NCBI RefSeq assembly: GCF_019391655.1
Contig: NZ_JAHXPQ010000005.1
Location: 186,001 to 250,000 of the forward strand
Length of the DNA stretch: 64,000 nt
Direction: 5' to 3'
From: Mucilaginibacter rivuli
GTDB lineage: Bacteria; Bacteroidota; Bacteroidia; Sphingobacteriales; Sphingobacteriaceae
Of this stretch, positions 1 to 64,000 are shown piece after piece (the stretch's first letter is position 1; the number at the start of each line of letters is the position of its first letter). The notes under the pieces were generated by a model. The model was given only the letters and a program-made list of their open reading frames with translations. It did no database searches and was not told the DNA's origin. The position numbers were made by a program, and so were the translations under genes.

Positions 1-1
1 T

Positions 2-1498
2 CCCTTTGTTTACCTGCTCCAAAACAGCATTAAAGAGCTGCATGAGTTTATTGCCGATGAGCAAACCGCACAATTGGAAAACAGTAACGATACCTATGCC
101 GATTTTTTAATAAGTAATGCGTACGGCATGGCCCAAGGGGCATTGACCAATTCATTTTCGGGCAAAAGCATGTTGCGTAAACGCATTACTATGTTGTACC
201 AAAAACGTTCTGGAAAAATGGCTGTGTTAAAATATATGCTTGCATTGCCGCTGATAGGCGGTTTACTGTGTCTGTCAACCATGGCATTTACCGATAAAAG
301 CTATGGTATTGTTGATATTTTACCACAACATAAACAGGCAGCGGCACATGGGGTAAGTACCTCGTTTTCTTATAAAAACAGTTCTCGTGCAACTGCAAAA
401 CAAAATACCTTGCAATTGCAAAAAGCAATGGATGTATTGAACGATGCCGGTGATGATGCAGGCGATATCAGCGCACAACAAGGTGTAAATGATACTGTTA
501 TTGTAGCGAATAAAAAGCCACCATTAATAGTGCTGGATGGAAAGGTTTTAAACCCTAAGGGTAACGACAAGTTCAATTTTAACACTGCAGAGCAAAAAAA
601 TTATACGGAGTTACTGGGAGGCATATCGCCAAATGATATTAAAGATATTACTGTGTTAAAAGACAGCTCGGCTACTGCGTTGTATGGTTCGGCCGGTGTA
701 AATGGCGTATTAATTATTAATACCAAGAAAAGAGTTGATGTAGCCACGCTTAATGAAATTGTTGTAGCTTCAAAAAGAGAAACGAACGATGCTGTTAAGC
801 GCGACACCACTAAAGGCGCTGTTTTTTTAGCTGTTGAAGTGGAACCATCGCCTAAAGAGGGATTGGACAACTTTTATAAGTTTTTGGCATCAAATATCCA
901 CTATCCTGAACAAGACAAAAAGAATATGATACAGGGCCGTGCCATCGTTCAATTTATAGTTGAGAAAGATGGCAGTTTTTCGGATGTCACGGTATTACGG
1001 AAACCTTCGGAAACTATAGCAGATGAAGCATTGAGGGTGATGAGCCTTGCACCAAAATGGAACCCCGGTGTACAGAATGGAAGGCCGGTACGGGTAAAGT
1101 ACACTGTGCCAATCAATTTCTCGCTAAGTAATGATGATTACAAAGCGGTTGCTGCTGTAAATATTAGAAGTGACGACGCCATTTATAATACAGCAGAAAC
1201 GCCGCCTTCGCCAAAAGGTGGCCTTGATGCCTTTTACAACTTTTTAAGCGCTAATATTAAATACCCTGCAGAAGACAAAAAGAATAACATTCAGGGCCGC
1301 GTAATTGTACAGTTTGTTATTGAAAAAGATGGCAGCCTGTCAAGTTTTAATGTAAAACGCAGGCCATCAGGCACATTGGGTAATGAAGCGTTGCGTGTAC
1401 TACAACTGGCACCAAACTGGGTTCCTGCAACACAGGCAGGCAAACCCGTAAGAGTACTGTACACAATTCCTATAAATTTTTCACTTGGAAATAATTAA
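2..1498 (+). CDS. M56 (BlaR1-like) peptidase with plug-like segment and two TonB C-terminal domains, 5' partial
   Basis: The frame is open from the left window edge, so the start is missing; the first ATG/TTG-type codon at 74 is internal. Near nt 35-60 it encodes the KELHEFIADE motif, which resembles the EF/Y-x-AD segment of M56 metallopeptidases (BlaR1/MecR1 type). A hydrophobic membrane segment follows at about nt 220-290. A plug-like stretch typical of TonB-dependent receptors (ISPNDIKDITVLKDSSA) lies at about nt 620-730. Two TonB_C repeats follow at about nt 830-1130 and 1190-1495, each carrying QGR-IVQF-EKDGS. In Bacteroidota such proteins usually pair with a BlaI-like repressor, which would lie upstream of the window. 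The substrate is unknown. Two further TonB_C proteins follow on the same strand. Confidence 0.8.
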   Translation, partial: PFVYLLQNSIKELHEFIADEQTAQLENSNDTYADFLISNAYGMAQGALTNSFSGKSMLRKRITMLYQKRSGKMAVLKYMLALPLIGGLLCLSTMAFTDKSYGIVDILPQHKQAAAHGVSTSFSYKNSSRATAKQNTLQLQKAMDVLNDAGDDAGDISAQQGVNDTVIVANKKPPLIVLDGKVLNPKGNDKFNFNTAEQKNYTELLGGISPNDIKDITVLKDSSATALYGSAGVNGVLIINTKKRVDVATLNEIVVASKRETNDAVKRDTTKGAVFLAVEVEPSPKEGLDNFYKFLASNIHYPEQDKKNMIQGRAIVQFIVEKDGSFSDVTVLRKPSETIADEALRVMSLAPKWNPGVQNGRPVRVKYTVPINFSLSNDDYKAVAAVNIRSDDAIYNTAETPPSPKGGLDAFYNFLSANIKYPAEDKKNNIQGRVIVQFVIEKDGSLSSFNVKRRPSGTLGNEALRVLQLAPNWVPATQAGKPVRVLYTIPINFSLGNN

Positions 1499-1521
1499 AG
1501 GTCAGTTTAATTATAGTAGCA

Positions 1522-1556
1522 AAGCCGGCTTGATTACCAGGGCCGGCTTGCTTTTT
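1522..1556 (+). terminator. Rho-independent terminator after the M56 gene
   Basis: Perfect 8-bp arms AAGCCGGC (1522-1529) and GCCGGCTT (1542-1549) are followed by a T5 run. The stem starts 23 bp after the stop codon. It suggests the next TonB_C gene has its own promoter or is expressed by readthrough. Confidence 0.75.
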
Positions 1557-1596
1557 ATAGTATTATATGTATCTTCAAGGCATATAAACTCCCATC

Positions 1597-2751
1597 GTGA
1601 AAATACCTGAATCTAAAGTAGCTTACTTAATTACCTTATTTATAACCTTTGTTTGCCTATCTGCAAAGGCGCAAAATACAAGAATTGTAGCATCTTCGGA
1701 TACATCAATATTTACCGCTGTAGAGGTTGAACCCGTACCTGCGGCAGGGCTTAACGCCTATTATGCATTTATAAGTAAAACTATCCGCTACCCTGCCCAG
1801 GATAAAGAAAGTAATATACAAGGAAGGGTAATCGTTCAGTTTATTGTTGAAAAAGATGGTTCATTAAGTAATATTAAGGTATTGCGCCAGCCGTCAGCAT
1901 CGTTAGGCAATGAGGCAGTAAGGGTAATTAAACTTGCCCCTAACTGGATACCGGGCACACAAGGTGGCAAGCCTGTGCGTGTTCAATATATTATCCCTGT
2001 AAATTTTTCGCTTGGTACACCAATTAATTCAAACAGCAGCAACAATCCATTAACGGCCCTAAGGGTTAATTTTCAGGATTTTAATACTTACTTTAATCAA
2101 CACTTAAAAAACGAACCCATCAACAATGATATATCCGGGATACTGATCGCTACGTTTGATATCAGCAATAACCACATTACAAATGTAAATATCCCTAAAG
2201 GGCTAAATAAGGATTTTGATGAAAAAGTAAGTACCACCATCAAATCATACCAAAACGAAATAAAAACCGATGCCCGCACCTATTCAGTCATTATTATTTA
2301 CAACGTGCACGACAGGTTGGACCCTTCGGTTATGGCAGCAGCAAAAAATACCCTGCCTGTAGTGATTATGCCCTTAGGTCTTCGTAACACGGTATCGGCT
2401 AGTTTGCGCGCATCTGATGGCACTGCTACCGACGGCGTTTTAAGTGCGGCAGAAGTGATGCCCGTGCCACCGGGGGGCTTAGATGGGTTTAACTTATTTA
2501 TAAACAGTAAAATCATTTATCCTGCCGAAGACAAAAAGAACGAGGTACAAGGCCGTGTTATAGCGCAATTTGTTGTTGAAAAAGATGGTTCCTTATCAAA
2601 TATCAAGATATTGAGCCAGCCATCGGTTACATTGGGTAACGAGGCGATAAGGGTGCTTAAATTATCGTCCAAATGGACACCGGGATTGCAAAATGGCAGC
2701 GCTGTGCGGGTTAGGTACACAATTCCTATCAATTTCTCGTTGGGCAATTAA
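1597..2751 (+). CDS. Secreted TonB C-terminal domain repeat protein
   Basis: A 384-residue protein starting with GTG (1597); the N-terminus MKIPESK...LITLFITFVCLSAKAQ reads as a signal peptide. Residues about 45-140 and 290-384 are two good TonB_C domains with the same VEVEP/QGRVIVQF/EKDGSLSNIK pattern as the upstream M56 gene. The stretch between them (about 155-255) looks like a worn-down copy of the same fold. No enzyme motif is visible. In canonical TonB this domain binds the TonB box of outer-membrane receptors, but there is no N-terminal membrane anchor here, so that role is not assumed. It may interact with the neighbouring M56 sensor. Function unknown. Confidence 0.75.
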   Translation: MKIPESKVAYLITLFITFVCLSAKAQNTRIVASSDTSIFTAVEVEPVPAAGLNAYYAFISKTIRYPAQDKESNIQGRVIVQFIVEKDGSLSNIKVLRQPSASLGNEAVRVIKLAPNWIPGTQGGKPVRVQYIIPVNFSLGTPINSNSSNNPLTALRVNFQDFNTYFNQHLKNEPINNDISGILIATFDISNNHITNVNIPKGLNKDFDEKVSTTIKSYQNEIKTDARTYSVIIIYNVHDRLDPSVMAAAKNTLPVVIMPLGLRNTVSASLRASDGTATDGVLSAAEVMPVPPGGLDGFNLFINSKIIYPAEDKKNEVQGRVIAQFVVEKDGSLSNIKILSQPSVTLGNEAIRVLKLSSKWTPGLQNGSAVRVRYTIPINFSLGN

Positions 2752-2814
2752 AATCAGACTTGCAGCCCTGGTCTATACTATATTGTATATATTTAACATT
2801 GTTAATACTCCCGC

Positions 2815-3591
2815 ATGCTTTTTAATATACGTGCTTACTCTTTCTTAATATCATTTGCTATTGGCGTTATTTTCGGCGGGCTGCACACAGCGTTTGCACA
2901 GCAAAGCGATTCGAAACCGTTAACAGATACAAACAAAGTATTTATTGCTATTGAAGTTGAGCCCGAACCAAGTATAGGTTTCCCTGCTTTTTACACCTTC
3001 TTAGCTAATAACCTGCGTTATCCTCCCGAAGATAGAAGAGATAATATACAGGGGAGGGTATTTGTCCAATTTATTGTTGAACCAAACGGGGGATTAGATA
3101 ATTATAAAATTATCAGATCACCATCTAATACCCTTGCCGAAGAAGCATTACGTGTTATTAAAATGTCTCGATACTGGCACGTTGGTATACAAAATGGCAA
3201 GCCGGTTCCATTTCGATATACGCTTCCAATCACATTTAAATTAGATTACTTATCGGGATTAAAAAAGGAGTTTAGTGATTTGGATAATTACCTGAGAGCT
3301 AATTTAAAGTACCCTAAAAACACACCAGTTGGTATTGAATTAGCTGAGATATCAATTAATGACGGTTATTTATCAAAAGATATAACCCTTATTGGAACAG
3401 TAAATGGGTTGCGTGGAGCTGTTAGAAACGCCTTGAAAAACTATAAAAATAAGTTAGATGTACCTTCGGGAAAATACCTGATAGCTTTCCATTTCTGTAC
3501 GCATCAACAAACTCCTGATGAAAAAGACTCGATTAAACTTCGAAATTATGATTACTTTTTAGGCGATATTTATGTAGTAGATGATAAGTAA
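2815..3591 (+). CDS. Secreted TonB C-terminal domain protein
   Basis: A 258-residue protein whose ATG start is followed by a hydrophobic signal sequence ending near AFAQQ. One clear TonB_C domain lies at residues about 43-140 (IEVEPEPSIGF, QGRVFVQFIVEPNGG, PVPFRYTLP). The second half (about 145-230) seems to be a diverged, shortened copy. It is the third member of a tandem family with the two preceding genes. The repeats differ enough that duplication is not recent. It ends 8 bp from the convergent rsmG. Function unknown. Confidence 0.7.
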   Translation: MLFNIRAYSFLISFAIGVIFGGLHTAFAQQSDSKPLTDTNKVFIAIEVEPEPSIGFPAFYTFLANNLRYPPEDRRDNIQGRVFVQFIVEPNGGLDNYKIIRSPSNTLAEEALRVIKMSRYWHVGIQNGKPVPFRYTLPITFKLDYLSGLKKEFSDLDNYLRANLKYPKNTPVGIELAEISINDGYLSKDITLIGTVNGLRGAVRNALKNYKNKLDVPSGKYLIAFHFCTHQQTPDEKDSIKLRNYDYFLGDIYVVDDK

Positions 3592-3599
3592 GCCTACGT

Positions 3600-4226
3600 T
3601 TAACCCTGCACGTATATTACCTGCTTTGTTTCAAAAAACTCTTCGGTAAAATAGTCCTTTAAATGGTACTGATGTACTTCGAGTTTAGAATCGGCGATTT
3701 CCTGAGCCAAATCACCGCCTTTTAGGTATAGTATGCCATTGGGTAAACTGTTTTTATCGCGCTTATTAAATTTGCCGTGCACCCAGGGGTAAAAGTCTTT
3801 TAACTGCGTTACCGCGCGCGATACCACAAAATCAACCTTACCGGGCACCTGCTCCGCACGCATATGCGAACCTTTGGCATTTTGCAGGCCCAGGGCCGAT
3901 GCAACTTCGTTCACCACTTTTATCTTTTTCCCGATAGAATCAACCAGATGAAACTCTGTTTCGGGGAACATGATAGCTAAAGGTATTCCGGGGAAACCGC
4001 CGCCTGTACCCACATCCAGCACCTGCTCGCCGGGTAAAAACTGCATTACTTTTGCTATACCTAATGAGTGCAGCACATGGCGTTCAAACAACAGGTCGAT
4101 ATCCTTGCGGGATACTACGTTTATCTGCTCGTTCCAATAGGTGTACAGGTCAAATAGCTGTTCGTAGTGGCTTTGCTGCTGTGGGGTAAGGTTTGGAAAG
4201 TACTTGTTTATCAGGTCAGATCTCAT
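3600..4226 (-). CDS. rsmG: 16S rRNA (guanine-527-N7)-methyltransferase RsmG
   Basis: A 208-residue protein of normal family length. The SAM-binding loop DVGTGGGFPG sits at residues 71-80, preceded by the typical WNEQINVVSRKD and RHVLHSLG segments. RsmG (GidB) methylates N7 of G527 in 16S rRNA in the cytoplasm, using SAM; its loss often gives low-level streptomycin resistance. Its start overlaps the end of the upstream sigma-factor gene by 11 bp, so the two are translationally coupled. It is the last gene of a minus-strand operon. Confidence 0.93.
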   Translation of the reverse strand: MRSDLINKYFPNLTPQQQSHYEQLFDLYTYWNEQINVVSRKDIDLLFERHVLHSLGIAKVMQFLPGEQVLDVGTGGGFPGIPLAIMFPETEFHLVDSIGKKIKVVNEVASALGLQNAKGSHMRAEQVPGKVDFVVSRAVTQLKDFYPWVHGKFNKRDKNSLPNGILYLKGGDLAQEIADSKLEVHQYHLKDYFTEEFFETKQVIYVQG

Positions 4227-4821
4227 CGCGTTTACGGGTATTTACAATGTTACCCAACAGGTAGCGCGCCCTGAATAATTGGGCCTTTACAGTACCCAAT
4301 GGCAGATCGAGCTGTTCGGCAATTTCTTCGTAAGCTAATTCATCAAAATAGCGCAGTACAATTAAATTACGGTAACGCGGGGGTAAACTATCTATTAAAA
4401 CCTTGAGGGTTTGGGTTTGCTCCTTCTTCATCGAAACCTCTTCGGGGTTCAACGTATCCGATTTTATTTGCAAGGGGCGCTCATCCCCATCATCATCCAC
4501 CATACCGTTTATCGACTGGGTGTTGAGTTTTTTTTTACGGATAAAATCGATACAGTTATTGGTACCCACCCTGAACAGCCAGGTACTAAAAGCAAATTCG
4601 GGTTGATATTTATCCAGTTTTTCGAAGGCTTTGGCAAAGGTTTCAACGGTGAGGTCCATCGCGTCTTCCTTGTTATTCACCATTTTAAGGGCCATAAAAT
4701 AGATCGAATCCTTATAGCGGTGCATCAGGTCGGCGTAAGCTTTCTGGTCGCCTTCCTTTGCACGTACTACTAAACTAAAGTCGTTTTTAGCGTTGTCCGA
4801 AAAATTAGCGTTTACTTCCAT
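4216..4821 (-). CDS. ECF-type RNA polymerase sigma-70 factor
   Basis: 201 residues with sigma region 2 (about 40-100; the DAMDLTVETFAKAF and FSTWLFRVGTN blocks) and region 4 (about 135-195; LPPRYRNLIVLRYFDELAYEEIA then LGTVKAQLFRAR). Regions 1 and 3 are absent, as expected for an ECF factor. No anti-sigma gene is adjacent. It overlaps the upstream glycosyltransferase (10 bp) and the downstream rsmG (11 bp). Its expression is therefore probably tied to that operon, and its activity control is not visible here. Confidence 0.88.
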   Translation of the reverse strand: MEVNANFSDNAKNDFSLVVRAKEGDQKAYADLMHRYKDSIYFMALKMVNNKEDAMDLTVETFAKAFEKLDKYQPEFAFSTWLFRVGTNNCIDFIRKKKLNTQSINGMVDDDGDERPLQIKSDTLNPEEVSMKKEQTQTLKVLIDSLPPRYRNLIVLRYFDELAYEEIAEQLDLPLGTVKAQLFRARYLLGNIVNTRKRDEI

Positions 4822-5930
4822 TTAGTAGTTTTCGTAAAAGTACCTATCAGGCCAAATATGTTTAAATATAGGTAATAAATCAAATCAAAAAAGGGTAACC
4901 ACCAAATTAAATCGGCACCGCGCAGCTTTTTAAAGTTTTTGGAGTATAGCCATCCCTGCAATATCAGCCTTAAGGCAAAAAAACCAAGCATCAGCATCGG
5001 ATCAAATTTAAATACGAGGCATAGTATTAAGGTGATATAAAAGAAAAACCCGCTTATGGCATCAATACTCAGAAAGCGCCTGTGGTTATTTTTATATAGT
5101 TTACCCACCCCCATGTGGCGTTTTTTCTGCTTATAATAAGCCCCAAAACCTTCTTTCGAGTCGCTCCACATGTGCGCCTCGGGGTGTATCTCGATAGCTA
5201 CATTATCATGCGTAGCGTTTTGGTTAACAAAGAGGTCATCATCGCCCGACATGACATGCATGTGCGAAGCAAAGCCTTTATTGGCAAAAAATAAGGTTTT
5301 TGTATAGCTCAGGTTACGGCCAATGCCCATATAAGCATCGCCCTTTAATGCTGCCGAAAGATAGCTAATGGCTGTTTTTACGGTTTCGAAACGGATAAAA
5401 TTATTGAGAAAGCCCGCTGTTTTTATATAAGGTGAGTAGCCCAAAACAATATGCGCATTGCCTGTAAACTTAGCCGCCATACGGGTTATCCAGTTTACAG
5501 ATGCAGGCTGGCAATCGGCATCGGTAAACAAAAGGTGTTCATTTTTAGCAGCCTTTATACCCAAAGTAAGCGCGAACTTTTTACCTGTTTTAAAGCGCTC
5601 ATGCTCGGTAATGGTTACAATTTTCAGGTTAGAATGCTCTTTGGCATACTCCTCCAAAATAATTTCCGACTGATCATAAGAGCAATCATTTACTACCACA
5701 ACCTCAAAATCGGGGTATTGTTGCTCTAATATCAGCGGCAGGTTTTGCCTGAGGTTTTCGTATTCATTACGTGCAGCAATAATAACAGATACGGGGATAT
5801 GTACCTGCGGTAATACTTCATCTACTTTATAATTAGCTAAACGCTTGTGGTTTGCAATAAGATAATACAGCTGAAGAATAAAACAGATCTGAAAAATAAC
5901 GAATAACGACAGCTGAATATATATTTCCAA
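4812..5930 (-). CDS. Membrane-bound family 2 glycosyltransferase
   Basis: 372 residues. A first hydrophobic segment at about 5-25 anchors the N-terminus. The GT-A catalytic domain follows, with VSVIIAARNE at about 47, VVNDCSYD at about 80 and the DAD metal motif in LLFTDADCQ at about 133. At the C-terminus, three or more membrane segments lie between about 285 and 365. This layout fits processive or lipid-linked GT2 enzymes that build cell-envelope polysaccharides or glycolipids. The substrate cannot be told. It is first in the operon with the ECF sigma factor and rsmG, divergent from tgt. Confidence 0.82.
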   Translation of the reverse strand: MEIYIQLSLFVIFQICFILQLYYLIANHKRLANYKVDEVLPQVHIPVSVIIAARNEYENLRQNLPLILEQQYPDFEVVVVNDCSYDQSEIILEEYAKEHSNLKIVTITEHERFKTGKKFALTLGIKAAKNEHLLFTDADCQPASVNWITRMAAKFTGNAHIVLGYSPYIKTAGFLNNFIRFETVKTAISYLSAALKGDAYMGIGRNLSYTKTLFFANKGFASHMHVMSGDDDLFVNQNATHDNVAIEIHPEAHMWSDSKEGFGAYYKQKKRHMGVGKLYKNNHRRFLSIDAISGFFFYITLILCLVFKFDPMLMLGFFALRLILQGWLYSKNFKKLRGADLIWWLPFFDLIYYLYLNIFGLIGTFTKTTKWK

Positions 5931-6027
5931 TTCGGGTACAATTTAAAGGCGCAAATTTCTTAAAAATGAATGAAATAACACTTTTATTGATAAAATAATT
6001 CGACACCTAAATAAGGGCTTTATTTTC

Positions 6028-6035
6028 TATTTTTG
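6028..6035 (+). promoter_or_regulatory. Putative Bacteroidota -7 promoter box for tgt
   Basis: TATTTTTG matches the TAnnTTTG -7 consensus and ends 9 bp before the chosen tgt ATG. No clear TTTG -33 element is seen at the usual 19-bp spacing, so support is partial. A start site here would leave a very short leader. Confidence 0.35.
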
Positions 6036-6044
6036 TGCTGTACA

Positions 6045-7175
6045 ATGAAATTTCAATTAACAAAGCAAGACCCCCTTTCTAAAGCCCGTGCAGGCGAGAT
6101 AACAACCGACCACGGCACCATACAAACGCCCATTTTTATGCCTGTTGGCACTGCCGGAACGGTTAAAGCCGTACACCAGCGCGAGCTGAAAGACGATATT
6201 AAGGCGCAAATTATATTAGGTAACACCTACCATTTATACCTGCGCCCCGGCTTGGATACGCTTGAAAAAGCGGGCGGCCTGCATAAATTTAATGGTTGGG
6301 ATAAACCAATTTTAACTGATAGCGGCGGTTACCAGGTGTACTCGCTAACCGAAGTGCGTAAGATAAAGGAGGAAGGTGTAACGTTCCGTTCGCATATTGA
6401 CGGCTCAAAACACTTGTTTACACCCGAGGGTGTAATGGATATACAGCGTACTATTGGCGCGGATATTATTATGGCTTTTGATGAGTGTACGCCCTACCCT
6501 TGCGAGTACGGATACGCCCGCCGCAGCCTGGATATGACACACCGCTGGCTTAAACGCTGCTGCGACAGATTTGACAGCACCGAGCCAAAATATGGTTATA
6601 GCCAAACGCTTTTCCCGATAGTACAGGGCTCGGTTTATAAGGATCTGCGGATGAAATCGGCCGAGGTTATTGCTTCTTTCGGGCGGGAGGGCAATGCTAT
6701 TGGAGGCTTATCAGTAGGTGAACCGGCCGAAGATATGTACGCGATGACAGAGGTTGTTTGCGATATACTGCCGCAAGATAAACCACGTTACTTAATGGGT
6801 GTAGGAACACCGGTTAACCTGCTGGAAAATATTGCTTTAGGCATTGATATGTTTGACTGCGTAATGCCGACCAGGAATGGCCGTAACGGGATGTTGTTCA
6901 CAAAAAACGGTATCATCAACATTAAAAATAAAAAGTGGGAAAATGATTTTTCGCCTATTGATGCCGACAGCGATCTTTTTGCGGATATCAGCTATTCAAA
7001 GGCATATTTGAGGCACCTGGTGCATTCGGGCGAGATGCTTGGCGCACAAATAGCAACATTGCACAACCTGCACTTTTATTTGTGGCTGGTAAAGCAGGCC
7101 CGCGAAAAGATACTTACAGGTGAGTTTTATGCCTGGAAAGAGAAAATGGTTAAAACTTTAGCACAACGATTATAG
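6045..7175 (+). CDS. tgt: tRNA-guanine transglycosylase (queuine tRNA-ribosyltransferase)
   Basis: 376 residues from the ATG at 6045; an upstream in-frame TTG at 6033 lies within the promoter box and is not favoured. Tgt swaps guanine-34 for the queuosine precursor in tRNAs with GUN anticodons. The conserved blocks are present: TDSGGYQVYS (acid D92), GGLSVGEP (220-226) and MFDCVMPTRNGRNG with nucleophile D271. The zinc site is unusual. Where bacterial Tgt normally has C-x-C-x2-C, this protein has S309, L311 and D314, while the fourth ligand H340 is kept at the right spacing. The rest of the C-terminal segment (YSKAYLRHL, HNLHFYL) is intact, so this is a zinc-site variant rather than a pseudogene. 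The LptF/G gene follows 2 bp downstream. Confidence 0.95.
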   Translation: MKFQLTKQDPLSKARAGEITTDHGTIQTPIFMPVGTAGTVKAVHQRELKDDIKAQIILGNTYHLYLRPGLDTLEKAGGLHKFNGWDKPILTDSGGYQVYSLTEVRKIKEEGVTFRSHIDGSKHLFTPEGVMDIQRTIGADIIMAFDECTPYPCEYGYARRSLDMTHRWLKRCCDRFDSTEPKYGYSQTLFPIVQGSVYKDLRMKSAEVIASFGREGNAIGGLSVGEPAEDMYAMTEVVCDILPQDKPRYLMGVGTPVNLLENIALGIDMFDCVMPTRNGRNGMLFTKNGIINIKNKKWENDFSPIDADSDLFADISYSKAYLRHLVHSGEMLGAQIATLHNLHFYLWLVKQAREKILTGEFYAWKEKMVKTLAQRL

Positions 7176-7177
7176 AT

Positions 7178-8284
7178 ATGTTAAACAGGTACATAAAGGT
7201 TATTGACTGGTACATCATTAAAAAGTACCTGGGTACCTTTGTATTCACAATAGCCATTTTTATAGTAGTTATTGTTGTTTTTGACGTATCAGAAAAGCTG
7301 GATAACTTTTTAAAAGGGCACGCATCTTTTAACGAGATCGTATTTGAATATTATGCCGGGGCTGTTCCGTTTTATATTGATATGCTGTTCCCGCTCATCA
7401 ATTTTCTGTCGGTAATATTCTTTACCGCTAAAATGGCAAACCAAACCGAAATTGTACCTATACTAAGTGGAGGTGCAAGTTTTAACCGCTTTTTAAGGCC
7501 ATACTTTATCTGTTCGGCTTTAATATTTACCATTGCTTTGTTTGGCGAATTATTCCTTATACCCTACACAAACAAGCTCAGAACTACCTTCGAAAACAAA
7601 TATATTGTATTGGACGACCCTACCAAAAGTGATGTGCACATACAGTTAGATAAGGCAACCTACGTGTATATGCAGACCTTTGACAGCAATACAGGTACCG
7701 GATACCAGTTTGTTTTGGAGAAGTTTAATGGCAACGAAATGAAAGAAAAATGGGTTGCCAACCGTATTGTTTACGACTCGGTAAAATCAGTAAAACAGCA
7801 AAAAAGGATATGGTCAATACGTGATTATAGCATACGATATGTGAATGGCTTGCGCGAAAAGATGATACCAGGAACGTTAAAAGATACCGTTTTGGACATG
7901 CTCCCTGCCGATTTTGTACTGCATAGCAACATCTATACAGCCATGTCAATGAGCGAACTTAACACCAACATCCAGAAAGAAAAGATAAGAAGTACGGGGG
8001 TTTTAAACGATATGTTACTGGTAAAATACGAACGTTTTACCCACCCTTTTGCCTCGTTTATATTAACATTAATAGGTGTTTCGCTCTCGTCGCGCAAGGT
8101 GCGCGGTGGGGTGGGGTTGCCTTTAGGGATAGGGTTTTTCCTTTGTTTTGCCTACATTGTGGTTGACAGATTTGCCGATGTTTTTGCCAGCAAGGGCGGG
8201 CTTCCACCTATTTTATCCGTATTCATCACCAATATCGTATTCGGTTTACTGGGCTATTATTTGTTACGAAAAGCACCAAAATAA
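7178..8284 (+). CDS. LptF/LptG-family permease (YjgP/YjgQ)
   Basis: 368 residues, 2 bp after tgt. Membrane segments are visible near 18-38, 60-85 and 98-122, then a soluble beta-rich periplasmic region (about 125-265), then three C-terminal segments (about 285-365). This is the standard LptF/G arrangement, with the DTYxxxKY-like N-terminus (VIDWYIIKKYLGTF). LptF and LptG form the inner-membrane part of the LptB2FG transporter that extracts lipopolysaccharide for export. Which of the two paralogues this is cannot be decided from sequence reading alone. Confidence 0.88.
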   Translation: MLNRYIKVIDWYIIKKYLGTFVFTIAIFIVVIVVFDVSEKLDNFLKGHASFNEIVFEYYAGAVPFYIDMLFPLINFLSVIFFTAKMANQTEIVPILSGGASFNRFLRPYFICSALIFTIALFGELFLIPYTNKLRTTFENKYIVLDDPTKSDVHIQLDKATYVYMQTFDSNTGTGYQFVLEKFNGNEMKEKWVANRIVYDSVKSVKQQKRIWSIRDYSIRYVNGLREKMIPGTLKDTVLDMLPADFVLHSNIYTAMSMSELNTNIQKEKIRSTGVLNDMLLVKYERFTHPFASFILTLIGVSLSSRKVRGGVGLPLGIGFFLCFAYIVVDRFADVFASKGGLPPILSVFITNIVFGLLGYYLLRKAPK

Positions 8285-9183
8285 TGGCAGAAACAGGGCC
8301 AAAAAGCGAGCTGAATAAGAACCTCATCATCCTCCATTTTACGGTTTTTATATGGGGGTTTACAGGCATCCTTGGGCAGCTTATACACGTACATGCGGTG
8401 TACTTAGTGTGGTATAGGGTACTCATCGCCTTCGCTACTTTATTCTTGTATTTTAAGTTTAACCGTACCGCAATCAAGGTTGATAAAGGCACTTTTTTAC
8501 GATTATTTTTCACCGGCGCGCTTGTGGGCGGACATTGGATTTTGTTCTTCCAATCCATCAAGTCAGCAACAGTTTCGGTTACACTGGTATGCCTTTCATC
8601 GCTTACTTTGTTCACGGCCATATTCGAACCATTGCTGAGCAAAAAGAAAATATCAAAGCTCGAGATCATAGCAGGGTTATCCATCATCTGCGGCATTATA
8701 CTCATCTTCAAATTCGAAACTCAGTACACTATGGGTATCTTTTTAGGATTATTGAGCGCTTGTTTTGCCAGTCTTTTTTCTATCATCAACTCCAAACAAA
8801 TTAAAGAAAGAGAGGCCCCGGTCATTGCTTTTTACGAATTATCAGGCGCCTTATTCTGGATATCTTTATACATTTTAGCCACCGGTGGCTTTGATGAACA
8901 CATGAAACTGATACCTGCCGACATGGGCTATCTGCTCATTTTAGGTACAGTTTGCACCTCACTCGCCTACGTTGCAGGAGTATCAGTAATGAAAGAATTG
9001 TCGGCTTTCAGGGTAGCGCTCATCACCAATCTGGAGCCTGTATATGGCATCATCATGGCTTTCTTTTTCTTTGGCGACCTGGGTAAAATGACGGCTGGAT
9101 TTTGGGCCGGAGCGCTCATTATCCTGTCAACCATCTTCCTCTTCCCGGTTGTACAAACCCGCGTGGCTAACCGCCGCAAGTAA
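8284..9183 (+). CDS. EamA/DMT-superfamily transporter
   Basis: 299 residues whose ATG overlaps the LptF/G stop (TAATG). About ten hydrophobic helices form two repeated halves, as in EamA (RhaT/DMT) exporters. The second half begins near FETQYTMGIFLGLLSACF, and the protein ends in a basic tail. DMT transporters move small metabolites across the inner membrane; the substrate is not predictable. It completes the tgt-lptF/G-eamA run. Confidence 0.85.
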   Translation: MAETGPKSELNKNLIILHFTVFIWGFTGILGQLIHVHAVYLVWYRVLIAFATLFLYFKFNRTAIKVDKGTFLRLFFTGALVGGHWILFFQSIKSATVSVTLVCLSSLTLFTAIFEPLLSKKKISKLEIIAGLSIICGIILIFKFETQYTMGIFLGLLSACFASLFSIINSKQIKEREAPVIAFYELSGALFWISLYILATGGFDEHMKLIPADMGYLLILGTVCTSLAYVAGVSVMKELSAFRVALITNLEPVYGIIMAFFFFGDLGKMTAGFWAGALIILSTIFLFPVVQTRVANRRK

Positions 9184-9694
9184 CGGTCTGCTTCTTTTTT
9201 TACTATAATCACAAGCATCCCATCAGGGTAGGGGATAATTTTTTGTATACACCTCACGCATTTTAAAGCCCTCTAAGCAACGCTACATCCTAGTGGCACT
9301 TGTATACATTTTACAAAAAAAGATCAAATACAGGGCAAATTTAACCATCAGCTTAGTGTACCAAATACGGGTATTTTTACAATAGCATAACACGTACAAA
9401 AACCAGCCAAATTTCAAGATAATAAAGACAATATAGGTTTTAAATTAGCTTTACATTAAAAATATATAAATTTAAAATTCAGATAGTTATTAACATTAAC
9501 AAAAGTTATAATTAACATTAAGACCATTAACTTACAGAAGCAAAAACTAATAATTTTAGCACACGCTTAAAACCTATCAATATTTACTATATTATTAATT
9601 AATAATCAGACATTTATATCATGTTATTTTAACAAAAGCTATTTCGGCAAAAAAACAAGGCCATTAGTGTACTGAATTGGCAAAATTGAATTTC

Positions 9695-9829
9695 ATGAAA
9701 AAACAAGACATGCGAGCGCATGTTTTTAAATTGGAAAAAATGAGCGAAAAATCAATTTACATCGAAGGGATTTTCCGTGATAAAAATCAAACTGAAGGAG
9801 TGCATTTTTTCCCGCATCAAAATTTATAA
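9695..9829 (+). CDS. Possible small protein, 44 codons
   Basis: An ATG-to-TAA frame of 44 codons inside the AT-rich gap. It reads MKKQDMRAHVFKLEKMSEK and continues into a hydrophilic tail ending FFPHQNL. The residue mix is protein-like with charged residues spread through it, and no family is recognised. The start is followed at once by the 9709-9724 palindrome. It could equally be chance or part of a regulatory RNA. Confidence 0.25.
   Translation: MKKQDMRAHVFKLEKMSEKSIYIEGIFRDKNQTEGVHFFPHQNL
9709..9728 (+). repeat. Palindrome with following T-run
   Basis: ACATGCGAGCGCATGT is a perfect inverted repeat (7-bp arms around AG) followed by TTTT. It could be a small terminator hairpin with a GAGC loop or an operator. 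It overlaps the possible small ORF. Confidence 0.4.
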
Positions 9830-9947
9830 TAAAAATCCTCCCGTCCCCTTGCACAACAAACTCCACCCGCTTGAATAAAATTGGTAAATTGCCTTATTCA
9901 ATTTTTCAATAACGAAATTAACCCATCAAAAAAACCAACATAAAACC

Positions 9948-10247
9948 ATGCGTGTAAAAACTATTTTCCTGCTGGCCGTCGCCATCATCGTAACCGTACT
10001 CATTATGCAGAATAATGAGTCAGCAAAATTTAACATCCTCTTTTTTTCAGATGTGTATGTTTCCAAACTTTCGGTACTGCTGTTTGTTGCTGTGTCATGT
10101 TTTATAGCAGGCATAGTAATTGCCCAACCAAAAAAATACAAGATAGACACCAGTAATTACGAAGCCGATGAGAACGAAGAAGACGAGCAACCAAAACGCA
10201 ATACATCCAATACACTAAGCGACGAAGACCGCGACTACATAAACTAA
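9948..10247 (+). CDS. LapA-domain (DUF1049) small membrane protein
   Basis: 99 residues: two hydrophobic helices (about 4-21 and 38-60) separated by the NNESAKFNILFF segment typical of LapA/DUF1049. An acidic hydrophilic tail (EADENEEDEQ) follows. In E. coli LapA helps control LPS synthesis through LpxC turnover, but DUF1049 proteins are widespread and that role is not assumed. It lies 4 bp before the next gene, so the two are probably co-transcribed. Confidence 0.75.
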   Translation: MRVKTIFLLAVAIIVTVLIMQNNESAKFNILFFSDVYVSKLSVLLFVAVSCFIAGIVIAQPKKYKIDTSNYEADENEEDEQPKRNTSNTLSDEDRDYIN

Positions 10248-10251
10248 CACC

Positions 10252-11139
10252 ATGGAAAACAAAATTGGATTTATAGGCTTAGGAAACATGGGCATGCCGA
10301 TGGCTCAAAATTTAATAAAGGCAGGCTACCATCTGCAGGTTTACAACCGCACTGCCGGCAAGGCCAACGCGCTCGACCCGGCGTTTACCACCATTTGCAA
10401 AACACCCGCCGAAGCCGCTGCAAATGTGAAGCTCGTAGTCACCATGCTTTCTCAGGATGACATTTTAAAGGAAACTGTTTTGGGAGAGGATGGTGTATTG
10501 AAAACTTTACAACCCGGGGCCGTTCATATTTCAATGAGCACCATTGCGCCGGAGACATCGGAAGAACTTTCAATGCTGCATGAAGCTACGGGTAGCCACT
10601 ACATTGCCTCCCCCGTTTTTGGCCGGCCCGAAGCTGCCGCCGCGAAGAAATTATTTGTGTGTACATCCGGAAATGCGGAGGCTAAAAAATTAGCGCATCC
10701 AGTGCTCGAAGCGCTCGGCCAGAGCGTGCATGATTTTGGCGGGGCCGTTGGTGCAGCCAACGTTTTAAAAATTACCGGCAACTTTATGATCATCGCCTCG
10801 CTGGAGCTGATGGCCGAAGCATTCACCCTTGCCGAGAAGAGCGGACTTGACCGCGCCAGGGTAGCAGAGTTTTTTGGGGCAACAATTTTTAACGCGCCCA
10901 TCTATCAAAACTATGGTAAGCTCATTGCCAATAAAACTTACACGCCGGTTGGGTTCAAGGCAAAACTGGGTTTAAAAGATGCCCGCCTTGCCCTTAATTT
11001 ATCAGAACTGGCACAAGTTCCTATGCCGCTTGCCAAACTCGCTCACAAGCGCTTATTTGACGCCGTAGAAAAAGGCGACGGTGATAAAGACTGGGTGGAG
11101 GCGTTTGGTAAGGGAGTTAGTGAGGATGCGGGACTTTGA
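10252..11139 (+). CDS. NAD(P)-dependent oxidoreductase, 3-hydroxyisobutyrate dehydrogenase family
   Basis: 295 residues. The Rossmann motif GFIGLGNMGMPMAQNL occupies residues 5-20, followed by the family's VVTMLSQDD and ISMSTIAPE segments. The substrate-region GAVGAANVLKITGN (about 160-175) carries the conserved catalytic lysine. The family reduces or oxidises beta-hydroxyacids (3-hydroxyisobutyrate, tartronate semialdehyde, succinic semialdehyde/glyoxylate). The exact substrate is not clear. Confidence 0.85.
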   Translation: MENKIGFIGLGNMGMPMAQNLIKAGYHLQVYNRTAGKANALDPAFTTICKTPAEAAANVKLVVTMLSQDDILKETVLGEDGVLKTLQPGAVHISMSTIAPETSEELSMLHEATGSHYIASPVFGRPEAAAAKKLFVCTSGNAEAKKLAHPVLEALGQSVHDFGGAVGAANVLKITGNFMIIASLELMAEAFTLAEKSGLDRARVAEFFGATIFNAPIYQNYGKLIANKTYTPVGFKAKLGLKDARLALNLSELAQVPMPLAKLAHKRLFDAVEKGDGDKDWVEAFGKGVSEDAGL

Positions 11140-11146
11140 AAGAGTT

Positions 11147-11235
11147 TATGAGTTGAAAGTATAAAGTCGAAAGTAAAATACACGGCGAGAAAAAAAAACA
11201 AACTTTCTACTTTACACTTTTAACTTTCAACTAAA
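11147..11235. repeat. Imperfect inverted repeat after the oxidoreductase gene
   Basis: The left arm AGTTGAAAGTATAAAGTCG (near 11151) is roughly complementary to the right arm, which ends in AACTTTCAACT. The arms consist of repeated GAAAGT/ACTTTC units and surround an A-rich middle. It lies between convergent genes and may act as a bidirectional terminator or be an intergenic repeat. Confidence 0.5.
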
Positions 11236-11241
11236 ACTAAA

Positions 11242-12048
11242 TCACAACTCATAAAACACCTCGTTCTCCCCTTTCAAAAATTCAAGGTCGGGTTTAGCTT
11301 CAAATATCCCGAACACGGAAGCACCGCTCCCGCTCATGCAGGCATACAATGCGCCGGCCTGGTAGAGAGCGGCCTTAACTCCTCTTATTTCGGGGTGGGC
11401 TTTGAAGATGTGTTCCTCAAAATCATTTTTGATATGGTTGCGCCATTCTGCTATGGGAAGTTTGATGAGGTCTTTTAGCGATGCCTTTGCAAGCGCAGGT
11501 TTTACGCCGCGGTAAGCTTCGGCAGTTGATACATGAGTGGGCGGCATCACCAGCGCGAGGTGGTATCCCGACAGGTCGAGCGCTACCGGTTCAAACTCGT
11601 CGCCTTTGCCAAAGGCGTAGGTGGGTTTGCTTTCGATGAAGAAGGCGCAGTCGGCACCCAGTTGCCGGGCGTAGGCCATCATCTCATCAACACTTAAACC
11701 CAATTCAAATTTTTGATTGAGGATCTTGATGAAAAAACCAGCGTCAGCCGAGCCCCCTCCAAGCCCCGCGCCTATCGGGATGTGTTTGTGTAAATGGATA
11801 GCTACCGGCGGCATGTCATGATCCTGCTTCATCAGGTGGTAGGCCTTCACGCAAAGGTTATCCTCCACCCTGCCCGGTATGCCCAGCCCCGACGAGGCAA
11901 AACTTAATTCGTCGGCAACGATTACTTCGAGCACGTCGTTTAGTTTGATGGGGTAAAAGACAGTTCCGAGGTTATGATAACCATCTGGGCGGCGGGCGGT
12001 AATATTTAAACCGATATTGATCTTAGCGTTCGGAAAATTTATCATCAA
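11242..12048 (-). CDS. ispE: 4-diphosphocytidyl-2-C-methyl-D-erythritol kinase IspE
   Basis: 268 residues. It has the NAKINIGLNI start (about 7-16), RRPDGYHNL and the GHMP-kinase phosphate loop PIGAGLGGGSADAG (about 91-104). A later glycine-rich CMSGSGASVFG segment lies near 237. IspE phosphorylates CDP-methylerythritol with ATP in the non-mevalonate isoprenoid pathway. Two adjacent methionines leave the start open by one codon. It is convergent with the oxidoreductase gene. Confidence 0.93.
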   Translation of the reverse strand: MMINFPNAKINIGLNITARRPDGYHNLGTVFYPIKLNDVLEVIVADELSFASSGLGIPGRVEDNLCVKAYHLMKQDHDMPPVAIHLHKHIPIGAGLGGGSADAGFFIKILNQKFELGLSVDEMMAYARQLGADCAFFIESKPTYAFGKGDEFEPVALDLSGYHLALVMPPTHVSTAEAYRGVKPALAKASLKDLIKLPIAEWRNHIKNDFEEHIFKAHPEIRGVKAALYQAGALYACMSGSGASVFGIFEAKPDLEFLKGENEVFYEL

Positions 12049-12122
12049 GTATCATCAACACGGACCTTAGTTTTGCACATCCGTAGGATAACAAAGTTAG
12101 ATTTTTTTAATTTGCAATGGAA

Positions 12123-12187
12123 CGTCATTGCGTCATTTGTCATTAGGTCATTGTTTTTTTAGCGAGCGGCCAATGACTTAATGCCCC
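12123..12187. repeat. GTCATT-rich intergenic repeat
   Basis: Several GTCATT units (GTCATTGCGTCATT, GTCATTAGGTCATTG) are followed at 12171 by the inverted form CAATGACTTAATG. A related cluster lies at 23489-23520 after accD. The inverted arrangement could form a hairpin just before thyA. Confidence 0.5.
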
Positions 12188-12209
12188 AATGCTTAATGCC
12201 TCAACAAAA

Positions 12210-13031
12210 ATGAAACAATACCAAGACCTGATGCGCCATGTGCTGGAGAACGGCGCCCAAAAACACGACCGTACCGGAACCGGAACCATCAGCGTATTTG
12301 GTTACCAGATGCGTTTTAACCTGCAGGAAGGTTTCCCGCTGGTGACCACGAAGAAGCTGCACCTTAAATCCATCATACACGAGCTCATCTGGTTTTTAAG
12401 CGGCGATACCAATATCAGCTATTTGAAAGAGAACGGCGTTCGTATTTGGGATGAGTGGGCCGATGCCGATGGCAACCTTGGCCCTGTATACGGTTATCAA
12501 TGGCGCAGCTGGCCAAAACCCGATGGCGGGCACATCGACCAGATAAGCCAGGTGGTAAAAACGCTGAAGAACAACCCCGACTCGCGCCGCATTATGGTTT
12601 CGGCCTGGAACGTTGCCGATGTTGACCAAATGGCGTTGCCGCCTTGCCATAGCCTGTTCCAGTTTTATGTGCAGCCCGCAGATCCCGCCAAAGGGGAAAC
12701 CAAAGGAAAACTAAGCTGCCAGTTATACCAACGTAGTGCGGATATCTTTTTGGGTGTGCCATTCAACATCGCATCGTATGCGCTGCTCACCATGATGATG
12801 GCGCAGGTATGCGACCTGGACTATGGCGATTTCATCCACACCTTTGGCGATGCCCATTTATACAACAATCATATCGAGCAAACGCATTTGCAACTGAGTC
12901 GTGAACCGAGGGCTTTACCTGTGATGAAGATCAACCCGGATGTGAAAGATATTTTTGGATTTAAGTTTGAGGATTTCACTCTCGAAAACTATGACCCACA
13001 TCCGCATATCAAAGGAGCAGTGGCGGTATAA
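12210..13031 (+). CDS. thyA: Thymidylate synthase ThyA
   Basis: 273 residues from the ATG at 12210 ([15 protein letters not shown]), which matches the usual family N-terminus better than the in-frame ATG at 12189. ThyA converts dUMP to dTMP using methylene-tetrahydrofolate. The catalytic cysteine is C146 in [17 protein letters not shown] (21-26), RRIMVSAWN and the [13 protein letters not shown] segment are all present. It precedes folA, which regenerates the dihydrofolate it produces. Confidence 0.97.
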
Positions 13032-13035
13032 AAAC

Positions 13036-13055
13036 GCGTCATTGCGCGGAACGAA
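13036..13055 (+). repeat. Partial REP-like element between thyA and folA
   Basis: GCGTCATTGCGCGGAACGAA matches the first half of the larger REP-like palindromes at 17633 and 43257, with small differences. It starts a few bases after the thyA stop. It appears to be a fragment without its inverted partner. Confidence 0.5.
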
Positions 13056-13072
13056 ATGAACCCGATATCTAA

Positions 13073-13561
13073 ATGAAACCAACAATAACAATTGTAGTAG
13101 CGATAAGCAGTAATTACGCCATCGGAAAAGGCAACCAGTTACTTTGGCACCTGCCTAAAGACTTAAAGCACTTTAAGGACATCACCGCAGGCGGCACCAT
13201 TATTATGGGACGCAAAACTTACGACTCTGTTGGGCGCCCTTTGCCTAAACGCAGAAATATCGTAGTAACGAGGCAGGATATAGTGATTGAGGGTTGCGAG
13301 GTGGTAAAGTCTATTGAAGCAGCCATTGCACTTTGCAAAACTGAGGATGAGGTATTTATTGTTGGCGGGGCCGAAATTTACAGGCAGGCCATGCACCTTA
13401 CCGATCGTATTTATCTCACCATTGTTCACCACAGTTTTGAGGCTGATACATTTTTTCCCGAAATTGACTACCGTGAGTGGAAAGAGACTACCCGCGAGGA
13501 CCACCAAACCGATGAAAAACACGCCTTTAGCTATTCATTTATCACGCTGGAAAGGCCTTAA
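13073..13561 (+). CDS. folA: Dihydrofolate reductase
   Basis: 162 residues of normal DHFR length. The N-terminal block has AISSNYAIGKGNQLLWHLPKD (residues about 10-30), with the conserved acidic residue in LPKD. GRKTYDSVGRPLPKRRNIVV (about 46-66) and VGGAEIY (about 97-103, NADPH site) follow. It reduces dihydrofolate to tetrahydrofolate with NADPH. The position 41 bp after thyA suggests one operon. Confidence 0.96.
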   Translation: MKPTITIVVAISSNYAIGKGNQLLWHLPKDLKHFKDITAGGTIIMGRKTYDSVGRPLPKRRNIVVTRQDIVIEGCEVVKSIEAAIALCKTEDEVFIVGGAEIYRQAMHLTDRIYLTIVHHSFEADTFFPEIDYREWKETTREDHQTDEKHAFSYSFITLERP

Positions 13562-13614
13562 ACGCATAATCTTTTATTTTGTGTGAATTAAAAATTCGTT
13601 TTCCGAAATTTTAT

Positions 13615-13622
13615 TAGATTTG
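13615..13622 (+). promoter_or_regulatory. Putative -7 promoter box for secDF
   Basis: TAGATTTG matches TAnnTTTG and lies 53 bp before the secDF ATG, a usual distance. No matching TTTG -33 element at 19 bp was found. Confidence 0.35.
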
Positions 13623-13675
13623 CCGTCTTGTTAAAAAAGCTTATAGACTTATTAATTATACATTTTTGATTTACA

Positions 13676-16669
13676 ATGCAAGGTAAAGGAGTTATTAAAT
13701 TTTTCGCCATTCTACTGGCAATAGTGTGTCTGTACCAGCTCTCGTTTACGTGGGTTGCCCGGAAAGTGGAAGGCGATGCCGCTGAATACGCTAAACGTTT
13801 CAAACCTGAGGACAGGTTGATTAAAGAGAAGGCCTATTTGGATTCGATGGACACACAACCTGTGTACCCGATATTGAAATGGAACTATCAATACGTTAAA
13901 ACCAAGCAATTGGCTTTAGGTTTGGATTTAAAGGGTGGTATGGATGTTACCATGCAGGTATCGCTTGCCGAGTTGGTAAAGTCGTTATCTGACAATAACA
14001 ACGATGCTGCTTTTAACAAAGCCATATCTAACGCTAACGTGCTGGCTAAAACCAGCAGTGCCGATTATATTACCCTGTTTGTACAGGAATATGAAAAATT
14101 AGCACCTAACGGTAAACTTGCCGCTATTTTCTCAACAAAAGAAAACCAGGAGCACATCAAATTCAGCGCGAGCAACAGCGAGGTTAAGGCTTATTTGCAA
14201 GAGCAGGCCAATGTAGCCGTTGGTCAGGCTAAAACGGTTTTAAATACCCGTATAGATCAGTTTGGTGTAATACAACCAAATATACAGTTGCAACAAGGCA
14301 ACCGTATCCTTATCGAGTTGCCAGGTGTTTCTGATCGCGAACGTGTACGTAACCTGTTACAGGGATCGGCAAACCTTGAGTTTTACGAAACTTTTGAGAA
14401 CAGTGAAATTTATCCTGCTTTAGAAAGCCTGGATAAAATATTAGCTGCTAAAGCTAAAACAGCAAAAAAAGATGATACCACTAAAGTAGCAGCAACTGTT
14501 GCAACACCGGCAACACCCGCCGCAGGTAAAACCGATACCGGTAAAACATCGTTATTAAGCAAAGTACAAAAAAGCACAGGCGCTGATACCGGTGGCTTAA
14601 GCAAAAAGAACGCCCTGGCTAATACAAGTCCGTTGTTCTCGTTAATGCAACCAAACGTTCAGCGCGATCCGTCAACCGGCCAGGCTGGTTTAGCTCCGGG
14701 CCCTGTTGTTGGCGAGGCTGCTCAAAAAGATACGGCTAAAATAAACGCGATGCTGCATAGCCCCGAGGCTTTATCAGTACTACCACGTAACGCAAAATTA
14801 TTATGGGATGTAAAACCTTACGGAACATCTAAAATATTCGCTTTGTATGCCATGCGCTTATCAGGTGCCAATAACGGCCCTGCCCTTTCAGGCGATGTAA
14901 TATCAGACGCGCGCCCAAGCAGTGATCAAACCGGCAACCCTGAGGTTGTAATGGTAATGAACTCGGACGGTGCCGAAAAATGGAGAAAGATCACCGCTGC
15001 AGCGGCATCTAAAGATTTGAAAAGGTGTATCGCTATTGTTTTGGATGATAATGTTTACTCAGCACCACGTGTATCCAACGAAATTGCCGGTGGTATATCA
15101 TCTATCAGCGGAAGCTTTACCGTTGAGGCCACACGCGATTTGGCCAACATATTAAAATCGGGCCGCTTAAAAGCGCCAGCACACATCGTTGCCGAAGAGG
15201 TAGTGGGTGCATCATTAGGCCAGGAAGCGATCAACGCGGGTTTACTATCGTGCGTTGTTGGTTTTGTTGTGGTACTGCTGTTTATGATAGCTTACTACAA
15301 CCGTGCAGGTACAGTAGCTAACGTTGCTGTATTAGTTAACGTATTCTTTTTGATGGGTGTGTTAACCAGCTTAAACGCGGTATTAACCTTACCGGGTATA
15401 GCAGGTATCGTATTAACATTGGGTATGGCGGTTGATGCCAACGTATTGATATATGAGCGTATCCGCGAGGAGCTGGCGCAGGGAAAATCAATGCGCATTG
15501 CCTTAACTGATGGTTTTAAAAATGCATTATCATCAATCTTAGATTCAAACATCAGTACTTTCTTAACAGGTGCTATATTATATGTATTTGGTTCGGGCCC
15601 TATCCGTGGTTTCGCCACTACATTGATGATCGGTATCGTAACTTCATTGTTCTGTTCAATTTTGATCTCGCGATTAATATTCGAAGCGATGTTATCGAAA
15701 AATAAAGACAAGGTGATCAAGTTTTCTAACCCATGGAGTTCACATACCTTTAAAAATGCAAATTTTGCTTTTGTTAAAAACCGTTTTAAATTCTACACCT
15801 TCTCAGGTTTATTTATACTGGCAGGTTTAATATCTATGGGTGTTCGCGGTTTTAACTACGGTGTTGATTTTAAAGGTGGCCGTACTTATTTGGTACGTTA
15901 CGAAAATAAAATTACAGCCGAAGATATCCGCTCTGCAGTTGTACCAACCCTGAACAAAGAGACCGAAGTAAAAACTTATGGTACCGATGGTAACCAGGTG
16001 CGTATTACAACTACCTTTATGATAGATGAGAATGCTCCAACTACAGATGCGACAGTAGAAACCCAATTGCGTAAAGGTTTAGTAGCAGTACCGGGTAAAT
16101 ACACTATCATGAGCTCGCAAAAAGTTGAGCCTACCATAGCAAGCGATTTAAAGCTGAAAGCTTTTTACTCAGTAATATTCGCTATCGCGATCATATCATT
16201 ATACATCCTTATCCGTTTCCGCAAATGGCAGTTCAGTTTGGGTGCTATTGTGGCAACAGCCCACGATGCTTTAATGGTACTATCGTTCTTCTCGATATTT
16301 AAAGATGTGCTACCATTCTCGTTAGATATTGACCAGGCCTTTATAGCCGCGATACTGACCGTTATTGGTTACTCTATCAATGATACCGTGGTAGTGTTCG
16401 ATAGGATACGTGAGTTCCTTGAATTACACCATGCTAAAACTGATGACCCTAAAGAAGTAATTAACCACGCTATTAACAGTACATTAAGCCGTACCATTAT
16501 TACCGCTTTAACCGTATTGTTCGTGTTGATCGTGTTATTCATCTTCGGTGGCGATGTTATCCGCGGCTTCTCGTTCGCGTTATTGATCGGTGTGTGCTTC
16601 GGTACTTACTCATCAATCTGCGTGGCTACACCGGTTATTGTTGACTTTGGTAAAAAAGATCTGCGCTAA
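13676..16669 (+). CDS. secDF: Fused protein-export membrane protein SecDF
   Basis: 997 residues joining SecD and SecF in one chain, as is common in Bacteroidota. SecD motifs include LGLDLKGGMDVTM (81-93), the P1 region with NTRIDQFGVIQPNIQLQ, and a six-helix membrane block with GMAVDANVLIYERIREEL. The SecF half has YGVDFKGGRTYLVRY and the VVFDRIREF block. SecDF uses the proton gradient to pull proteins through SecYEG on the periplasmic side. A lysine/alanine/threonine-rich stretch at about 255-335 interrupts SecD and looks like a disordered insert. A strong terminator follows. Confidence 0.96.
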   Translation: MQGKGVIKFFAILLAIVCLYQLSFTWVARKVEGDAAEYAKRFKPEDRLIKEKAYLDSMDTQPVYPILKWNYQYVKTKQLALGLDLKGGMDVTMQVSLAELVKSLSDNNNDAAFNKAISNANVLAKTSSADYITLFVQEYEKLAPNGKLAAIFSTKENQEHIKFSASNSEVKAYLQEQANVAVGQAKTVLNTRIDQFGVIQPNIQLQQGNRILIELPGVSDRERVRNLLQGSANLEFYETFENSEIYPALESLDKILAAKAKTAKKDDTTKVAATVATPATPAAGKTDTGKTSLLSKVQKSTGADTGGLSKKNALANTSPLFSLMQPNVQRDPSTGQAGLAPGPVVGEAAQKDTAKINAMLHSPEALSVLPRNAKLLWDVKPYGTSKIFALYAMRLSGANNGPALSGDVISDARPSSDQTGNPEVVMVMNSDGAEKWRKITAAAASKDLKRCIAIVLDDNVYSAPRVSNEIAGGISSISGSFTVEATRDLANILKSGRLKAPAHIVAEEVVGASLGQEAINAGLLSCVVGFVVVLLFMIAYYNRAGTVANVAVLVNVFFLMGVLTSLNAVLTLPGIAGIVLTLGMAVDANVLIYERIREELAQGKSMRIALTDGFKNALSSILDSNISTFLTGAILYVFGSGPIRGFATTLMIGIVTSLFCSILISRLIFEAMLSKNKDKVIKFSNPWSSHTFKNANFAFVKNRFKFYTFSGLFILAGLISMGVRGFNYGVDFKGGRTYLVRYENKITAEDIRSAVVPTLNKETEVKTYGTDGNQVRITTTFMIDENAPTTDATVETQLRKGLVAVPGKYTIMSSQKVEPTIASDLKLKAFYSVIFAIAIISLYILIRFRKWQFSLGAIVATAHDALMVLSFFSIFKDVLPFSLDIDQAFIAAILTVIGYSINDTVVVFDRIREFLELHHAKTDDPKEVINHAINSTLSRTIITALTVLFVLIVLFIFGGDVIRGFSFALLIGVCFGTYSSICVATPVIVDFGKKDLR

Positions 16670-16691
16670 GTATATCTCGATATGATATTCA

Positions 16692-16721
16692 GGCTCCCCG
16701 GCATACCGGGGAGCCTTTTTT
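16692..16721 (+). terminator. Rho-independent terminator after secDF
   Basis: Perfect 10-bp arms GGCTCCCCGG and CCGGGGAGCC enclose a CATA loop and are followed by TTTTTTG. It is the strongest terminator in the window. Confidence 0.95.
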
Positions 16722-16754
16722 GTTTTTAAATCTAATAGCTGTAAGTTTGAAGTA

Positions 16755-17621
16755 ATGACAGGCCTATCTCCCATAAAAATAACCGAATGCCCCCGTGATG
16801 CCATGCAGGGTCTGCATGATTTTGTACCGACGGAAATAAAAGCCGCCTACATTAACCTGTTGCTGCAGGTAGGTTTTGATACGATTGACTTTGGCAGTTT
16901 TGTATCCGCGAAAGCCATACCCCAAATGCAGGATACGGCAGAGGTTTTAGCCCGACTGGATATGGGCAATAGCAAATCTAAACTATTGGCCATTATAGCC
17001 AACCTACGCGGCGCCGAAGATGCTGTAAAGTTTGATGAGATCACTTATTTGGGTTTTCCATTCTCCATATCCGAAACCTTTCAGCAACGCAATACAAATT
17101 CAAGCATAGCGGCTTCATTTGATACTGTGAAGCGGATACATGAGCTTTGCGGGCGACACAATAAGCAATTGCGCATTTACCTGTCCATGGCGTTTGGTAA
17201 CCCTTACGGGGATGATTGGAACGCGGAAATAGTAGAAAGTTGGGCGGAGAAAATGACAGATGAAGGAATTGGCATCTTGATGCTATCGGATACAACCGGT
17301 GTTTCCACACCCGAAAACATTGGTTATTTATACAGGCATTTGTCTATACACTTCCCGGAAACGGAATTTGGCGTACACCTGCATTCCACACCACAAACCA
17401 GTATCCGAAAAATTAAAGCGGCTTATGTAAGCGGTTGCACTAATTTTGACAGCGCATTAAAAGGTTACGGCGGTTGCCCCATGGCGGCTGATGACCTGAC
17501 AGGCAACATCGCTACGGAAACCCTGATAAGTTATTTACAGAAGGAACAACGGGTTGAGTTAAACCTTGATATGAATAAATGGGCTGAAGCTATGGAGTTT
17601 TCGGAGCAAATCTTTCGCTAA
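16755..17621 (+). CDS. Hydroxymethylglutaryl-CoA lyase
   Basis: 288 residues of an HMGL-like TIM barrel. ITECPRDAMQG (about 9-19) carries the metal and substrate residues. FGSFVSAKAIPQMQDT matches the family's FVSPKxxPQMAD signature. FGVHLHSTPQ gives the metal-binding histidines, and the glycine loop with the active-site cysteine is GYGGCPMA near 235. The enzyme splits HMG-CoA into acetoacetate and acetyl-CoA at the end of leucine breakdown. Other leucine-pathway genes are not adjacent, but a CoA-transferase A subunit that could act on acetoacetate lies at 56.8 kb. Confidence 0.9.
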   Translation: MTGLSPIKITECPRDAMQGLHDFVPTEIKAAYINLLLQVGFDTIDFGSFVSAKAIPQMQDTAEVLARLDMGNSKSKLLAIIANLRGAEDAVKFDEITYLGFPFSISETFQQRNTNSSIAASFDTVKRIHELCGRHNKQLRIYLSMAFGNPYGDDWNAEIVESWAEKMTDEGIGILMLSDTTGVSTPENIGYLYRHLSIHFPETEFGVHLHSTPQTSIRKIKAAYVSGCTNFDSALKGYGGCPMAADDLTGNIATETLISYLQKEQRVELNLDMNKWAEAMEFSEQIFR

Positions 17622-17632
17622 TAATATCCAGC

Positions 17633-17660
17633 GCGTCATTGCGAGGCACGAAGCAATCCT
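17633..17660. repeat. REP-like element, half copy
   Basis: GCGTCATTGCGAGGCACGAAGC followed by AATCCT is nearly identical to the arms of the palindromic element at 43257-43350. It lies between the convergent HMG-CoA lyase and GNAT genes. The flanking CTAAACT also matches the 43-kb copy, which supports common origin. Confidence 0.65.
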
Positions 17661-17689
17661 AAACTATGCATCTGCGCCATTCTTAGGCG

Positions 17690-18112
17690 TTAATTCATCC
17701 TCTCCATTGTAAAATGCTGTATCCCGGCTTCTTCAAACTGTGCTCCAACTTTTACAAATCCAAAACGCTCATATAAAGTAACCGCCTGTATTTGGGCATG
17801 CATATAAACGTAAGTTGCATCGGCGGGTAAGTCATCTAAAACAGCTTGCACCAATGCCTGCCCTACCCCTTTTCCCCGGAAGGGTTTTAATACAGCAAAG
17901 CGTTCCAGTTTATAGCCCTTGTCGGTTTTGCGCCAGCGTGATGCACCGGCGGGCACACCATCAACCCTGGCTAAAAAATGGGTCGATTCATCTTCATATT
18001 CCCATTCCAATTCGGGCGGGCAGTTTTGCTCGTCAACAAAAACCTCGCGGCGTATGGCAAATACTGTTTCCAAATCGTTAGGATTGCTTACTTTTTTAAC
18101 TTCAACCAACAT
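17690..18112 (-). CDS. GNAT-family N-acetyltransferase
   Basis: 140 residues, a complete small GNAT fold. The N-terminal IRREVFVDEQNCP segment is typical of ElaA-like or general GNATs. The acetyl-CoA loop follows as LKPFRGKGVGQALV (about 76-89). The acceptor is unknown. Its start overlaps the upstream iron-permease-family gene by 11 bp, so the two are co-translated. Confidence 0.82.
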   Translation of the reverse strand: MLVEVKKVSNPNDLETVFAIRREVFVDEQNCPPELEWEYEDESTHFLARVDGVPAGASRWRKTDKGYKLERFAVLKPFRGKGVGQALVQAVLDDLPADATYVYMHAQIQAVTLYERFGFVKVGAQFEEAGIQHFTMERMN

Positions 18113-18590
18113 GTGCTTTTTTATTGCGTTTAATAGGATGCGCCTGTATCAATTTCGACTTTGAGCTATGGTTGTCATCCGCAGCATCTATCGAATGTGT
18201 GCAACCCAGATCATCTTCCTGCTTGGCTAAGATAGATAAACGCACGTAAAACTTATGCAACTGGTCTAATTCCTTTTCGGTGATATCTTCAATATTCACC
18301 ATACGGTTACTGGCGCCCTGGTGCGCGGCTATCAATTCATTCAGTTTAAGGTGAACGGCTTTTGAATCTTTATTTTGCGATTTCTGTATCAAAAACACCA
18401 TCAGGAAAGTAATGATGGTAGTACCGGTATTGATGATCAATTGCCACGTTTCTGAATAATTAAATACCGGCCCTGTGCCTGCCCATACTACAATGGTACC
18501 TGCGGCCAATATAAAAGCGGTTGAACTGCCCGTGGCATTGGTTGCCCAATTTGAAAATACTTCGAAAAAGTTTTTTTTATTACTGCTCAT
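18102..18590 (-). CDS. Low-affinity iron permease family membrane protein
   Basis: 162 residues with two membrane helices (about 20-40 and 47-67). They are preceded by FFEVFSNWATNATGS and followed by IIQKSQNKDSKAVHLKLNEL-type sequence. That pattern is characteristic of the low-affinity iron permease (Fet4-related, PF04120) family in bacteria. A hydrophilic C-terminus of about 70 residues follows. Iron transport has not generally been shown for bacterial members, so the name describes the family only. Confidence 0.8.
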   Translation of the reverse strand: MSSNKKNFFEVFSNWATNATGSSTAFILAAGTIVVWAGTGPVFNYSETWQLIINTGTTIITFLMVFLIQKSQNKDSKAVHLKLNELIAAHQGASNRMVNIEDITEKELDQLHKFYVRLSILAKQEDDLGCTHSIDAADDNHSSKSKLIQAHPIKRNKKAHVG

Positions 18591-18621
18591 TTTAAATCAG
18601 TTTTAATATATACTGTTAAAC

Positions 18622-18652
18622 AAAAAAGACGCCGTGTGTTTCACGGCGTCTT
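18622..18652 (-). terminator. Rho-independent terminator after fbaA
   Basis: Read on the minus strand, AAGACGCCGTG and CACGGCGTCTT form an 11-bp perfect stem around a 5-nt loop, followed by TTTT. It lies 21 bp after the aldolase stop codon. Confidence 0.9.
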
Positions 18653-18673
18653 GATATATATTATAATAAGGTA

Positions 18674-19753
18674 TTACAATTTACTGTAAACATCAACACA
18701 GTTCAGGTCTTCAAAAGCTGCTTTGAGGCGGCTAACAAACTGATCTTCGCCTTTACGTAACCAAACGCGTGGATCATAATACTTTTTGTTTGGCGAATCG
18801 GCACCATCAGGGCTGCCTATCTGGCTTTGCAGGTACCCTTCTTTTGATTGATAGTAATTTTTGATGCCTTCCCAAAATGCCCATTGCATATCGGTATCAA
18901 TATTCATTTTTATCGCACCATAAGAAATAGCTTCACGTATCTCTTCCTGACTTGAGCCCGAACCACCGTGGAACACAAAATTGATAGGTTTTTCGGCAGT
19001 AAGGTTAAACTTGTTTTTCACATACTCCTGCGAGTTATGCAGAATTTTTGGCTCCAATTTTACATTGCCCGGTTTGTAAACCCCGTGCACATTGCCAAAA
19101 GCGGCAGCTACGGTAAAACGCGGACTAACCTTTAACAAATGCTCGTAAGAATAAGATACTTCTTCGGGTTGGGTATACAGGCGTGAGCTGTCCACATCGC
19201 TGTTATCCACACCATCTTCTTCGCCACCGGTAACACCTAATTCAATTTCAAGTGTCATACCCATTTTGGCCATACGCTCCAGGTATTTGGCCGAGATTTC
19301 GATATTCTCTTCAATCGGCTCTTCAGATAGGTCGAGCATGTGCGATGAAAACAACGGTTTACCTGTTTCTGCAAAGAATTTCTCGCCATGATCTAACAGG
19401 CCGTCTATCCATGGTAATAATTTTAGCGCGGCATGGTCGGTATGTAATATCACACCAACACCATAATGCTCGGCAAGCAAGTGCACATGGCGCGCTGCCG
19501 ATACGCCACCCAAAATGCAAGCCTGTAGTTTTGAGTTATCTAATGATTTACCGGCGTAAAACTGTGCGCCACCGTTTGACAATTGTATAATTACCGGCGA
19601 GTTAACAGCTTTAGCTGTTTCCATAACCGCGTTTATAGAATTAGTACCTATAACGTTTACAGCAGGTAACGCGAACTGGTGCTTTTTAGCAGCCTCAAAA
19701 AGCTCCTGAACCTGATCGCCGTGTAAAACGCCCCTATAATTTTTGATATCCAT
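18674..19753 (-). CDS. fbaA: Class II fructose-bisphosphate aldolase
   Basis: 359 residues, the FbaA (class IIA) length. Metal-binding VILHTDHAAL lies near residue 105-114. LEIELGVTGGEEDGVD and FHGGSGSSQEEI (about 262-273) are diagnostic. The enzyme splits fructose-1,6-bisphosphate into glyceraldehyde-3-phosphate and dihydroxyacetone phosphate using zinc. It is transcribed alone, with a terminator behind it. Fructose-1,6-bisphosphatase is encoded at 60.1 kb. Confidence 0.96.
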   Translation of the reverse strand: MDIKNYRGVLHGDQVQELFEAAKKHQFALPAVNVIGTNSINAVMETAKAVNSPVIIQLSNGGAQFYAGKSLDNSKLQACILGGVSAARHVHLLAEHYGVGVILHTDHAALKLLPWIDGLLDHGEKFFAETGKPLFSSHMLDLSEEPIEENIEISAKYLERMAKMGMTLEIELGVTGGEEDGVDNSDVDSSRLYTQPEEVSYSYEHLLKVSPRFTVAAAFGNVHGVYKPGNVKLEPKILHNSQEYVKNKFNLTAEKPINFVFHGGSGSSQEEIREAISYGAIKMNIDTDMQWAFWEGIKNYYQSKEGYLQSQIGSPDGADSPNKKYYDPRVWLRKGEDQFVSRLKAAFEDLNCVDVYSKL

Positions 19754-19950
19754 GTTTTGAGTGTTTTGGTTTACGTTCCGAAATTAAGAAAAAAGCCAAC
19801 AATATAATCTGCTTAATATCATAAAATAACTTTGTTTTCAACCACAAAAAATATGGATGTATTTTTTTCCGATTTTCTTAACACTATATTTTTTATGATT
19901 AATAATTAACATATATTAGCCTTAAAACCTTTAAAAAAACCTAATTAATT

Positions 19951-20940
19951 ATGCCTCAATTGATGGACGTAATAGAGTTTTTAGATAACTCTGGCAGTGT
20001 GATGGTAAAACGGGTACCCGAAAGCGGCCCAACGGAGATAAAATGGGGATCGCAGCTAACTGTTCGTGACACCCAGGAAGCGATCTTTTTTCGTGACGGG
20101 CAGGTAGTTGATACGTTTAAAGCGGGCAGGTACATGCTCGAAACTAAAAACATCCCCGAAATTGGTAAATGGGTAACAAGCTTTGCTTACGGGCCAAACT
20201 CACCCTTCAGGGCCGAGGTATACTTTGTAAATAAAAAAATATTCCCCAACCTTAAATGGGGCACGCAAGAACCGATATTGTTTTCGGATACAGTATTTAA
20301 ATTGATCAGGTTAAGGGCGTTCGGCAGCTATTCTATACAGATCACAGATTCGAGGGTATTCATGAACCAGATGGTAGGCACATCGGGCATGTTCCAGGAT
20401 AAGGATATTGCCGACTACTTAAAAAATATCCTGCTATCAAAGTTAACTTCGGTAATAGGCGCCACAGCAAAATCAGTAATTGATCTGCCCGCATCATTTT
20501 CGCAGATAGCCGATGCCGTTAAAGAAGCGCTCCAGGCTGATTTTGCAAACCTGGGATTATCACTTCACGATTTTAATGTATCGTCCATTTCCGTTCCCGA
20601 AAATGTGCAGCAAATGATAGATCAGCGTTCGGGTTTATCTGCACTTGGCGATATGGACGAGTTTATGAAATACAAGGCCGCCATGGCACTTGAAACCGCT
20701 GCGGGAAACCCCTCATCAGCAGCAGGACAAATGATAACACAAGGCCTGGGCCTGGGTATGGGTTTTATGATGCCACAAATGGTACAACAAGTCATGGGGC
20801 AAATGGCCCAGCCTGCACAAGCCGCTCCGGTACAATCGCCGGTAGAGAAGTTAAAGGAATTGAAAGGCCTATTTGATATGGGCATACTCACCCAAAGCGA
20901 GTTTGATGAGAAAAAATCTAAATTATTAGCGCTTTTATAA
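19951..20940 (+). CDS. SPFH-domain protein with C-terminal SHOCT-like motif (YdjI-like)
   Basis: 329 residues. The SPFH core covers about 15-235. A glycine/methionine-rich linker (about 245-285; GLGLGMGFMMPQM) may be membrane-apposed. The C-terminal helix-turn motif LKELKGLFDMGILTQSEFDEKK is SHOCT-like. The layout matches the bacterial virion-core/YdjI group of SPFH proteins. In Bacillus subtilis, YdjI works with the zinc-ribbon membrane protein YdjG at stressed membranes. Here the third gene of the operon is also a zinc-ribbon membrane protein. No signal peptide is seen. Confidence 0.85.
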   Translation: MPQLMDVIEFLDNSGSVMVKRVPESGPTEIKWGSQLTVRDTQEAIFFRDGQVVDTFKAGRYMLETKNIPEIGKWVTSFAYGPNSPFRAEVYFVNKKIFPNLKWGTQEPILFSDTVFKLIRLRAFGSYSIQITDSRVFMNQMVGTSGMFQDKDIADYLKNILLSKLTSVIGATAKSVIDLPASFSQIADAVKEALQADFANLGLSLHDFNVSSISVPENVQQMIDQRSGLSALGDMDEFMKYKAAMALETAAGNPSSAAGQMITQGLGLGMGFMMPQMVQQVMGQMAQPAQAAPVQSPVEKLKELKGLFDMGILTQSEFDEKKSKLLALL

Positions 20941-20949
20941 TAAAACAGA

Positions 20950-21405
20950 ATGTCAATAATAACCCAAAGCGAGCTGTTTGCACAAGCTCATAATTTTACT
21001 GAACATGGCCTGTTTACCGAAGCCGTAAAAAAATATCTTGATTTTGTGGATGAGTTTCCGGATAGCGATCTGGCAGATGATGCCTTATTTAACGCTGGCT
21101 TATGTTATTGCCATATCAATATGTTTGGCCTGGCTATCACTACACTTAACGATGTTTTATCAAGATATCCCGATGGCGAAATAAGTACACATAACAATTG
21201 CGAATTTGGCAGAACAGCCGCCAAATGCCATTATGCCCTAATAAACTGTTACCTGGCCACAGGCAGGCCGGATGCAGCTACTGAGGAGTTGAAAAAACTC
21301 CGGGACTATCCCGAGTCTTACATTATTAGCGACCTTGGCGAAAAAATAACATATTACTCCCTGGCAACTAAAGCCATATCAACCTACACAAATCAAAATG
21401 GATAA
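20950..21405 (+). CDS. Tetratricopeptide-repeat protein
   Basis: 151 residues of helical TPR-type repeats, with FTEAVKKYLDFVDEFPDSDLADDALFNAGLCY at about 19-50 and LAITTLNDVLSRYPDGE at about 57-73. It has no signal peptide, so it is probably cytoplasmic. It starts 9 bp after the SPFH gene and overlaps the zinc-ribbon gene by 8 bp, so the three are one translational unit. Presumably it is an adaptor for the SPFH complex. Confidence 0.75.
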   Translation: MSIITQSELFAQAHNFTEHGLFTEAVKKYLDFVDEFPDSDLADDALFNAGLCYCHINMFGLAITTLNDVLSRYPDGEISTHNNCEFGRTAAKCHYALINCYLATGRPDAATEELKKLRDYPESYIISDLGEKITYYSLATKAISTYTNQNG

Positions 21406-22534
21406 AACAACCAACACGCATCTCAATATAAGCTGTAGCCAATGCGGTGCTGCCATACAATCATACAATGCAAACACCACTTTTGCTACCTGTGAGTATT
21501 GCGGGGCCGAAACAACGCTTTTTGATAAGAACGATGCTGTGACCGCTAAAGACAGCTTTAATACAGAAGCCAAAGCCATCGTATTTACCAATGAGGTAAG
21601 GGAAATAAAAACCAAAATATTAAAATGGTTGATAGATGATAATATGACGCCGGTAAACATACTCATGGCGAGTACCATATCCGCACTTCGCAAAGTTTAC
21701 TATCCTGTTTACACCTTTAAGGGAACTTATGACGGCACTTACTCCGTTTCAGACAAATACGGCAAAGTAGCAAATTCAGCCAATCCTGTTCACGGCGATT
21801 TTACAGTGGTAAAATATGGCGGCGAAGAACAGATAAGCCAGGCAGAGCAAGATCTTGTAACCGAACTGACAATCAAAGCCGGAACTTCGGTGCAAACTGT
21901 GCCTTTGACCAAGATAAGCCAGCTTGAAACAGATATTGTAGATGCCGAACCGCCACAACTGGCCTGGGATGATGCCGCGGAAATGAAAGCGGCTGCTTTT
22001 GTTTACGATGTACTGAAACAACAAAACCCGGCTGCGGGCGAAATTACGCATTATCTTAAATACGACGTTACATCGTCAGATGTGCTGTATTATCCGCTTT
22101 GGACATGCAATTACCGGTATTTTCTCTCCGAACCAAAACTTATATGTGTTGACGAGGTTTCGGGCGAGGTGATTGGAGAAAGAGAAAAAGCTGCCGCTCT
22201 TGGCCTTTCAGTTTTTTCATTAGCTAAAAACGTTTTTCGCAATGGCCTTGTGTTATGGTTTTTATATTATATAGCGCGCATAGCGTTAGCTGAATACGTT
22301 GACAAAAAATACGGCCTGGATCATGGCATTTATGACAATCTGTTGATTAGTCCTTTGTGGGGCACCTATTGGATGATAAGGGCAGTACTTATTTGTGTAG
22401 TTATACCGCTAACATGTTGCACTGTTTTATACAAGTACTTTGAAGCAAAAGCTTATTCAAGATACAAAGCCATAAGAGAAAAAAGCCTTGATAATATACT
22501 ATCGGGCAAAACAAAAAACATATTCGAAAATTAA
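21398..22534 (+). CDS. Zinc-ribbon membrane protein (YdjG-like)
   Basis: 378 residues. An N-terminal zinc ribbon has CSQC at about 13-16 and CEYC at about 32-35. A long soluble domain of about 230 residues follows, with VYTFKGTYDGTYSV and VLYYPLWTCNYRYF. Two hydrophobic helices (about 280-300 and 325-350) lie near the C-terminus. The ribbon plus C-terminal helices resembles YdjG of Bacillus, which anchors an SPFH partner. No enzyme motif is seen. It is the last gene of the SPFH-TPR operon. Confidence 0.7.
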   Translation: MDKTTNTHLNISCSQCGAAIQSYNANTTFATCEYCGAETTLFDKNDAVTAKDSFNTEAKAIVFTNEVREIKTKILKWLIDDNMTPVNILMASTISALRKVYYPVYTFKGTYDGTYSVSDKYGKVANSANPVHGDFTVVKYGGEEQISQAEQDLVTELTIKAGTSVQTVPLTKISQLETDIVDAEPPQLAWDDAAEMKAAAFVYDVLKQQNPAAGEITHYLKYDVTSSDVLYYPLWTCNYRYFLSEPKLICVDEVSGEVIGEREKAAALGLSVFSLAKNVFRNGLVLWFLYYIARIALAEYVDKKYGLDHGIYDNLLISPLWGTYWMIRAVLICVVIPLTCCTVLYKYFEAKAYSRYKAIREKSLDNILSGKTKNIFEN

Positions 22535-22640
22535 TAGTACTAAGCGTTATTATTGTAATGGCATCAGGCATCAACAATAATTTTGCCTGTTATGCTATTG
22601 AAAAAATTTGTTTCTTTGCATCCATTAAGAAGGATACGTA

Positions 22641-23486
22641 ATGGCTTGGTTTAAAAGAGAAGAAAAAGGTATAAGTACTACTACCGAAGAAAAGAAAGAA
22701 GCACCCGATGGTATCTGGAACAAGTGCCCATCGTGCAAAAAACCGCTTCACTATTCTGAGATGGTTGAAAACCAATACGTTTGCCACTATTGCGGCTACC
22801 ATTTACGTGTAGGCTCTAAAGAATATTTTTCGGTACTATTTGATGATAACGAGTTTACCGAGTTGTTTGAGAACCTCACATCGGGCGACCCGTTGGAATT
22901 TACCGATACAAAAAAATATACCGCCCGTATAGTTGAAAGCCAAAATAAAACCGGCTTAAAAGACGCCATACGCGCCGCGCATGGTAAAATTGACGGGCAA
23001 GACCTGGTAATTGCCTGTATGGATTTTAACTTCATCGGCGGTTCGATGGGTTCGGTTGTTGGTGAAAAGATAGCGCGATCTATCGACTACAGCATTAAAA
23101 ATAAGATCCCTTTCCTGATGATATCAAAATCGGGCGGTGCACGAATGATGGAGGCTGCGTTCTCGTTAATGCAGATGGCTAAAACATCGGCTAAACTGGC
23201 ATTGTTATCGCAGGCTAAAATACCTTATATATCGCTGTTAACAGATCCTACTACTGGTGGTGTTACGGCATCATTTGCTATGCTGGGCGATGTAAACATT
23301 GCCGAACCGGGTGCCTTAATTGGCTTTGCTGGTCCGCGCGTTATTAAAGAGACGATTAAAAAAGACCTGCCCAAAGGATTCCAAACTGCGGAGTTTGTTC
23401 AGGAGCACGGTTTTTTAGATTTTATAGTTGACCGCAGGGAAATGAAGGATAAGTTATCGACATTCCTTAAATTAATGGCAAATTAA
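22641..23486 (+). CDS. accD: Acetyl-CoA carboxylase carboxyltransferase subunit beta
   Basis: 281 residues. The N-terminal C4 zinc ribbon uses C29, C32, C48 and C51. The carboxyltransferase core follows, with [19 protein letters not shown] and [18 protein letters not shown]. AccD with AccA transfers the carboxyl group from biotin to acetyl-CoA, the first committed step of fatty-acid synthesis. It is transcribed alone; a terminator separates it from the convergent copA. Confidence 0.96.
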
Positions 23487-23488
23487 TT

Positions 23489-23520
23489 AGTCATTGGGTC
23501 ATTGATCATTAAGTCATTTT
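23489..23520 (+). repeat. GTCATT-rich repeat after accD
   Basis: Units AGTCATTGGGTCATTGATCATTA and AAGTCATT resemble the cluster at 12123-12187. It merges into the terminator that follows. Confidence 0.4.
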
Positions 23521-23545
23521 CACTTGCGTGGGAATGACTTTTTTT
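23511..23545. terminator. Terminator hairpin between accD and copA
   Basis: AAGTCATTTTCAC pairs with GTGGGAATGACTT (two G-T pairs) around TTGC and is followed by T7 on the plus strand. It sits between convergent genes and mainly serves accD. Confidence 0.75.
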
Positions 23546-23547
23546 CT

Positions 23548-25641
23548 TCAAGATAGTTTCTTCCGCTTTAAGCGCAGCGAGTTCCCTATTACTACTACAT
23601 CCGAAAAAGCCATGGCGAAAGCGCCTACCATTGGGTTAAGTAAACCTATGGCCGCTATCGGGATAGCTACCACGTTATAAGCAAAGGCCCAAAACAGGTT
23701 TTGTTTGATGGTGATGAGCGTATGCCTGCTGATCTGCAGGAAATTCACTACCGAATGCAGATCGGCGTTAAGTAGTACTACCTTGGCTGATTGGATAGCC
23801 ACCTGGCTGGCATCGTTCATAGATACGCCAACATCAGCCTGCGTTAAAGCGGGGGCATCGTTAATACCATCGCCTATCATAATGGTTTTGCCCTTCTTTT
23901 TATACATGTCAATAATGTCCAGTTTTTGTTCCGGTAGCTGTTCATAATGTACCTTATCAATACCAATGGTTTGTGCAACCTGGAGGCACTTGCTTTGCCT
24001 GTCGCCACTGAGCAGTATCGGCACAACACCCATTTTTTTGAGTTGGGATACCAGCCTTGCCGCTTCGGGTTTTATTTCATCTTCAATAGATATTTGGGCA
24101 AGCAATTTTTGATTTTGATACAGGAAGAGATTAAAATCGGTACCCTTTACATCTTTACCCGAACCAAGAAAATATGAGTTACCATCCACATCTTCGGCGC
24201 GCATACCTAAGCCCTTTTGCTCGGATACCGTTTTAAGGATGATCTTTTTTAGGGGTAAGGATTTTAGCTCAGTTACTAACGATAGTGCTATGGGGTGGTT
24301 AGATCGTTCTTCGATGGAGAGGATTATACCTCGGATAGTTTCTATATCGTCTGTTGTTTCCACTTTAATTTCGCTGATCCGGAATTTACCCGTGGTAAGC
24401 GTCCCCGTTTTATCAAACACAACATATTTTGCGCCCGCTACGGCCTCTATAGTATCGCCACCTTTTATCAGGATGCCATTTTTAGCGGCGCGCCCTAAGC
24501 CCACCATAACGGCTGTAGGCGTGGCCAAACCCATAGCGCAAGGGCACGATATTACCAATACGGCAATGGCGTGCATCAGGGCATCCTGGAAAGTGATACT
24601 GAATACCCAATAGCTCAGTATAAAAGTAAGCAAGGAAATAGCGATAACCGCCGGAACAAATATGGCAGCTACTTTATCACCCAGTTTTTGTACAGGTGGC
24701 TTGGCCGCCTGTGCTTTCTTCATCAGGTCAATGATCTGCGAAAGCACAGTATTGGAGCCTACTTTGGTAGCCAGCATTTGAAAATTACCGTGCTGAACAA
24801 TGGTACCGCCGATAACTGTAGCATATTTTTCTTTTTCTACCGGGATACTCTCGCCGGTCAGCATCGATTCATCAACCGATGCATTTCCGGATAGTATCTC
24901 GCCATCAACGGGTATCTTATCGCCTTCGTTAACCTGCAAGGTATCGCCGGGGCGTACTTCGCTTGCGCTGATGTTTTGAATCTCGCCGTTTAATATACGG
25001 CGGGCGCTTACTTTTTGGATCTTTATCAGATCTTTTACAGCCGAAGTAGTTTGACTTACAGAGCGTTTTTCGAAAACGTTGCCCAACAATACCAGTGTGA
25101 TGATGGTGGCGCAGGTTTCGTAAAAGAGGTAATCGGCACCCAAATGTTGCAGTGTACCGATCAAACTATATACAAAAGCCGATGATGAGCCTACAAAAAT
25201 GAGTACATCCATGTTAGGTACACCCCCCTTTATGGAATTAATGGCGCTTTTACCAAAATGCCAGCAGCCCAATAAAAATACCGGCAGGCATAAAAACAAC
25301 TGAACTATGGGATGATGTAATAAGTGCCAGGGGAACACCATGTGCAGCAAAAGCGGCACCGTAAACACCAGCGCGAAGATGAATTTGCTCTCTACCTTCT
25401 CGTAAAAGTGTTCGGTATGGGTATTTATATCATCAACAACCTTAAAACCGAGGCCCTCTATATCTTTTATAACTCCGGGAAGCGTTCCTTCATCGGGAGT
25501 AGAAAATTTAACTTCTTCACTCGCAAAATCAACAAATACATTTTGCAGCCCTCTCTTTTCAAGGAGTTTATGGATAGACATGGCACAGTTGTTACAGTGC
25601 ATGCCTGTTACATTTAGTTCGATCAATTGCTCATTTGCCAT
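23548..25641 (-). CDS. copA: Copper-translocating P-type ATPase
   Basis: 697 residues. One N-terminal heavy-metal domain has GMHCNNCA (C16, C19). Membrane helices follow, then the phosphatase-domain VDESMLTGESIPVEK, the metal-binding CPC at about 365 and the phosphorylation motif DKTGT at about 410. NHPIALSL and GDGINDAPALTQADV complete the set. The single CxxC plus CPC and the YN in the last helix pair (WAFAYNVVAIP) indicate a Cu(I) exporter. It pumps copper out of the cytoplasm. No copper regulator or chaperone gene is adjacent. Confidence 0.92.
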   Translation of the reverse strand: MANEQLIELNVTGMHCNNCAMSIHKLLEKRGLQNVFVDFASEEVKFSTPDEGTLPGVIKDIEGLGFKVVDDINTHTEHFYEKVESKFIFALVFTVPLLLHMVFPWHLLHHPIVQLFLCLPVFLLGCWHFGKSAINSIKGGVPNMDVLIFVGSSSAFVYSLIGTLQHLGADYLFYETCATIITLVLLGNVFEKRSVSQTTSAVKDLIKIQKVSARRILNGEIQNISASEVRPGDTLQVNEGDKIPVDGEILSGNASVDESMLTGESIPVEKEKYATVIGGTIVQHGNFQMLATKVGSNTVLSQIIDLMKKAQAAKPPVQKLGDKVAAIFVPAVIAISLLTFILSYWVFSITFQDALMHAIAVLVISCPCAMGLATPTAVMVGLGRAAKNGILIKGGDTIEAVAGAKYVVFDKTGTLTTGKFRISEIKVETTDDIETIRGIILSIEERSNHPIALSLVTELKSLPLKKIILKTVSEQKGLGMRAEDVDGNSYFLGSGKDVKGTDFNLFLYQNQKLLAQISIEDEIKPEAARLVSQLKKMGVVPILLSGDRQSKCLQVAQTIGIDKVHYEQLPEQKLDIIDMYKKKGKTIMIGDGINDAPALTQADVGVSMNDASQVAIQSAKVVLLNADLHSVVNFLQISRHTLITIKQNLFWAFAYNVVAIPIAAIGLLNPMVGAFAMAFSDVVVIGNSLRLKRKKLS

Positions 25642-25712
25642 GCTACAAAGGTAGCTGTATTTAAAACCGTTCTAAATAAATAGCGTAAGCACAATGTAAT
25701 TTTAAAAAACGG

Positions 25713-25743
25713 TTTGACATTAAGGTGAAGATTTGTACATTTG
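25713..25743 (+). promoter_or_regulatory. Bacteroidota-type promoter for tRNA-His
   Basis: A -33 TTTG (25713-25716) and a -7 TACATTTG (25736-25743; consensus TAnnTTTG) are separated by exactly 19 bp. They end 13 bp before the tRNA. This is the best housekeeping promoter in the window. Confidence 0.85.
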
Positions 25744-25756
25744 CACTCTCCAAAAC

Positions 25757-25831
25757 GGTAGATGTAGCTCAGTTGGTTAGAGCATCGGTTTGTGGTACCG
25801 AGGGTCGTGGGTTCGAGCCCCATCATTTACC
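25757..25831 (+). tRNA. tRNA-His (GTG)
   Basis: A full cloverleaf can be drawn. The acceptor pairs GTAGATG (25758-25764) with CATTTAC (25824-25830). The extra 5' G at 25757 faces C73 at 25831, the histidine identity element. The anticodon stem TCGGT/ACCGA holds the loop TTGTGGT with anticodon GTG. The T-arm is GTGGG-TTCGAGC-CCCAT. CCA is not encoded. Confidence 0.97.
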
Positions 25832-25832
25832 C

Positions 25833-25872
25833 AAAATGGCAAGGTCTTTAAAAAGAACCTTGCCATTTTTTT
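25833..25872 (+). terminator. Terminator after tRNA-His
   Basis: AAAATGGCAAGGT (25833-25845) is perfectly complementary to ACCTTGCCATTTT (25857-25869), with an A-rich loop and T-run. It begins directly at the tRNA 3' end and also faces the convergent GH31 gene. Confidence 0.92.
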
Positions 25873-25899
25873 TATACTATCGAGCGTTTTATACGCTGC

Positions 25900-27705
25900 T
25901 TAAAGGTGTACCAATTTGGGGAACCCGTTATAGGTCACGGTTGATTCCTTTTTACTTCCGGTCAGTACGATATTAAATTTCCGGGTCTTCAGCATTCCCG
26001 AAAATGCACCTTTCCTTTTCCCAATGGTTAATGTTTGATGAAGATTGTCCCATTTAAAATTGATGGTGGCATAAGCACCCTTTTCGTAATTGTAATTGTC
26101 GCCTTCATCTTCATAAAGTGTAAAAGAGCCATCCGATCCGGGGTAAACTCTGATCTCCATCTGGTCGGCTTTCTTTTCGGCTGCATATTGTAACTCCGGC
26201 CCCATCGGAATGATCGACCCGGCCTTTACAAATAAGGGCAACACATCAATCGGGGTTTGCTTTTCAATAGTTTGCCCGCCAACGCTTTGCTGGCCTGTCC
26301 AAAAGTCAAACCAATAAGTACCCTTAGGCAAATAAACGCTCTGGGTTTTAACCACATCAAAGGTGGTTTTAGCACTCGCTTTGCTGGTGTACATAGAATC
26401 AGTAACCGGACAAACCAAAAACGCTTTACCAAAAAGGTACTCATTATTAATATCCAAAGCCTTTTCATCTTTCGGGAAATCCATAACTAAAGCCCGTAAC
26501 ATAGTTGAGTTATTACTGGTTACCGCCCAGGCATTCGAATAATTATACGGCAGTAAACGGTAACGAAGATTGATGTATTTTTCTATCGCATCATAAGCCC
26601 AATAGCCTTTTTGCCCAAATTGGTATATCTCACGCGGAGCGTCCGTTCCGTGCGAACGCATCATAGGGCAAAAGGTTCCAAACTGTAACCAGCGTACATA
26701 TAACTCCTGGTAAGCAGGGTCCTTAGTTCCGCGGCGAGAGAAGCCATTTTCGAAGAAGCCACCAATATCAGTGTTCCAATAAGGGATGCCCGACAGGCCG
26801 ATATTTAATCCACCCGAAATTTGATTGCGCAGCACTTTCCAATCCGACCTGATATCTCCCGACCATACCGTTGTGCCATTGCGCTGCTGCCCTGCAAAAG
26901 CCGATCGCGCTAATATAAAAACCCTTTTGGCATCGCTTGTTTCACGCTGATGTTCATAAACGCCTTGTGTGTGCAGCAAAGGGTAAGCATTACGCATTTT
27001 GCGGTAAGAACCATCATAGGTTAGTATATTTTCATCGCCTGGTTTTTCTTTGTGATGATCGGGTTCTGTCGAGTCAAGCCACCAGCCGTCCATACCTAAA
27101 GCAAAAATATTTTTGTTCATGTAACTCCAGTATAAATCGCGGGCTTTGGGGTTAAAAACATCGTAAACCTGTACTGCAGGGTTTATGGGCCAGGTAATGT
27201 AACTGTTATACAAATAACCATGATTATTCATATCCGCCCATATTTTGGTTTTATTGCCAAACGATGGCCACACCGAAATAATGATGTGTGCATTAAGCTG
27301 ATGTACGCTATCTATCAAAGATTTAGGATCGGGATAGCCCGGACCAACAAATTCAGTTGAGTTCCATTGTTTTTCATCCACGCCCCAGTACTGCCAATCT
27401 TGCACAATGCCATCAATAGGCACATGTAGGTCACGGTATTTTTTTAACACCCCAACCACTTCTTGCTGACTTTTGTAACGTTCGCGGCTTTGCCAATAAC
27501 CAAATACCCATTGCGGAAACATCGGTGCCTGCCCGGTAAGTTTGCGTAAACCGGCAATCACACCATCGGCATTTCCGCCGTATATAAAATAATAATCTAC
27601 GCCATCGCCTACTTCGGAGGTGAAGGAAGCCCCGGCAGCGTTATCTTCAAATTGTGTGGTTGAATAATTATCCCAGAAAATACCATAACCTTTTACCGAA
27701 TGCAT
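25900..27705 (-). CDS. GH31 alpha-glucosidase/alpha-xylosidase, N-terminal domain missing (possible pseudogene)
   Basis: A 601-residue open frame covers the GH31 catalytic barrel and C-terminal domains. The nucleophile is D211 in DGWWLDSTEPD, and the acid/base is D284 in WSGDIRSDW. The WWLDSTEP form and YGGNADGVI region suggest alpha-xylosidase-type specificity. GH31 enzymes normally carry about 180-200 residues of N-terminal beta-sandwich before the KGYGIFWDNYS segment. Here that segment is at residues 5-15. An in-frame TGA stands only six codons upstream of the ATG (27723-27721). There is no signal peptide. The gene therefore appears cut at its 5' end, and a product from this start is unlikely to fold normally. 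See the remnant at 27706-27762. Confidence 0.75.
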   Translation of the reverse strand: MHSVKGYGIFWDNYSTTQFEDNAAGASFTSEVGDGVDYYFIYGGNADGVIAGLRKLTGQAPMFPQWVFGYWQSRERYKSQQEVVGVLKKYRDLHVPIDGIVQDWQYWGVDEKQWNSTEFVGPGYPDPKSLIDSVHQLNAHIIISVWPSFGNKTKIWADMNNHGYLYNSYITWPINPAVQVYDVFNPKARDLYWSYMNKNIFALGMDGWWLDSTEPDHHKEKPGDENILTYDGSYRKMRNAYPLLHTQGVYEHQRETSDAKRVFILARSAFAGQQRNGTTVWSGDIRSDWKVLRNQISGGLNIGLSGIPYWNTDIGGFFENGFSRRGTKDPAYQELYVRWLQFGTFCPMMRSHGTDAPREIYQFGQKGYWAYDAIEKYINLRYRLLPYNYSNAWAVTSNNSTMLRALVMDFPKDEKALDINNEYLFGKAFLVCPVTDSMYTSKASAKTTFDVVKTQSVYLPKGTYWFDFWTGQQSVGGQTIEKQTPIDVLPLFVKAGSIIPMGPELQYAAEKKADQMEIRVYPGSDGSFTLYEDEGDNYNYEKGAYATINFKWDNLHQTLTIGKRKGAFSGMLKTRKFNIVLTGSKKESTVTYNGFPKLVHL

Positions 27706-27762
27706 AAAACCGAAGACGGTTCAAACCTCACCACGGCCGAATGGCGGTTATTTGCGGAATAA
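27706..27762 (+). pseudogene. Possible 3' remnant of a deleted plus-strand gene
   Basis: On the plus strand an open frame reads KTEDGSNLTTAEWRLFAE and stops at TAA 27760-27762. A strong plus-oriented terminator follows 17 bp later, though no plus-strand gene is complete here. The simplest reading is that this is the tail of a gene that once diverged from GH31, and that one deletion removed both 5' ends. The tail is too short to assign to a family. Confidence 0.3.
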
Positions 27763-27779
27763 TATCAATGTAAGTTTTG

Positions 27780-27811
27780 AAAGCTCCCGGTGAAAATCGG
27801 GAGCTTTTTTT
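27780..27811 (+). terminator. Orphan plus-strand terminator
   Basis: AAGCTCCCG (27781-27789) pairs with CGGGAGCTT (27798-27806) and is followed by T-rich sequence. It points in the plus direction, but the gene to its left is on the minus strand, which is why a lost plus-strand gene is suspected. Confidence 0.8.
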
Positions 27812-27987
27812 ATTATATTTTATGTTACCGCCCATCCCCAAATATTATTTCATAACGATTTATGTTACAGCAAAAAATATAACTTTAGCTTAAAAAGCTT
27901 TTAATTTGTGACCCATAACTTTTTTTTATTATTGAAAAAAATATTATTTTCACCTCGGCTCCTACAGCCTCTGTTGAATTAAACTAT

Positions 27988-30900
27988 ATGAAATATTACC
28001 TCCCCTTATTAGCGCTTTTATCGCTAATGGCTCTATCGCAAATTACTTTCGCCCAAAAAATCGAACTCATCAACTCCGGTGAGCTACTCAAACAAGGCGG
28101 CATTCTGCATGACTCCGCAAAATATAAGCAGGCATTAACATTATATAACAAAATAAACCGCAGCGATACAAATTATGTATGGTCGCTTTACGAAAAAGCA
28201 CTTACCTGCGAGGCCGACAGCCAATATAACCAGGCCATCAAATATTGCCAGGAAGCTCTTTCCCTTAAAGAACAGCGTGATTTTGAACCCGAGCTTTACA
28301 ATACCTATGGCAACACGCTGAATGATATGGGCCAAACAGAACAGGCCATCAAGGTTTTTGATATGGCCATTGCCAGGTATCCTTCCTTTTCATTATTGTA
28401 TTTTAATAAGGGCGTTGCATTGCTGGCTTCAAAACCGCACGAAGCCGAGTTGCTGTTTCAAAAAGCACTTATTATAAACCCTTATATGTACAGCGCGCAT
28501 TTCCAACTGGCGCTGGCCACATGCAAACAGGGTAAAATAGTACCGGGCTTTCTTAGCCTCATTGGCTACCTTTTAACAAATCCGGAGGGTAAGTATTGTT
28601 CAAGGGCTATCACATTGTTAAGCGAGATCTCAAAAAGCACCGATGAGGTTTTGAATTTTAAGAACAAGAGAACAGAAACTCCCGACGAAAACTACCAGGC
28701 AGTAGAAGATATTTTACTATCAAAAATTGCGCTCGATAAACAATATAAGCCCATCATATCATTAGACGACCCAATATCCCGACAAATACAGGCTGTAATT
28801 GAGAAACTGGAATATAACAAAACTGATAAAGATTTTTATATACAGTATTACCTGCCTTATTACAAACACGTATTTAATGATCATAAATTTGAGCCTTTTA
28901 TTTATCACCTCTTCTCAAATGTGAAGATCAAGGCTATTGAAGATTATGCCAAAAGGAACAAAAAAGAACTTGAAGCATTTGCCAGCGATGCAGCCGATTA
29001 CTTTAACCAGATACGTGCTACACGCCAATTAGCTTATGCAGAGCGCGATACTGTTACCGGCAAATATTATTTTGAGAGCGGCAAGCTTGTTGGCAAAGGC
29101 ATATTATTAAACAAAGGAAAAACACTTACCGGCCACTGGGAATTTTATTACCCCGGCGGAAACATGAAAGGGATAGGCGAGTATAATGCTGCAGGCGAAC
29201 GTGAAGGCGACTGGCTGTTCTATTTTAATTCGGGTAAACTAAAAACCAAAGAGCATTATACAAACGGAAAGCTTAACGGCCCACAGTTAGGTCGCTTTGA
29301 GAATGGAAATATCTCATCGGAAGAAACCTATGTAAATGACCTGGTAGAGGGTGTGGTGACTACTTATTACTACGCGGGCTGCAAAAAATCGATAGTACAT
29401 TATAAACTTGGCAAAAAAGACGGCGAAGAACGCAAGTTTTATTCCAATGGCAATTTAATGGCGGTCAATACATATGCAAATGGCTTAATTACAGGCCTGT
29501 CAACCGAGTATTTTAAGAGCGGAAAGGTTAACCAAACCGAAGAGTTTTTGAACGGTAAGGCCGAAGGCGCATTTAAATTATATTATGAAAGCGGCGGCCT
29601 TTCGGTAGATGGTATAAATGTAAAAGATAAGGGGCAAGGCCAATGGAAATACTACTATGAGAACGGAAAGTTAAAAGAAACACGCACTTACGTGGACGAT
29701 GTTGAAGAAGGCCCGCACGAAGAGTTTCATGATAACGGGCAACTGTCGAGCAGGTATGAAAACAAAAAAGGTAAAATGAACGGCGAGATAACCTATTTTG
29801 ATAAAGATGGCAAGCTATTCTCAAAATATGTTTACGATAATGGTGTAATCAAATCAGCACAATATTTCAGCAAAGCCGGCACCATCCTAAGCTCATCCGA
29901 ATTTAAAAACAACGCCATCGATATCACCAGCTATACTGCCAGGGGGCATAAAAAATCGCACTTTGGCTATAATAAAAAAGGCGACCTGGAAGGACCTGAT
30001 ACTGTATTTTACGGATCAGGAAAAGTGTATCAAACCAATAATTACAAAGGCGGCGAGTTAAATGGCACCTCTGTTACCTATTTTTTAAATGGTAAAAAAA
30101 GAACCGAAGTGAACATGACAGATGGTAAAGCTAATGGCTATTACCAAAGCTTTTATACCAATGGCAAGATAGAATCTGAAGGATGGAAACAAGACGGGCA
30201 AAACCAGGGCGAATGGGATACATATGATGAGCAAGGCCGTTTAACCGCTAAATACTATTACCTTGATGGTGAACTGAATGGCTATAAAGAAGATTATTGG
30301 CCCAACGGCCTGAAAACTACCGAGCAAAAATACCGCAGGGGCTGGCTCGAAAAAATGACCCAGTATGATCACTCAGGAAAAGTAATAGCTGTTGATTCAT
30401 TTTATAATGGTACGGGTAAATATGTTGTTTACTCACCCGATGGGAAAGTAACCGCCCGTGCAAATTATGTTAATGGCGATTTTGACGGCCCTTATAAAAC
30501 TTATTATTTTGACGGCAGTATAGAGAGCGTACAGGTATACCGCAAGGGCATTAAAGACAGTGCCTATGTAAGTTATTACCATGGTGGCAAAAAATACTTA
30601 GAGGGCCAGTTTAAAAATGGTAACAAAACCGGCTTATGGAAAAACTATGATGAAGACGGTAAGATGTACCTGACTAAAATGTATGAGAATGACATGTTAA
30701 ACGGCGACAGAACCTATTACTTCCCTAATGGTAATAAAGACCTGGTATCGCCATATAAAAATGATGAACTTGAGGGCACAGTTAGAAAGTATGACCCTGA
30801 TGGTGTATTGGTTGACGAAGTTATTTTTGAAGACGGCAATGCGGTAGCTTTTTCCTATCTCGGTAAAGACGAAAAACCGGTACCGGTAATTGATCTTGAA

Positions 30901-31290
30901 AGTACAAACGGCTTACTTAAAGCTTATTTTCCGAATGGAAAAGTATCAAGGGAATGTACTTACAGTGATGGTGTAAAAAACGGCGATGACAAAATATATT
31001 ACATTAACGGCCAGTTACGATCAATAGACACCGAAGTTTACGGTATATCCGAAGGTGTATTTAAGGAATATTATGCTGATGGAAAGCCCAAATCTGAGTA
31101 TTACTATTTAACCGATAACCTGAATGGTATTAGTAAAGAGTTTAATCAGCAGGGTGGGTTGGTAAAAGAAATGACACTGGAAAACGGCACTAACCATGGC
31201 CCTACAAAATACTACAACGCGGCCGGCAAAAACGATAAAACCATGGTATATACTTATGGTACACTAATAGCTGTGAAGAATGAGAAATAA
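27988..31290 (+). CDS. Secreted TPR and MORN-type (YwqK-like) repeat protein
   Basis: 1100 residues with a signal peptide ending near TFAQ. Residues about 30-200 are TPR-like (AIKYCQEALSLKEQ, AIKVFDMAIARYPS). From about 355 to the end there are roughly thirty degenerate repeats of about 23 residues. Their pattern is YxxGKLxxxxxYxNGxxxGxxxxYY, the MORN_2/YwqK-antitoxin repeat. No enzyme motif was found. The repeats form a long beta-meander. Despite the family name, nothing suggests an antitoxin role for this exported protein. It overlaps the following DUF3857 gene by 11 bp, so the two are coupled. Confidence 0.8.
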   Translation: MKYYLPLLALLSLMALSQITFAQKIELINSGELLKQGGILHDSAKYKQALTLYNKINRSDTNYVWSLYEKALTCEADSQYNQAIKYCQEALSLKEQRDFEPELYNTYGNTLNDMGQTEQAIKVFDMAIARYPSFSLLYFNKGVALLASKPHEAELLFQKALIINPYMYSAHFQLALATCKQGKIVPGFLSLIGYLLTNPEGKYCSRAITLLSEISKSTDEVLNFKNKRTETPDENYQAVEDILLSKIALDKQYKPIISLDDPISRQIQAVIEKLEYNKTDKDFYIQYYLPYYKHVFNDHKFEPFIYHLFSNVKIKAIEDYAKRNKKELEAFASDAADYFNQIRATRQLAYAERDTVTGKYYFESGKLVGKGILLNKGKTLTGHWEFYYPGGNMKGIGEYNAAGEREGDWLFYFNSGKLKTKEHYTNGKLNGPQLGRFENGNISSEETYVNDLVEGVVTTYYYAGCKKSIVHYKLGKKDGEERKFYSNGNLMAVNTYANGLITGLSTEYFKSGKVNQTEEFLNGKAEGAFKLYYESGGLSVDGINVKDKGQGQWKYYYENGKLKETRTYVDDVEEGPHEEFHDNGQLSSRYENKKGKMNGEITYFDKDGKLFSKYVYDNGVIKSAQYFSKAGTILSSSEFKNNAIDITSYTARGHKKSHFGYNKKGDLEGPDTVFYGSGKVYQTNNYKGGELNGTSVTYFLNGKKRTEVNMTDGKANGYYQSFYTNGKIESEGWKQDGQNQGEWDTYDEQGRLTAKYYYLDGELNGYKEDYWPNGLKTTEQKYRRGWLEKMTQYDHSGKVIAVDSFYNGTGKYVVYSPDGKVTARANYVNGDFDGPYKTYYFDGSIESVQVYRKGIKDSAYVSYYHGGKKYLEGQFKNGNKTGLWKNYDEDGKMYLTKMYENDMLNGDRTYYFPNGNKDLVSPYKNDELEGTVRKYDPDGVLVDEVIFEDGNAVAFSYLGKDEKPVPVIDLESTNGLLKAYFPNGKVSRECTYSDGVKNGDDKIYYINGQLRSIDTEVYGISEGVFKEYYADGKPKSEYYYLTDNLNGISKEFNQQGGLVKEMTLENGTNHGPTKYYNAAGKNDKTMVYTYGTLIAVKNEK

Positions 31291-33205
31291 GTTTTTAATC
31301 GCTTTATTGTGCGTAATTACTTCCATTTCGTTATTCACAAATAATTTACTGGCTCAAACTGTTGAACAAATAAGCAAACAGTTCCCCGGCGAAAAAGCAG
31401 TTATGCTTAATAAATCGCTCCAGTACAATATTAGCTTAAAAAACGGGCAGCCATATGTTGAAAGCAGCGAGCTCCAGCAAATAGAATACGTGCTGGGTAG
31501 CGCTACCGCATACAGTGGTAATTATGGTTTTTCGCATAGCGATTTCCAGAAACTGGTAACCTACGAAGCCTTTACACGCACTCCCGATAATAAAAAAATT
31601 AAGGTAACCGAGTTTAAAACAGGCACCGATAAAGAGAGCTTTGTTTTTTACGATGATGTGAAAGAAACATCGTTCAATTTTCCGGCAATTGAGCCCGGCG
31701 CGGTAGGCAACCTGCAGGTATCATGGCAAAATACTAACCCGCACCTGTTATCTCCTTATTATTTTACTGGTTTTATGCCTGCCATAAACAGCGAGCTAAA
31801 AGTTACTGTAGCGAAAGAAATATCGTTAAAATATTTTTTGACAGGCCTTGACACCGATAAGATTGCAGTTAATATCGATAACAAACATGGTAATAAAGTT
31901 TACACCTTTCAATATAAAAACTGCCCTCCGGATAAGCGTTACCCTGATGCGCCGGAGTATGCATGGTATTCGCCTCATGTTATTTTTTATATCGAAAATT
32001 ATAAGGACGGCAGCGGTAACACCGTATCTTATCTTTCAAATGATGATGACCTGTATAAACTCAGTTACAGCTTTATAAAAGATGTAAACACCACTGTTAA
32101 CCCCGGTTTAAAGCATATTGTGGACTCGCTTACCAACAAACTGACTACGCCCGAAAGCAAAGCCCGAAGCATTTACGCGTGGGTGCAGCACAACATTAAA
32201 TACGTAGCGTTTGAAGATGGCATGGGTGGCTTTGTACCACGGGATGCCGGCCTTGTTTGCAGCAGGCGCTTTGGCGATTGTAAGGATATGGCAAGCATTT
32301 TAACTGAAATGCTTAAAGTAGTTAACATACCGGCATATTTTACATGGCTCGGCACGCGCGATCTGCCCTACAAATTCACCAAAGTACCTTTACCCTTGGT
32401 GAGTAACCACATGATATGTACCATAAACCTTAACGGGAAGTACATATTTTTAGATGGCACCGACCCCACCTGTGTTTTTGGCACCACACCGGCCGGCATA
32501 CAGGAAAAGGAAGCCATGATATCAATAAACGAAAAAGAATATAAGATACTCAACATCCCGATAGTTGAAAAAAATAAAAATATGTTAATTGATACCACCT
32601 GGATGGAGCTCACTCCTACCGGTATTAAAGGCAAAATAAAAGAAAACCTGAAGGGCTACTACGCCATGAACATGTATGGCGGTATGATGTACTGGAAACA
32701 GAAAGATATGCACGACCATCTTAAAGGCATGTTCAGCCGTGGCTCGAACAAGTTTTTGTTGGATACCTTTAGGATAGACAAAACCCTGCCTAATAATGAG
32801 ATAGCCCTTTATGGCGATTTTACCCTGCCCGATTATGCCAAGAAAATAGGTAACGATTATTACCTTAACCTTAACCTGTTTAAGCTTTGTTTAGACCAGC
32901 AGATAGATTTCCCGAAAAGGAAAACGCCCATTGAGTATAACTTTAAATATATACGCAAGTATGTTACCATGCTAAAAATACCCCAAGGTTATAAACTTAG
33001 CTACCTGCCGCCAAGCAAAACCTTCCGTAATAAAGTGTGGGGTTTTAATTTGGAGTATAGCCAAAAAGGCAACTACGTTATATTGACCCAGGATTTTGAT
33101 AACGAGAACCTGCTGATAACAAACGACCAGTTTGAAGAATGGAACAAGGTGCTCGAAAACCTGCTCCCGCAATACAAAGAAACCTTAAGCCTATCCAAAA
33201 TATAA
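31280..33205 (+). CDS. Secreted DUF3857 / transglutaminase-like protein, active-site residues present
   Basis: 641 residues with a signal peptide (about 1-25). A DUF3857 beta domain covers roughly 45-260. The transglutaminase-like core follows, with C334 in RRFGDCKDMA, H377 in SNHMI and an Asp at about 392-395 in LDGTDP, the full Cys-His-Asp triad. A C-terminal domain (about 430-641) follows. Transglutaminase-like folds of this type act as proteases or amidases in many bacteria; the substrate is unknown. It is the middle gene of a three-gene operon. Confidence 0.8.
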   Translation: MRNKFLIALLCVITSISLFTNNLLAQTVEQISKQFPGEKAVMLNKSLQYNISLKNGQPYVESSELQQIEYVLGSATAYSGNYGFSHSDFQKLVTYEAFTRTPDNKKIKVTEFKTGTDKESFVFYDDVKETSFNFPAIEPGAVGNLQVSWQNTNPHLLSPYYFTGFMPAINSELKVTVAKEISLKYFLTGLDTDKIAVNIDNKHGNKVYTFQYKNCPPDKRYPDAPEYAWYSPHVIFYIENYKDGSGNTVSYLSNDDDLYKLSYSFIKDVNTTVNPGLKHIVDSLTNKLTTPESKARSIYAWVQHNIKYVAFEDGMGGFVPRDAGLVCSRRFGDCKDMASILTEMLKVVNIPAYFTWLGTRDLPYKFTKVPLPLVSNHMICTINLNGKYIFLDGTDPTCVFGTTPAGIQEKEAMISINEKEYKILNIPIVEKNKNMLIDTTWMELTPTGIKGKIKENLKGYYAMNMYGGMMYWKQKDMHDHLKGMFSRGSNKFLLDTFRIDKTLPNNEIALYGDFTLPDYAKKIGNDYYLNLNLFKLCLDQQIDFPKRKTPIEYNFKYIRKYVTMLKIPQGYKLSYLPPSKTFRNKVWGFNLEYSQKGNYVILTQDFDNENLLITNDQFEEWNKVLENLLPQYKETLSLSKI

Positions 33206-33209
33206 TACA

Positions 33210-35180
33210 ATGATGAAAAAACACATCCTGCTCGCTGTGCTGGCACTATCTGCCGTTAAGTATGCACAAGGGCAAACAACAGGTATCGAAACAGAAAAAT
33301 GGGCCGATAAGCCTGTTATTCACCAACTGAGCGGTGCCTATGCAAAAGAATCGGCAGTTATTGTATCTGATAGCCGCAGAACTGAATATGTTGATGATAA
33401 AAAAGAGGTTTTAGAGTATTATACCCTTCATAAGCTGATCCATATTAACGATGACCGTGGGATAGAGGAGTTTAACAAAATATACCTCGGCATTGGCGAA
33501 AGCTCGGATGTGATAGCTGTTAAGGCACGCACTATACTGCCGGGCGGTAAGATCATTGAGCTTGATAAAAACAACATTAAAGACCTAAAAGAAGACAACG
33601 GCAATATTTACAAAATATTCGCGATGGATGGCCTTGAAAAAGGCTGCGAGGTGGAGTACTTCTACACCTTTAAAAAATCCACATCGTATTTTGGCAGGGA
33701 ACTGATACAAGGTAGCGTACCAATTATGGCATCGAGCTTTAAACTTATCGCGCCTGAGCGTTTAAGGTTCGAGGTAAAACCATTTAACAGCACCGTAACC
33801 AGCATAGATACGCTGCTGAATAGCAAACACATTATTACCTGCAATTTTAAAGATATTGCAGGTGCCGAAAATGAAAAATATGCTTTTTATGATGCCAACC
33901 TCATCAGGTTGGAGTTTAAACTATCTTATAATGACGAAGCGCGCCGTGGCGAGCGCTTATTTACATGGAACGAGCTTGCCAAAAGGGTTTTCAATATTTA
34001 CTCGTTTTACACGGATAAAGAATACAAGCAGGCATCAGAGATTGTGGCGCAAAACGGGTGGGATAAACTGGCTGATGAAACCCAGAAAATTATAGCTGTA
34101 GAAAGTTATGTTAAAAAACGCTATACCTATAAAGAAGAAATGGATAGCGAAGACGCCAATAAACTGGAAAGCGTTATACGCAACAAAATAGGCGGCCTGA
34201 TAGGTACCATGCGTTTGTACAGCGCTATTTTTCAAAACCTTGGCATAAACAGGCAAATAGTTTTGGCAGGCGACAGGAACAAATTTATTATTGACCGTAG
34301 TTTTGAAAACTGGAACAACTGCGATAACCCGCTGTTCTACTTCCCGGCCGAGAAAAAGTTTATTGCCCCTTCGCGGCCCGACTACCGTTTCCCCTGGATA
34401 TACCCGTCATGGGGCGAGGCAAATGGCCTGTTCTGCAAAATAACAACCTTAGGTACGGTTTCATCGGCATTAGCCGAAATAAAACCTATTGTGTTGGAAG
34501 ACTATACCAAATCAACAAACAACCTCGAATCAAAAATAGAGCTTAACGCAGGCCTTGATTCATTAACTATTGATTCTAAACAAATATATGGCGGTTACGC
34601 GGCGGTTGATTACAGGGATGTTTTCAATTTCGCGAATGACGAGCAGCGTAAAGATGTGATCAAACAATTGGCTAAATCGGTATCCAGTACCGATCATATC
34701 CTGTCATCCGAAATTAAGAACCAGGATTTTGAGAACGGCACTACCAACCAGCCTTTAATTATCCAGATAAAAACAAAATCGGGCGAGTTATTAGAGCGTG
34801 CAGGCAACAAGCTGTTGGTAAAAATAGGCCTTGCCATAGGCCCGCAGGTTGAAATGTACCAGGAAAAACCAAGGCAGCAAACCGTGGGTATTGAGTATGG
34901 CCATATTGAAGAACGTAAAATAGACTTTACCATTCCCGATGGTTATGCCATAAGCAACCTTAACGATTTAAAGATGAACCAGGTATTTTTGGATAATGGT
35001 GAGTTAACTATGGGTTTTGTATCGGGATACGAAATAAAAGGTAACGTACTATCTATCCATATTATGGAAGAGTACCGCAAAACCTTTTACCCCCTTAACC
35101 AGTTCGAGCAATTCAGAAAGATCATCAATGCCTCGTCTGACTTTAACAAAGTTGTTTTGGTATTAGAAAAGAAAAGCTAA
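33210..35180 (+). CDS. Secreted DUF3857 / transglutaminase-like protein without catalytic triad
   Basis: 656 residues with a signal peptide ending near YAQGQ. The architecture matches the preceding gene: DUF3857, transglutaminase-like core, C-terminal domain. At the position of GDCKD, however, the sequence is GGLIG (328-332), with Leu330 in place of Cys. The His and Asp segments are also changed (NNCDNPLFYFP, IAPSRPD). It is probably a non-catalytic partner of the gene 5 bp upstream. Function unknown. Confidence 0.78.
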   Translation: MMKKHILLAVLALSAVKYAQGQTTGIETEKWADKPVIHQLSGAYAKESAVIVSDSRRTEYVDDKKEVLEYYTLHKLIHINDDRGIEEFNKIYLGIGESSDVIAVKARTILPGGKIIELDKNNIKDLKEDNGNIYKIFAMDGLEKGCEVEYFYTFKKSTSYFGRELIQGSVPIMASSFKLIAPERLRFEVKPFNSTVTSIDTLLNSKHIITCNFKDIAGAENEKYAFYDANLIRLEFKLSYNDEARRGERLFTWNELAKRVFNIYSFYTDKEYKQASEIVAQNGWDKLADETQKIIAVESYVKKRYTYKEEMDSEDANKLESVIRNKIGGLIGTMRLYSAIFQNLGINRQIVLAGDRNKFIIDRSFENWNNCDNPLFYFPAEKKFIAPSRPDYRFPWIYPSWGEANGLFCKITTLGTVSSALAEIKPIVLEDYTKSTNNLESKIELNAGLDSLTIDSKQIYGGYAAVDYRDVFNFANDEQRKDVIKQLAKSVSSTDHILSSEIKNQDFENGTTNQPLIIQIKTKSGELLERAGNKLLVKIGLAIGPQVEMYQEKPRQQTVGIEYGHIEERKIDFTIPDGYAISNLNDLKMNQVFLDNGELTMGFVSGYEIKGNVLSIHIMEEYRKTFYPLNQFEQFRKIINASSDFNKVVLVLEKKS

Positions 35181-35200
35181 ACGAAATATCATTCCCTGTA

Positions 35201-35238
35201 AAAAAACGTTTTTCTGTATATCAGGAAAGCGTTTTTTT
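35201..35238 (+). terminator. Terminator after the MORN/DUF3857 operon
   Basis: AAAAAACGTTTTTCTG pairs with CAGGAAAGCGTTTTTT, with one G-T pair and one mismatch, around TATAT. A T8 run is included. It starts 20 bp after the stop. Confidence 0.75.
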
Positions 35239-35360
35239 TGTTTTTAAGCTGCTATGGTTAATGCTGCCGGTCAAAAAAAGTTCAAACTTTACAACTTTTT
35301 TATTGTTGGTTTTAGCAGATCATGAAATGGATCATGATAAATTGTTAAACATACAACCCT

Positions 35361-36215
35361 ATGAAAAATTATATGAAGCTATTGCCGGTACTGTTGATTG
35401 CGGCGATAGCCACCAGTTGTGTAAGCAAAAAAGAATATGCACAGCTACAATCAAACTATGATAAACTACAGGCCGATAATAAAGATGTAATGGCGCGCTA
35501 TGCCAGCACCACACAAGACCTTAATGTTTCTAAAAGCCGTGTTGCCAGTTTAGAAGAGCAAATAGCCGCGGCAAAATCAACCCAGTCTGCCTTGCAGGAT
35601 GCTTTGAATAAATGTTTGGCCGGCAACAACCAGGGTAATGTTAACATTGCTAAACTGGCCGATCAGATCTCGGCATCGGACAGGTACGTTAAACAATTGA
35701 TAGCTGCCAAAAGCAAAAGCGACTCGCTCAATATGGTGCTCACCAACAACCTGACCCGCTCATTAAGTGCCGCCGAAACAAAAGATGTGGATGTGCAGGT
35801 ATTAAAAGGAGTGGTTTATATTTCCTTATCGGATAATATGTTGTACAAATCGGGCAGTTATGAAATATCTGACAAAGCGGGCTCTACTTTAAGCAAGGTG
35901 GCCAAAATTATTACTGACTACTCGGATTATGATGTATTGGTAGAAGGTAACACCGATAATGTGCCTATTAAACAAACAAACATCCGCAACAATTGGGATT
36001 TGAGTACCCTACGTGCATCATCAGTTGTACAAGCCCTGCAAACCACCTATAGCGTAGACCCTAAACGCTTAACAGCAGGTGGCCGTGGCGAATATAACCC
36101 GGTAGCCGATAATAGCACAGATGCCGGTAAAGTTAAAAACAGGCGCACACAAATTATCATCACACCCAAACTGGACCAGTTTATGGGTTTAATTGGTAAG
36201 CCTATTGATAAGTAA
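35361..36215 (+). CDS. OmpA-family peptidoglycan-binding lipoprotein
   Basis: 284 residues. A lipoprotein signal ends in ATSC (C20). A coiled-coil stretch follows (about 22-85), then an OmpA_C domain (about 155-275) with VEGNTDNVPI and NWDLSTLRA. RVKNRRTQI-type arginines complete the peptidoglycan-binding site. It probably tethers outer membrane and cell wall. A convergent terminator follows. Confidence 0.85.
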   Translation: MKNYMKLLPVLLIAAIATSCVSKKEYAQLQSNYDKLQADNKDVMARYASTTQDLNVSKSRVASLEEQIAAAKSTQSALQDALNKCLAGNNQGNVNIAKLADQISASDRYVKQLIAAKSKSDSLNMVLTNNLTRSLSAAETKDVDVQVLKGVVYISLSDNMLYKSGSYEISDKAGSTLSKVAKIITDYSDYDVLVEGNTDNVPIKQTNIRNNWDLSTLRASSVVQALQTTYSVDPKRLTAGGRGEYNPVADNSTDAGKVKNRRTQIIITPKLDQFMGLIGKPIDK

Positions 36216-36233
36216 GATTTTTTTAAACTATAC

Positions 36234-36266
36234 AAATGCCCCTGCAGAAATGTAGGGGCATTTTTT
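36234..36266. terminator. Bidirectional terminator between the OmpA lipoprotein and kinase genes
   Basis: AAATGCCCCTGCA (36234-36246) pairs with TGTAGGGGCATTT around a GAAA tetraloop, with a T6 run on one side and A-rich sequence on the other. It can serve both convergent genes. Confidence 0.9.
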
Positions 36267-36268
36267 AT

Positions 36269-37525
36269 TTACTCTAAACTCACGGGCAGCAAAAAGTAAA
36301 ACCTGCTGCCTTCTTCTATCTCGCTCTCAACCCCTATTTTACCCGATTGCGCTTCGATAAAATCTTTGGCTATGGCAAGCCCCAAGCCCGTACCTGCCTG
36401 CCCTGCTGTTGCGCCGGGTACTTTAAAATACCTATCGAAAATACGGCTGAGGTATTGTGGTTCAATACCATGACCATGATCGCGCACAGAAAACTCGATG
36501 GTGTCTTTTCGCTCGGTTACCGTCAGTTCTACCGCGCTTATTTCGGGGCTGTACTTTATAGCGTTGGATAGCAGGTTGATGAGTACCCAGGTAGTTTTAT
36601 CCAGATCGGCACGTACGTTGGGGATATCGTTATCACAACTCACGTTAATGTTTACACGGCGTTGGTCGGCAATAAATTTTACCGCTTTAACGGCATAGTC
36701 GATAATATCTTTGGGGTGGGCAATACCAAAATTAATTTTGATGTTACCCGTTTCAATTTGCGCCATATCCAGCAATTCGCCGGTTATTTGCAGCAGGCGG
36801 CGGGTATCATCGCCAATGTTACCTATTAATTGGCGCTGTTCGGTATTTACAGCTCCTATACGTTCATCTTCCAGCAGTTTTAAGCTCATTTTTATGGATG
36901 CGATAGGCGTTTTCAACTCATGCGAAATAGTAGCTATAAAGTTGGTCTTCGCTTCGTTGCGGGTGCTTTTCTCTTCAACATCTTCGGCCAACCTGGTTAT
37001 GGGCGTAGCAATATAATCGGGAAAGTTAACCATAAACGTAAATCCTATCATAAAACAGCCTGCACCTATCAGCGCGATGATGATGAGGGCATGATTGGCC
37101 GTATCATCAGCAGTTTTACCTTTTCGCTCAATGGCATTACGGTTCAACTTCATAATAGCGTAAATATTGGCCCGCATTTTTTGCGCCACTACCGAAACTA
37201 CCGCCGGGTTATCTGCCGCTTTGTATTGATCGAACAAAGCTTGCAGCGAGTCGGTCAATTGCCTTTCGCCCCGTTCTGTCAGGTTACCTTGTTGTGCCGT
37301 CAAATCTTGTTGTATGGATTGGATGATAAGCTGTTTATCCAAACCTGTGCTATCTAAAACACCTGCCATATCTTCAACATAACTTAACGAGCGGTAATTA
37401 TCTTTCAAAATAGCTTTAGAGTCATCAGCTAATTTTTGCAGGTAATAAGCCCCCGTGCCCGAACATAGCAGCGCCAGCAAAAACAGGAAGATGATACCGG
37501 CACGGAGTTTATTTTTAATGCTCAT
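36269..37525 (-). CDS. KinB-like transmembrane sensor histidine kinase
   Basis: 418 residues. Membrane helix 1 is at about 8-29 and helix 2 at about 146-167, bracketing a helical periplasmic sensor of about 115 residues. The H-box is ISHELKTP with phospho-acceptor H202. The N-box NLLSNAIKYSP and G-boxes VRDHGHGIEP and GTGLGLAIAKDF form the ATPase. It starts 27 bp after kup and is probably transcribed with it. With the NtrC-type regulator upstream of kup it likely forms a two-component pair that senses potassium or osmotic state (inference from position). Confidence 0.87.
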   Translation of the reverse strand: MSIKNKLRAGIIFLFLLALLCSGTGAYYLQKLADDSKAILKDNYRSLSYVEDMAGVLDSTGLDKQLIIQSIQQDLTAQQGNLTERGERQLTDSLQALFDQYKAADNPAVVSVVAQKMRANIYAIMKLNRNAIERKGKTADDTANHALIIIALIGAGCFMIGFTFMVNFPDYIATPITRLAEDVEEKSTRNEAKTNFIATISHELKTPIASIKMSLKLLEDERIGAVNTEQRQLIGNIGDDTRRLLQITGELLDMAQIETGNIKINFGIAHPKDIIDYAVKAVKFIADQRRVNINVSCDNDIPNVRADLDKTTWVLINLLSNAIKYSPEISAVELTVTERKDTIEFSVRDHGHGIEPQYLSRIFDRYFKVPGATAGQAGTGLGLAIAKDFIEAQSGKIGVESEIEEGSRFYFLLPVSLE

Positions 37526-37552
37526 GGTTGCAATTATACTGCAAGGTCGTTA

Positions 37553-39538
37553 TTAATGTGCAAATTCTGCAAGGTTTGGCTCAACACGCTTTAGCGCGAT
37601 ATTGGTAACCGGTTTAACCACCAGGGGTATTTTTTCGATACGGGTTTCGCTGGTATCCAGGCCAAATGCTTTTGCCTCAGATTGCGCCAGTTTTTTGATG
37701 GCGAAATAGCTGCGTAAAATAAAGCCTTCGGTAACGTTGAACAGGTTATTGTACGACAGGAATTTTTCCATGATGATAAACCTGAAATCGGCCGCTATTT
37801 TGTACTGGCGCAACGATTCGTACCGGCTGCTGATATCAACCTCGTTGCGGGCCACCATATCTTCTACCACTTTGCGGAACAGCACGTTTACTTTGGGTTG
37901 TATCCTGAACCCTAAACGGAACTCAACACGGATGATCTTACTTTCTTCGATGTGCGTAATGTTGTACTCCATAGTAAAAGGCTCGTCGGTACGCTCAATG
38001 TGTACAAACCAATAGGTATCGGCACGCTTGGGGCTGCGGCTCATAATGGAGTACATGATCTTTTGCTCTATCTGCTTTGCATTATTGGCTTTGGTGAGAT
38101 AGATAAGGTGCGTTGCATACTTCGGTATCGATTGATCATTACTTATCGCATTCAGCATAGGTATCTGGTCTTTCAGATCGATAAAGTGTAAAAAGCGGTT
38201 ATTGATCTTACGCGCCCTGAACCAGATGTACATGGTAAATATCAAACCAAACTCGAACACTAAAAAGAATAACCTCTTTAATATTTTAACCGCGTTGGCT
38301 ACAAAGAAACAGCCTTCTACAGTAAGGAAAACTGCTAATATTATGACCACCACCCACAACGGCCAGTGTTTTACATAACGCATAAAGTACGACATCAGGA
38401 TGGTGGTGCTCAGCATGGCTATGGTGATAGAAAAGCCGTAAGCGGCCGTCATGGCGGCCGATGTGCGGAAGTATAGCGAAACCAGGATACAGCCTATACA
38501 CAGTATCCAGTTAATGCTCGGAATGTATATCTGCCCGCGGATGTTGGATGGATATTTAATGGTGATGCGCGGCCAAAAGTTCATGCTCACGGCTTCACTT
38601 ATCAACGTGAACGAACCGCTTATTAATGCCTGACTGGCTATGATGGTGGCCAACGTGGCAATGGCAATGCTCGGTATCAAAAAGAAATGCGGAACGATCT
38701 CGAAGAAGGGGTTAACGCCGGTAAAATTTTTATCAGGTGCCTGCATAAGCACCCATGCGCCCTGGCCAAGATAGTTGAGCATTAATGCCGTTTTAACAAA
38801 CATCCAGCTTACCTGGATATTTTTACGACCGCAATGGCCCAGATCTGAGTATAAAGCCTCGGCACCTGTGGTACATAAAAACACCGCGCCCAACAGCCAA
38901 AAGCCACTCGGGTGGTCAACCAATAACCTGATACCATAGTATGGGTTTAACGCTTTAAATATTTGCGGGTATTGTACTATCTGCGCAAAGCCAAGCACAC
39001 CTAACATTACAAACCAAATTAACATTACCGGGCCAAATGCAGAGCCTACCACCTTAGTACCAAACTGTTGTATAAAGAATAAGACCACCATAATACCGAT
39101 CACGATGAGCAACACCAGGTTATTGCCCGGAATGATAGCGTGCGAAAACGCAGGGACCAGGTTTAAACCTTCGATAGCTGATGTTACCGATATGGGCGGA
39201 GTGATAATACCATCGGCCAGCAAGGTACCTGCACCAACAATAGCTGGGATAGCCAGCCATTTGCCATAGCGCCTTACTAATGCGTAGAGTGAAAAAATAC
39301 CGCCCTCGCCTTTATTATCCGCCTGCAGCGTAATGAAAATATATTTGAAGGTAGTTTGCAGGGTGAGTGTCCAGAATATGCAGGAGATGGAACCTAATAC
39401 CAGCGCGGTATCTACCTTGCCCCCTTCCACCAGCAGGGTTTGAAAAACATATAAAGGGGATGTACCGATATCGCCAAAGATGATACCGAGTGTAACCAGC
39501 ATACCGGCAAAAGATAGTTTTTTAAGATGTGAGTTCAT
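37553..39538 (-). CDS. kup: KUP/HAK-family potassium uptake transporter
   Basis: 661 residues. The N-terminus LGIIFGDIGTSPLYVFQTL (about 17-35) is the family signature. About twelve membrane helices run to about 440. A cytoplasmic C-terminal domain of about 220 residues follows. KUP proteins import K+ with protons. It lies between an NtrC-type regulator and a KinB-like kinase on the same strand. A sigma-54 promoter and palindromic upstream site precede it (separate entries). Confidence 0.94.
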   Translation of the reverse strand: MNSHLKKLSFAGMLVTLGIIFGDIGTSPLYVFQTLLVEGGKVDTALVLGSISCIFWTLTLQTTFKYIFITLQADNKGEGGIFSLYALVRRYGKWLAIPAIVGAGTLLADGIITPPISVTSAIEGLNLVPAFSHAIIPGNNLVLLIVIGIMVVLFFIQQFGTKVVGSAFGPVMLIWFVMLGVLGFAQIVQYPQIFKALNPYYGIRLLVDHPSGFWLLGAVFLCTTGAEALYSDLGHCGRKNIQVSWMFVKTALMLNYLGQGAWVLMQAPDKNFTGVNPFFEIVPHFFLIPSIAIATLATIIASQALISGSFTLISEAVSMNFWPRITIKYPSNIRGQIYIPSINWILCIGCILVSLYFRTSAAMTAAYGFSITIAMLSTTILMSYFMRYVKHWPLWVVVIILAVFLTVEGCFFVANAVKILKRLFFLVFEFGLIFTMYIWFRARKINNRFLHFIDLKDQIPMLNAISNDQSIPKYATHLIYLTKANNAKQIEQKIMYSIMSRSPKRADTYWFVHIERTDEPFTMEYNITHIEESKIIRVEFRLGFRIQPKVNVLFRKVVEDMVARNEVDISSRYESLRQYKIAADFRFIIMEKFLSYNNLFNVTEGFILRSYFAIKKLAQSEAKAFGLDTSETRIEKIPLVVKPVTNIALKRVEPNLAEFAH

Positions 39539-39572
39539 TTAAATGTGCTAATTGCTTTTTGCAAAAGCCCAT

Positions 39573-39588
39573 GGCAAGCACAATGCCA
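39573..39588 (-). promoter_or_regulatory. Sigma-54 (-24/-12) promoter for kup
   Basis: On the minus strand the sequence TGGCATTGTGCTTGCC matches TGGCAC-N5-TTGCW. The invariant GG and GC are exactly at the required spacing, with one mismatch in each hexamer/pentamer. It places transcription start near 39562, about 24 nt before the kup ATG. A sigma-54 activator gene lies directly upstream. Confidence 0.8.
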
Positions 39589-39605
39589 TTATGATAAATA
39601 CCCCT

Positions 39606-39687
39606 CCATTTTGGCAAAAAAAGATTTTTTGAGCTTTTTAATAATTTTCAATACCATGCCATTTTGGTAGGGTGGTTTTCAAAATGG
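39606..39687. promoter_or_regulatory. Putative NtrC-type enhancer sites upstream of kup
   Basis: CCATTTTG (39659-39666) and CAAAATGG (39680-39687) form a perfect 8-bp inverted repeat with a 13-bp spacer, about 100-125 bp upstream of the expected start. A further CCATTTTGG at 39606-39614 is a lone half-site 53 bp away. Position and symmetry suit binding of a dimeric sigma-54 activator. Confidence 0.6.
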
Positions 39688-39807
39688 GGTGGTTGCATAA
39701 AAAATATGCTGCAGGCGCAACACTTGCCGAATTGGGTATCGTACCTGGCATGACAAAATAAATTATCGCTTTTTGCTCCTTTGCTTGCCCCAGCAGAGCA
39801 ATATATA

Positions 39808-41145
39808 TTAACTCAAATGGTATTCATCTATTTTACGATAAAGCGTAGTTAACCCGATATTAAGCAGCCTTGCGGTTTCGGTTTTGTTGCCTTTGGTGTA
39901 ATGCAGTATTTTTTGGATGTGGTGTTTTTCTACCGTTGCCAGGTCAAATGCGGATATGGCTTGCGCTTGCCCGATAATAAAATCTATAGGTAGCAAATCG
40001 GGTGTGAGGATCTGGGTATCACACATGATAACAGAGCGCTCAATGATGTTCTTTAACTCCCGCACATTGCCTTTCCATTGGTGGGTTTCAAGGTGCTTTA
40101 TAAAACCGGCGTCCATTTGTGTAATGGCCGGGTTGATCTTATTGGCAAACTCTTTCAGGTAATGCTTTGCCAGGATGGCGATATCATCTTTACGCTCATT
40201 AAGCGATGGAAGGATGATCTGGAATACCGAAAGGCGGTAAAACAGGTCCTCACGAAAATGCCCGCTTTCAATTTCTGTTTCCAGGTTTCGGTTAGTGGCT
40301 GCTATAATGCGCACGTTTACTTTCAGTGTTTTGGTATCACCAACCTTAATAAACTCGCCTTTCTCTATCACACGGAGTATTTTGGCTTGCAGGTCAATGT
40401 TCATTTCGCCTATCTCATCCAAAAACAGGGTACCACCATCGGCTTCTTCAAACAGGCCCTTTTTATCTTTTACGGCTCCGGTAAAGGCGCCTGCCTTGTG
40501 GCCAAACAGTTCGCTCTCTAACAGGTCCTTACCAAAAGCACTGCAGTTTACAGCGACAAAATTTTGTGCTTTGCGCGAACTGTTATAATGAATAGCCTGC
40601 GCGAAAACCTCTTTACCTGTACCGGTTTCGCCTAAAAGCAGTACAGTGGTATCTGTTACCGATACTTTTTTTGACAAATCGATAGCGGCATGTATGGCTT
40701 TGGATTGGCCTATGATCTCATCGAAACCATAACGTTTGGTAATTTTGTTTTGTAGCTGAAAAAGGCGTAACTGCAGTTGTGCTTTGTCCATCGCTTTACT
40801 CAGCATGGGTAGTATCTTATCATTATCATCGCCCTTGGTGATGTAATCGAAGGCCCCGTTTTTAATGGAGAGCACACCATCGGCAATGGTGCCAAAGGCG
40901 GTAAGGTTAATTACCTCTACATAGGGCTTTTTCTCTTTGATAGTCTTTACCAGCTCTACGCCGTTGGCATCGGGTAGTTTCACATCGCTTATCACTACGC
41001 CAATATCCTCGTGCGCCAGTATCTTCAGGCCATCTTTTGCGTTGTATGCCTGGAAAACTTTATAACCTTCCAGGCCGATAATACGGGCCAGCAGGTCGCA
41101 TAGTTTTTTTTCGTCGTCGATGATCAGTACGGTGGATTGTATCAT
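39808..41145 (-). CDS. Sigma-54-dependent response regulator (NtrC family)
   Basis: 445 residues. The receiver domain (1-120) has phospho-acceptor D54 in VISDVKLPD. The AAA+ domain has Walker A GETGTGKE (172-179) and the sigma-54 contact loop GAFTGA (219-224). The C-terminal Fis-type helix-turn-helix covers about 405-445 (KGNKTETARLL). It lies upstream of kup on the same strand, separated by a 269-bp gap holding the sigma-54 promoter and palindrome. It is the likely activator of the kup-kinase transcript. Confidence 0.93.
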   Translation of the reverse strand: MIQSTVLIIDDEKKLCDLLARIIGLEGYKVFQAYNAKDGLKILAHEDIGVVISDVKLPDANGVELVKTIKEKKPYVEVINLTAFGTIADGVLSIKNGAFDYITKGDDNDKILPMLSKAMDKAQLQLRLFQLQNKITKRYGFDEIIGQSKAIHAAIDLSKKVSVTDTTVLLLGETGTGKEVFAQAIHYNSSRKAQNFVAVNCSAFGKDLLESELFGHKAGAFTGAVKDKKGLFEEADGGTLFLDEIGEMNIDLQAKILRVIEKGEFIKVGDTKTLKVNVRIIAATNRNLETEIESGHFREDLFYRLSVFQIILPSLNERKDDIAILAKHYLKEFANKINPAITQMDAGFIKHLETHQWKGNVRELKNIIERSVIMCDTQILTPDLLPIDFIIGQAQAISAFDLATVEKHHIQKILHYTKGNKTETARLLNIGLTTLYRKIDEYHLS

Positions 41146-41251
41146 GTTTAAGCGTTAGATAAATTAAGAAAGAAAATATGAATAATCACAGTGTTATTTT
41201 GATCGGGGTTATTCAAATGTTATTCCAAAAAATTAAACCTAAATTTGAAAT

Positions 41252-41932
41252 ATGGCTACAGCAAAAGAATTAAACGTTATCATCACGGGCAGCACCGGTA
41301 TGGTTGGCGAAGGTGTGTTACTGGAGTGCTTGGAGCACCCACAGGTAAAATCGATATTGGTGATAAACCGCAGGCCAAATGGAAGAACGCATGCTAAACT
41401 AAAGGAGATCATTCACCCCGACCTGTTCGACTTGTCGCCCATTGAAAGCGAATTGAGTGGTTATAATGCCTGTTTCTTTTGCGCGGGGGTATCTTCTATC
41501 GGTATGAACGAGGAAGATTATTATAAAATGACCTACACACTTACTACCAATGTTGCCAAAACACTGGTAAAGTTAAACCCGGGTATGACGTTTGAATATA
41601 TCTCCGGCGCATCAACCGATAGCACCGAAGCCGGGAAACTAATGTGGGCACGCGTAAAAGGTAAAACCGAAAACGACCTGATGAAAATACCCTTCGCGCA
41701 TGTGTACAATATGAGGCCGGGGTATATGCACGCCACGCCCGGACAAAAAAACTTATTAAAGCTGTATAAATACCTGAGCTGGCTTTACCCCGTGTTAAAA
41801 CTGATTTTCCCCAACAGGGTAAGTACCATGAAAGAAATGGGTTTAGGCATGATAAACACCGCCCTATATGGTTATGATAAACAGATTTTGGAGGTGCCTG
41901 ATATTAAAGCTTCGGCCAATCGGGTAAGTTAG
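41252..41932 (+). CDS. NAD(P)-binding Rossmann protein (HTATIP2-like SDR)
   Basis: 226 residues. The nucleotide-binding loop GSTGMVGEG is at about 13-21. NRRPNGRTHAKLKEI and the YISGAST segment fit the atypical short-chain dehydrogenase/HTATIP2-like group. The classical YxxxK catalytic pair is not obvious; EYISGAS and WARVKGKTE stand near the expected place. Role unknown. It overlaps the convergent YitT gene by 4 bp. Confidence 0.75.
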   Translation: MATAKELNVIITGSTGMVGEGVLLECLEHPQVKSILVINRRPNGRTHAKLKEIIHPDLFDLSPIESELSGYNACFFCAGVSSIGMNEEDYYKMTYTLTTNVAKTLVKLNPGMTFEYISGASTDSTEAGKLMWARVKGKTENDLMKIPFAHVYNMRPGYMHATPGQKNLLKLYKYLSWLYPVLKLIFPNRVSTMKEMGLGMINTALYGYDKQILEVPDIKASANRVS

Positions 41933-42789
41933 TGTAAGGCTTTCTTTTTTAACATACCGCCCGTAGTATCATCAATGCTTTGTTGTACGATGAATGCTTT
42001 GGGGTCTATCTGCAGTATCACATTTTTAAGTGAGGGGATCTCCAAACGGGTAGCTACGGTAAATATGATATCGCGTGGTTCGTTAATATGGCCGTCTTTG
42101 CCGTAACCACTTTTGCCCTCGTAAACGGTAACGCCACGGCCCAATGTTTCAATAATGGCGATACGGATCTCTTCGCTTTTAACGGATACGATGGTAATAC
42201 CCGTATACTGCTCAATACCGTTCAGTATAAAATCTATCATCTGTGAGGCAGCCAGATAGGTAAGGATAGAATATAGCGCAGGCTCTACGCCTAAAAGAAA
42301 CAATGCCGCTGTAAATATCAGCACGTTGAGTATCAGGATAAAATCGCTGACCTTTATTACCTGTGTTTTTTTGCTGACCAGCACCGCGGCTATTTCGGTG
42401 CCATCCAACACCGCACCACCGCGCATGGCAAGACCAATACCTACGCCTATAAAAAAGCCGCCAAATACTGCGGTAAGCAGTTTATCATGCGTAACATCGG
42501 GAAACTGGATAAAAGCGATGCATAGGGAAAGCCCGGCAATAGCCAGCGCGCTTTTAATACCGAATTGTGTACCTAACTTTCTGTATCCTAAGATAATAAA
42601 GGGCACATTTATCACGAAGATAAATATGGATGTTGATATGCCTGTAATATCAGCCAGCAGCATGGATATACCGGTTACGCCACCATCAATAAAATGACTG
42701 GACAGCAAAAACCCTTTAATGCCCATCCCGGCAGAGAGGATACCCAATATAACCAGTACCAGATCTTTTATAATATATTTGGCTTTCAT
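41929..42789 (-). CDS. YitT-family membrane protein (DUF2179 C-terminus)
   Basis: 286 residues. Five or six membrane helices (about 10-180) are followed by a soluble DUF2179 domain (about 215-280) with TLGRGVTVYEGKSGYGKDG. The GFLLSSHFIDGGVTGISMLL segment is typical of the family. The transported or sensed compound is unknown. Confidence 0.85.
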   Translation of the reverse strand: MKAKYIIKDLVLVILGILSAGMGIKGFLLSSHFIDGGVTGISMLLADITGISTSIFIFVINVPFIILGYRKLGTQFGIKSALAIAGLSLCIAFIQFPDVTHDKLLTAVFGGFFIGVGIGLAMRGGAVLDGTEIAAVLVSKKTQVIKVSDFILILNVLIFTAALFLLGVEPALYSILTYLAASQMIDFILNGIEQYTGITIVSVKSEEIRIAIIETLGRGVTVYEGKSGYGKDGHINEPRDIIFTVATRLEIPSLKNVILQIDPKAFIVQQSIDDTTGGMLKKKALH

Positions 42790-42853
42790 TGAACCAAATA
42801 TAAGCTAAAGCAGGTATACTTTAGCCAGGTGAATACTTTAGGACATTAAACAA

Positions 42854-43249
42854 ATGAATACAAGACTATTAATGATATCAAGTGCAGTTGTGATGGGATT
42901 GGCCGGACTTGCACTCACTTTTGCACCCGACGAAACGGTAAAAGCACTTTTGATACCGCCAAATATGATCATATCTGTTGTACTGCAATTATTGGGAGCT
43001 TGTTACCTCGGCTTCGCGATGTTGAACTGGATGGCCAAAAGCGCCTTGATAGGCGGGATATTTGCCAAACCTATTTCGATGGGTAACGGCATCCATTTTT
43101 TTGCAGGTGCTATGGCCATCATAAAAGTGTATTCTAAAACAACAATGACGCCTTTACTTTGGTCACTACTGGTAATTTACACGCTTTACGCGGTTTGCTT
43201 TTTGTATGTGGGGTTCACAGCACCGGCAGAGAAAAAAACAGCAATTTAA
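42854..43249 (+). CDS. Small integral membrane protein of unknown function
   Basis: 131 residues with four hydrophobic helices (about 5-22, 38-58, 64-95 and 102-122) and a short charged tail. I recognise no family. It ends just before the REP-like element that separates it from the convergent aspartate kinase gene. Confidence 0.6.
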   Translation: MNTRLLMISSAVVMGLAGLALTFAPDETVKALLIPPNMIISVVLQLLGACYLGFAMLNWMAKSALIGGIFAKPISMGNGIHFFAGAMAIIKVYSKTTMTPLLWSLLVIYTLYAVCFLYVGFTAPAEKKTAI

Positions 43250-43256
43250 ATTTTAC

Positions 43257-43350
43257 ATCATTGCGAGGCACGAAGCAATCCTCGATTGACAGGTTGGCGA
43301 CATGCATAGCGGAGTGCAAGTTTAGGATTGCTTCGTTCCTCGCAATGACG
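43257..43350. repeat. Complete REP-like palindromic element
   Basis: The left arm CATTGCGAGGCACGAAGC plus AATCCT faces the right arm AGGATTGCTTCGTTCCTCGC plus AATGACG. The arms are about 25 bp, nearly perfect inverted repeats around a 40-bp centre. Partial copies lie at 13036 and 17633. It occupies the gap between convergent genes and could act as a transcription barrier. It is probably a non-autonomous element moved by a RAYT-type transposase (inference). Confidence 0.8.
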
Positions 43351-43372
43351 TGCTTTTTAAATCCGAAATCAC

Positions 43373-44629
43373 TTACCTCACCACCATCTGCACCGTGTTC
43401 CTGCTTATTTGCTCCAATAATATAGTTTTATCAATGGTGAGTTGCTTTACAAATTCAGGCTTGTAATGCCTTACGGTGATGAGTGTGAGGCCGGTATTGT
43501 ATTTCACTTTAAAATCGGTTTGCAGTGCCGCGGCCAGTTTTTCAAAGCGTTCGGCATCATAATCAAAACAGAGGGTAAAGCTCATGGCCGAGTTTTGCAT
43601 GGTGTTTACTTTGATGTGGCTTTGCGCGAAAAGTTTAAAAATATCAGCCAGGTGATTTTCAGATATAAAAGAATAGTCTTTAGTTGATACTGACAGCAAT
43701 ACCTGGTTCTGTTTTACAATAATTACCGGTGTATTAAACTCGATATAATCAGTTTCCTTAATGATGGTACCCGGTTCTTCCGGATGCAAGAAAGGTTTTA
43801 CCAATAACGGAATTTTGGCGTTCTGCAGAGGTTTTATTGTTTTGGGATGTATCACGCTTGCACCATAATAGGTCATCTCAATAGCTTCGGCGTAGGATAG
43901 TTCATCGTATTTTACCGTGTCGGCAAATAGTTTCGGATCGGCATTGAGCACGCCGGGTACATCTTTCCAAATGGTAACGCTTTCGGCATGCATGCATGAC
44001 GCGAAGATGGAAGCGGTATAATCAGAACCTTCGCGGCCAAGCGTAGTAGTGAAGTTCTCGGATGTCCCGCCAAGGAAACCGGGGGTAACTACTACACCCT
44101 TTTCTAATAACTTAGGCACATCCTGTTGGATGCTTGCACGGGTTTTGGCCCAATCTACCATACCTTCGCGGTAAGTATTATCGGTATGGATATACCCGCG
44201 TGCATCAAGCCAGGTACTTTTTATATCGTTTTTATTGAGGTAGGCATTCACAATTTTGGTAGAAACCAGTTCACCGATAGATACGATCTGATCATAAATA
44301 AAATCAAAATCGTCCTGCGGCTCATCTTCTATCATCCACTCTATCTCCACGAAAGTGTTGTTCACTTCTTCAAAAACCTTGTCGGATGTATCGAAAAGCT
44401 GGTGGAGGATATCATAGTGGTATTGTTTTATCTCATCAAGCACAGTGTGCATATCATCGCTTTGCTCCACATAGGCACGGGTAAGTTTTTCGAGCGCGTT
44501 GGTGGTTTTGCCCATGGCCGATACCACGATAAGGAGTTGCTGACCGCTGTTGGCCTTTACAATATTAGCTAAGTTGATGATACCGGCAGCATCCTTTACC
44601 GATGCTCCCCCAAATTTGAATACCTGCAT
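43373..44629 (-). CDS. lysC: Aspartate kinase
   Basis: 418 residues. The N-terminus MQVFKFGGASVKDAAGI carries the KFGG(A/T)S signature. The catalytic GREGSDYTASI segment is near 205. A C-terminal ACT-type regulatory region covers about 305-418. It phosphorylates aspartate for lysine, threonine and methionine synthesis. There is no homoserine dehydrogenase fusion. The upstream GNAT gene is 6 bp away. Confidence 0.92.
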   Translation of the reverse strand: MQVFKFGGASVKDAAGIINLANIVKANSGQQLLIVVSAMGKTTNALEKLTRAYVEQSDDMHTVLDEIKQYHYDILHQLFDTSDKVFEEVNNTFVEIEWMIEDEPQDDFDFIYDQIVSIGELVSTKIVNAYLNKNDIKSTWLDARGYIHTDNTYREGMVDWAKTRASIQQDVPKLLEKGVVVTPGFLGGTSENFTTTLGREGSDYTASIFASCMHAESVTIWKDVPGVLNADPKLFADTVKYDELSYAEAIEMTYYGASVIHPKTIKPLQNAKIPLLVKPFLHPEEPGTIIKETDYIEFNTPVIIVKQNQVLLSVSTKDYSFISENHLADIFKLFAQSHIKVNTMQNSAMSFTLCFDYDAERFEKLAAALQTDFKVKYNTGLTLITVRHYKPEFVKQLTIDKTILLEQISRNTVQMVVR

Positions 44630-44635
44630 TAATGT

Positions 44636-45103
44636 TTATTTACTAAATATCTGTTCTTGTGATAGCGATGCATTGATCCAGCCTGCATCCATAGCCGCGC
44701 CGTATTTTTGGTAAAACTCAATGGCGGGTTGGTTCCAGTCGAGTACCTGCCATACCATACCACTGTAGTTAAATTCCTGCGTTTCCTGGATGATGCGATC
44801 GAATAATAACTTGCCTAAGCCCTTGCCGCGCATACTTTCGGTTACAATCAGGTCTTCCAAATAAATGCGGCGGCCTTTCCAGGTAGAGTAGCGCACGTAG
44901 TATAAAGCAAAACCTTGTATCATGTCATCAACCTCGGTAACAAAGGCTTTCCATACGGGGTTTTTACCAAAGCCCGCGTCTTCAAACTCGCTCAGGGCAA
45001 CGGTTACTTCGTCGGGTGCTTTTTCAAATACAGCCAGTTCGTGTATCAATTCTAACAGGCGGGGGCAATCTTCAACCCGGGCTACTCTTAGTTCAACCTG
45101 CAT
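44636..45103 (-). CDS. GNAT-family N-acetyltransferase
   Basis: 155 residues. The N-terminal VARVEDCPRLLELIHELAVFE and the acetyl-CoA loop TESMRGKGLGKLLFDR (about 92-107) resemble diamine/spermidine acetyltransferases. The later WQVLDWNQPAIEFYQKYGA motif is typical of that subgroup. The acceptor is not certain. It sits 1 bp from the YggS gene and 6 bp before lysC. Confidence 0.82.
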   Translation of the reverse strand: MQVELRVARVEDCPRLLELIHELAVFEKAPDEVTVALSEFEDAGFGKNPVWKAFVTEVDDMIQGFALYYVRYSTWKGRRIYLEDLIVTESMRGKGLGKLLFDRIIQETQEFNYSGMVWQVLDWNQPAIEFYQKYGAAMDAGWINASLSQEQIFSK

Positions 45104-45104
45104 A

Positions 45105-45797
45105 TTATTCTAAGTTTTTATAATGTTTGATAACACGCTGACCAAAGATAGTGCTCCCTAATCTTACCATGGTGCTCCCCTCTTCTATCGCTATTTTATA
45201 ATCGGACGACATGCCCATCGAGATCTCCTTAAAGCTATCCTCCTTACGGAAAAAGCTTTGTTTAATGCCGCTGAAAAATATCCGCAGCTCATAAAACTCT
45301 TCTTTAATCTGCTTTTCGCTTTCGGTATTGGTGGCAATGCCCATCAGGCCGGTAATGCGTACATTTTTTAACTCTGCAAACTCTTCTGAGCGCAGCAATT
45401 CGATCACTTCATCAAACGATAACCCAAATTTAGTTTCCTCATCAGCAATATAAACCTGCAGCAGGCAATCAATAATACGGTTATGTTTTAGCGCCTGTTT
45501 ATTTATTTCCTGTAAAAGTTTCAAACTATCAACCGATTCGATCAAACTGATGAACGGCGCTATGTATTTTACTTTATTGGTTTGCAGGTGCCCTATCTGG
45601 TGCCATTTAATATCTTTAGGCAGCTTTTCGTACTTCTCTACCATCTCCTGTACCTGGTTTTCGCCAAATATACGCTGCCCGGCGGCGTAGGCCTCCTCCA
45701 CATCTTCAACCGGTTTTGTTTTAGAAACGGCTATCAGTTGCACGTTTACCAGCTCAATTTCGGCCTTTAATTTTTTTATATTATCTGCAATACTCAT
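45105..45797 (-). CDS. YggS/PROSC-family pyridoxal-phosphate-binding protein
   Basis: 230 residues. The PLP-lysine is in LIAVSKTKP (about 21-29). FGENQVQEMVEKYE, WHQIGHLQTNKVK and the C-terminal SMGMSSDYKIAIEEGSTMVR complete the family pattern. These proteins keep PLP levels balanced and have no known enzymatic substrate. It is first in the yggS-GNAT-lysC operon. Confidence 0.93.
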   Translation of the reverse strand: MSIADNIKKLKAEIELVNVQLIAVSKTKPVEDVEEAYAAGQRIFGENQVQEMVEKYEKLPKDIKWHQIGHLQTNKVKYIAPFISLIESVDSLKLLQEINKQALKHNRIIDCLLQVYIADEETKFGLSFDEVIELLRSEEFAELKNVRITGLMGIATNTESEKQIKEEFYELRIFFSGIKQSFFRKEDSFKEISMGMSSDYKIAIEEGSTMVRLGSTIFGQRVIKHYKNLE

Positions 45798-45838
45798 TAA
45801 TGCTTAATTTTACCTTTTAAATGGTGCTAAATTACAGA

Positions 45839-46468
45839 ATGCGTTTTTATTTGATCTTGTTTTTTTGCGGGTTGGGCTTTTTATTTAGCTGCAGCGATGA
45901 TAAAAGCATACCTGATGATGTAATACCCAAACATCAGATGGCTTTATTGCTTACCGATATACACCTGGTTGATGGTACCATATCAAGCCTGCCCAACATA
46001 CCCGATACCTTAGCCAAGCATAGTTTAGGCTTATATTTGGCTGTTTTTAAGATGCACCATACCGATACTACACAATTTAGGGAAAGCCTGAAATACTATG
46101 CCACACGCCCCGACCTGATGAACGATATTTATACCGGTGTAACAAGGCGCTTAGATTCATTGCTGAAAGCTAAAACCAAGGTGGTAAAAGAGGTTAAACC
46201 ACAGGCATCACAAAAAACAACAGCGCAGATAGCCGACTCGGTTAAAAAGGCGCAGGTAAAAGCAGATTCAGTTAAAAAAGTAAAAGCTGACTCCGTTAAA
46301 CTTATACAGGCAAAAAAACGGATCGACTCGGTTAAGGCCTCAAAGTTGAGAATGAAGGTGATAATGGATGTGAACAAAAAAGCCAAAATAAGGCGCGACT
46401 CCATCCGGAAGGCAAAACACAATAAAAACCCTGTAAAAATTATTACTCCTGATGCTGTACCCAACTAA
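45839..46468 (+). CDS. DUF4296 lipoprotein with K/S/D-rich tail
   Basis: The ATG at 45839 is preferred to the one at 45821 because it begins the signal peptide (MRFYLILFF...) directly. The lipobox LFSC places the lipid cysteine at residue 18. DUF4296 covers about 25-110 (MALLLTDIHLVDGT, YYATRPDLMNDIY). The last 90 residues are repeats of KADSVKK-type units, strongly basic and probably extended. It is expected to be membrane-anchored on the periplasmic side; function unknown. It overlaps mutS2 by 17 bp. Confidence 0.82.
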   Translation: MRFYLILFFCGLGFLFSCSDDKSIPDDVIPKHQMALLLTDIHLVDGTISSLPNIPDTLAKHSLGLYLAVFKMHHTDTTQFRESLKYYATRPDLMNDIYTGVTRRLDSLLKAKTKVVKEVKPQASQKTTAQIADSVKKAQVKADSVKKVKADSVKLIQAKKRIDSVKASKLRMKVIMDVNKKAKIRRDSIRKAKHNKNPVKIITPDAVPN

Positions 46469-48806
46469 TAGTGTAGATAAGCTGGGTTTTACCGAGGTAA
46501 AGGAACTAATAAAAACACATTGCCTTAGTATTATGGGCCAGCAAATGGTTGATAAGATACAGGTAATGCATAACCACGACCTGATACGTAAGTTTTTGCA
46601 CCAGGCCAGCGAGTTTAAAAACATTCTGCAAAATGATGCCCCCCTGCCTATTCATCATTTTTTCGATATCAAATCGCTGGCTAACAAGGCTAAGATAGAA
46701 GGTACCTTTTTGAACGAAGAAGAGTTTTTCCAGGTACAGGCTTCATTAAGTACGGTTTTTGCCGTGATCAGCTATTTTAATGAGCGTGAGGGGCAATACC
46801 CTAACCTGGAGGCCTTGTTTGAGCATTTGCCCATAGAGAAGATCATACTGAAACATATTGACCGGGTTATTGACAATAAAGGTAAGATAAGACCTAATGC
46901 CAGCCGTGAACTGATGGATATTACCGGCAGCATTGCCAAAGCAGAGCAGGATGCCCGACGTAAAATAGACCATGTGTTTAAAAATGCGACATCCAGTGGC
47001 TGGACGGCAGATGGCAGCCTTACCGTTCGCGACGGCAGGCTTTGTATCCCGCTTTTGGCGGAGAACAAGCGTAAGCTAAAAGGTTTTATACATGATGAGT
47101 CGGCTTCGGGGCAAACGGTGTATATGGAGCCTGAGGAGGTTTTCTCGCTCAATAATAAAATTCGCGACCTTGAGTTTGAGCGCCGCCGGGAAATTGTAAA
47201 AATACTGACCGCGCTAACGGACGAATTAAGGCCTTATGTGCCACTTTTATTATCGTACCACGGCTTACTCACCAAACTGGACTTTGTGCGTGCCAAAGCC
47301 CTGTTTGCCATTGATATTGAAGCAGAAATGCCGGTAACGAATAATGATGCCGGTATAAAATTGATAAACGCCCGCCACCCCCTGCTGATGCTCAGTTTTA
47401 AAAAGGAGCAGAAAAGCGTAGTACCGCTCAATGTAAAAATTGACGAAACCGACCGTGTAGTAGTGGTTTCGGGGCCTAACGCGGGTGGTAAATCTGTCTG
47501 CATGAAAACGGTTGGCTTATTACAGATGATGGTACAGGCGGGCTTACTGATACCCGCGCACGAAAGCAGCGAGATAGGTACCTTTAAACAGATATTTGTT
47601 GATATTGGCGACGACCAATCAATAGAGAGCGACCTGAGTACCTACAGTGCCCACCTGAGCAAAATGAAAATGTTTGTGGAGCAGGCTAATGGCAAAACCC
47701 TTATCCTTATAGATGAATTTGGTACCGGTACCGACCCTCAATTTGGCGGGCCGATTGCCGAGGCTGTACTCGAATCGCTCAACCATAAAAAGGTAAAGGG
47801 TATGGTAACCACCCACTATAGCAACCTGAAGATATTTGCCAGCAATACCGAAGGACTGGAAAACGCATCGATGCTGTTTGATAACGTGAAGATGCAGCCG
47901 CAGTATATTTTAGAAGTTGGCAAGCCCGGCAGCAGCTACGCTTTTGAGATAGCCCAAAAGATAGGTCTGCCACAGAATGTATTGAACCTTGCCCGCAACA
48001 AAATTAGCGCCGGGCAAAAAAAGGTTGATACCTTATTGGTTGACCTTGAGCGGGATAAAAAAGAATTTTACGATGCCAAATTAGCCTTCGAAAAACAGCA
48101 GCGCAAAGTTAATGCCTTACAGGCCGAAAATGAAAAACTGAAAGCTTATTACGAAGAGAATAAACGTACCCTCATCAGCGAAGCGAAGCAGGAGGCCAAG
48201 AGCATCATCCTGAACGCGAATAAGTTGGTGGAAAATACCATATCAGAAATCAAAAGCGCCCAGGCGGATAAAGACGTCACCAAAAACCTTCGCGAAAAGC
48301 TGAACAACGAACTGGCTAAAAACACGGTAAAACCTGCCCCGTTAAAACCGGTAGCTGATGAGATAAAAATTGGCGACTGGGTAAAGCTGAACGACAGCGA
48401 AACTACCGGCCAGGTAATGGAAATTGCCCGCGATAACCTCATTATAGCCATTGGCGACCTGCGCACCGTTGCAAAAAAGAACCGGGTGCACAAAGTATCT
48501 AAAAAAGAAGTACCAAAAGAGGTGCGCCGCTCATTCAGTTCGCAAACAGATTCGGTGGCTAATTTTAGTCCGGAGATAGACGTGCGCGGCAAGCGCGGCG
48601 ATGAAGCCCTTTACGAGATAGAGCGTTATTTGGATAAGGCCATTATGATGGGCTTCGGCACGCTAAAAATATTGCACGGCAAAGGCGATGGTATTTTACG
48701 GAAACTCATACGCGAGTACCTGCGCAAATATAGCGAAGTTGACAGGATGGAAGATGAGCATGCAGACAGGGGCGGCGATGGGATAACGTATGTTTATTTG
48801 AAGTAA
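46452..48806 (+). CDS. mutS2: MutS2 (RqcU-type) ATPase with Smr domain
   Basis: 784 residues. An N-terminal MutS-like core is followed by the ATPase Walker A GPNAGGKSV (about 341-349) and Walker B TLILIDEFGTGTDP. A coiled-coil stretch follows (about 520-620). The C-terminal Smr nuclease domain (about 705-784) has DVRGKRGDEAL and LHGKGDGILRKLIREYL. MutS2 proteins suppress recombination and, in Bacillus, rescue collided ribosomes. Its start lies inside the DUF4296 gene, indicating translational coupling. Confidence 0.94.
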   Translation: MLYPTNSVDKLGFTEVKELIKTHCLSIMGQQMVDKIQVMHNHDLIRKFLHQASEFKNILQNDAPLPIHHFFDIKSLANKAKIEGTFLNEEEFFQVQASLSTVFAVISYFNEREGQYPNLEALFEHLPIEKIILKHIDRVIDNKGKIRPNASRELMDITGSIAKAEQDARRKIDHVFKNATSSGWTADGSLTVRDGRLCIPLLAENKRKLKGFIHDESASGQTVYMEPEEVFSLNNKIRDLEFERRREIVKILTALTDELRPYVPLLLSYHGLLTKLDFVRAKALFAIDIEAEMPVTNNDAGIKLINARHPLLMLSFKKEQKSVVPLNVKIDETDRVVVVSGPNAGGKSVCMKTVGLLQMMVQAGLLIPAHESSEIGTFKQIFVDIGDDQSIESDLSTYSAHLSKMKMFVEQANGKTLILIDEFGTGTDPQFGGPIAEAVLESLNHKKVKGMVTTHYSNLKIFASNTEGLENASMLFDNVKMQPQYILEVGKPGSSYAFEIAQKIGLPQNVLNLARNKISAGQKKVDTLLVDLERDKKEFYDAKLAFEKQQRKVNALQAENEKLKAYYEENKRTLISEAKQEAKSIILNANKLVENTISEIKSAQADKDVTKNLREKLNNELAKNTVKPAPLKPVADEIKIGDWVKLNDSETTGQVMEIARDNLIIAIGDLRTVAKKNRVHKVSKKEVPKEVRRSFSSQTDSVANFSPEIDVRGKRGDEALYEIERYLDKAIMMGFGTLKILHGKGDGILRKLIREYLRKYSEVDRMEDEHADRGGDGITYVYLK

Positions 48807-48840
48807 GGTGGTGAATGGTGATTATTGCCACTAATACATT

Positions 48841-48906
48841 AAATTTCCCTTATTCGTGACTTAGTGCCTTCGCGGCAGCGCTACTGATAAATTTCCCTAT
48901 ATTCGT
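48841..48906. repeat. Direct repeat in the leader of the first MG2-like gene
   Basis: AAATTTCCCTTATTCGT (48841-48857) recurs as AAATTTCCCTATATTCGT (48889-48906), 48 bp apart. The second ends 23 bp before the ATG and contains TATATTCG, close to the TAnnTTTG -7 pattern. Promoter duplication is possible. Confidence 0.4.
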
Positions 48907-48928
48907 TCAACCAACCTAAACCGCTGTT

Positions 48929-51352
48929 ATGCATACTATTGCAAAGCGTTTGCTTTTCTGCTTACTCATATTCTGTGCCTTTAAAACATGGGCGCAAACC
49001 ACAACCTCTATCCCCTTATTTTTTGAAAAGGTTTACCTGCATACCGACAGGGATGTTTACCTGCAAGGCGAAGATATCTGGTTCAAGGCTTATGTAGTAA
49101 ACGCTAAGGACCATAAATTACTGGATGTAAGCAACAACCTGTATGTTGAACTGATAGATACCAAAAACCAAATAACCGACAGGAAGCTTATCCGTATAGA
49201 CAGCGGCATGGGCAAAGGCGATTTTAAATTGCGCGAACCTATGATAGCCGGTACGTACCGCATCAGGGCGTATACCAACTGGATGCGCAACTTCAGCGAT
49301 TATTTTGTTTTCGAAAAAAAGATCACCATACTGGCACCTGCAACAAATAATGTACCTGTTTTGGCATCAACAGGTAAAACTATCCCGCCTTTATCAACAC
49401 AAAATCCTATATCGTTCAATTCAATGCTGCCAACGGTCCGGTTTTTTCCTGAAGGTGGGCCATTGGTTAACAATGTAAGCAGCCAGGTAGCCGTAAAAGC
49501 GGAAGATGCTTACGGCAAAGGCATAGTCGCTACTGGCGAAGTATTCGCTTCATCGGGCCGGTCGGTAGCTAAATTTACCTGCGACTCGGTAGGCATGGGT
49601 ATTTTTACGCTTACGCCGGATGAAACACAAACCTACCGTGCCAAAGTAACAGTGAACGGGCAAACACGCGATATCGCTTTGCCTGTCGCAATTAGGAGTG
49701 GTTTTGTATTAAGTGTTAACCAGGCCGATTCGACTATTGTAGCTACGGTGAGTTGCCCTCGGGGAGATGTGTTCCATTATGCAGGCCAAAACCTGATCAT
49801 CAAGGCAAGGCATGCCGGCAGCGTTTATTACCAGGAGCGCATACCCGTTAACAGTAACGAGATCATCATTACCATACCGGGTGGCCATTTTGCCGAAGGT
49901 GTTGCCGTTGTGAGTGTGTATAACGATCATAACATTCCGCTTTGTGAGCGGTTGGTTTACTATCACCGTAAGGATAATATGGTACCATTCGGTATCAGCA
50001 CAGATAAGGCTACTTACTCGCCAAAGCAACAGGTTACTGTAAATATCAAAACCGTGGCTAAAGCCAATTTATCCATGGCGGTTGTTGATGCCGGGATTGT
50101 GCCGGTTCAGGATGAAGATATCCAATCGTACCTCTTGCTAAGATCAGAGATCAGGGGTGATATTGAGCAGGCCGGGCGATATTTTGATACCACAAATGCC
50201 AATAGGATTAAACAATTGGATATGCTGCTGCTTACACAAGGCTGGCGCGAATACACCTGGCGCAGGCTTGCCGATTCGGTTTTAAAGATAACTTACCAGC
50301 CCGAGCGCGGCATCACCATCACCGGGAAGGTAAAAGAAGTATGGTCGGAAAAACCAGCGCCTAACCTGAACATTACCTTGTTCGCCAATAAAGCCACAGG
50401 TGCCAAGCTTTTTTCGGCACGGACTGATGAAAAAGGGCTGTTCAGCATTGACGGCGTTAACATGTACGGCCACCAATACTTTAGCGTTAACGCCGCGAAT
50501 GACAGGGGAAAACGAAGCGCCTGGATAGGTGTTGATACCGCTACCATTAACCGCTACCCGGTTAAAAAGCTGGTGGTATTCCCTGATACTTCGGGAACTT
50601 TTGCACGTTACCGTGATGAGATGGAGAACCGGCAAAAGGTATCCAGGAAGTTTTCCTTCGCGGATACGCAACGCCTGAGAACGGTTGAAATTATTGGCTT
50701 ACGTGTGGGTAAAAAATATGGAGATACCTCAATACAAGTAAGCAAGGCCGACTACAAATATGAAACTTTGGGTGGCTATTATGCCCGCAAGTTGCAACCT
50801 TACATGCAAAAGCAAATAGCTGAGGGTGGCTTAAAAGGGGCACCTATAGGAATGGTTGTTACATCAGACTCATTAGCATCATGGAATTACTGGCGGGTTA
50901 AATTTTTTGCGATGCCTATGGATAAGATCAACTCGGCGCACGCGCGGCTCATCCGGATTGACCAGATGCCAACCTTTGAGGAGCAGGCCAAAGGGTTTAG
51001 AATGGCCCCTGAAGGTAAAGATGGCTTAGTGGTGTCCACACATTTCATCTGGATAGATATTAAAGTTAAACCACATGCCTTTGATGAATTTGATTTTCAT
51101 GTTACTAACCTGGATATGGATGGGTACTATAATGCACGCGCATTTTATGAGCCTAAGTATCTGCAGGCATCAACCAAGCCCGATATGCGCACCACCATTC
51201 ATTGGGAACCTAACATTACCACCAATGCCGGCGGTGAAGCGACAGTTAGTTATTATAATGCTGATCCGAAAAGTAAGATACGTGTGATCGTGCAGGGTGT
51301 TACTGATAAGGGCGTGCCTGTTGCAGCAACGGCGGGATACGTAGTAAAGTAA
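48929..51352 (+). CDS. Secreted MG2 / carboxypeptidase-like / plug-like protein, copy 1
   Basis: 807 residues with a signal peptide (about 1-22). An MG2-type (alpha-2-macroglobulin) beta domain has EKVYLHTDRDVYLQGEDIWFKAY at about 33-55. Further Ig-like domains run to about 430, including VVDAGIVPVQDEDI. A carboxypeptidase-regulatory-like domain (ITGKVKEVWSEKP) starts near 458. A plug-like region and the C-terminal WEPNITTN...ATVSYYNADPKSKIRV segment end the protein. No thioester motif is present. Such proteins are widespread in Bacteroidota and untyped functionally. A paralogue lies at 52450. Confidence 0.75.
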   Translation: MHTIAKRLLFCLLIFCAFKTWAQTTTSIPLFFEKVYLHTDRDVYLQGEDIWFKAYVVNAKDHKLLDVSNNLYVELIDTKNQITDRKLIRIDSGMGKGDFKLREPMIAGTYRIRAYTNWMRNFSDYFVFEKKITILAPATNNVPVLASTGKTIPPLSTQNPISFNSMLPTVRFFPEGGPLVNNVSSQVAVKAEDAYGKGIVATGEVFASSGRSVAKFTCDSVGMGIFTLTPDETQTYRAKVTVNGQTRDIALPVAIRSGFVLSVNQADSTIVATVSCPRGDVFHYAGQNLIIKARHAGSVYYQERIPVNSNEIIITIPGGHFAEGVAVVSVYNDHNIPLCERLVYYHRKDNMVPFGISTDKATYSPKQQVTVNIKTVAKANLSMAVVDAGIVPVQDEDIQSYLLLRSEIRGDIEQAGRYFDTTNANRIKQLDMLLLTQGWREYTWRRLADSVLKITYQPERGITITGKVKEVWSEKPAPNLNITLFANKATGAKLFSARTDEKGLFSIDGVNMYGHQYFSVNAANDRGKRSAWIGVDTATINRYPVKKLVVFPDTSGTFARYRDEMENRQKVSRKFSFADTQRLRTVEIIGLRVGKKYGDTSIQVSKADYKYETLGGYYARKLQPYMQKQIAEGGLKGAPIGMVVTSDSLASWNYWRVKFFAMPMDKINSAHARLIRIDQMPTFEEQAKGFRMAPEGKDGLVVSTHFIWIDIKVKPHAFDEFDFHVTNLDMDGYYNARAFYEPKYLQASTKPDMRTTIHWEPNITTNAGGEATVSYYNADPKSKIRVIVQGVTDKGVPVAATAGYVVK

Positions 51353-51802
51353 CGCTACGGCAGCCATTTTTGTCGCCGCAGGATATGCAGGATATTCACA
51401 CCATGCAAACCCAGGGATAATACCATGCCTATCCGGACCAAACACAACGCCAAAGATGTTTTTACATCGCAGTTTTGGGAACAAAAACTGGAGTATATTC
51501 ATAAGAATCCGGCAAGTGGAAAATGGGCTTAAGCTTAGATTATACTGCATAACCGCATAATAGCGCTACTTTTTATGTTGATGAGGTTACTCATCCATTG
51601 TGCAGCTATCAAACTATTATTCTTTTTGGGATTGAGATATGATATGTATAGGGCTGTTCTACATGGCGTGAATGTCTGGGTCCTCTACCGAGAGACCCTG
51701 CGGGAACAAAAATGGGATAAGGTATGTCTATTTGAAGTGAGTTATCGAGAAGACCTCGGAGGGGACAGTGAGCAAGAACCAACACCTCAGTTCAAAAAAT
51801 AG
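51353..51802. other. Decayed intergenic region between paralogues
   Basis: 450 bp without an intact gene. It contains a transposase remnant (51425-51642). A hairpin-prone GGGTCCTCTACCGAGAGACCC lies near 51677-51700, and a related GACCTCGGAGGGGAC near 51753. The 75-codon open frame at 51575 reads through this mixture and is not credible as a gene. Confidence 0.55.
51425..51642 (+). pseudogene. Remnant of a REP-associated (Y1/IS200-like) transposase
   Basis: One frame from 51425 reads KHNAKDVFTSQFWEQKLEYI followed by HKNPASGKW, then stops. QKLEYIHxNP is the hallmark of the C-terminal part of Y1/RAYT transposases. The following bases in another frame give DYTA, a stop, and PHNSATFY, which matches the usual DYxxYxHSSAxFY continuation. 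Frameshift and stops mean it is dead, and the catalytic N-terminal half is missing. Confidence 0.5.
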
Positions 51803-52171
51803 CTACGCTACAGTACCCGCTATCAAACACTTTTTAACAACGTTTACCAACTCATCCAATTCAAATGGTTTGCGTATAAAGCCATCAGCTTTACAACTTA
51901 TCGCTATCTCTTCTATTTTTGCCGAGGTTGACAGGATAATAACAGGCAGGTGCTGCATTTGATGAATTTTTTTGATCTCCTGGCAAAGCATATGGCCCTC
52001 AGTTTTGTTGAGCCATTCGTCAATCAAAACAATATTGCAACGGTGAACAGGGAGCTCAATAGCCGGCTTGGGGTTAGTAGCTATCACATTAAAGCCCTCC
52101 GATTCCAAAATATAACTTACAATATCGCGGATATCGTTATCGTCTTCAATGATCAGCACTGTTTTTTTCAA
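51803..52171 (-). CDS. Single-domain response regulator (receiver only)
   Basis: 122 residues comprising a receiver domain only. The acidic pair is in IIEDDNDIRD (about 7-16), and the phospho-acceptor Asp is in IVLIDEWLN near residue 51. The switch S/T is in VIILSTSA and the Lys in FIRKPFELDEL. There is no output domain and no kinase nearby. It may be a phosphate relay or a CheY-like effector. It lies, oppositely oriented, between the two MG2-like genes. Confidence 0.85.
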   Translation of the reverse strand: MKKTVLIIEDDNDIRDIVSYILESEGFNVIATNPKPAIELPVHRCNIVLIDEWLNKTEGHMLCQEIKKIHQMQHLPVIILSTSAKIEEIAISCKADGFIRKPFELDELVNVVKKCLIAGTVA

Positions 52172-52279
52172 AGCGTTTAATTTATTAGAAATACCTGTCG
52201 AATATAGGAAATTTTTTAATTACAGCGATAATAACAAAAGCAGACATTAAAATCCTGCAAGGAGGTTTATCATGAAAGA

Positions 52280-52415
52280 ATAATGATACCAATAGCTCAG
52301 CCACGGTAAGCTTTTACAATGCCCGACCCGAAAAGTAACATAAGGGTAATTGTGCAAGACATTTACCGATAAAGGTGTACCTGTGTTGGCAAGTGCAGGA
52401 TACGTGGTTAAATAA
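52280..52415 (+). pseudogene. Decayed C-terminal remnant of a third MG2-like paralogue
   Basis: Read with frameshifts, the bases encode NSSATVSFYNA, then DPKSNIRVIVQDI, then TDKGVPVLASAGYVVK and a TAA at 52413-52415. This matches the C-terminal ends of both neighbours (GEATVSYYNADPKSKIRVIVQ, then TDKGVPVAATAGYVVK). The two frame changes make it non-coding. It ends 34 bp before copy 2 starts, so a third tandem copy once stood here. Confidence 0.8.
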
Positions 52416-52449
52416 TGTATATTAGCAAAACCAAGCCTAAATCGTTTTT

Positions 52450-54855
52450 ATGTATACTGTTGCAAAGCACTTTATATTAAGTATAGCTATATTACTGTCT
52501 GGTTACAATTTGTTTGCCCAACAAAAGCCGGGCGATGTTAAACTCTCCTTCGAGAAGGTGTACCTGCATACCGACAGAAACCTGTATGCGGGCGGCGAGG
52601 ATATTTGGTTTAAAGCTTACCTGGTAAATGCCCAACAAAATATGCCCGGCCGCATCAGCAATAATTTGTATGTAGAGTTAATCGCTCCCGATGCGAATAT
52701 CATCAAGCGCGAAATTGTCAGACTTGAGAACGGTTTTGGCAATGGTGATATTAAGCTGCCCGATACGCTTACTCCCGGTAAATACCGCCTGCGTGCTTAT
52801 ACCAACTGGATGCGCAATTTTGGCGATAATTTTGTATTTGAAAAGTTCATCGATATTATCAGCAATACTCCTGCGAAAGATGTGGCTGTCGCCGTAAATA
52901 CTGTTTCGCAAAAAACACCGAAACAAAAAACTGTTATAGTCACAAATGCGCCGGTGGTACGCTTTTTCCCGGAAGGTGGGGCATTAGTTAACGGGGTAAC
53001 ATCGGTGGTGGCAGTGAAGGCAGAAGACGCGACAGGAAAGGGCATAGCGCTCAGTGGCGAGATCATAGCATCATCGGGCAGAATCGTGGCTAAGTTTATT
53101 TGCGATACGCTGGGGATGGGGAGCTTTACCTTACAGCCCGATGATACGCAAAACTACACTGCAACAGTAACCTATCATAAAGAAAAAACCACGGCCTTGT
53201 TACCCGCACCGCTGATAAAAGGTTTTGTTATAAGCGCCAATACGGTTGAGCAAAGCATACTGGTAAACATTAATTGCAATGCGTTTACCTTGCAGCAAAA
53301 CGCAGGGAATAACCTGATCGTTATGGTTAAACGTGCTGGTAAAGTTTATTACCAGGACCAGGTGAGGATAACATCAAATGAATTACTGTTGCAGATACCC
53401 GACACACAAATGCCCCAAGGGATAGTTAGCGTAACACTTTACGATGAACATTCAAAACCATTGGCCGAGCGGTTGCTGTATATCCACCAGCCTAATCAAA
53501 CACAAATAAGTTTAAGCACTGATAAAGCAGTATACACTGTAAAAGAAAAAACAAGTGTTAAAATTAAGCTGAGTGATAAGGCCAACGCTAACCTGTCGGT
53601 AGCAGTTGTTGACGCAGGAATGGTACCGGTGCAGGCTGATGATATTGCTTCATATCTGCTATTAAGATCAGAAGTTCGCGGAAAAATAGCGCACCCTGAA
53701 CTTTACTTTGACACTAATAACGGTAACCGCTTTAAGCAATTGGACCTGTTGCTGCTTACCCAGGGCTGGCGCGACTTTGTGTGGCACCGGATGGCCGATA
53801 CCGCGATAAGGCTTAATTACGCCCCCGAACAAGGCTTTACCGTATCGGGCATGGTGAGGCGGAAATTCGGGAAGCAGCCTATAAAAGATATGAACATTAC
53901 CCTAAGCGCATTTAAGGCTGTTGGGAATAAGTTATATACGGCCAAAACCGACTCGGCAGGGAAATATTATATTGACGGATTGAATTTATCGGGGCCGCAA
54001 ACGCTAAAATTAACTTCGCGAAATGATAAAGGAAAACGGGATGGCTGGCTGCTGTTGGATTCGCTGAGCACTGAACCATTGCCGGTAAGTAAAGTGGAAA
54101 CAACACCACTTATTGACACAGGGCTGTTAGCGCAAATTAATAAAAGACAGGCCGATAAAAGAGCGATAGCGTTGAAGGCTGAGGGTAAGCAATTAAAAGA
54201 GGTTAAAATAATCGAGAAAAAAAAGGCGATAATAATACCCAATTTAGAAGAGGTAGGTGGCTTGATAACTTTTGGTTACCCTGATGAAGTTTATGATATC
54301 AAACCAAAAGATCTTGAATACAAAACGGTAGAATGGTACCTGTTGCAAAATTGCCCGGAAGCCAAGCAAAATATAGATAGCGGGCTGAACTTTCTGATGT
54401 TCGGTAAAAAAATAATGCCATATTTTATTGTAAATCAAAAATATAACCCAAACTTTCCTCCAGAAACCATATTGGGCTTGGGTTTAGATAAAGTTAAAAA
54501 AATTGTTGTTAGCCATTATATTGGCCCCGGAGGGGCGGATGTTTTTGTAATTTATCTAACCACACCACCCGATGCATTTGATAGTAAAGATTTCGGTGCT
54601 GAGATTGCTAACGTGAATGGCTATTACCAGGCACGTACATTTTTCAAGCCATTATATGATGGTAAAGACGATGTAACCAAACCCGACTACCGCACCACCA
54701 TACACTGGGAGCCCACCATTACTACCGATGCAAACGGCGAAGCAACAGTTAGTTACTACAATGCCGACCCAAAGAGTAAAATACGTGTGATAGTGCAAGG
54801 CGTTACTGATAAGGGTGTGCCTCTTTCGGCAGTTGCCGGATACGAGGTTAAGTAA
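52450..54855 (+). CDS. Secreted MG2 / carboxypeptidase-like / plug-like protein, copy 2
   Basis: 801 residues with a signal peptide ending near FAQQ. The domain order is that of copy 1: MG2 with EKVYLHTDRNLYAGGEDIWFKAY, VVDAGMVPVQADDIASYLLLRSE, and a carboxypeptidase-like FTVSGMVRRKFGKQP near 463. The region at about 590-720 differs strongly from copy 1 and carries plug-like LGLGLDKVKKIVVSHY. The last 60 residues are again nearly identical. Upstream bases also resemble those before copy 1, consistent with tandem duplication. Function unknown. Confidence 0.75.
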   Translation: MYTVAKHFILSIAILLSGYNLFAQQKPGDVKLSFEKVYLHTDRNLYAGGEDIWFKAYLVNAQQNMPGRISNNLYVELIAPDANIIKREIVRLENGFGNGDIKLPDTLTPGKYRLRAYTNWMRNFGDNFVFEKFIDIISNTPAKDVAVAVNTVSQKTPKQKTVIVTNAPVVRFFPEGGALVNGVTSVVAVKAEDATGKGIALSGEIIASSGRIVAKFICDTLGMGSFTLQPDDTQNYTATVTYHKEKTTALLPAPLIKGFVISANTVEQSILVNINCNAFTLQQNAGNNLIVMVKRAGKVYYQDQVRITSNELLLQIPDTQMPQGIVSVTLYDEHSKPLAERLLYIHQPNQTQISLSTDKAVYTVKEKTSVKIKLSDKANANLSVAVVDAGMVPVQADDIASYLLLRSEVRGKIAHPELYFDTNNGNRFKQLDLLLLTQGWRDFVWHRMADTAIRLNYAPEQGFTVSGMVRRKFGKQPIKDMNITLSAFKAVGNKLYTAKTDSAGKYYIDGLNLSGPQTLKLTSRNDKGKRDGWLLLDSLSTEPLPVSKVETTPLIDTGLLAQINKRQADKRAIALKAEGKQLKEVKIIEKKKAIIIPNLEEVGGLITFGYPDEVYDIKPKDLEYKTVEWYLLQNCPEAKQNIDSGLNFLMFGKKIMPYFIVNQKYNPNFPPETILGLGLDKVKKIVVSHYIGPGGADVFVIYLTTPPDAFDSKDFGAEIANVNGYYQARTFFKPLYDGKDDVTKPDYRTTIHWEPTITTDANGEATVSYYNADPKSKIRVIVQGVTDKGVPLSAVAGYEVK

Positions 54856-54887
54856 CAATGTACAGCGTTATTTCAGGCAAAATTTAG

Positions 54888-54895
54888 TATTTTTG
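54888..54895 (+). promoter_or_regulatory. Putative -7 box upstream of the SGNH esterase
   Basis: TATTTTTG matches TAnnTTTG, 158 bp before the esterase ATG. No -33 TTTG at 19 bp was found. Confidence 0.25.
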
Positions 54896-54943
54896 TTTAC
54901 AGCAATCGGGCATAAAAAAGTGCCTTAAGGCTATTGAAAAAAT

Positions 54944-55055
54944 AAAACACCCATATTTACCCATGTTTTTCAATAACCAAAAGAGCAATAATAACTGATT
55001 CAAATCAATAATTCCATCATTCAATAATTAATTAAAACACCCATAAATACCCATG
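54944..55055. repeat. 22-bp direct repeat including the SGNH start codon
   Basis: AAAACACCCATATTTACCCA plus TG (54944-54965) recurs with two changes at 55034-55055. The second copy ends in the ATG of the esterase gene. The intervening 68 bp are AT-rich. It may mark a small duplication of the translation start region. Confidence 0.5.
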
Positions 55056-56147
55056 CCCCTTTCTACAAAAAATATCCTGAGCAATTTATTTACCGGGCTT
55101 ACCGTACTGTGCTTTTTTGCTAATGCGCAGGCCCAAAAAACGGTATCATTTCAGGATGCACATGTGCGGGAAATGGGGCGCATAGCTTATAAAAGCGACT
55201 ACGCTGTTTTGTATTATTCGGGCACATCGCTCGAAATCAATTTTACCGGAACCGGTGTCAAAGCATGGCTAAAAGATGAGCGCGGTGATAATTATTTTAA
55301 TGTGATAGTTGACGGTAAGATCGTAGTGTTGCACCCTGATACCGCCAAACGTTTATACACCCTGGCATCGGGCTTAACTTATGGCAACCATACCTTGCAA
55401 CTATACAAACGTAGCGAATGGGGTGACGGCAGCACTAATTTTTACAGTTTCCAGTTTGATAACAGCGCCACCATATTACCTGCACCACCCGTTAAAAAAC
55501 GAGCAATCGAGTTTTATGGTAACTCCATAACCGCGGGTTATGCTATTGAAGATTATTCGGGCCGCGACTCGTACCTGAGCCGGTATAAAAACAATTACAT
55601 TACCTACGCCGCTTTAACAGCAAGGCATTATGATGCACAATGGTCATTCATCGCAAAAAGTGGTATTGGTGTTACCGTGGGCTATTACCCGGCAACTATG
55701 CCCGAAATTTACGAGCGTCTTGATCCGCTTGACGAAAAAAGCAAATGGGATTTCAGTAAATATACCCCGCAGGTAGTGGTGGTTAACCTTTTTCAAAATG
55801 ACGCCGGGGTTATCCAGTCAGGCAGCGGCGCTTTGTTCGAGGCACGCTTTGGCCACACCCCTCCTACAGAACAATTCATTGTAAACACTTATAAAAATTT
55901 TATTAAAGGTATCCGCTCCAAATATCCTAAAGCAAGCATTATTTGTTCGTTGGGTAGTATGAGCGCCTGTAAACCGGGCTTACCATGGTCTGGCTATATT
56001 CAAAGCGCGGTACAGCAACTTAACGACAAAAATATTTACAGCTTTATATTCACCTATAAAAACACACCGGGCCACCCTACCGTTAAAGAGCACCAGGCTA
56101 TGGCCGATGAGTTGATCGGCTTTATTGATAAAACGATAAAGTGGTAA
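55053..56147 (+). CDS. Secreted SGNH/GDSL esterase, CE2-like
   Basis: 364 residues with a signal peptide ending near AQAQ. An N-terminal beta-sandwich (about 30-145) has SGTSLEINFTGTGVKAWL. The SGNH domain begins with EFYGNSITAGYAIE near 152 (nucleophile Ser) and ends with the catalytic His in TPGHPTVKEH near 342. This two-domain order is that of carbohydrate esterase family 2, which removes acetyl groups from plant polysaccharides. Block III is NLFQNDA instead of the usual N-x-G-x-ND. It is expected in the periplasm or outside. Confidence 0.85.
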   Translation: MPLSTKNILSNLFTGLTVLCFFANAQAQKTVSFQDAHVREMGRIAYKSDYAVLYYSGTSLEINFTGTGVKAWLKDERGDNYFNVIVDGKIVVLHPDTAKRLYTLASGLTYGNHTLQLYKRSEWGDGSTNFYSFQFDNSATILPAPPVKKRAIEFYGNSITAGYAIEDYSGRDSYLSRYKNNYITYAALTARHYDAQWSFIAKSGIGVTVGYYPATMPEIYERLDPLDEKSKWDFSKYTPQVVVVNLFQNDAGVIQSGSGALFEARFGHTPPTEQFIVNTYKNFIKGIRSKYPKASIICSLGSMSACKPGLPWSGYIQSAVQQLNDKNIYSFIFTYKNTPGHPTVKEHQAMADELIGFIDKTIKW

Positions 56148-56249
56148 TAGATTGGATTTATCGGTTGACGTTGAATAGTTATCGAACACCAAACAATAAA
56201 ATGATGAAGTGATAGATATTTATGGTCGGCATTTATATCTAAAAACTAA

Positions 56250-56654
56250 CTATTCCATATACTCACTTGGCCCTTTATCATCAGCATCGTCTTTGGCTTC
56301 AACGGCCGATGATCCACTGGCATAGCGTTGAGCACCGTCATAATCGGGTTCGCCTTGTTGCTCCGGTACTTTAAAATTATTGTTTTCGGGATGCTCTTCC
56401 AGGGGCCGTGTTTGCGCTAAGTAGGCATTGGTTGATCCTGCGTTTTGCGATGGATTGTTAGGGTCATTGCCTGTTGGCGGATGATTCTCTTCGCCAAATT
56501 TGTGCCCGCCCATGCCTTGCCCTTCCATGCCGGGCGTATTGGCAACTTTTTGATTATCGCCGAAAAGGAAAGAGCGTTTCAGGTCTTTCTCCACTTTATT
56601 TTTACCTTGTTCGCCATTGCGGGTTTCGGGGCTGCTTTGATCGTTGGTTTCCAT
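56250..56654 (-). CDS. Hydrophilic, probably disordered small protein
   Basis: 134 residues, very rich in N, G, E, D, P and Q, with almost no hydrophobic clusters. The residue mix suggests an unfolded protein, and no family is recognised. It has no signal peptide. It lies near other small hydrophilic proteins (57591, 57933), which suggests stress-related accessory genes, but no shared motif with them was seen. Confidence 0.6.
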   Translation of the reverse strand: METNDQSSPETRNGEQGKNKVEKDLKRSFLFGDNQKVANTPGMEGQGMGGHKFGEENHPPTGNDPNNPSQNAGSTNAYLAQTRPLEEHPENNNFKVPEQQGEPDYDGAQRYASGSSAVEAKDDADDKGPSEYME

Positions 56655-56758
56655 AACTATGCCATTTATAATAGTTTAATGCTTTAAGTTTTTAATTGTT
56701 TTAGTGTAGCAACAAAATTTGCCGATTAGTGTTAAATTAGATTACCAATTATACAGCC

Positions 56759-57460
56759 ATGAATAAAGTAGTTGCATCTGCCAGTGAGGCTATTAAAGGT
56801 ATAACCAATGGCATGACCCTAATGCTGGGTGGCTTTGGTTTGTGCGGCCTGCCCGAAAACTGTATTGCCGAGCTGTCAAAAAGCGGGGTAAAAAATCTTA
56901 CCTGCATATCAAACAACGCGGGTGTTGATGGTTTCGGTATCGGAATGCTGCTTGCTAACAGGCAGGTTAAAAAAATGATATCGAGCTACGTGGGCGAAAA
57001 TGCCGAGTTTGAGCGCCAGTTATTAAGCGGCGAGTTGGATGTTGAACTGATCCCGCAAGGTACTTTAGCTACGCGCTGTATGGCTGCAGGCTATGGCATG
57101 CCTGCTATATTTACCCCCGCCGGTATTGGTACCGAGATAGCCATTGGTAAAGAGGTGCGCAATTTTAACGGGAAGGATTACCTGATGGAAATGGCTTTTG
57201 ATGCCGATTTTGCCATTGTAAAAGCCTGGAAAGGCGATACCATGGGCAACCTGGTATACCGTTCAACAGCGCGTAATTTTAACGCCGTAATGGCGATGGC
57301 CGGAAAGTTAACCATTGCCGAAGTGGAAGAATTGGTTGAACCCGGCGAATTAGATCCTGACCATATCCATACACCCGGAATATATGTTCACCGGATATTT
57401 AAGGGTGCTGACTATGAGAAGCGCATTGAACAGCGAACCGTGAGAAAGAAAGAAGTATGA
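56759..57460 (+). CDS. scoA: 3-oxoacid CoA-transferase subunit A
   Basis: 233 residues with the alpha-subunit signature GGFGLCGLPENCI (about 24-36). ISNNAGVDGFGIG and the TRCMAAGYGMPAIFTPAGIGTE region follow. The family moves CoA between succinyl-CoA and acetoacetate (or acetyl/butyryl groups) as an A2B2 enzyme. Its partner subunit B, which carries the catalytic glutamate and is normally next to it, is not in the following sequence. Either B lies elsewhere or the gene is orphaned. Confidence 0.88.
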   Translation: MNKVVASASEAIKGITNGMTLMLGGFGLCGLPENCIAELSKSGVKNLTCISNNAGVDGFGIGMLLANRQVKKMISSYVGENAEFERQLLSGELDVELIPQGTLATRCMAAGYGMPAIFTPAGIGTEIAIGKEVRNFNGKDYLMEMAFDADFAIVKAWKGDTMGNLVYRSTARNFNAVMAMAGKLTIAEVEELVEPGELDPDHIHTPGIYVHRIFKGADYEKRIEQRTVRKKEV

Positions 57461-57590
57461 TATTCCGGTACAAAAAATGACACCAAATAATACATTTTAC
57501 TAATTTTTTTGTATAATTTTATATAGTTAAAATTTACTGACGTTTTCGGAACATTTGTTTTAATACTACCCACAATTAAAACCTGAATTT

Positions 57591-57785
57591 ATGAAAGCTG
57601 TTAACAAAACCCCACAAACACAGGTTAATTTGAACCTTGAAGAAATGCCTAAAGCGGCCGAAGCCGAAACGCATGTACGCGTTGCTACTTTGTACACGCT
57701 GCACTCCAACTTTATCGGTATCGATCATCGCCGTAAAACGGGCAGAATGGTAGGCCATGAGCCGGGGCCCGATCATATTTTTTGA
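57591..57785 (+). CDS. Small protein with C-terminal TGRMVGHEPG tail, copy A
   Basis: 64 residues: a hydrophilic first half, then VATLYTLHSNFIGIDHRRKTGRMVGHEPGPDHIF. The C-terminal TGRMVGHEPG-x-D is shared with the next small gene. No signal peptide is present. The start is chosen because the ATG follows a long AT-rich leader and the frame is open only from here. Function unknown. Confidence 0.65.
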   Translation: MKAVNKTPQTQVNLNLEEMPKAAEAETHVRVATLYTLHSNFIGIDHRRKTGRMVGHEPGPDHIF

Positions 57786-57932
57786 TACCTTAAAAAATTG
57801 CAAACCTGAGGCGCAAATGCGTTACCGTGAATTTTAGATCAATTCAGGATGAGGAATGTTTTATTTCAGATTAAAATAAAAACTTTAACGAAATAAATTG
57901 TTGTTAAGATATAATTATTAAAACTTAACATC

Positions 57933-58271
57933 ATGGAAGCAAATAAAGAAAACCCGGAAACATTTAAAAGTCCGGATGAATTTAACCAGGCAGATAGCGA
58001 GCAGGTTGAACAACCTGAACGCCATGAATATAAACAGGCAGATAGCGAGCAAGTTGAACAACCTGAACGCCATGAGTTTGAAGAAGAAGGCACAGGAGAA
58101 GCGGGCGGTTATCAGCAAGATACTGAAGTAGAAAACCCAAGCCAAAACGACAACCCTTCTACCGAACATACTACATTGCATAACCGCGAAGTTGATTTTC
58201 AGCCAAGTAACCATGGGCGCTCAACAGGCCGTATGGTGGGGCACGAGCCGGGAATTGATAATGCGGTGTAA
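57933..58271 (+). CDS. Small acidic protein with tandem repeat and TGRMVGHEPG tail, copy B
   Basis: 112 residues, strongly acidic. Two tandem 16-residue units QADSEQVEQPERHEYK and QADSEQVEQPERHEFE are encoded by a 48-bp duplication at 57987-58082. The C-terminus HGRSTGRMVGHEPGIDNAV shares its tail with the protein at 57591. It is expected to be unfolded except perhaps the tail. Function unknown. Confidence 0.65.
   Translation: MEANKENPETFKSPDEFNQADSEQVEQPERHEYKQADSEQVEQPERHEFEEEGTGEAGGYQQDTEVENPSQNDNPSTEHTTLHNREVDFQPSNHGRSTGRMVGHEPGIDNAV
57987..58082 (+). repeat. 48-bp tandem duplication inside the small-protein gene
   Basis: Two adjacent 48-bp units (57987-58034 and 58035-58082) are nearly identical. 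The repeat keeps the reading frame. It indicates recent slippage or unequal crossing-over. Confidence 0.85.
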
Positions 58272-58280
58272 CTTTTATTT

Positions 58281-58360
58281 CGGATTTCGAATTTTCAATT
58301 TCGGATTATTGAATAGCATTTCAATTCCGAATGGAGATTGGAAATCCGATTTTTTTTTTC
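58281..58360 (+). terminator. Large hairpin with T-run after the small-protein gene
   Basis: CGGATTTCGAATTTTCAATT and the following bases are roughly complementary to the segment that ends GGAAATCCG (58348). A T10 run follows. Further partial copies (AAATCCGAAATCGGAAATTC) occur near 58385-58405. It is probably a terminator built from an intergenic repeat. Confidence 0.55.
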
Positions 58361-58473
58361 GCCTATCTTGATTTTGCGAATTTTCAAATCCGAAATCGGA
58401 AATTCTTCAAAAGCAACCCTTTGCTGGTTTAATACGATATAATTATATATCTTGAACTAAAATTACTCCCAAT

Positions 58474-59370
58474 ATGGAACGCCGTAAATTTCTGCTCAAT
58501 TCAGGTTTATCCCTGGCATCACTTGCCTTGCTTAACAATAAAACTTTCGCATCATTCGCACAGGACCCTTTTCAGATTAAAACCTTAAGAGGTAACGTGG
58601 GTATCTTTACCGAAAAGGGTGGCACTATTGCCTGGATGATAAATAAAGGTGGCATAGTTGTGGTTGATGCTGAGTTTCCGGAACAGGCAACGCACTTGAT
58701 AACCGAATTGAAAAAACGATCGGAATTGCCATTCGAATGGCTCATCAATACCCATCACCATGGCGACCATACCAGCGGGAACATTTCATTTAAAGGTATT
58801 GCAAAAAAAGTAGCGGCCCATGCCAACTCGCTGGCTAACCAAACCGAAGTAGCTGTAGCGGGCAAAACAGAAGATAAACAACTATACCCCGATACTACCT
58901 GGACCGATACCTGGAAGGTAAAAGTTGGCGATGAAACTATTAAAGCCCACTATTTTGGTCGCGGTCATACCAATGGCGATAGCATGATCCACTTTGAGAA
59001 TGCCAACATTGTACATACCGGCGACCTTGTTTTTAACCGCCGCTACCCCGTTATTGATATGAAGCACGGTGCATCGCTGCGCAGTTGGGCACAAACCCTT
59101 GAAAAAGCGCAGCATACTTTTAATAAGGACACCTTGTTTGTTTTTGGCCATGCTTTTGATCCCGCCAAGGTAACCGGCACTATGGACGATGTTAAAGCCA
59201 TGCAAAACTACATGGTGCAGGCAGTTGCCTTTGTTGATAGCCAGATAAAATCCGGTAAAACAAAAGATGAAATAGCAACCGCTACCAGCATACCTGGTGT
59301 TACCGATTGGCAAGGTCCAGGCATAAAAACCACCCTGAATGCCGCGTATGATGAGCTAACGGCAGGATAA
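58474..59370 (+). CDS. Exported MBL-fold metallo-hydrolase with twin-arginine-like signal
   Basis: 298 residues. The N-terminus ERRKFLLNSGLSLASLALL is a likely Tat signal. The metal motif HHHGDH (94-99) is the MBL HxHxDH. GRGHTNGDSMIHF and HTGDLVFNRRYP supply further ligands, with a final FGHA. Subgroup (lactonase, glyoxalase II-like or beta-lactamase-like) is not clear. It is probably periplasmic. The Tat signal suits a protein folded with metal in the cytoplasm. Confidence 0.82.
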   Translation: MERRKFLLNSGLSLASLALLNNKTFASFAQDPFQIKTLRGNVGIFTEKGGTIAWMINKGGIVVVDAEFPEQATHLITELKKRSELPFEWLINTHHHGDHTSGNISFKGIAKKVAAHANSLANQTEVAVAGKTEDKQLYPDTTWTDTWKVKVGDETIKAHYFGRGHTNGDSMIHFENANIVHTGDLVFNRRYPVIDMKHGASLRSWAQTLEKAQHTFNKDTLFVFGHAFDPAKVTGTMDDVKAMQNYMVQAVAFVDSQIKSGKTKDEIATATSIPGVTDWQGPGIKTTLNAAYDELTAG

Positions 59371-59402
59371 GTTTATCAAAAATTGGTATACTTGCTGCCA
59401 AT

Positions 59403-59873
59403 ATGATAGAGATATTTACAGACGGGGCATCGAGCGGCAACCCGGGACCTGGCGGTTATGGAGCAATATTGCGTTCGGGTCAGCATTACAAGGAGTTATC
59501 AGAAGGTTTCAGAAAAACCACCAATAACCGCATGGAACTGCTTGCTGTTATTAAGGCCTTAGAAGCTGTAAAGAAACCTGGGCAACAGATCACTATCTAC
59601 TCCGACTCAAAATATGTGATAGATCCTATCGAAAAAAAGTGGATATACGGTTGGGTGCAAAAGGGATTTAAGGATAAAAAGAACAAAGACCTTTGGATGC
59701 GTTTTTTAGAAGTGAGCAAAATACACCATATCAAATTTGTTTGGGTGCGCGGCCACAACGGGCACCCCGAAAATGAGCGCTGCGATCAGATGGCGGTAAA
59801 TGCTTCCAAACAAAAAGGCCTGCTTATCGACTCAGTTTTTGAAGTTGAAGCAAGCCGTGAAGGCTTACTTTGA
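59403..59873 (+). CDS. rnhA: Ribonuclease HI
   Basis: 156 residues. The four catalytic acids are in place: D7 in FTDGASS, E45 in NNRMELLAV, D68 in IYSDSKYV and D128 in NERCDQMA. The basic handle WIYGWVQKGFKDKKNKDLW is also present. It cuts RNA in RNA-DNA hybrids. The last 9 bp overlap the convergent small membrane gene. Confidence 0.96.
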   Translation: MIEIFTDGASSGNPGPGGYGAILRSGQHYKELSEGFRKTTNNRMELLAVIKALEAVKKPGQQITIYSDSKYVIDPIEKKWIYGWVQKGFKDKKNKDLWMRFLEVSKIHHIKFVWVRGHNGHPENERCDQMAVNASKQKGLLIDSVFEVEASREGLL

Positions 59874-60068
59874 TAGCTTAGCTTCACGACGAGCCTTAAT
59901 TTTTAATATCAAAGCACCAAAGCTTACAGCTATACCAAAACCCATCAAAGCACCAATTAAAAAGTCGGGCACTTTTCCATGCATAGCGTTTCTATTTAGG
60001 TACAAACCTGTTGCTAATGCAATTGGGCCAATTATCAAAAATATAGTGTGGAGTTTATTTCTATCCAT
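59865..60068 (-). CDS. Small two-helix membrane protein
   Basis: 67 residues with two hydrophobic helices (about 8-24 and 34-55) and a basic tail (KIKARREAKLSK). No family is recognised. It lies 14 bp after the fbp stop on the same strand, so it may be co-transcribed. Confidence 0.55.
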   Translation of the reverse strand: MDRNKLHTIFLIIGPIALATGLYLNRNAMHGKVPDFLIGALMGFGIAVSFGALILKIKARREAKLSK

Positions 60069-60082
60069 GCTTAACCGTAAAA

Positions 60083-61129
60083 TTACTGGATCTGCTTAAC
60101 GCCTTCGAAAGATTTTTTAGTTACCTGCGGCGAAAAGCAGGCCATCATTTCTTCGGCACGTTTAACCATATTGCACGAGCCAATAAATATGGCCGAACGT
60201 TGGTGCAGTTCGGTTACATCAAGCGTTAAAATGCGCTCATATCCGTTTGATGCAAAGCCGCCTGCCTGCTCAATAATAAAGGCCATGGGATTACACTCAT
60301 ATACCAGGCGTAATTTACCATTTGGAGCCTGTGCTGTTATCGGGTAAATAAATATCCCGCCCTTTATCATGTTACGGTGCAGATCGGCAACCATTGAGCC
60401 GGTATAGCGCGATGTATAAGGCCTGTTGGTAGGCGTATCTTCAACCTGGCAATATTTAATGTATTTCTTAACGCCATCGGGGAAGTGGGTATAGTAGCCT
60501 TCGTTTATCGAATAAATATAACCATCCTTAGGTATGGTCATGTTAGGGTGCGACAGACAGAACTCGCCTATTGACGGATCTAAAGTAAAGCCGTTAACCC
60601 CTTTACCTGTAGTGTATACCAACATGGTTGACGAACCATAAATTACATAACCGGCAGCAACCTGATCAACACCTTTTTGCAAAACGTCTTCAATGGTAGC
60701 TTTACCTTCGGTTGATTTACGGCGGTAGATCGAAAATATAGTACCCACGCTCACATTCACATCAATGTTTGATGAGCCATCTAATGGGTCAATAGCTACA
60801 ATATATTTGGCGTTCTTTGATATTTCAGAATCAATATAAACATACTCATCATTCTCTTCTGATACCACAATACAGCACTCGCCACCACTTTGCAGGGCAG
60901 TTATAAACTGCTCATTAGCAAATATATCCAGCTTTTTTTGCGACTCGCCTTGCACATTTGTGCTTCCGGCGTCGCCTAAAATATCCATCAGGCCGGCTTT
61001 GTTTACCTCGCGGTTAACAATTTTAGATGCAATACCTATATCACGCAACAATCGCGAAAGCTCGCCTTTAGCGTACGGAAAATCTGATTGCTTCTCAATT
61101 ATAAATTGGCCTAAAGTTAATGGTATCAT
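60083..61129 (-). CDS. fbp: Class 1 fructose-1,6-bisphosphatase
   Basis: 348 residues. The metal/phosphate motif [22 protein letters not shown] (about 112-133) and [19 protein letters not shown] (near 240-258) identify the class 1 enzyme. It hydrolyses fructose-1,6-bisphosphate to fructose-6-phosphate in gluconeogenesis. With the aldolase at 18.7 kb it covers two adjacent steps of the same pathway. Confidence 0.95.
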
Positions 61130-61155
61130 ATGGGGGACTTAGTGTATAAAGTACA

Positions 61156-61650
61156 TTATGGTTTAATCAATTCTATCACCTCTAAGGTATGAATTTTTTC
61201 TTCGGAAATACAAAATCGCATTAAAGTTTGCACCTTATGCCAACCTTGTTTACCCGCAGCACCGGGGTTTAAATGCAAGCAATTGATCCTTTTATCATAA
61301 ACAACTTTCAAAATATGCGAGTGCCCGCAGATAAATAACTGAGGGGGCTTAGTGTAAATAACATCCCTAACACGCGGAACATATTTACCCGGATAGCCGC
61401 CAATATGTGTCATCCAAACATCTACGTGTTCACAGTTAAAACGGAGGTCTTCAGGGTATTGCAAACGGATATCCTTATCGTCAATATTGCCATAAACGCC
61501 CCGCAAAGGCTTAAAGGCGGCAAGCTTGTCGGCCAGTTCAATTGTGCCAAAATCGCCTGCATGCCATATTTCATCGCAGTTGCTAAAGTGCTTAAAAACG
61601 GCATCGTCAAGGTAACCATGTGTATCAGAGATAAGGCCTATGCGGATCAT
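61156..61650 (-). CDS. YfcE/MJ0936-family metallophosphoesterase
   Basis: 164 residues. Metal ligands are in LISDTHGYL (D9, H11), WHAGDFG, YGNIDDKD (about 54), MTHIGGYPG and CGHSHILKV (about 113), ending with LNPGAAG. Small enzymes of this family split phosphodiesters with Mn or Ni; the natural substrate is not known. It lies between fbp and trmN6 on the same strand. Confidence 0.9.
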   Translation of the reverse strand: MIRIGLISDTHGYLDDAVFKHFSNCDEIWHAGDFGTIELADKLAAFKPLRGVYGNIDDKDIRLQYPEDLRFNCEHVDVWMTHIGGYPGKYVPRVRDVIYTKPPQLFICGHSHILKVVYDKRINCLHLNPGAAGKQGWHKVQTLMRFCISEEKIHTLEVIELIKP

Positions 61651-61693
61651 GTAGTAGAAGCAAGAGTTAAGAATCAGGAATCAAGACAAGGTA

Positions 61694-62407
61694 TTAAAAT
61701 ATCGTGAAAAAATCTTTCAACTTATTTTTATAGGCCTGGCTATATTTTTTAACCTCATCATATATCACAAAATCATCAGTTGCAAAATCAGTTTGCAATA
61801 AACCACAAACCAGTATCTCCCGATGCGCATCCACATTACTGAAAGAACGTATAGTTATAATTTTATTGAGATATAAACTGGGTTTAATCAAAATGGTTTT
61901 AACAAATTGAGCTGTTTGAATGGGTAATATCAGCCAGCAATTTCCTTGTAAAGTAAGTTGTGTTGATAAACAAGCTATCAGCTCCTCAAAAAAAGCTTCG
62001 TCGGCATGTTTAGCCAGGTTGATCTGCCTTCCCGGCGACTCAAGCGAGTTGATATAAAACGGTGGGTTAGTTATGATAAGATCATATTTTCTTTCGGGAT
62101 GATCTCTAAAATAATCCTGGAAGCTGCTATTATAAACAGCCAGCCGCCCGCGAAAGGATGAGTTCTGAAAGTTATGTTCTGCTGTTTTGGCGGCAGACAA
62201 ATCTACTTCAACAGCGTCAATTTTAGCTAAGGCAAACTTTTGGGCAAGCATTAAAGCTATTACGCCTGTGCCTGTGCCAATATCGAGTATGTGCGCGGGA
62301 TCTTCCGCTTCCGCGAAAGCGCCCAGCAATACCCCATCGGTATTGATCTTCATAGCACAACCGCTTTGGTCAACCTCAAATTGTTTGAACTTGAAAATAT
62401 CAGACAT
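61694..62407 (-). CDS. trmN6: tRNA1(Val) (adenine-37-N6)-methyltransferase TrmN6
   Basis: 237 residues. The SAM loop DIGTGTGVIALML lies near 42-54, and the N6-adenine motif NPPFYINS near 114-121. The N-terminal FKQFEVDQSGCAMKINTDGVLLGA is the YfiC signature. It methylates A37 of tRNA-Val. It starts 2 bp after the YaeR-like gene. Confidence 0.88.
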   Translation of the reverse strand: MSDIFKFKQFEVDQSGCAMKINTDGVLLGAFAEAEDPAHILDIGTGTGVIALMLAQKFALAKIDAVEVDLSAAKTAEHNFQNSSFRGRLAVYNSSFQDYFRDHPERKYDLIITNPPFYINSLESPGRQINLAKHADEAFFEELIACLSTQLTLQGNCWLILPIQTAQFVKTILIKPSLYLNKIITIRSFSNVDAHREILVCGLLQTDFATDDFVIYDEVKKYSQAYKNKLKDFFTIF

Positions 62408-62409
62408 GA

Positions 62410-62799
62410 TTACACCTGGTACAACTCCAATGGCAATCCATCAGGATCGGCAAAAAAAGTAAAGGGTTTACCGGTATGCTCATCAACCCGTATAGGTTCG
62501 GTAACAATGCCTTGCTTGTTCAGCATATTAACGGCTCCAAAAATGTCGTCTACTTCAAAAGCCAAATGCCTCAAACCAACCGCCTCCGGCCGTGATGGGC
62601 GGGCAGGTGGTTCCGGAAACGAGAATAACTCTATCTGGTACTGATCGCCAACCTTAAGGTCGAGTTTATAAGAGTTACGCTCAGCACGATACACCTCCTG
62701 CAATACCTTCAACCCCAGCACCTGCGTATAAAATCGTTTGGATGCCTGATAATCCGAACAGATAATAGCTACGTGGTGTATGCGGTTCAGTTTAAACAT
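62410..62799 (-). CDS. VOC-family protein, YaeR-like
   Basis: 129 residues, one VOC domain pair. The IHHVAIICSDYQASKRFY start, IELFSFPEPPARPSRPEAVG and the FADPDGLPLELYQV end match the YaeR/GloA2 group very closely. A glyoxalase-type metal enzyme is likely, but its substrate is unknown. It begins immediately after the purL stop. Confidence 0.88.
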   Translation of the reverse strand: MFKLNRIHHVAIICSDYQASKRFYTQVLGLKVLQEVYRAERNSYKLDLKVGDQYQIELFSFPEPPARPSRPEAVGLRHLAFEVDDIFGAVNMLNKQGIVTEPIRVDEHTGKPFTFFADPDGLPLELYQV

Positions 62800-63999
62800 T
62801 TATTCGCCTAATATGCCATGCAATACGTTATCGTAAACCGAATGTGCTTCGGTTACGGTACCAAATGATTCCGAGTCGATCTCCAAACTACCCGAAGTAA
62901 CCGTACCTAACAAGGTAAACTCAATTTCGGATGTGGATAGCAATTCAACAAAAGTGTCCTGCAGCTCAGGCTTAACAGATACCACTACCCTGCCTTGTGC
63001 TTCGCCGAAAAGGAAAGCATCTTTACGGATGTCTTCATCAGTATCAATGCTAAAGCCAAGTTTATTTGGCATAGCCGATTCTAAAAGGGTAATGTATAAA
63101 CCGCCATCAGCAACATCATGTGCAGATTGTATCAGTTTTTGCCCGATCAATTGTTTGATCACCTGGTGCAGGTCATATTCCTTCTCCAAATCAAAATGCG
63201 GTGCAGGTGATGCCGAAATTTTATGATAAGACGCTAAGTATTGTGATGAAGCGATACAGTTAACAGATTCACCGATAAGGTAAACAAGGTCGCCTGATTG
63301 TTTAAAATCCGATGTCATCAGGGTGGCTATATCATCCATAACTCCCAACATACCAATAGTTGGTGTAGGGAACACCGGGCCATCATCGGTTGATTGGTTG
63401 TAGAAACTTACATTACCACCAGTTACCGGGGTTTCAAATTTAGTACAAGCAGCCCCCATGCCTTTAATGGCTTCAACAAACTGCCAGTAAACTTCGGGCA
63501 CGTATGGGTTACCAAAATTTAAGCAATTAGTAATGGCTACAGGTTCGCCACCGGCACAAGTAATGTTACGTGCGGCTTCGGCTACGGCTATCATGGTGCC
63601 CTTTTGCGGGTCGGCATGTACGTAGCGGGAGTTACAGTCAACAGTTATTACAATGGCCTTATCAGTATCCTTAACGGCCACTACGGCGGCATCGCAAGGG
63701 CGGTTGGTTGTCATGGTAGCTGTACCCACCATGCTATCATATTGGCTGGTTACCCAGCGTTTTGAGGCAATATTAGGGTGTGATATCAAATGTTTGGCAA
63801 CGGCCTTCAAATCGGCAGGTTGCTCAACGTTATCTATTTTAAATTCCTGGTTCTTTTTGTAGTAAGCCGGCTCGCGGTATTCGCGTTGGTAAACCGGGGC
63901 GCCGCCACCTAATACAAGGTCGTCTGCCGGTACATCGGCAACCAATTCGCCTTTTACATAATAATGCAAACGTTTGGTATCGGTAACCTCGCCTATGAT
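62800..63999 (-). CDS. purL: Phosphoribosylformylglycinamidine synthase PurL, 5' partial
   Basis: The last 399 or so residues of PurL; the frame stays open to the right window edge, and the TTG near 63969 is internal. Sequence includes ASKRWVTSQYDSMVG, ITVDCNSRYVHADPQ, ARNITCAGGEPVAITNCLNFGNPY and PVTGGNVSFYNQS. These are typical of the second half of small-type PurL (total about 740). The enzyme converts FGAR to FGAM with ATP and glutamine-derived ammonia in purine synthesis. Confidence 0.93.
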   Translation of the reverse strand: MIGEVTDTKRLHYYVKGELVADVPADDLVLGGGAPVYQREYREPAYYKKNQEFKIDNVEQPADLKAVAKHLISHPNIASKRWVTSQYDSMVGTATMTTNRPCDAAVVAVKDTDKAIVITVDCNSRYVHADPQKGTMIAVAEAARNITCAGGEPVAITNCLNFGNPYVPEVYWQFVEAIKGMGAACTKFETPVTGGNVSFYNQSTDDGPVFPTPTIGMLGVMDDIATLMTSDFKQSGDLVYLIGESVNCIASSQYLASYHKISASPAPHFDLEKEYDLHQVIKQLIGQKLIQSAHDVADGGLYITLLESAMPNKLGFSIDTDEDIRKDAFLFGEAQGRVVVSVKPELQDTFVELLSTSEIEFTLLGTVTSGSLEIDSESFGTVTEAHSVYDNVLHGILGE

Positions 64000-64000
64000 A

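Follow-up and report, generated by a model that had tools for sequence, protein, structure and literature searches.

A conserved C-terminal peptide on variable, mostly acidic small proteins of Mucilaginibacter

The window analyzed in this work is a stretch of 64,000 nucleotides of the genome of Mucilaginibacter rivuli, in which two adjacent genes code for small proteins that differ in their first parts and share their last residues; the question raised by this locus is what such a strict C-terminal peptide could do on proteins that are otherwise so variable. The original prediction had described two neighbouring ORFs with a common TGRMVGHEPG tail, and this description is exact in its coordinates and endings, given that both ORFs end with this peptide followed by five additional residues. 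The features of the region are the following:

57591..57785, + strand: P0001, the short family member of 64 residues, which ends in KTGRMVGHEPGPDHIF and lacks the acidic body (computed pI 8.2)
57735..57782, + strand: conserved C-terminal tail of P0001
57933..58271, + strand: P0002, the acidic family member of 112 residues, which ends in STGRMVGHEPGIDNAV (computed pI 4.35)
57976..58071, + strand: direct repeat of 48 nt inside the acidic body of P0002, in two copies that are 94% alike; its length is a multiple of three
58221..58268, + strand: conserved C-terminal tail of P0002

The pair of genes in the window

A degenerate DNA pattern for GRMVGHEPG, allowing up to 2 mismatches, found two copies in the 4.58-Mb genome, both of them the window sites, and the reversed control pattern gave no match in the same genome. 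The codons for TGRMVGHEPG differ between the two genes at 7 of 30 nucleotides without a single amino-acid change. When the differences were path-averaged over 11 codons, 6 synonymous changes in 8.2 sites and 3 nonsynonymous changes were obtained; two of the latter are located in the codon that precedes TGR, and the other arises from the averaging itself, in a codon that is Arg in both genes. These silent differences indicate that the identity of the two tails has been kept by selection at the level of the peptide, and that it does not reflect a fresh DNA copy or chance. In pairwise comparisons among eight proteins, P0001 had its best score (93) with L179 of genome G177, which has the same gene order as the window and one copy, while P0002 had its best scores (161 and 162) with ordinary members of the genus. 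Since the two proteins have different closest relatives, the pair represents an old two-copy state, which may have originated either by duplication or from two lineages. Two copies per genome are unusual, since the family profile A1 (see below) found one match in most genomes; the tail is shared by the pair, as had been claimed, but it is not peculiar to it.

Conservation and spread of the tail

A set of 95 distinct proteins, 61 to 231 residues long by mechanical ORF calling, was collected by requiring GR and EPG near the end, so that the invariance of these residues in the set is by construction. In the members that were read, the core is R-x-T-G-R-M-[VIL]-[GD]-H-E-P-G and ends 1 to 13 residues before the stop codon. 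An R precedes the core in all 95 proteins, and an F is found at position −16 in 94; the T and the E that follow the core are kept in 93 and 92 of the 95, respectively. Within the genus, the region from −40 to −16 is semi-conserved (SYSEQ-DVTPP--EFPS-G) and is followed by the F and by GR-TGRM-GHEPGTE. The bodies are very variable and acidic, with a median pI of 4.2 (range 4.05–9.7), and in other genera they often consist of a run of Asp. Among 21 proteins of these other genera, HEPG is present near the end in 20, the fuller core in 16, and a pI below 4.6 in 20. The tail is kept without the acidic body in two members: P0001, and L161, a basic protein of 59 residues with a pI of 10.4.

At the DNA level, the mean identity of the 12 core codons in 94 genes is 0.93, 0.99 and 0.57 at the first, second and third positions; this wide variation of the third positions argues for selection on the peptide and not on an RNA or DNA element. 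For 1500 gene pairs, which are not independent, pN/pS was 0.07 in the 15 tail codons, a value that the collection procedure itself lowers, versus 0.45 in the 24 preceding codons, where the comparison was ungapped and is inflated by misalignment. A control that does not depend on the tail was provided by the 30 best cysteine desulfurase loci of the genus, which are the nearest to the query's genome and are not independent. A family gene was present downstream of the desulfurase at 22 of them and none was recognized at the other 8; 20 of the 22 tails read TGRM[VIL]GHEPG, one TGRMVGQEPG (L262) and one TSRMLGHEPG (L279).

The charge-hydropathy line places 94 of the 95 proteins among the disordered ones, the one exception being P0001. 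AlphaFold2, run on P0002 with a 30-row alignment, returned a mean pLDDT of 54.6 with no residue at or above 70 and no secondary structure; the tail receives no structure either, which is expected for a motif modelled without its partner and equally for an end without function. The strict tail on variable, largely disordered bodies that had been proposed holds for the family, but the disorder does not extend to P0001 by the charge-hydropathy measure.

The 64-residue protein as a query matched 38 of 60 relatives at E ≤1: 35 of the 37 genomes of the genus (its own included), where nearly all matches fall in the tail region, and 3 genomes from outside the genus, whose matches, with E >0.6, were taken as noise. 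Scanning 84,980 genomes, one per species, with the DNA pattern yielded 96 stretches; in 86 of these the motif lies 3–9 residues from the C-terminus, in 3 it is internal in unrelated ORFs, and in 7 no ORF contains it. Names were available for 80 stretches, of which 8 come from unrelated taxa, 1 from Pararcticibacter, and the rest from Mucilaginibacter or Bacteroidetes MAGs. A family profile of 59 positions (A1) matched 123 of the 399 genomes of the taxonomic family at E ≤0.1. The original prediction had also considered a motif restricted to one strain; it is not so restricted, given that A1 matched 100 of 105 sampled Mucilaginibacter genomes (own genome included), and at least eight further genera with E <0.001 (g26, g30, g35, g36, g43, g44, g45 and g48). 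A tail profile of 43 positions (A3) matched 99 of the same 105 genomes and added genus g29, and g25 was added by gene position. The weakest matches within the taxonomic family, in G066, G217 and G360, together with the second match in G286, were read and are not family members; other weak matches, in G074, G166, G433 and G444, are known by score alone.

Of the 25 genera sampled, 14 yielded no credible member, which implies that any partner of the tail does not generally need these proteins. A search of 296 genomes across the phylum gave no clear member outside the taxonomic family; the 13 outside matches (E 0.012–0.05), known by score alone, appear at about the rate expected by chance at that limit. 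A tblastn search of phage and plasmid collections with one typical member (L094) gave no match, and the pattern search of viral contigs gave two stretches with an identical short frame, which were discarded as family members because the motif lies far from the end of the frame.

Composition, disorder and the proposed role of the tail

P0001 and P0002 have no match in Pfam or NCBIfam, the relatives and PHROG searches gave chance-level matches only (E 0.14 and 0.36), and the tail profile found nothing in the PDB; this agrees with the earlier statement that no recognized family carries the motif. The Rfam search over window positions 56000–60000 found nothing, and the literature searched contained nothing on the family or the motif and no paper with the string GRMVGHEPG. 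The best reading of these sequences is that both proteins belong to a new family of a known sort, a hydrophilin-like chain with a conserved end.

It is reasonable to infer that this end acts as a binding or targeting signal. We favor, with a probability of roughly 0.55, that the family consists of tethered disordered chains, usually polyanionic, whose C-terminus serves as a short linear motif for docking to a conserved partner inside the cell. According to this proposal, the variable body would be a disordered spacer, in most cases polyanionic, and the last 12–20 residues would constitute the docking motif; the location would be cytoplasmic, considering that no signal sequence is seen by eye in the family proteins. 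The likely purpose would be the delivery of a hydrophilin-like, hydrated chain to one particular component of the cell, perhaps during salt or water stress. A floppy chain that ends so strictly, and a tail that outlasts the acidic body, are best accommodated by a docking motif. Counted against docking are the tails that have been lost or eroded: G246 has a family body without a tail, and no remnant of it was seen in any frame when the stretch was read; the tails of L178, L236, L285 and L282 are altered, L282 being a 66-residue second copy in G366 that ends with SSHRMIDHEPG; in G390 the match is limited to a 39-residue frame; and the second copy in G007 contains a stop.

The alternative that survives best, which we regard as somewhat unlikely, is that of a plain hydrophilin: the whole chain would protect by hydration, and the tail would set only solubility or half-life, for instance by keeping proteases away from the C-terminus, and would have no partner of its own. 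Hydrophilins are small, disordered stress proteins that are induced by water or osmotic stress, and they are defined by a glycine content above about 6% and a mean hydrophilicity above 1. Like them, the family is hydrophilic, predicted to be disordered and devoid of Cys (absent in 95 of 95 proteins); glycine exceeds 6% in 85 of the 95 and 84 have both properties, among them P0002 (7.1% and 1.69). In addition, a small same-strand ORF comes next at 47 of the 80 loci with enough flanking sequence, and several of these ORFs are hydrophilic, although some clearly are not. In contrast with hydrophilins, the most conserved part of the family is its C-terminal core, and a bulk property would not call for a near-invariant core whose pN/pS is as low as that given above. 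Moreover, the tail persists where the hydrophilic body is gone, as in P0001, whose hydrophilicity of 0.62 places it outside the composition rule.

Gene neighbourhood and other C-terminal peptides

The commonest gene order in the relatives is cysteine desulfurase (assigned by Pfam and NCBIfam matches), tail gene and a convergent gene that we take to be accD. A tie between the tail gene and the desulfurase was considered and found to be weak: besides the 8 of 30 loci without a family gene, the two are located on different contigs in the window genome. The neighbours in the window are presumably the subunit A of a CoA-transferase upstream, and a metallo-beta-lactamase-fold hydrolase and an RNase H downstream. 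Other small hydrophilic ORFs adjoin the tail gene in many relatives; three of them (L014:1666-1899, L030:1165-1392 and L166:1617-1826) have no Pfam match. Near the pair, the window contains a hydrophilic ORF of 134 residues (56250–56654, − strand) with no Pfam or NCBIfam match. The single ORF L015:886-1581 has a front part similar to a separate upstream ORF in L006, L011 and L019.

Two kinds of elements were observed upstream of the family genes. A two-box element of the type AAACAA[TA]-N13-GGTT[TA] precedes 46 of the 95 genes (shuffled mean 1.1, highest 3), the pattern having been framed on the same 95 upstream sequences in which it was counted; in L010, L029 and L032, for example, it lies about 53 nt before the ATG. 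Its strict form occurs at 12 sites, spread over 8 genomes (1 site for the reversed control), of which 7 are at the tail gene, at 54–55 nt, 4 inside ORFs and 1 elsewhere; no match was found upstream of P0001 or P0002. Could this element be a gene-specific promoter or operator? A site of the type TTGGCAxG...TTGC, which resembles the sigma-54 consensus, is present in 16 of the 95 upstream regions (shuffled mean 2.0, highest 6), for example some 48 nt upstream of the ATG in L057, L066, L082 and L092, and two of the 16 regions also carry the two-box element. The Bacteroidota sigma-A box, TAnnTTTG, is not enriched in these regions (6 of 95 versus a shuffled mean of 16). After the P0002 gene, positions 58277–58405 contain inverted repeats that overlap one another, along with a T run, possibly a terminator with long loops; a simple terminator scan did not list it.

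It is quite improbable that the block F-x5-G-R-x-T-G-R-M-x-G-H-E-P-G is a ribosome-arrest peptide that stalls its own translation, senses a condition and regulates a neighbouring gene. The conservation of about 20 residues at the C-terminus, the variable front and the Pro-Gly ending are in accordance with such a role, as is the presence of some same-strand ORF downstream at 54 of the 80 loci, and a secA-leader cluster that has a C-terminal Pro has been described from Sphingobacteriaceae (PMC10987492). The bacterial arrest peptides of the RAPP-like and NSP-stop types share with the family the variable front and the conserved C-terminal motif with Pro; the published examples have a localisation signal at the N-terminus and are encoded upstream of sec or yidC genes (PMC10987492), whereas the family has no localisation signal by eye and no conserved downstream gene. 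An arrest peptide should precede the gene that it regulates, which argues against this role, since at 26 of the 80 loci the first ORF longer than 150 residues is convergent and no same-strand ORF of at least 50 residues lies in between, and at the other 54 the downstream ORFs are of varied kinds (15 further loci, with too short a flank, were left out of the count). The conservation of the T and the E beyond the core is also against arrest.

Encapsulin cargo and type IX secretion substrates have C-terminal signals on otherwise variable proteins, and family 2A encapsulins have among their named cargo a cysteine desulfurase (model NF041166), the kind of enzyme encoded by the usual neighbour, which matches this model at 116 bits, far under the 800-bit cut-off; nevertheless, it is very improbable that the tail directs proteins to an encapsulin shell or acts as a type IX secretion signal, given that a search for the family 1 shell alone (PF04454) found it in 0 of 13 genomes and in 3 of 14 control genomes, and that P0002 has neither a folded C-terminal domain predicted by AlphaFold2, nor a Pfam match, nor a signal peptide by eye. 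The proposed docking tail has closer parallels in the C-terminal tip of SSB (PMC10164576) and the C-terminal peptide of FtsZ (PMC12607630), in which a variable disordered linker ends in a conserved short peptide; in contrast to these, P0002 has no globular domain before the linker, and the motif is unrelated by eye. Since no residue of P0002 reaches the pLDDT of 70 taken for a globular domain, the family could be said to work like the SSB and FtsZ type, and not to be one of its members.

A bolder version of the docking proposal, which we consider rather doubtful, is that the tail works as a C-terminal address tag that can be transferred between proteins, is peculiar to one bacterial family and is recognized by a dedicated receptor, to which the acidic chain would be delivered as a tethered polyanion; such a tag could be retained on different small bodies, as in P0001 and L161. 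The sharply defined peptide motif described here marks a hitherto unnamed protein family present in nearly all the sampled genomes of the genus. Should there be a receptor, a peptide of 17 residues would suffice as bait to find it, and if the docking proposal is true, stress-type disordered proteins with a specific docking end would offer a testable idea of how bacteria direct such chains.
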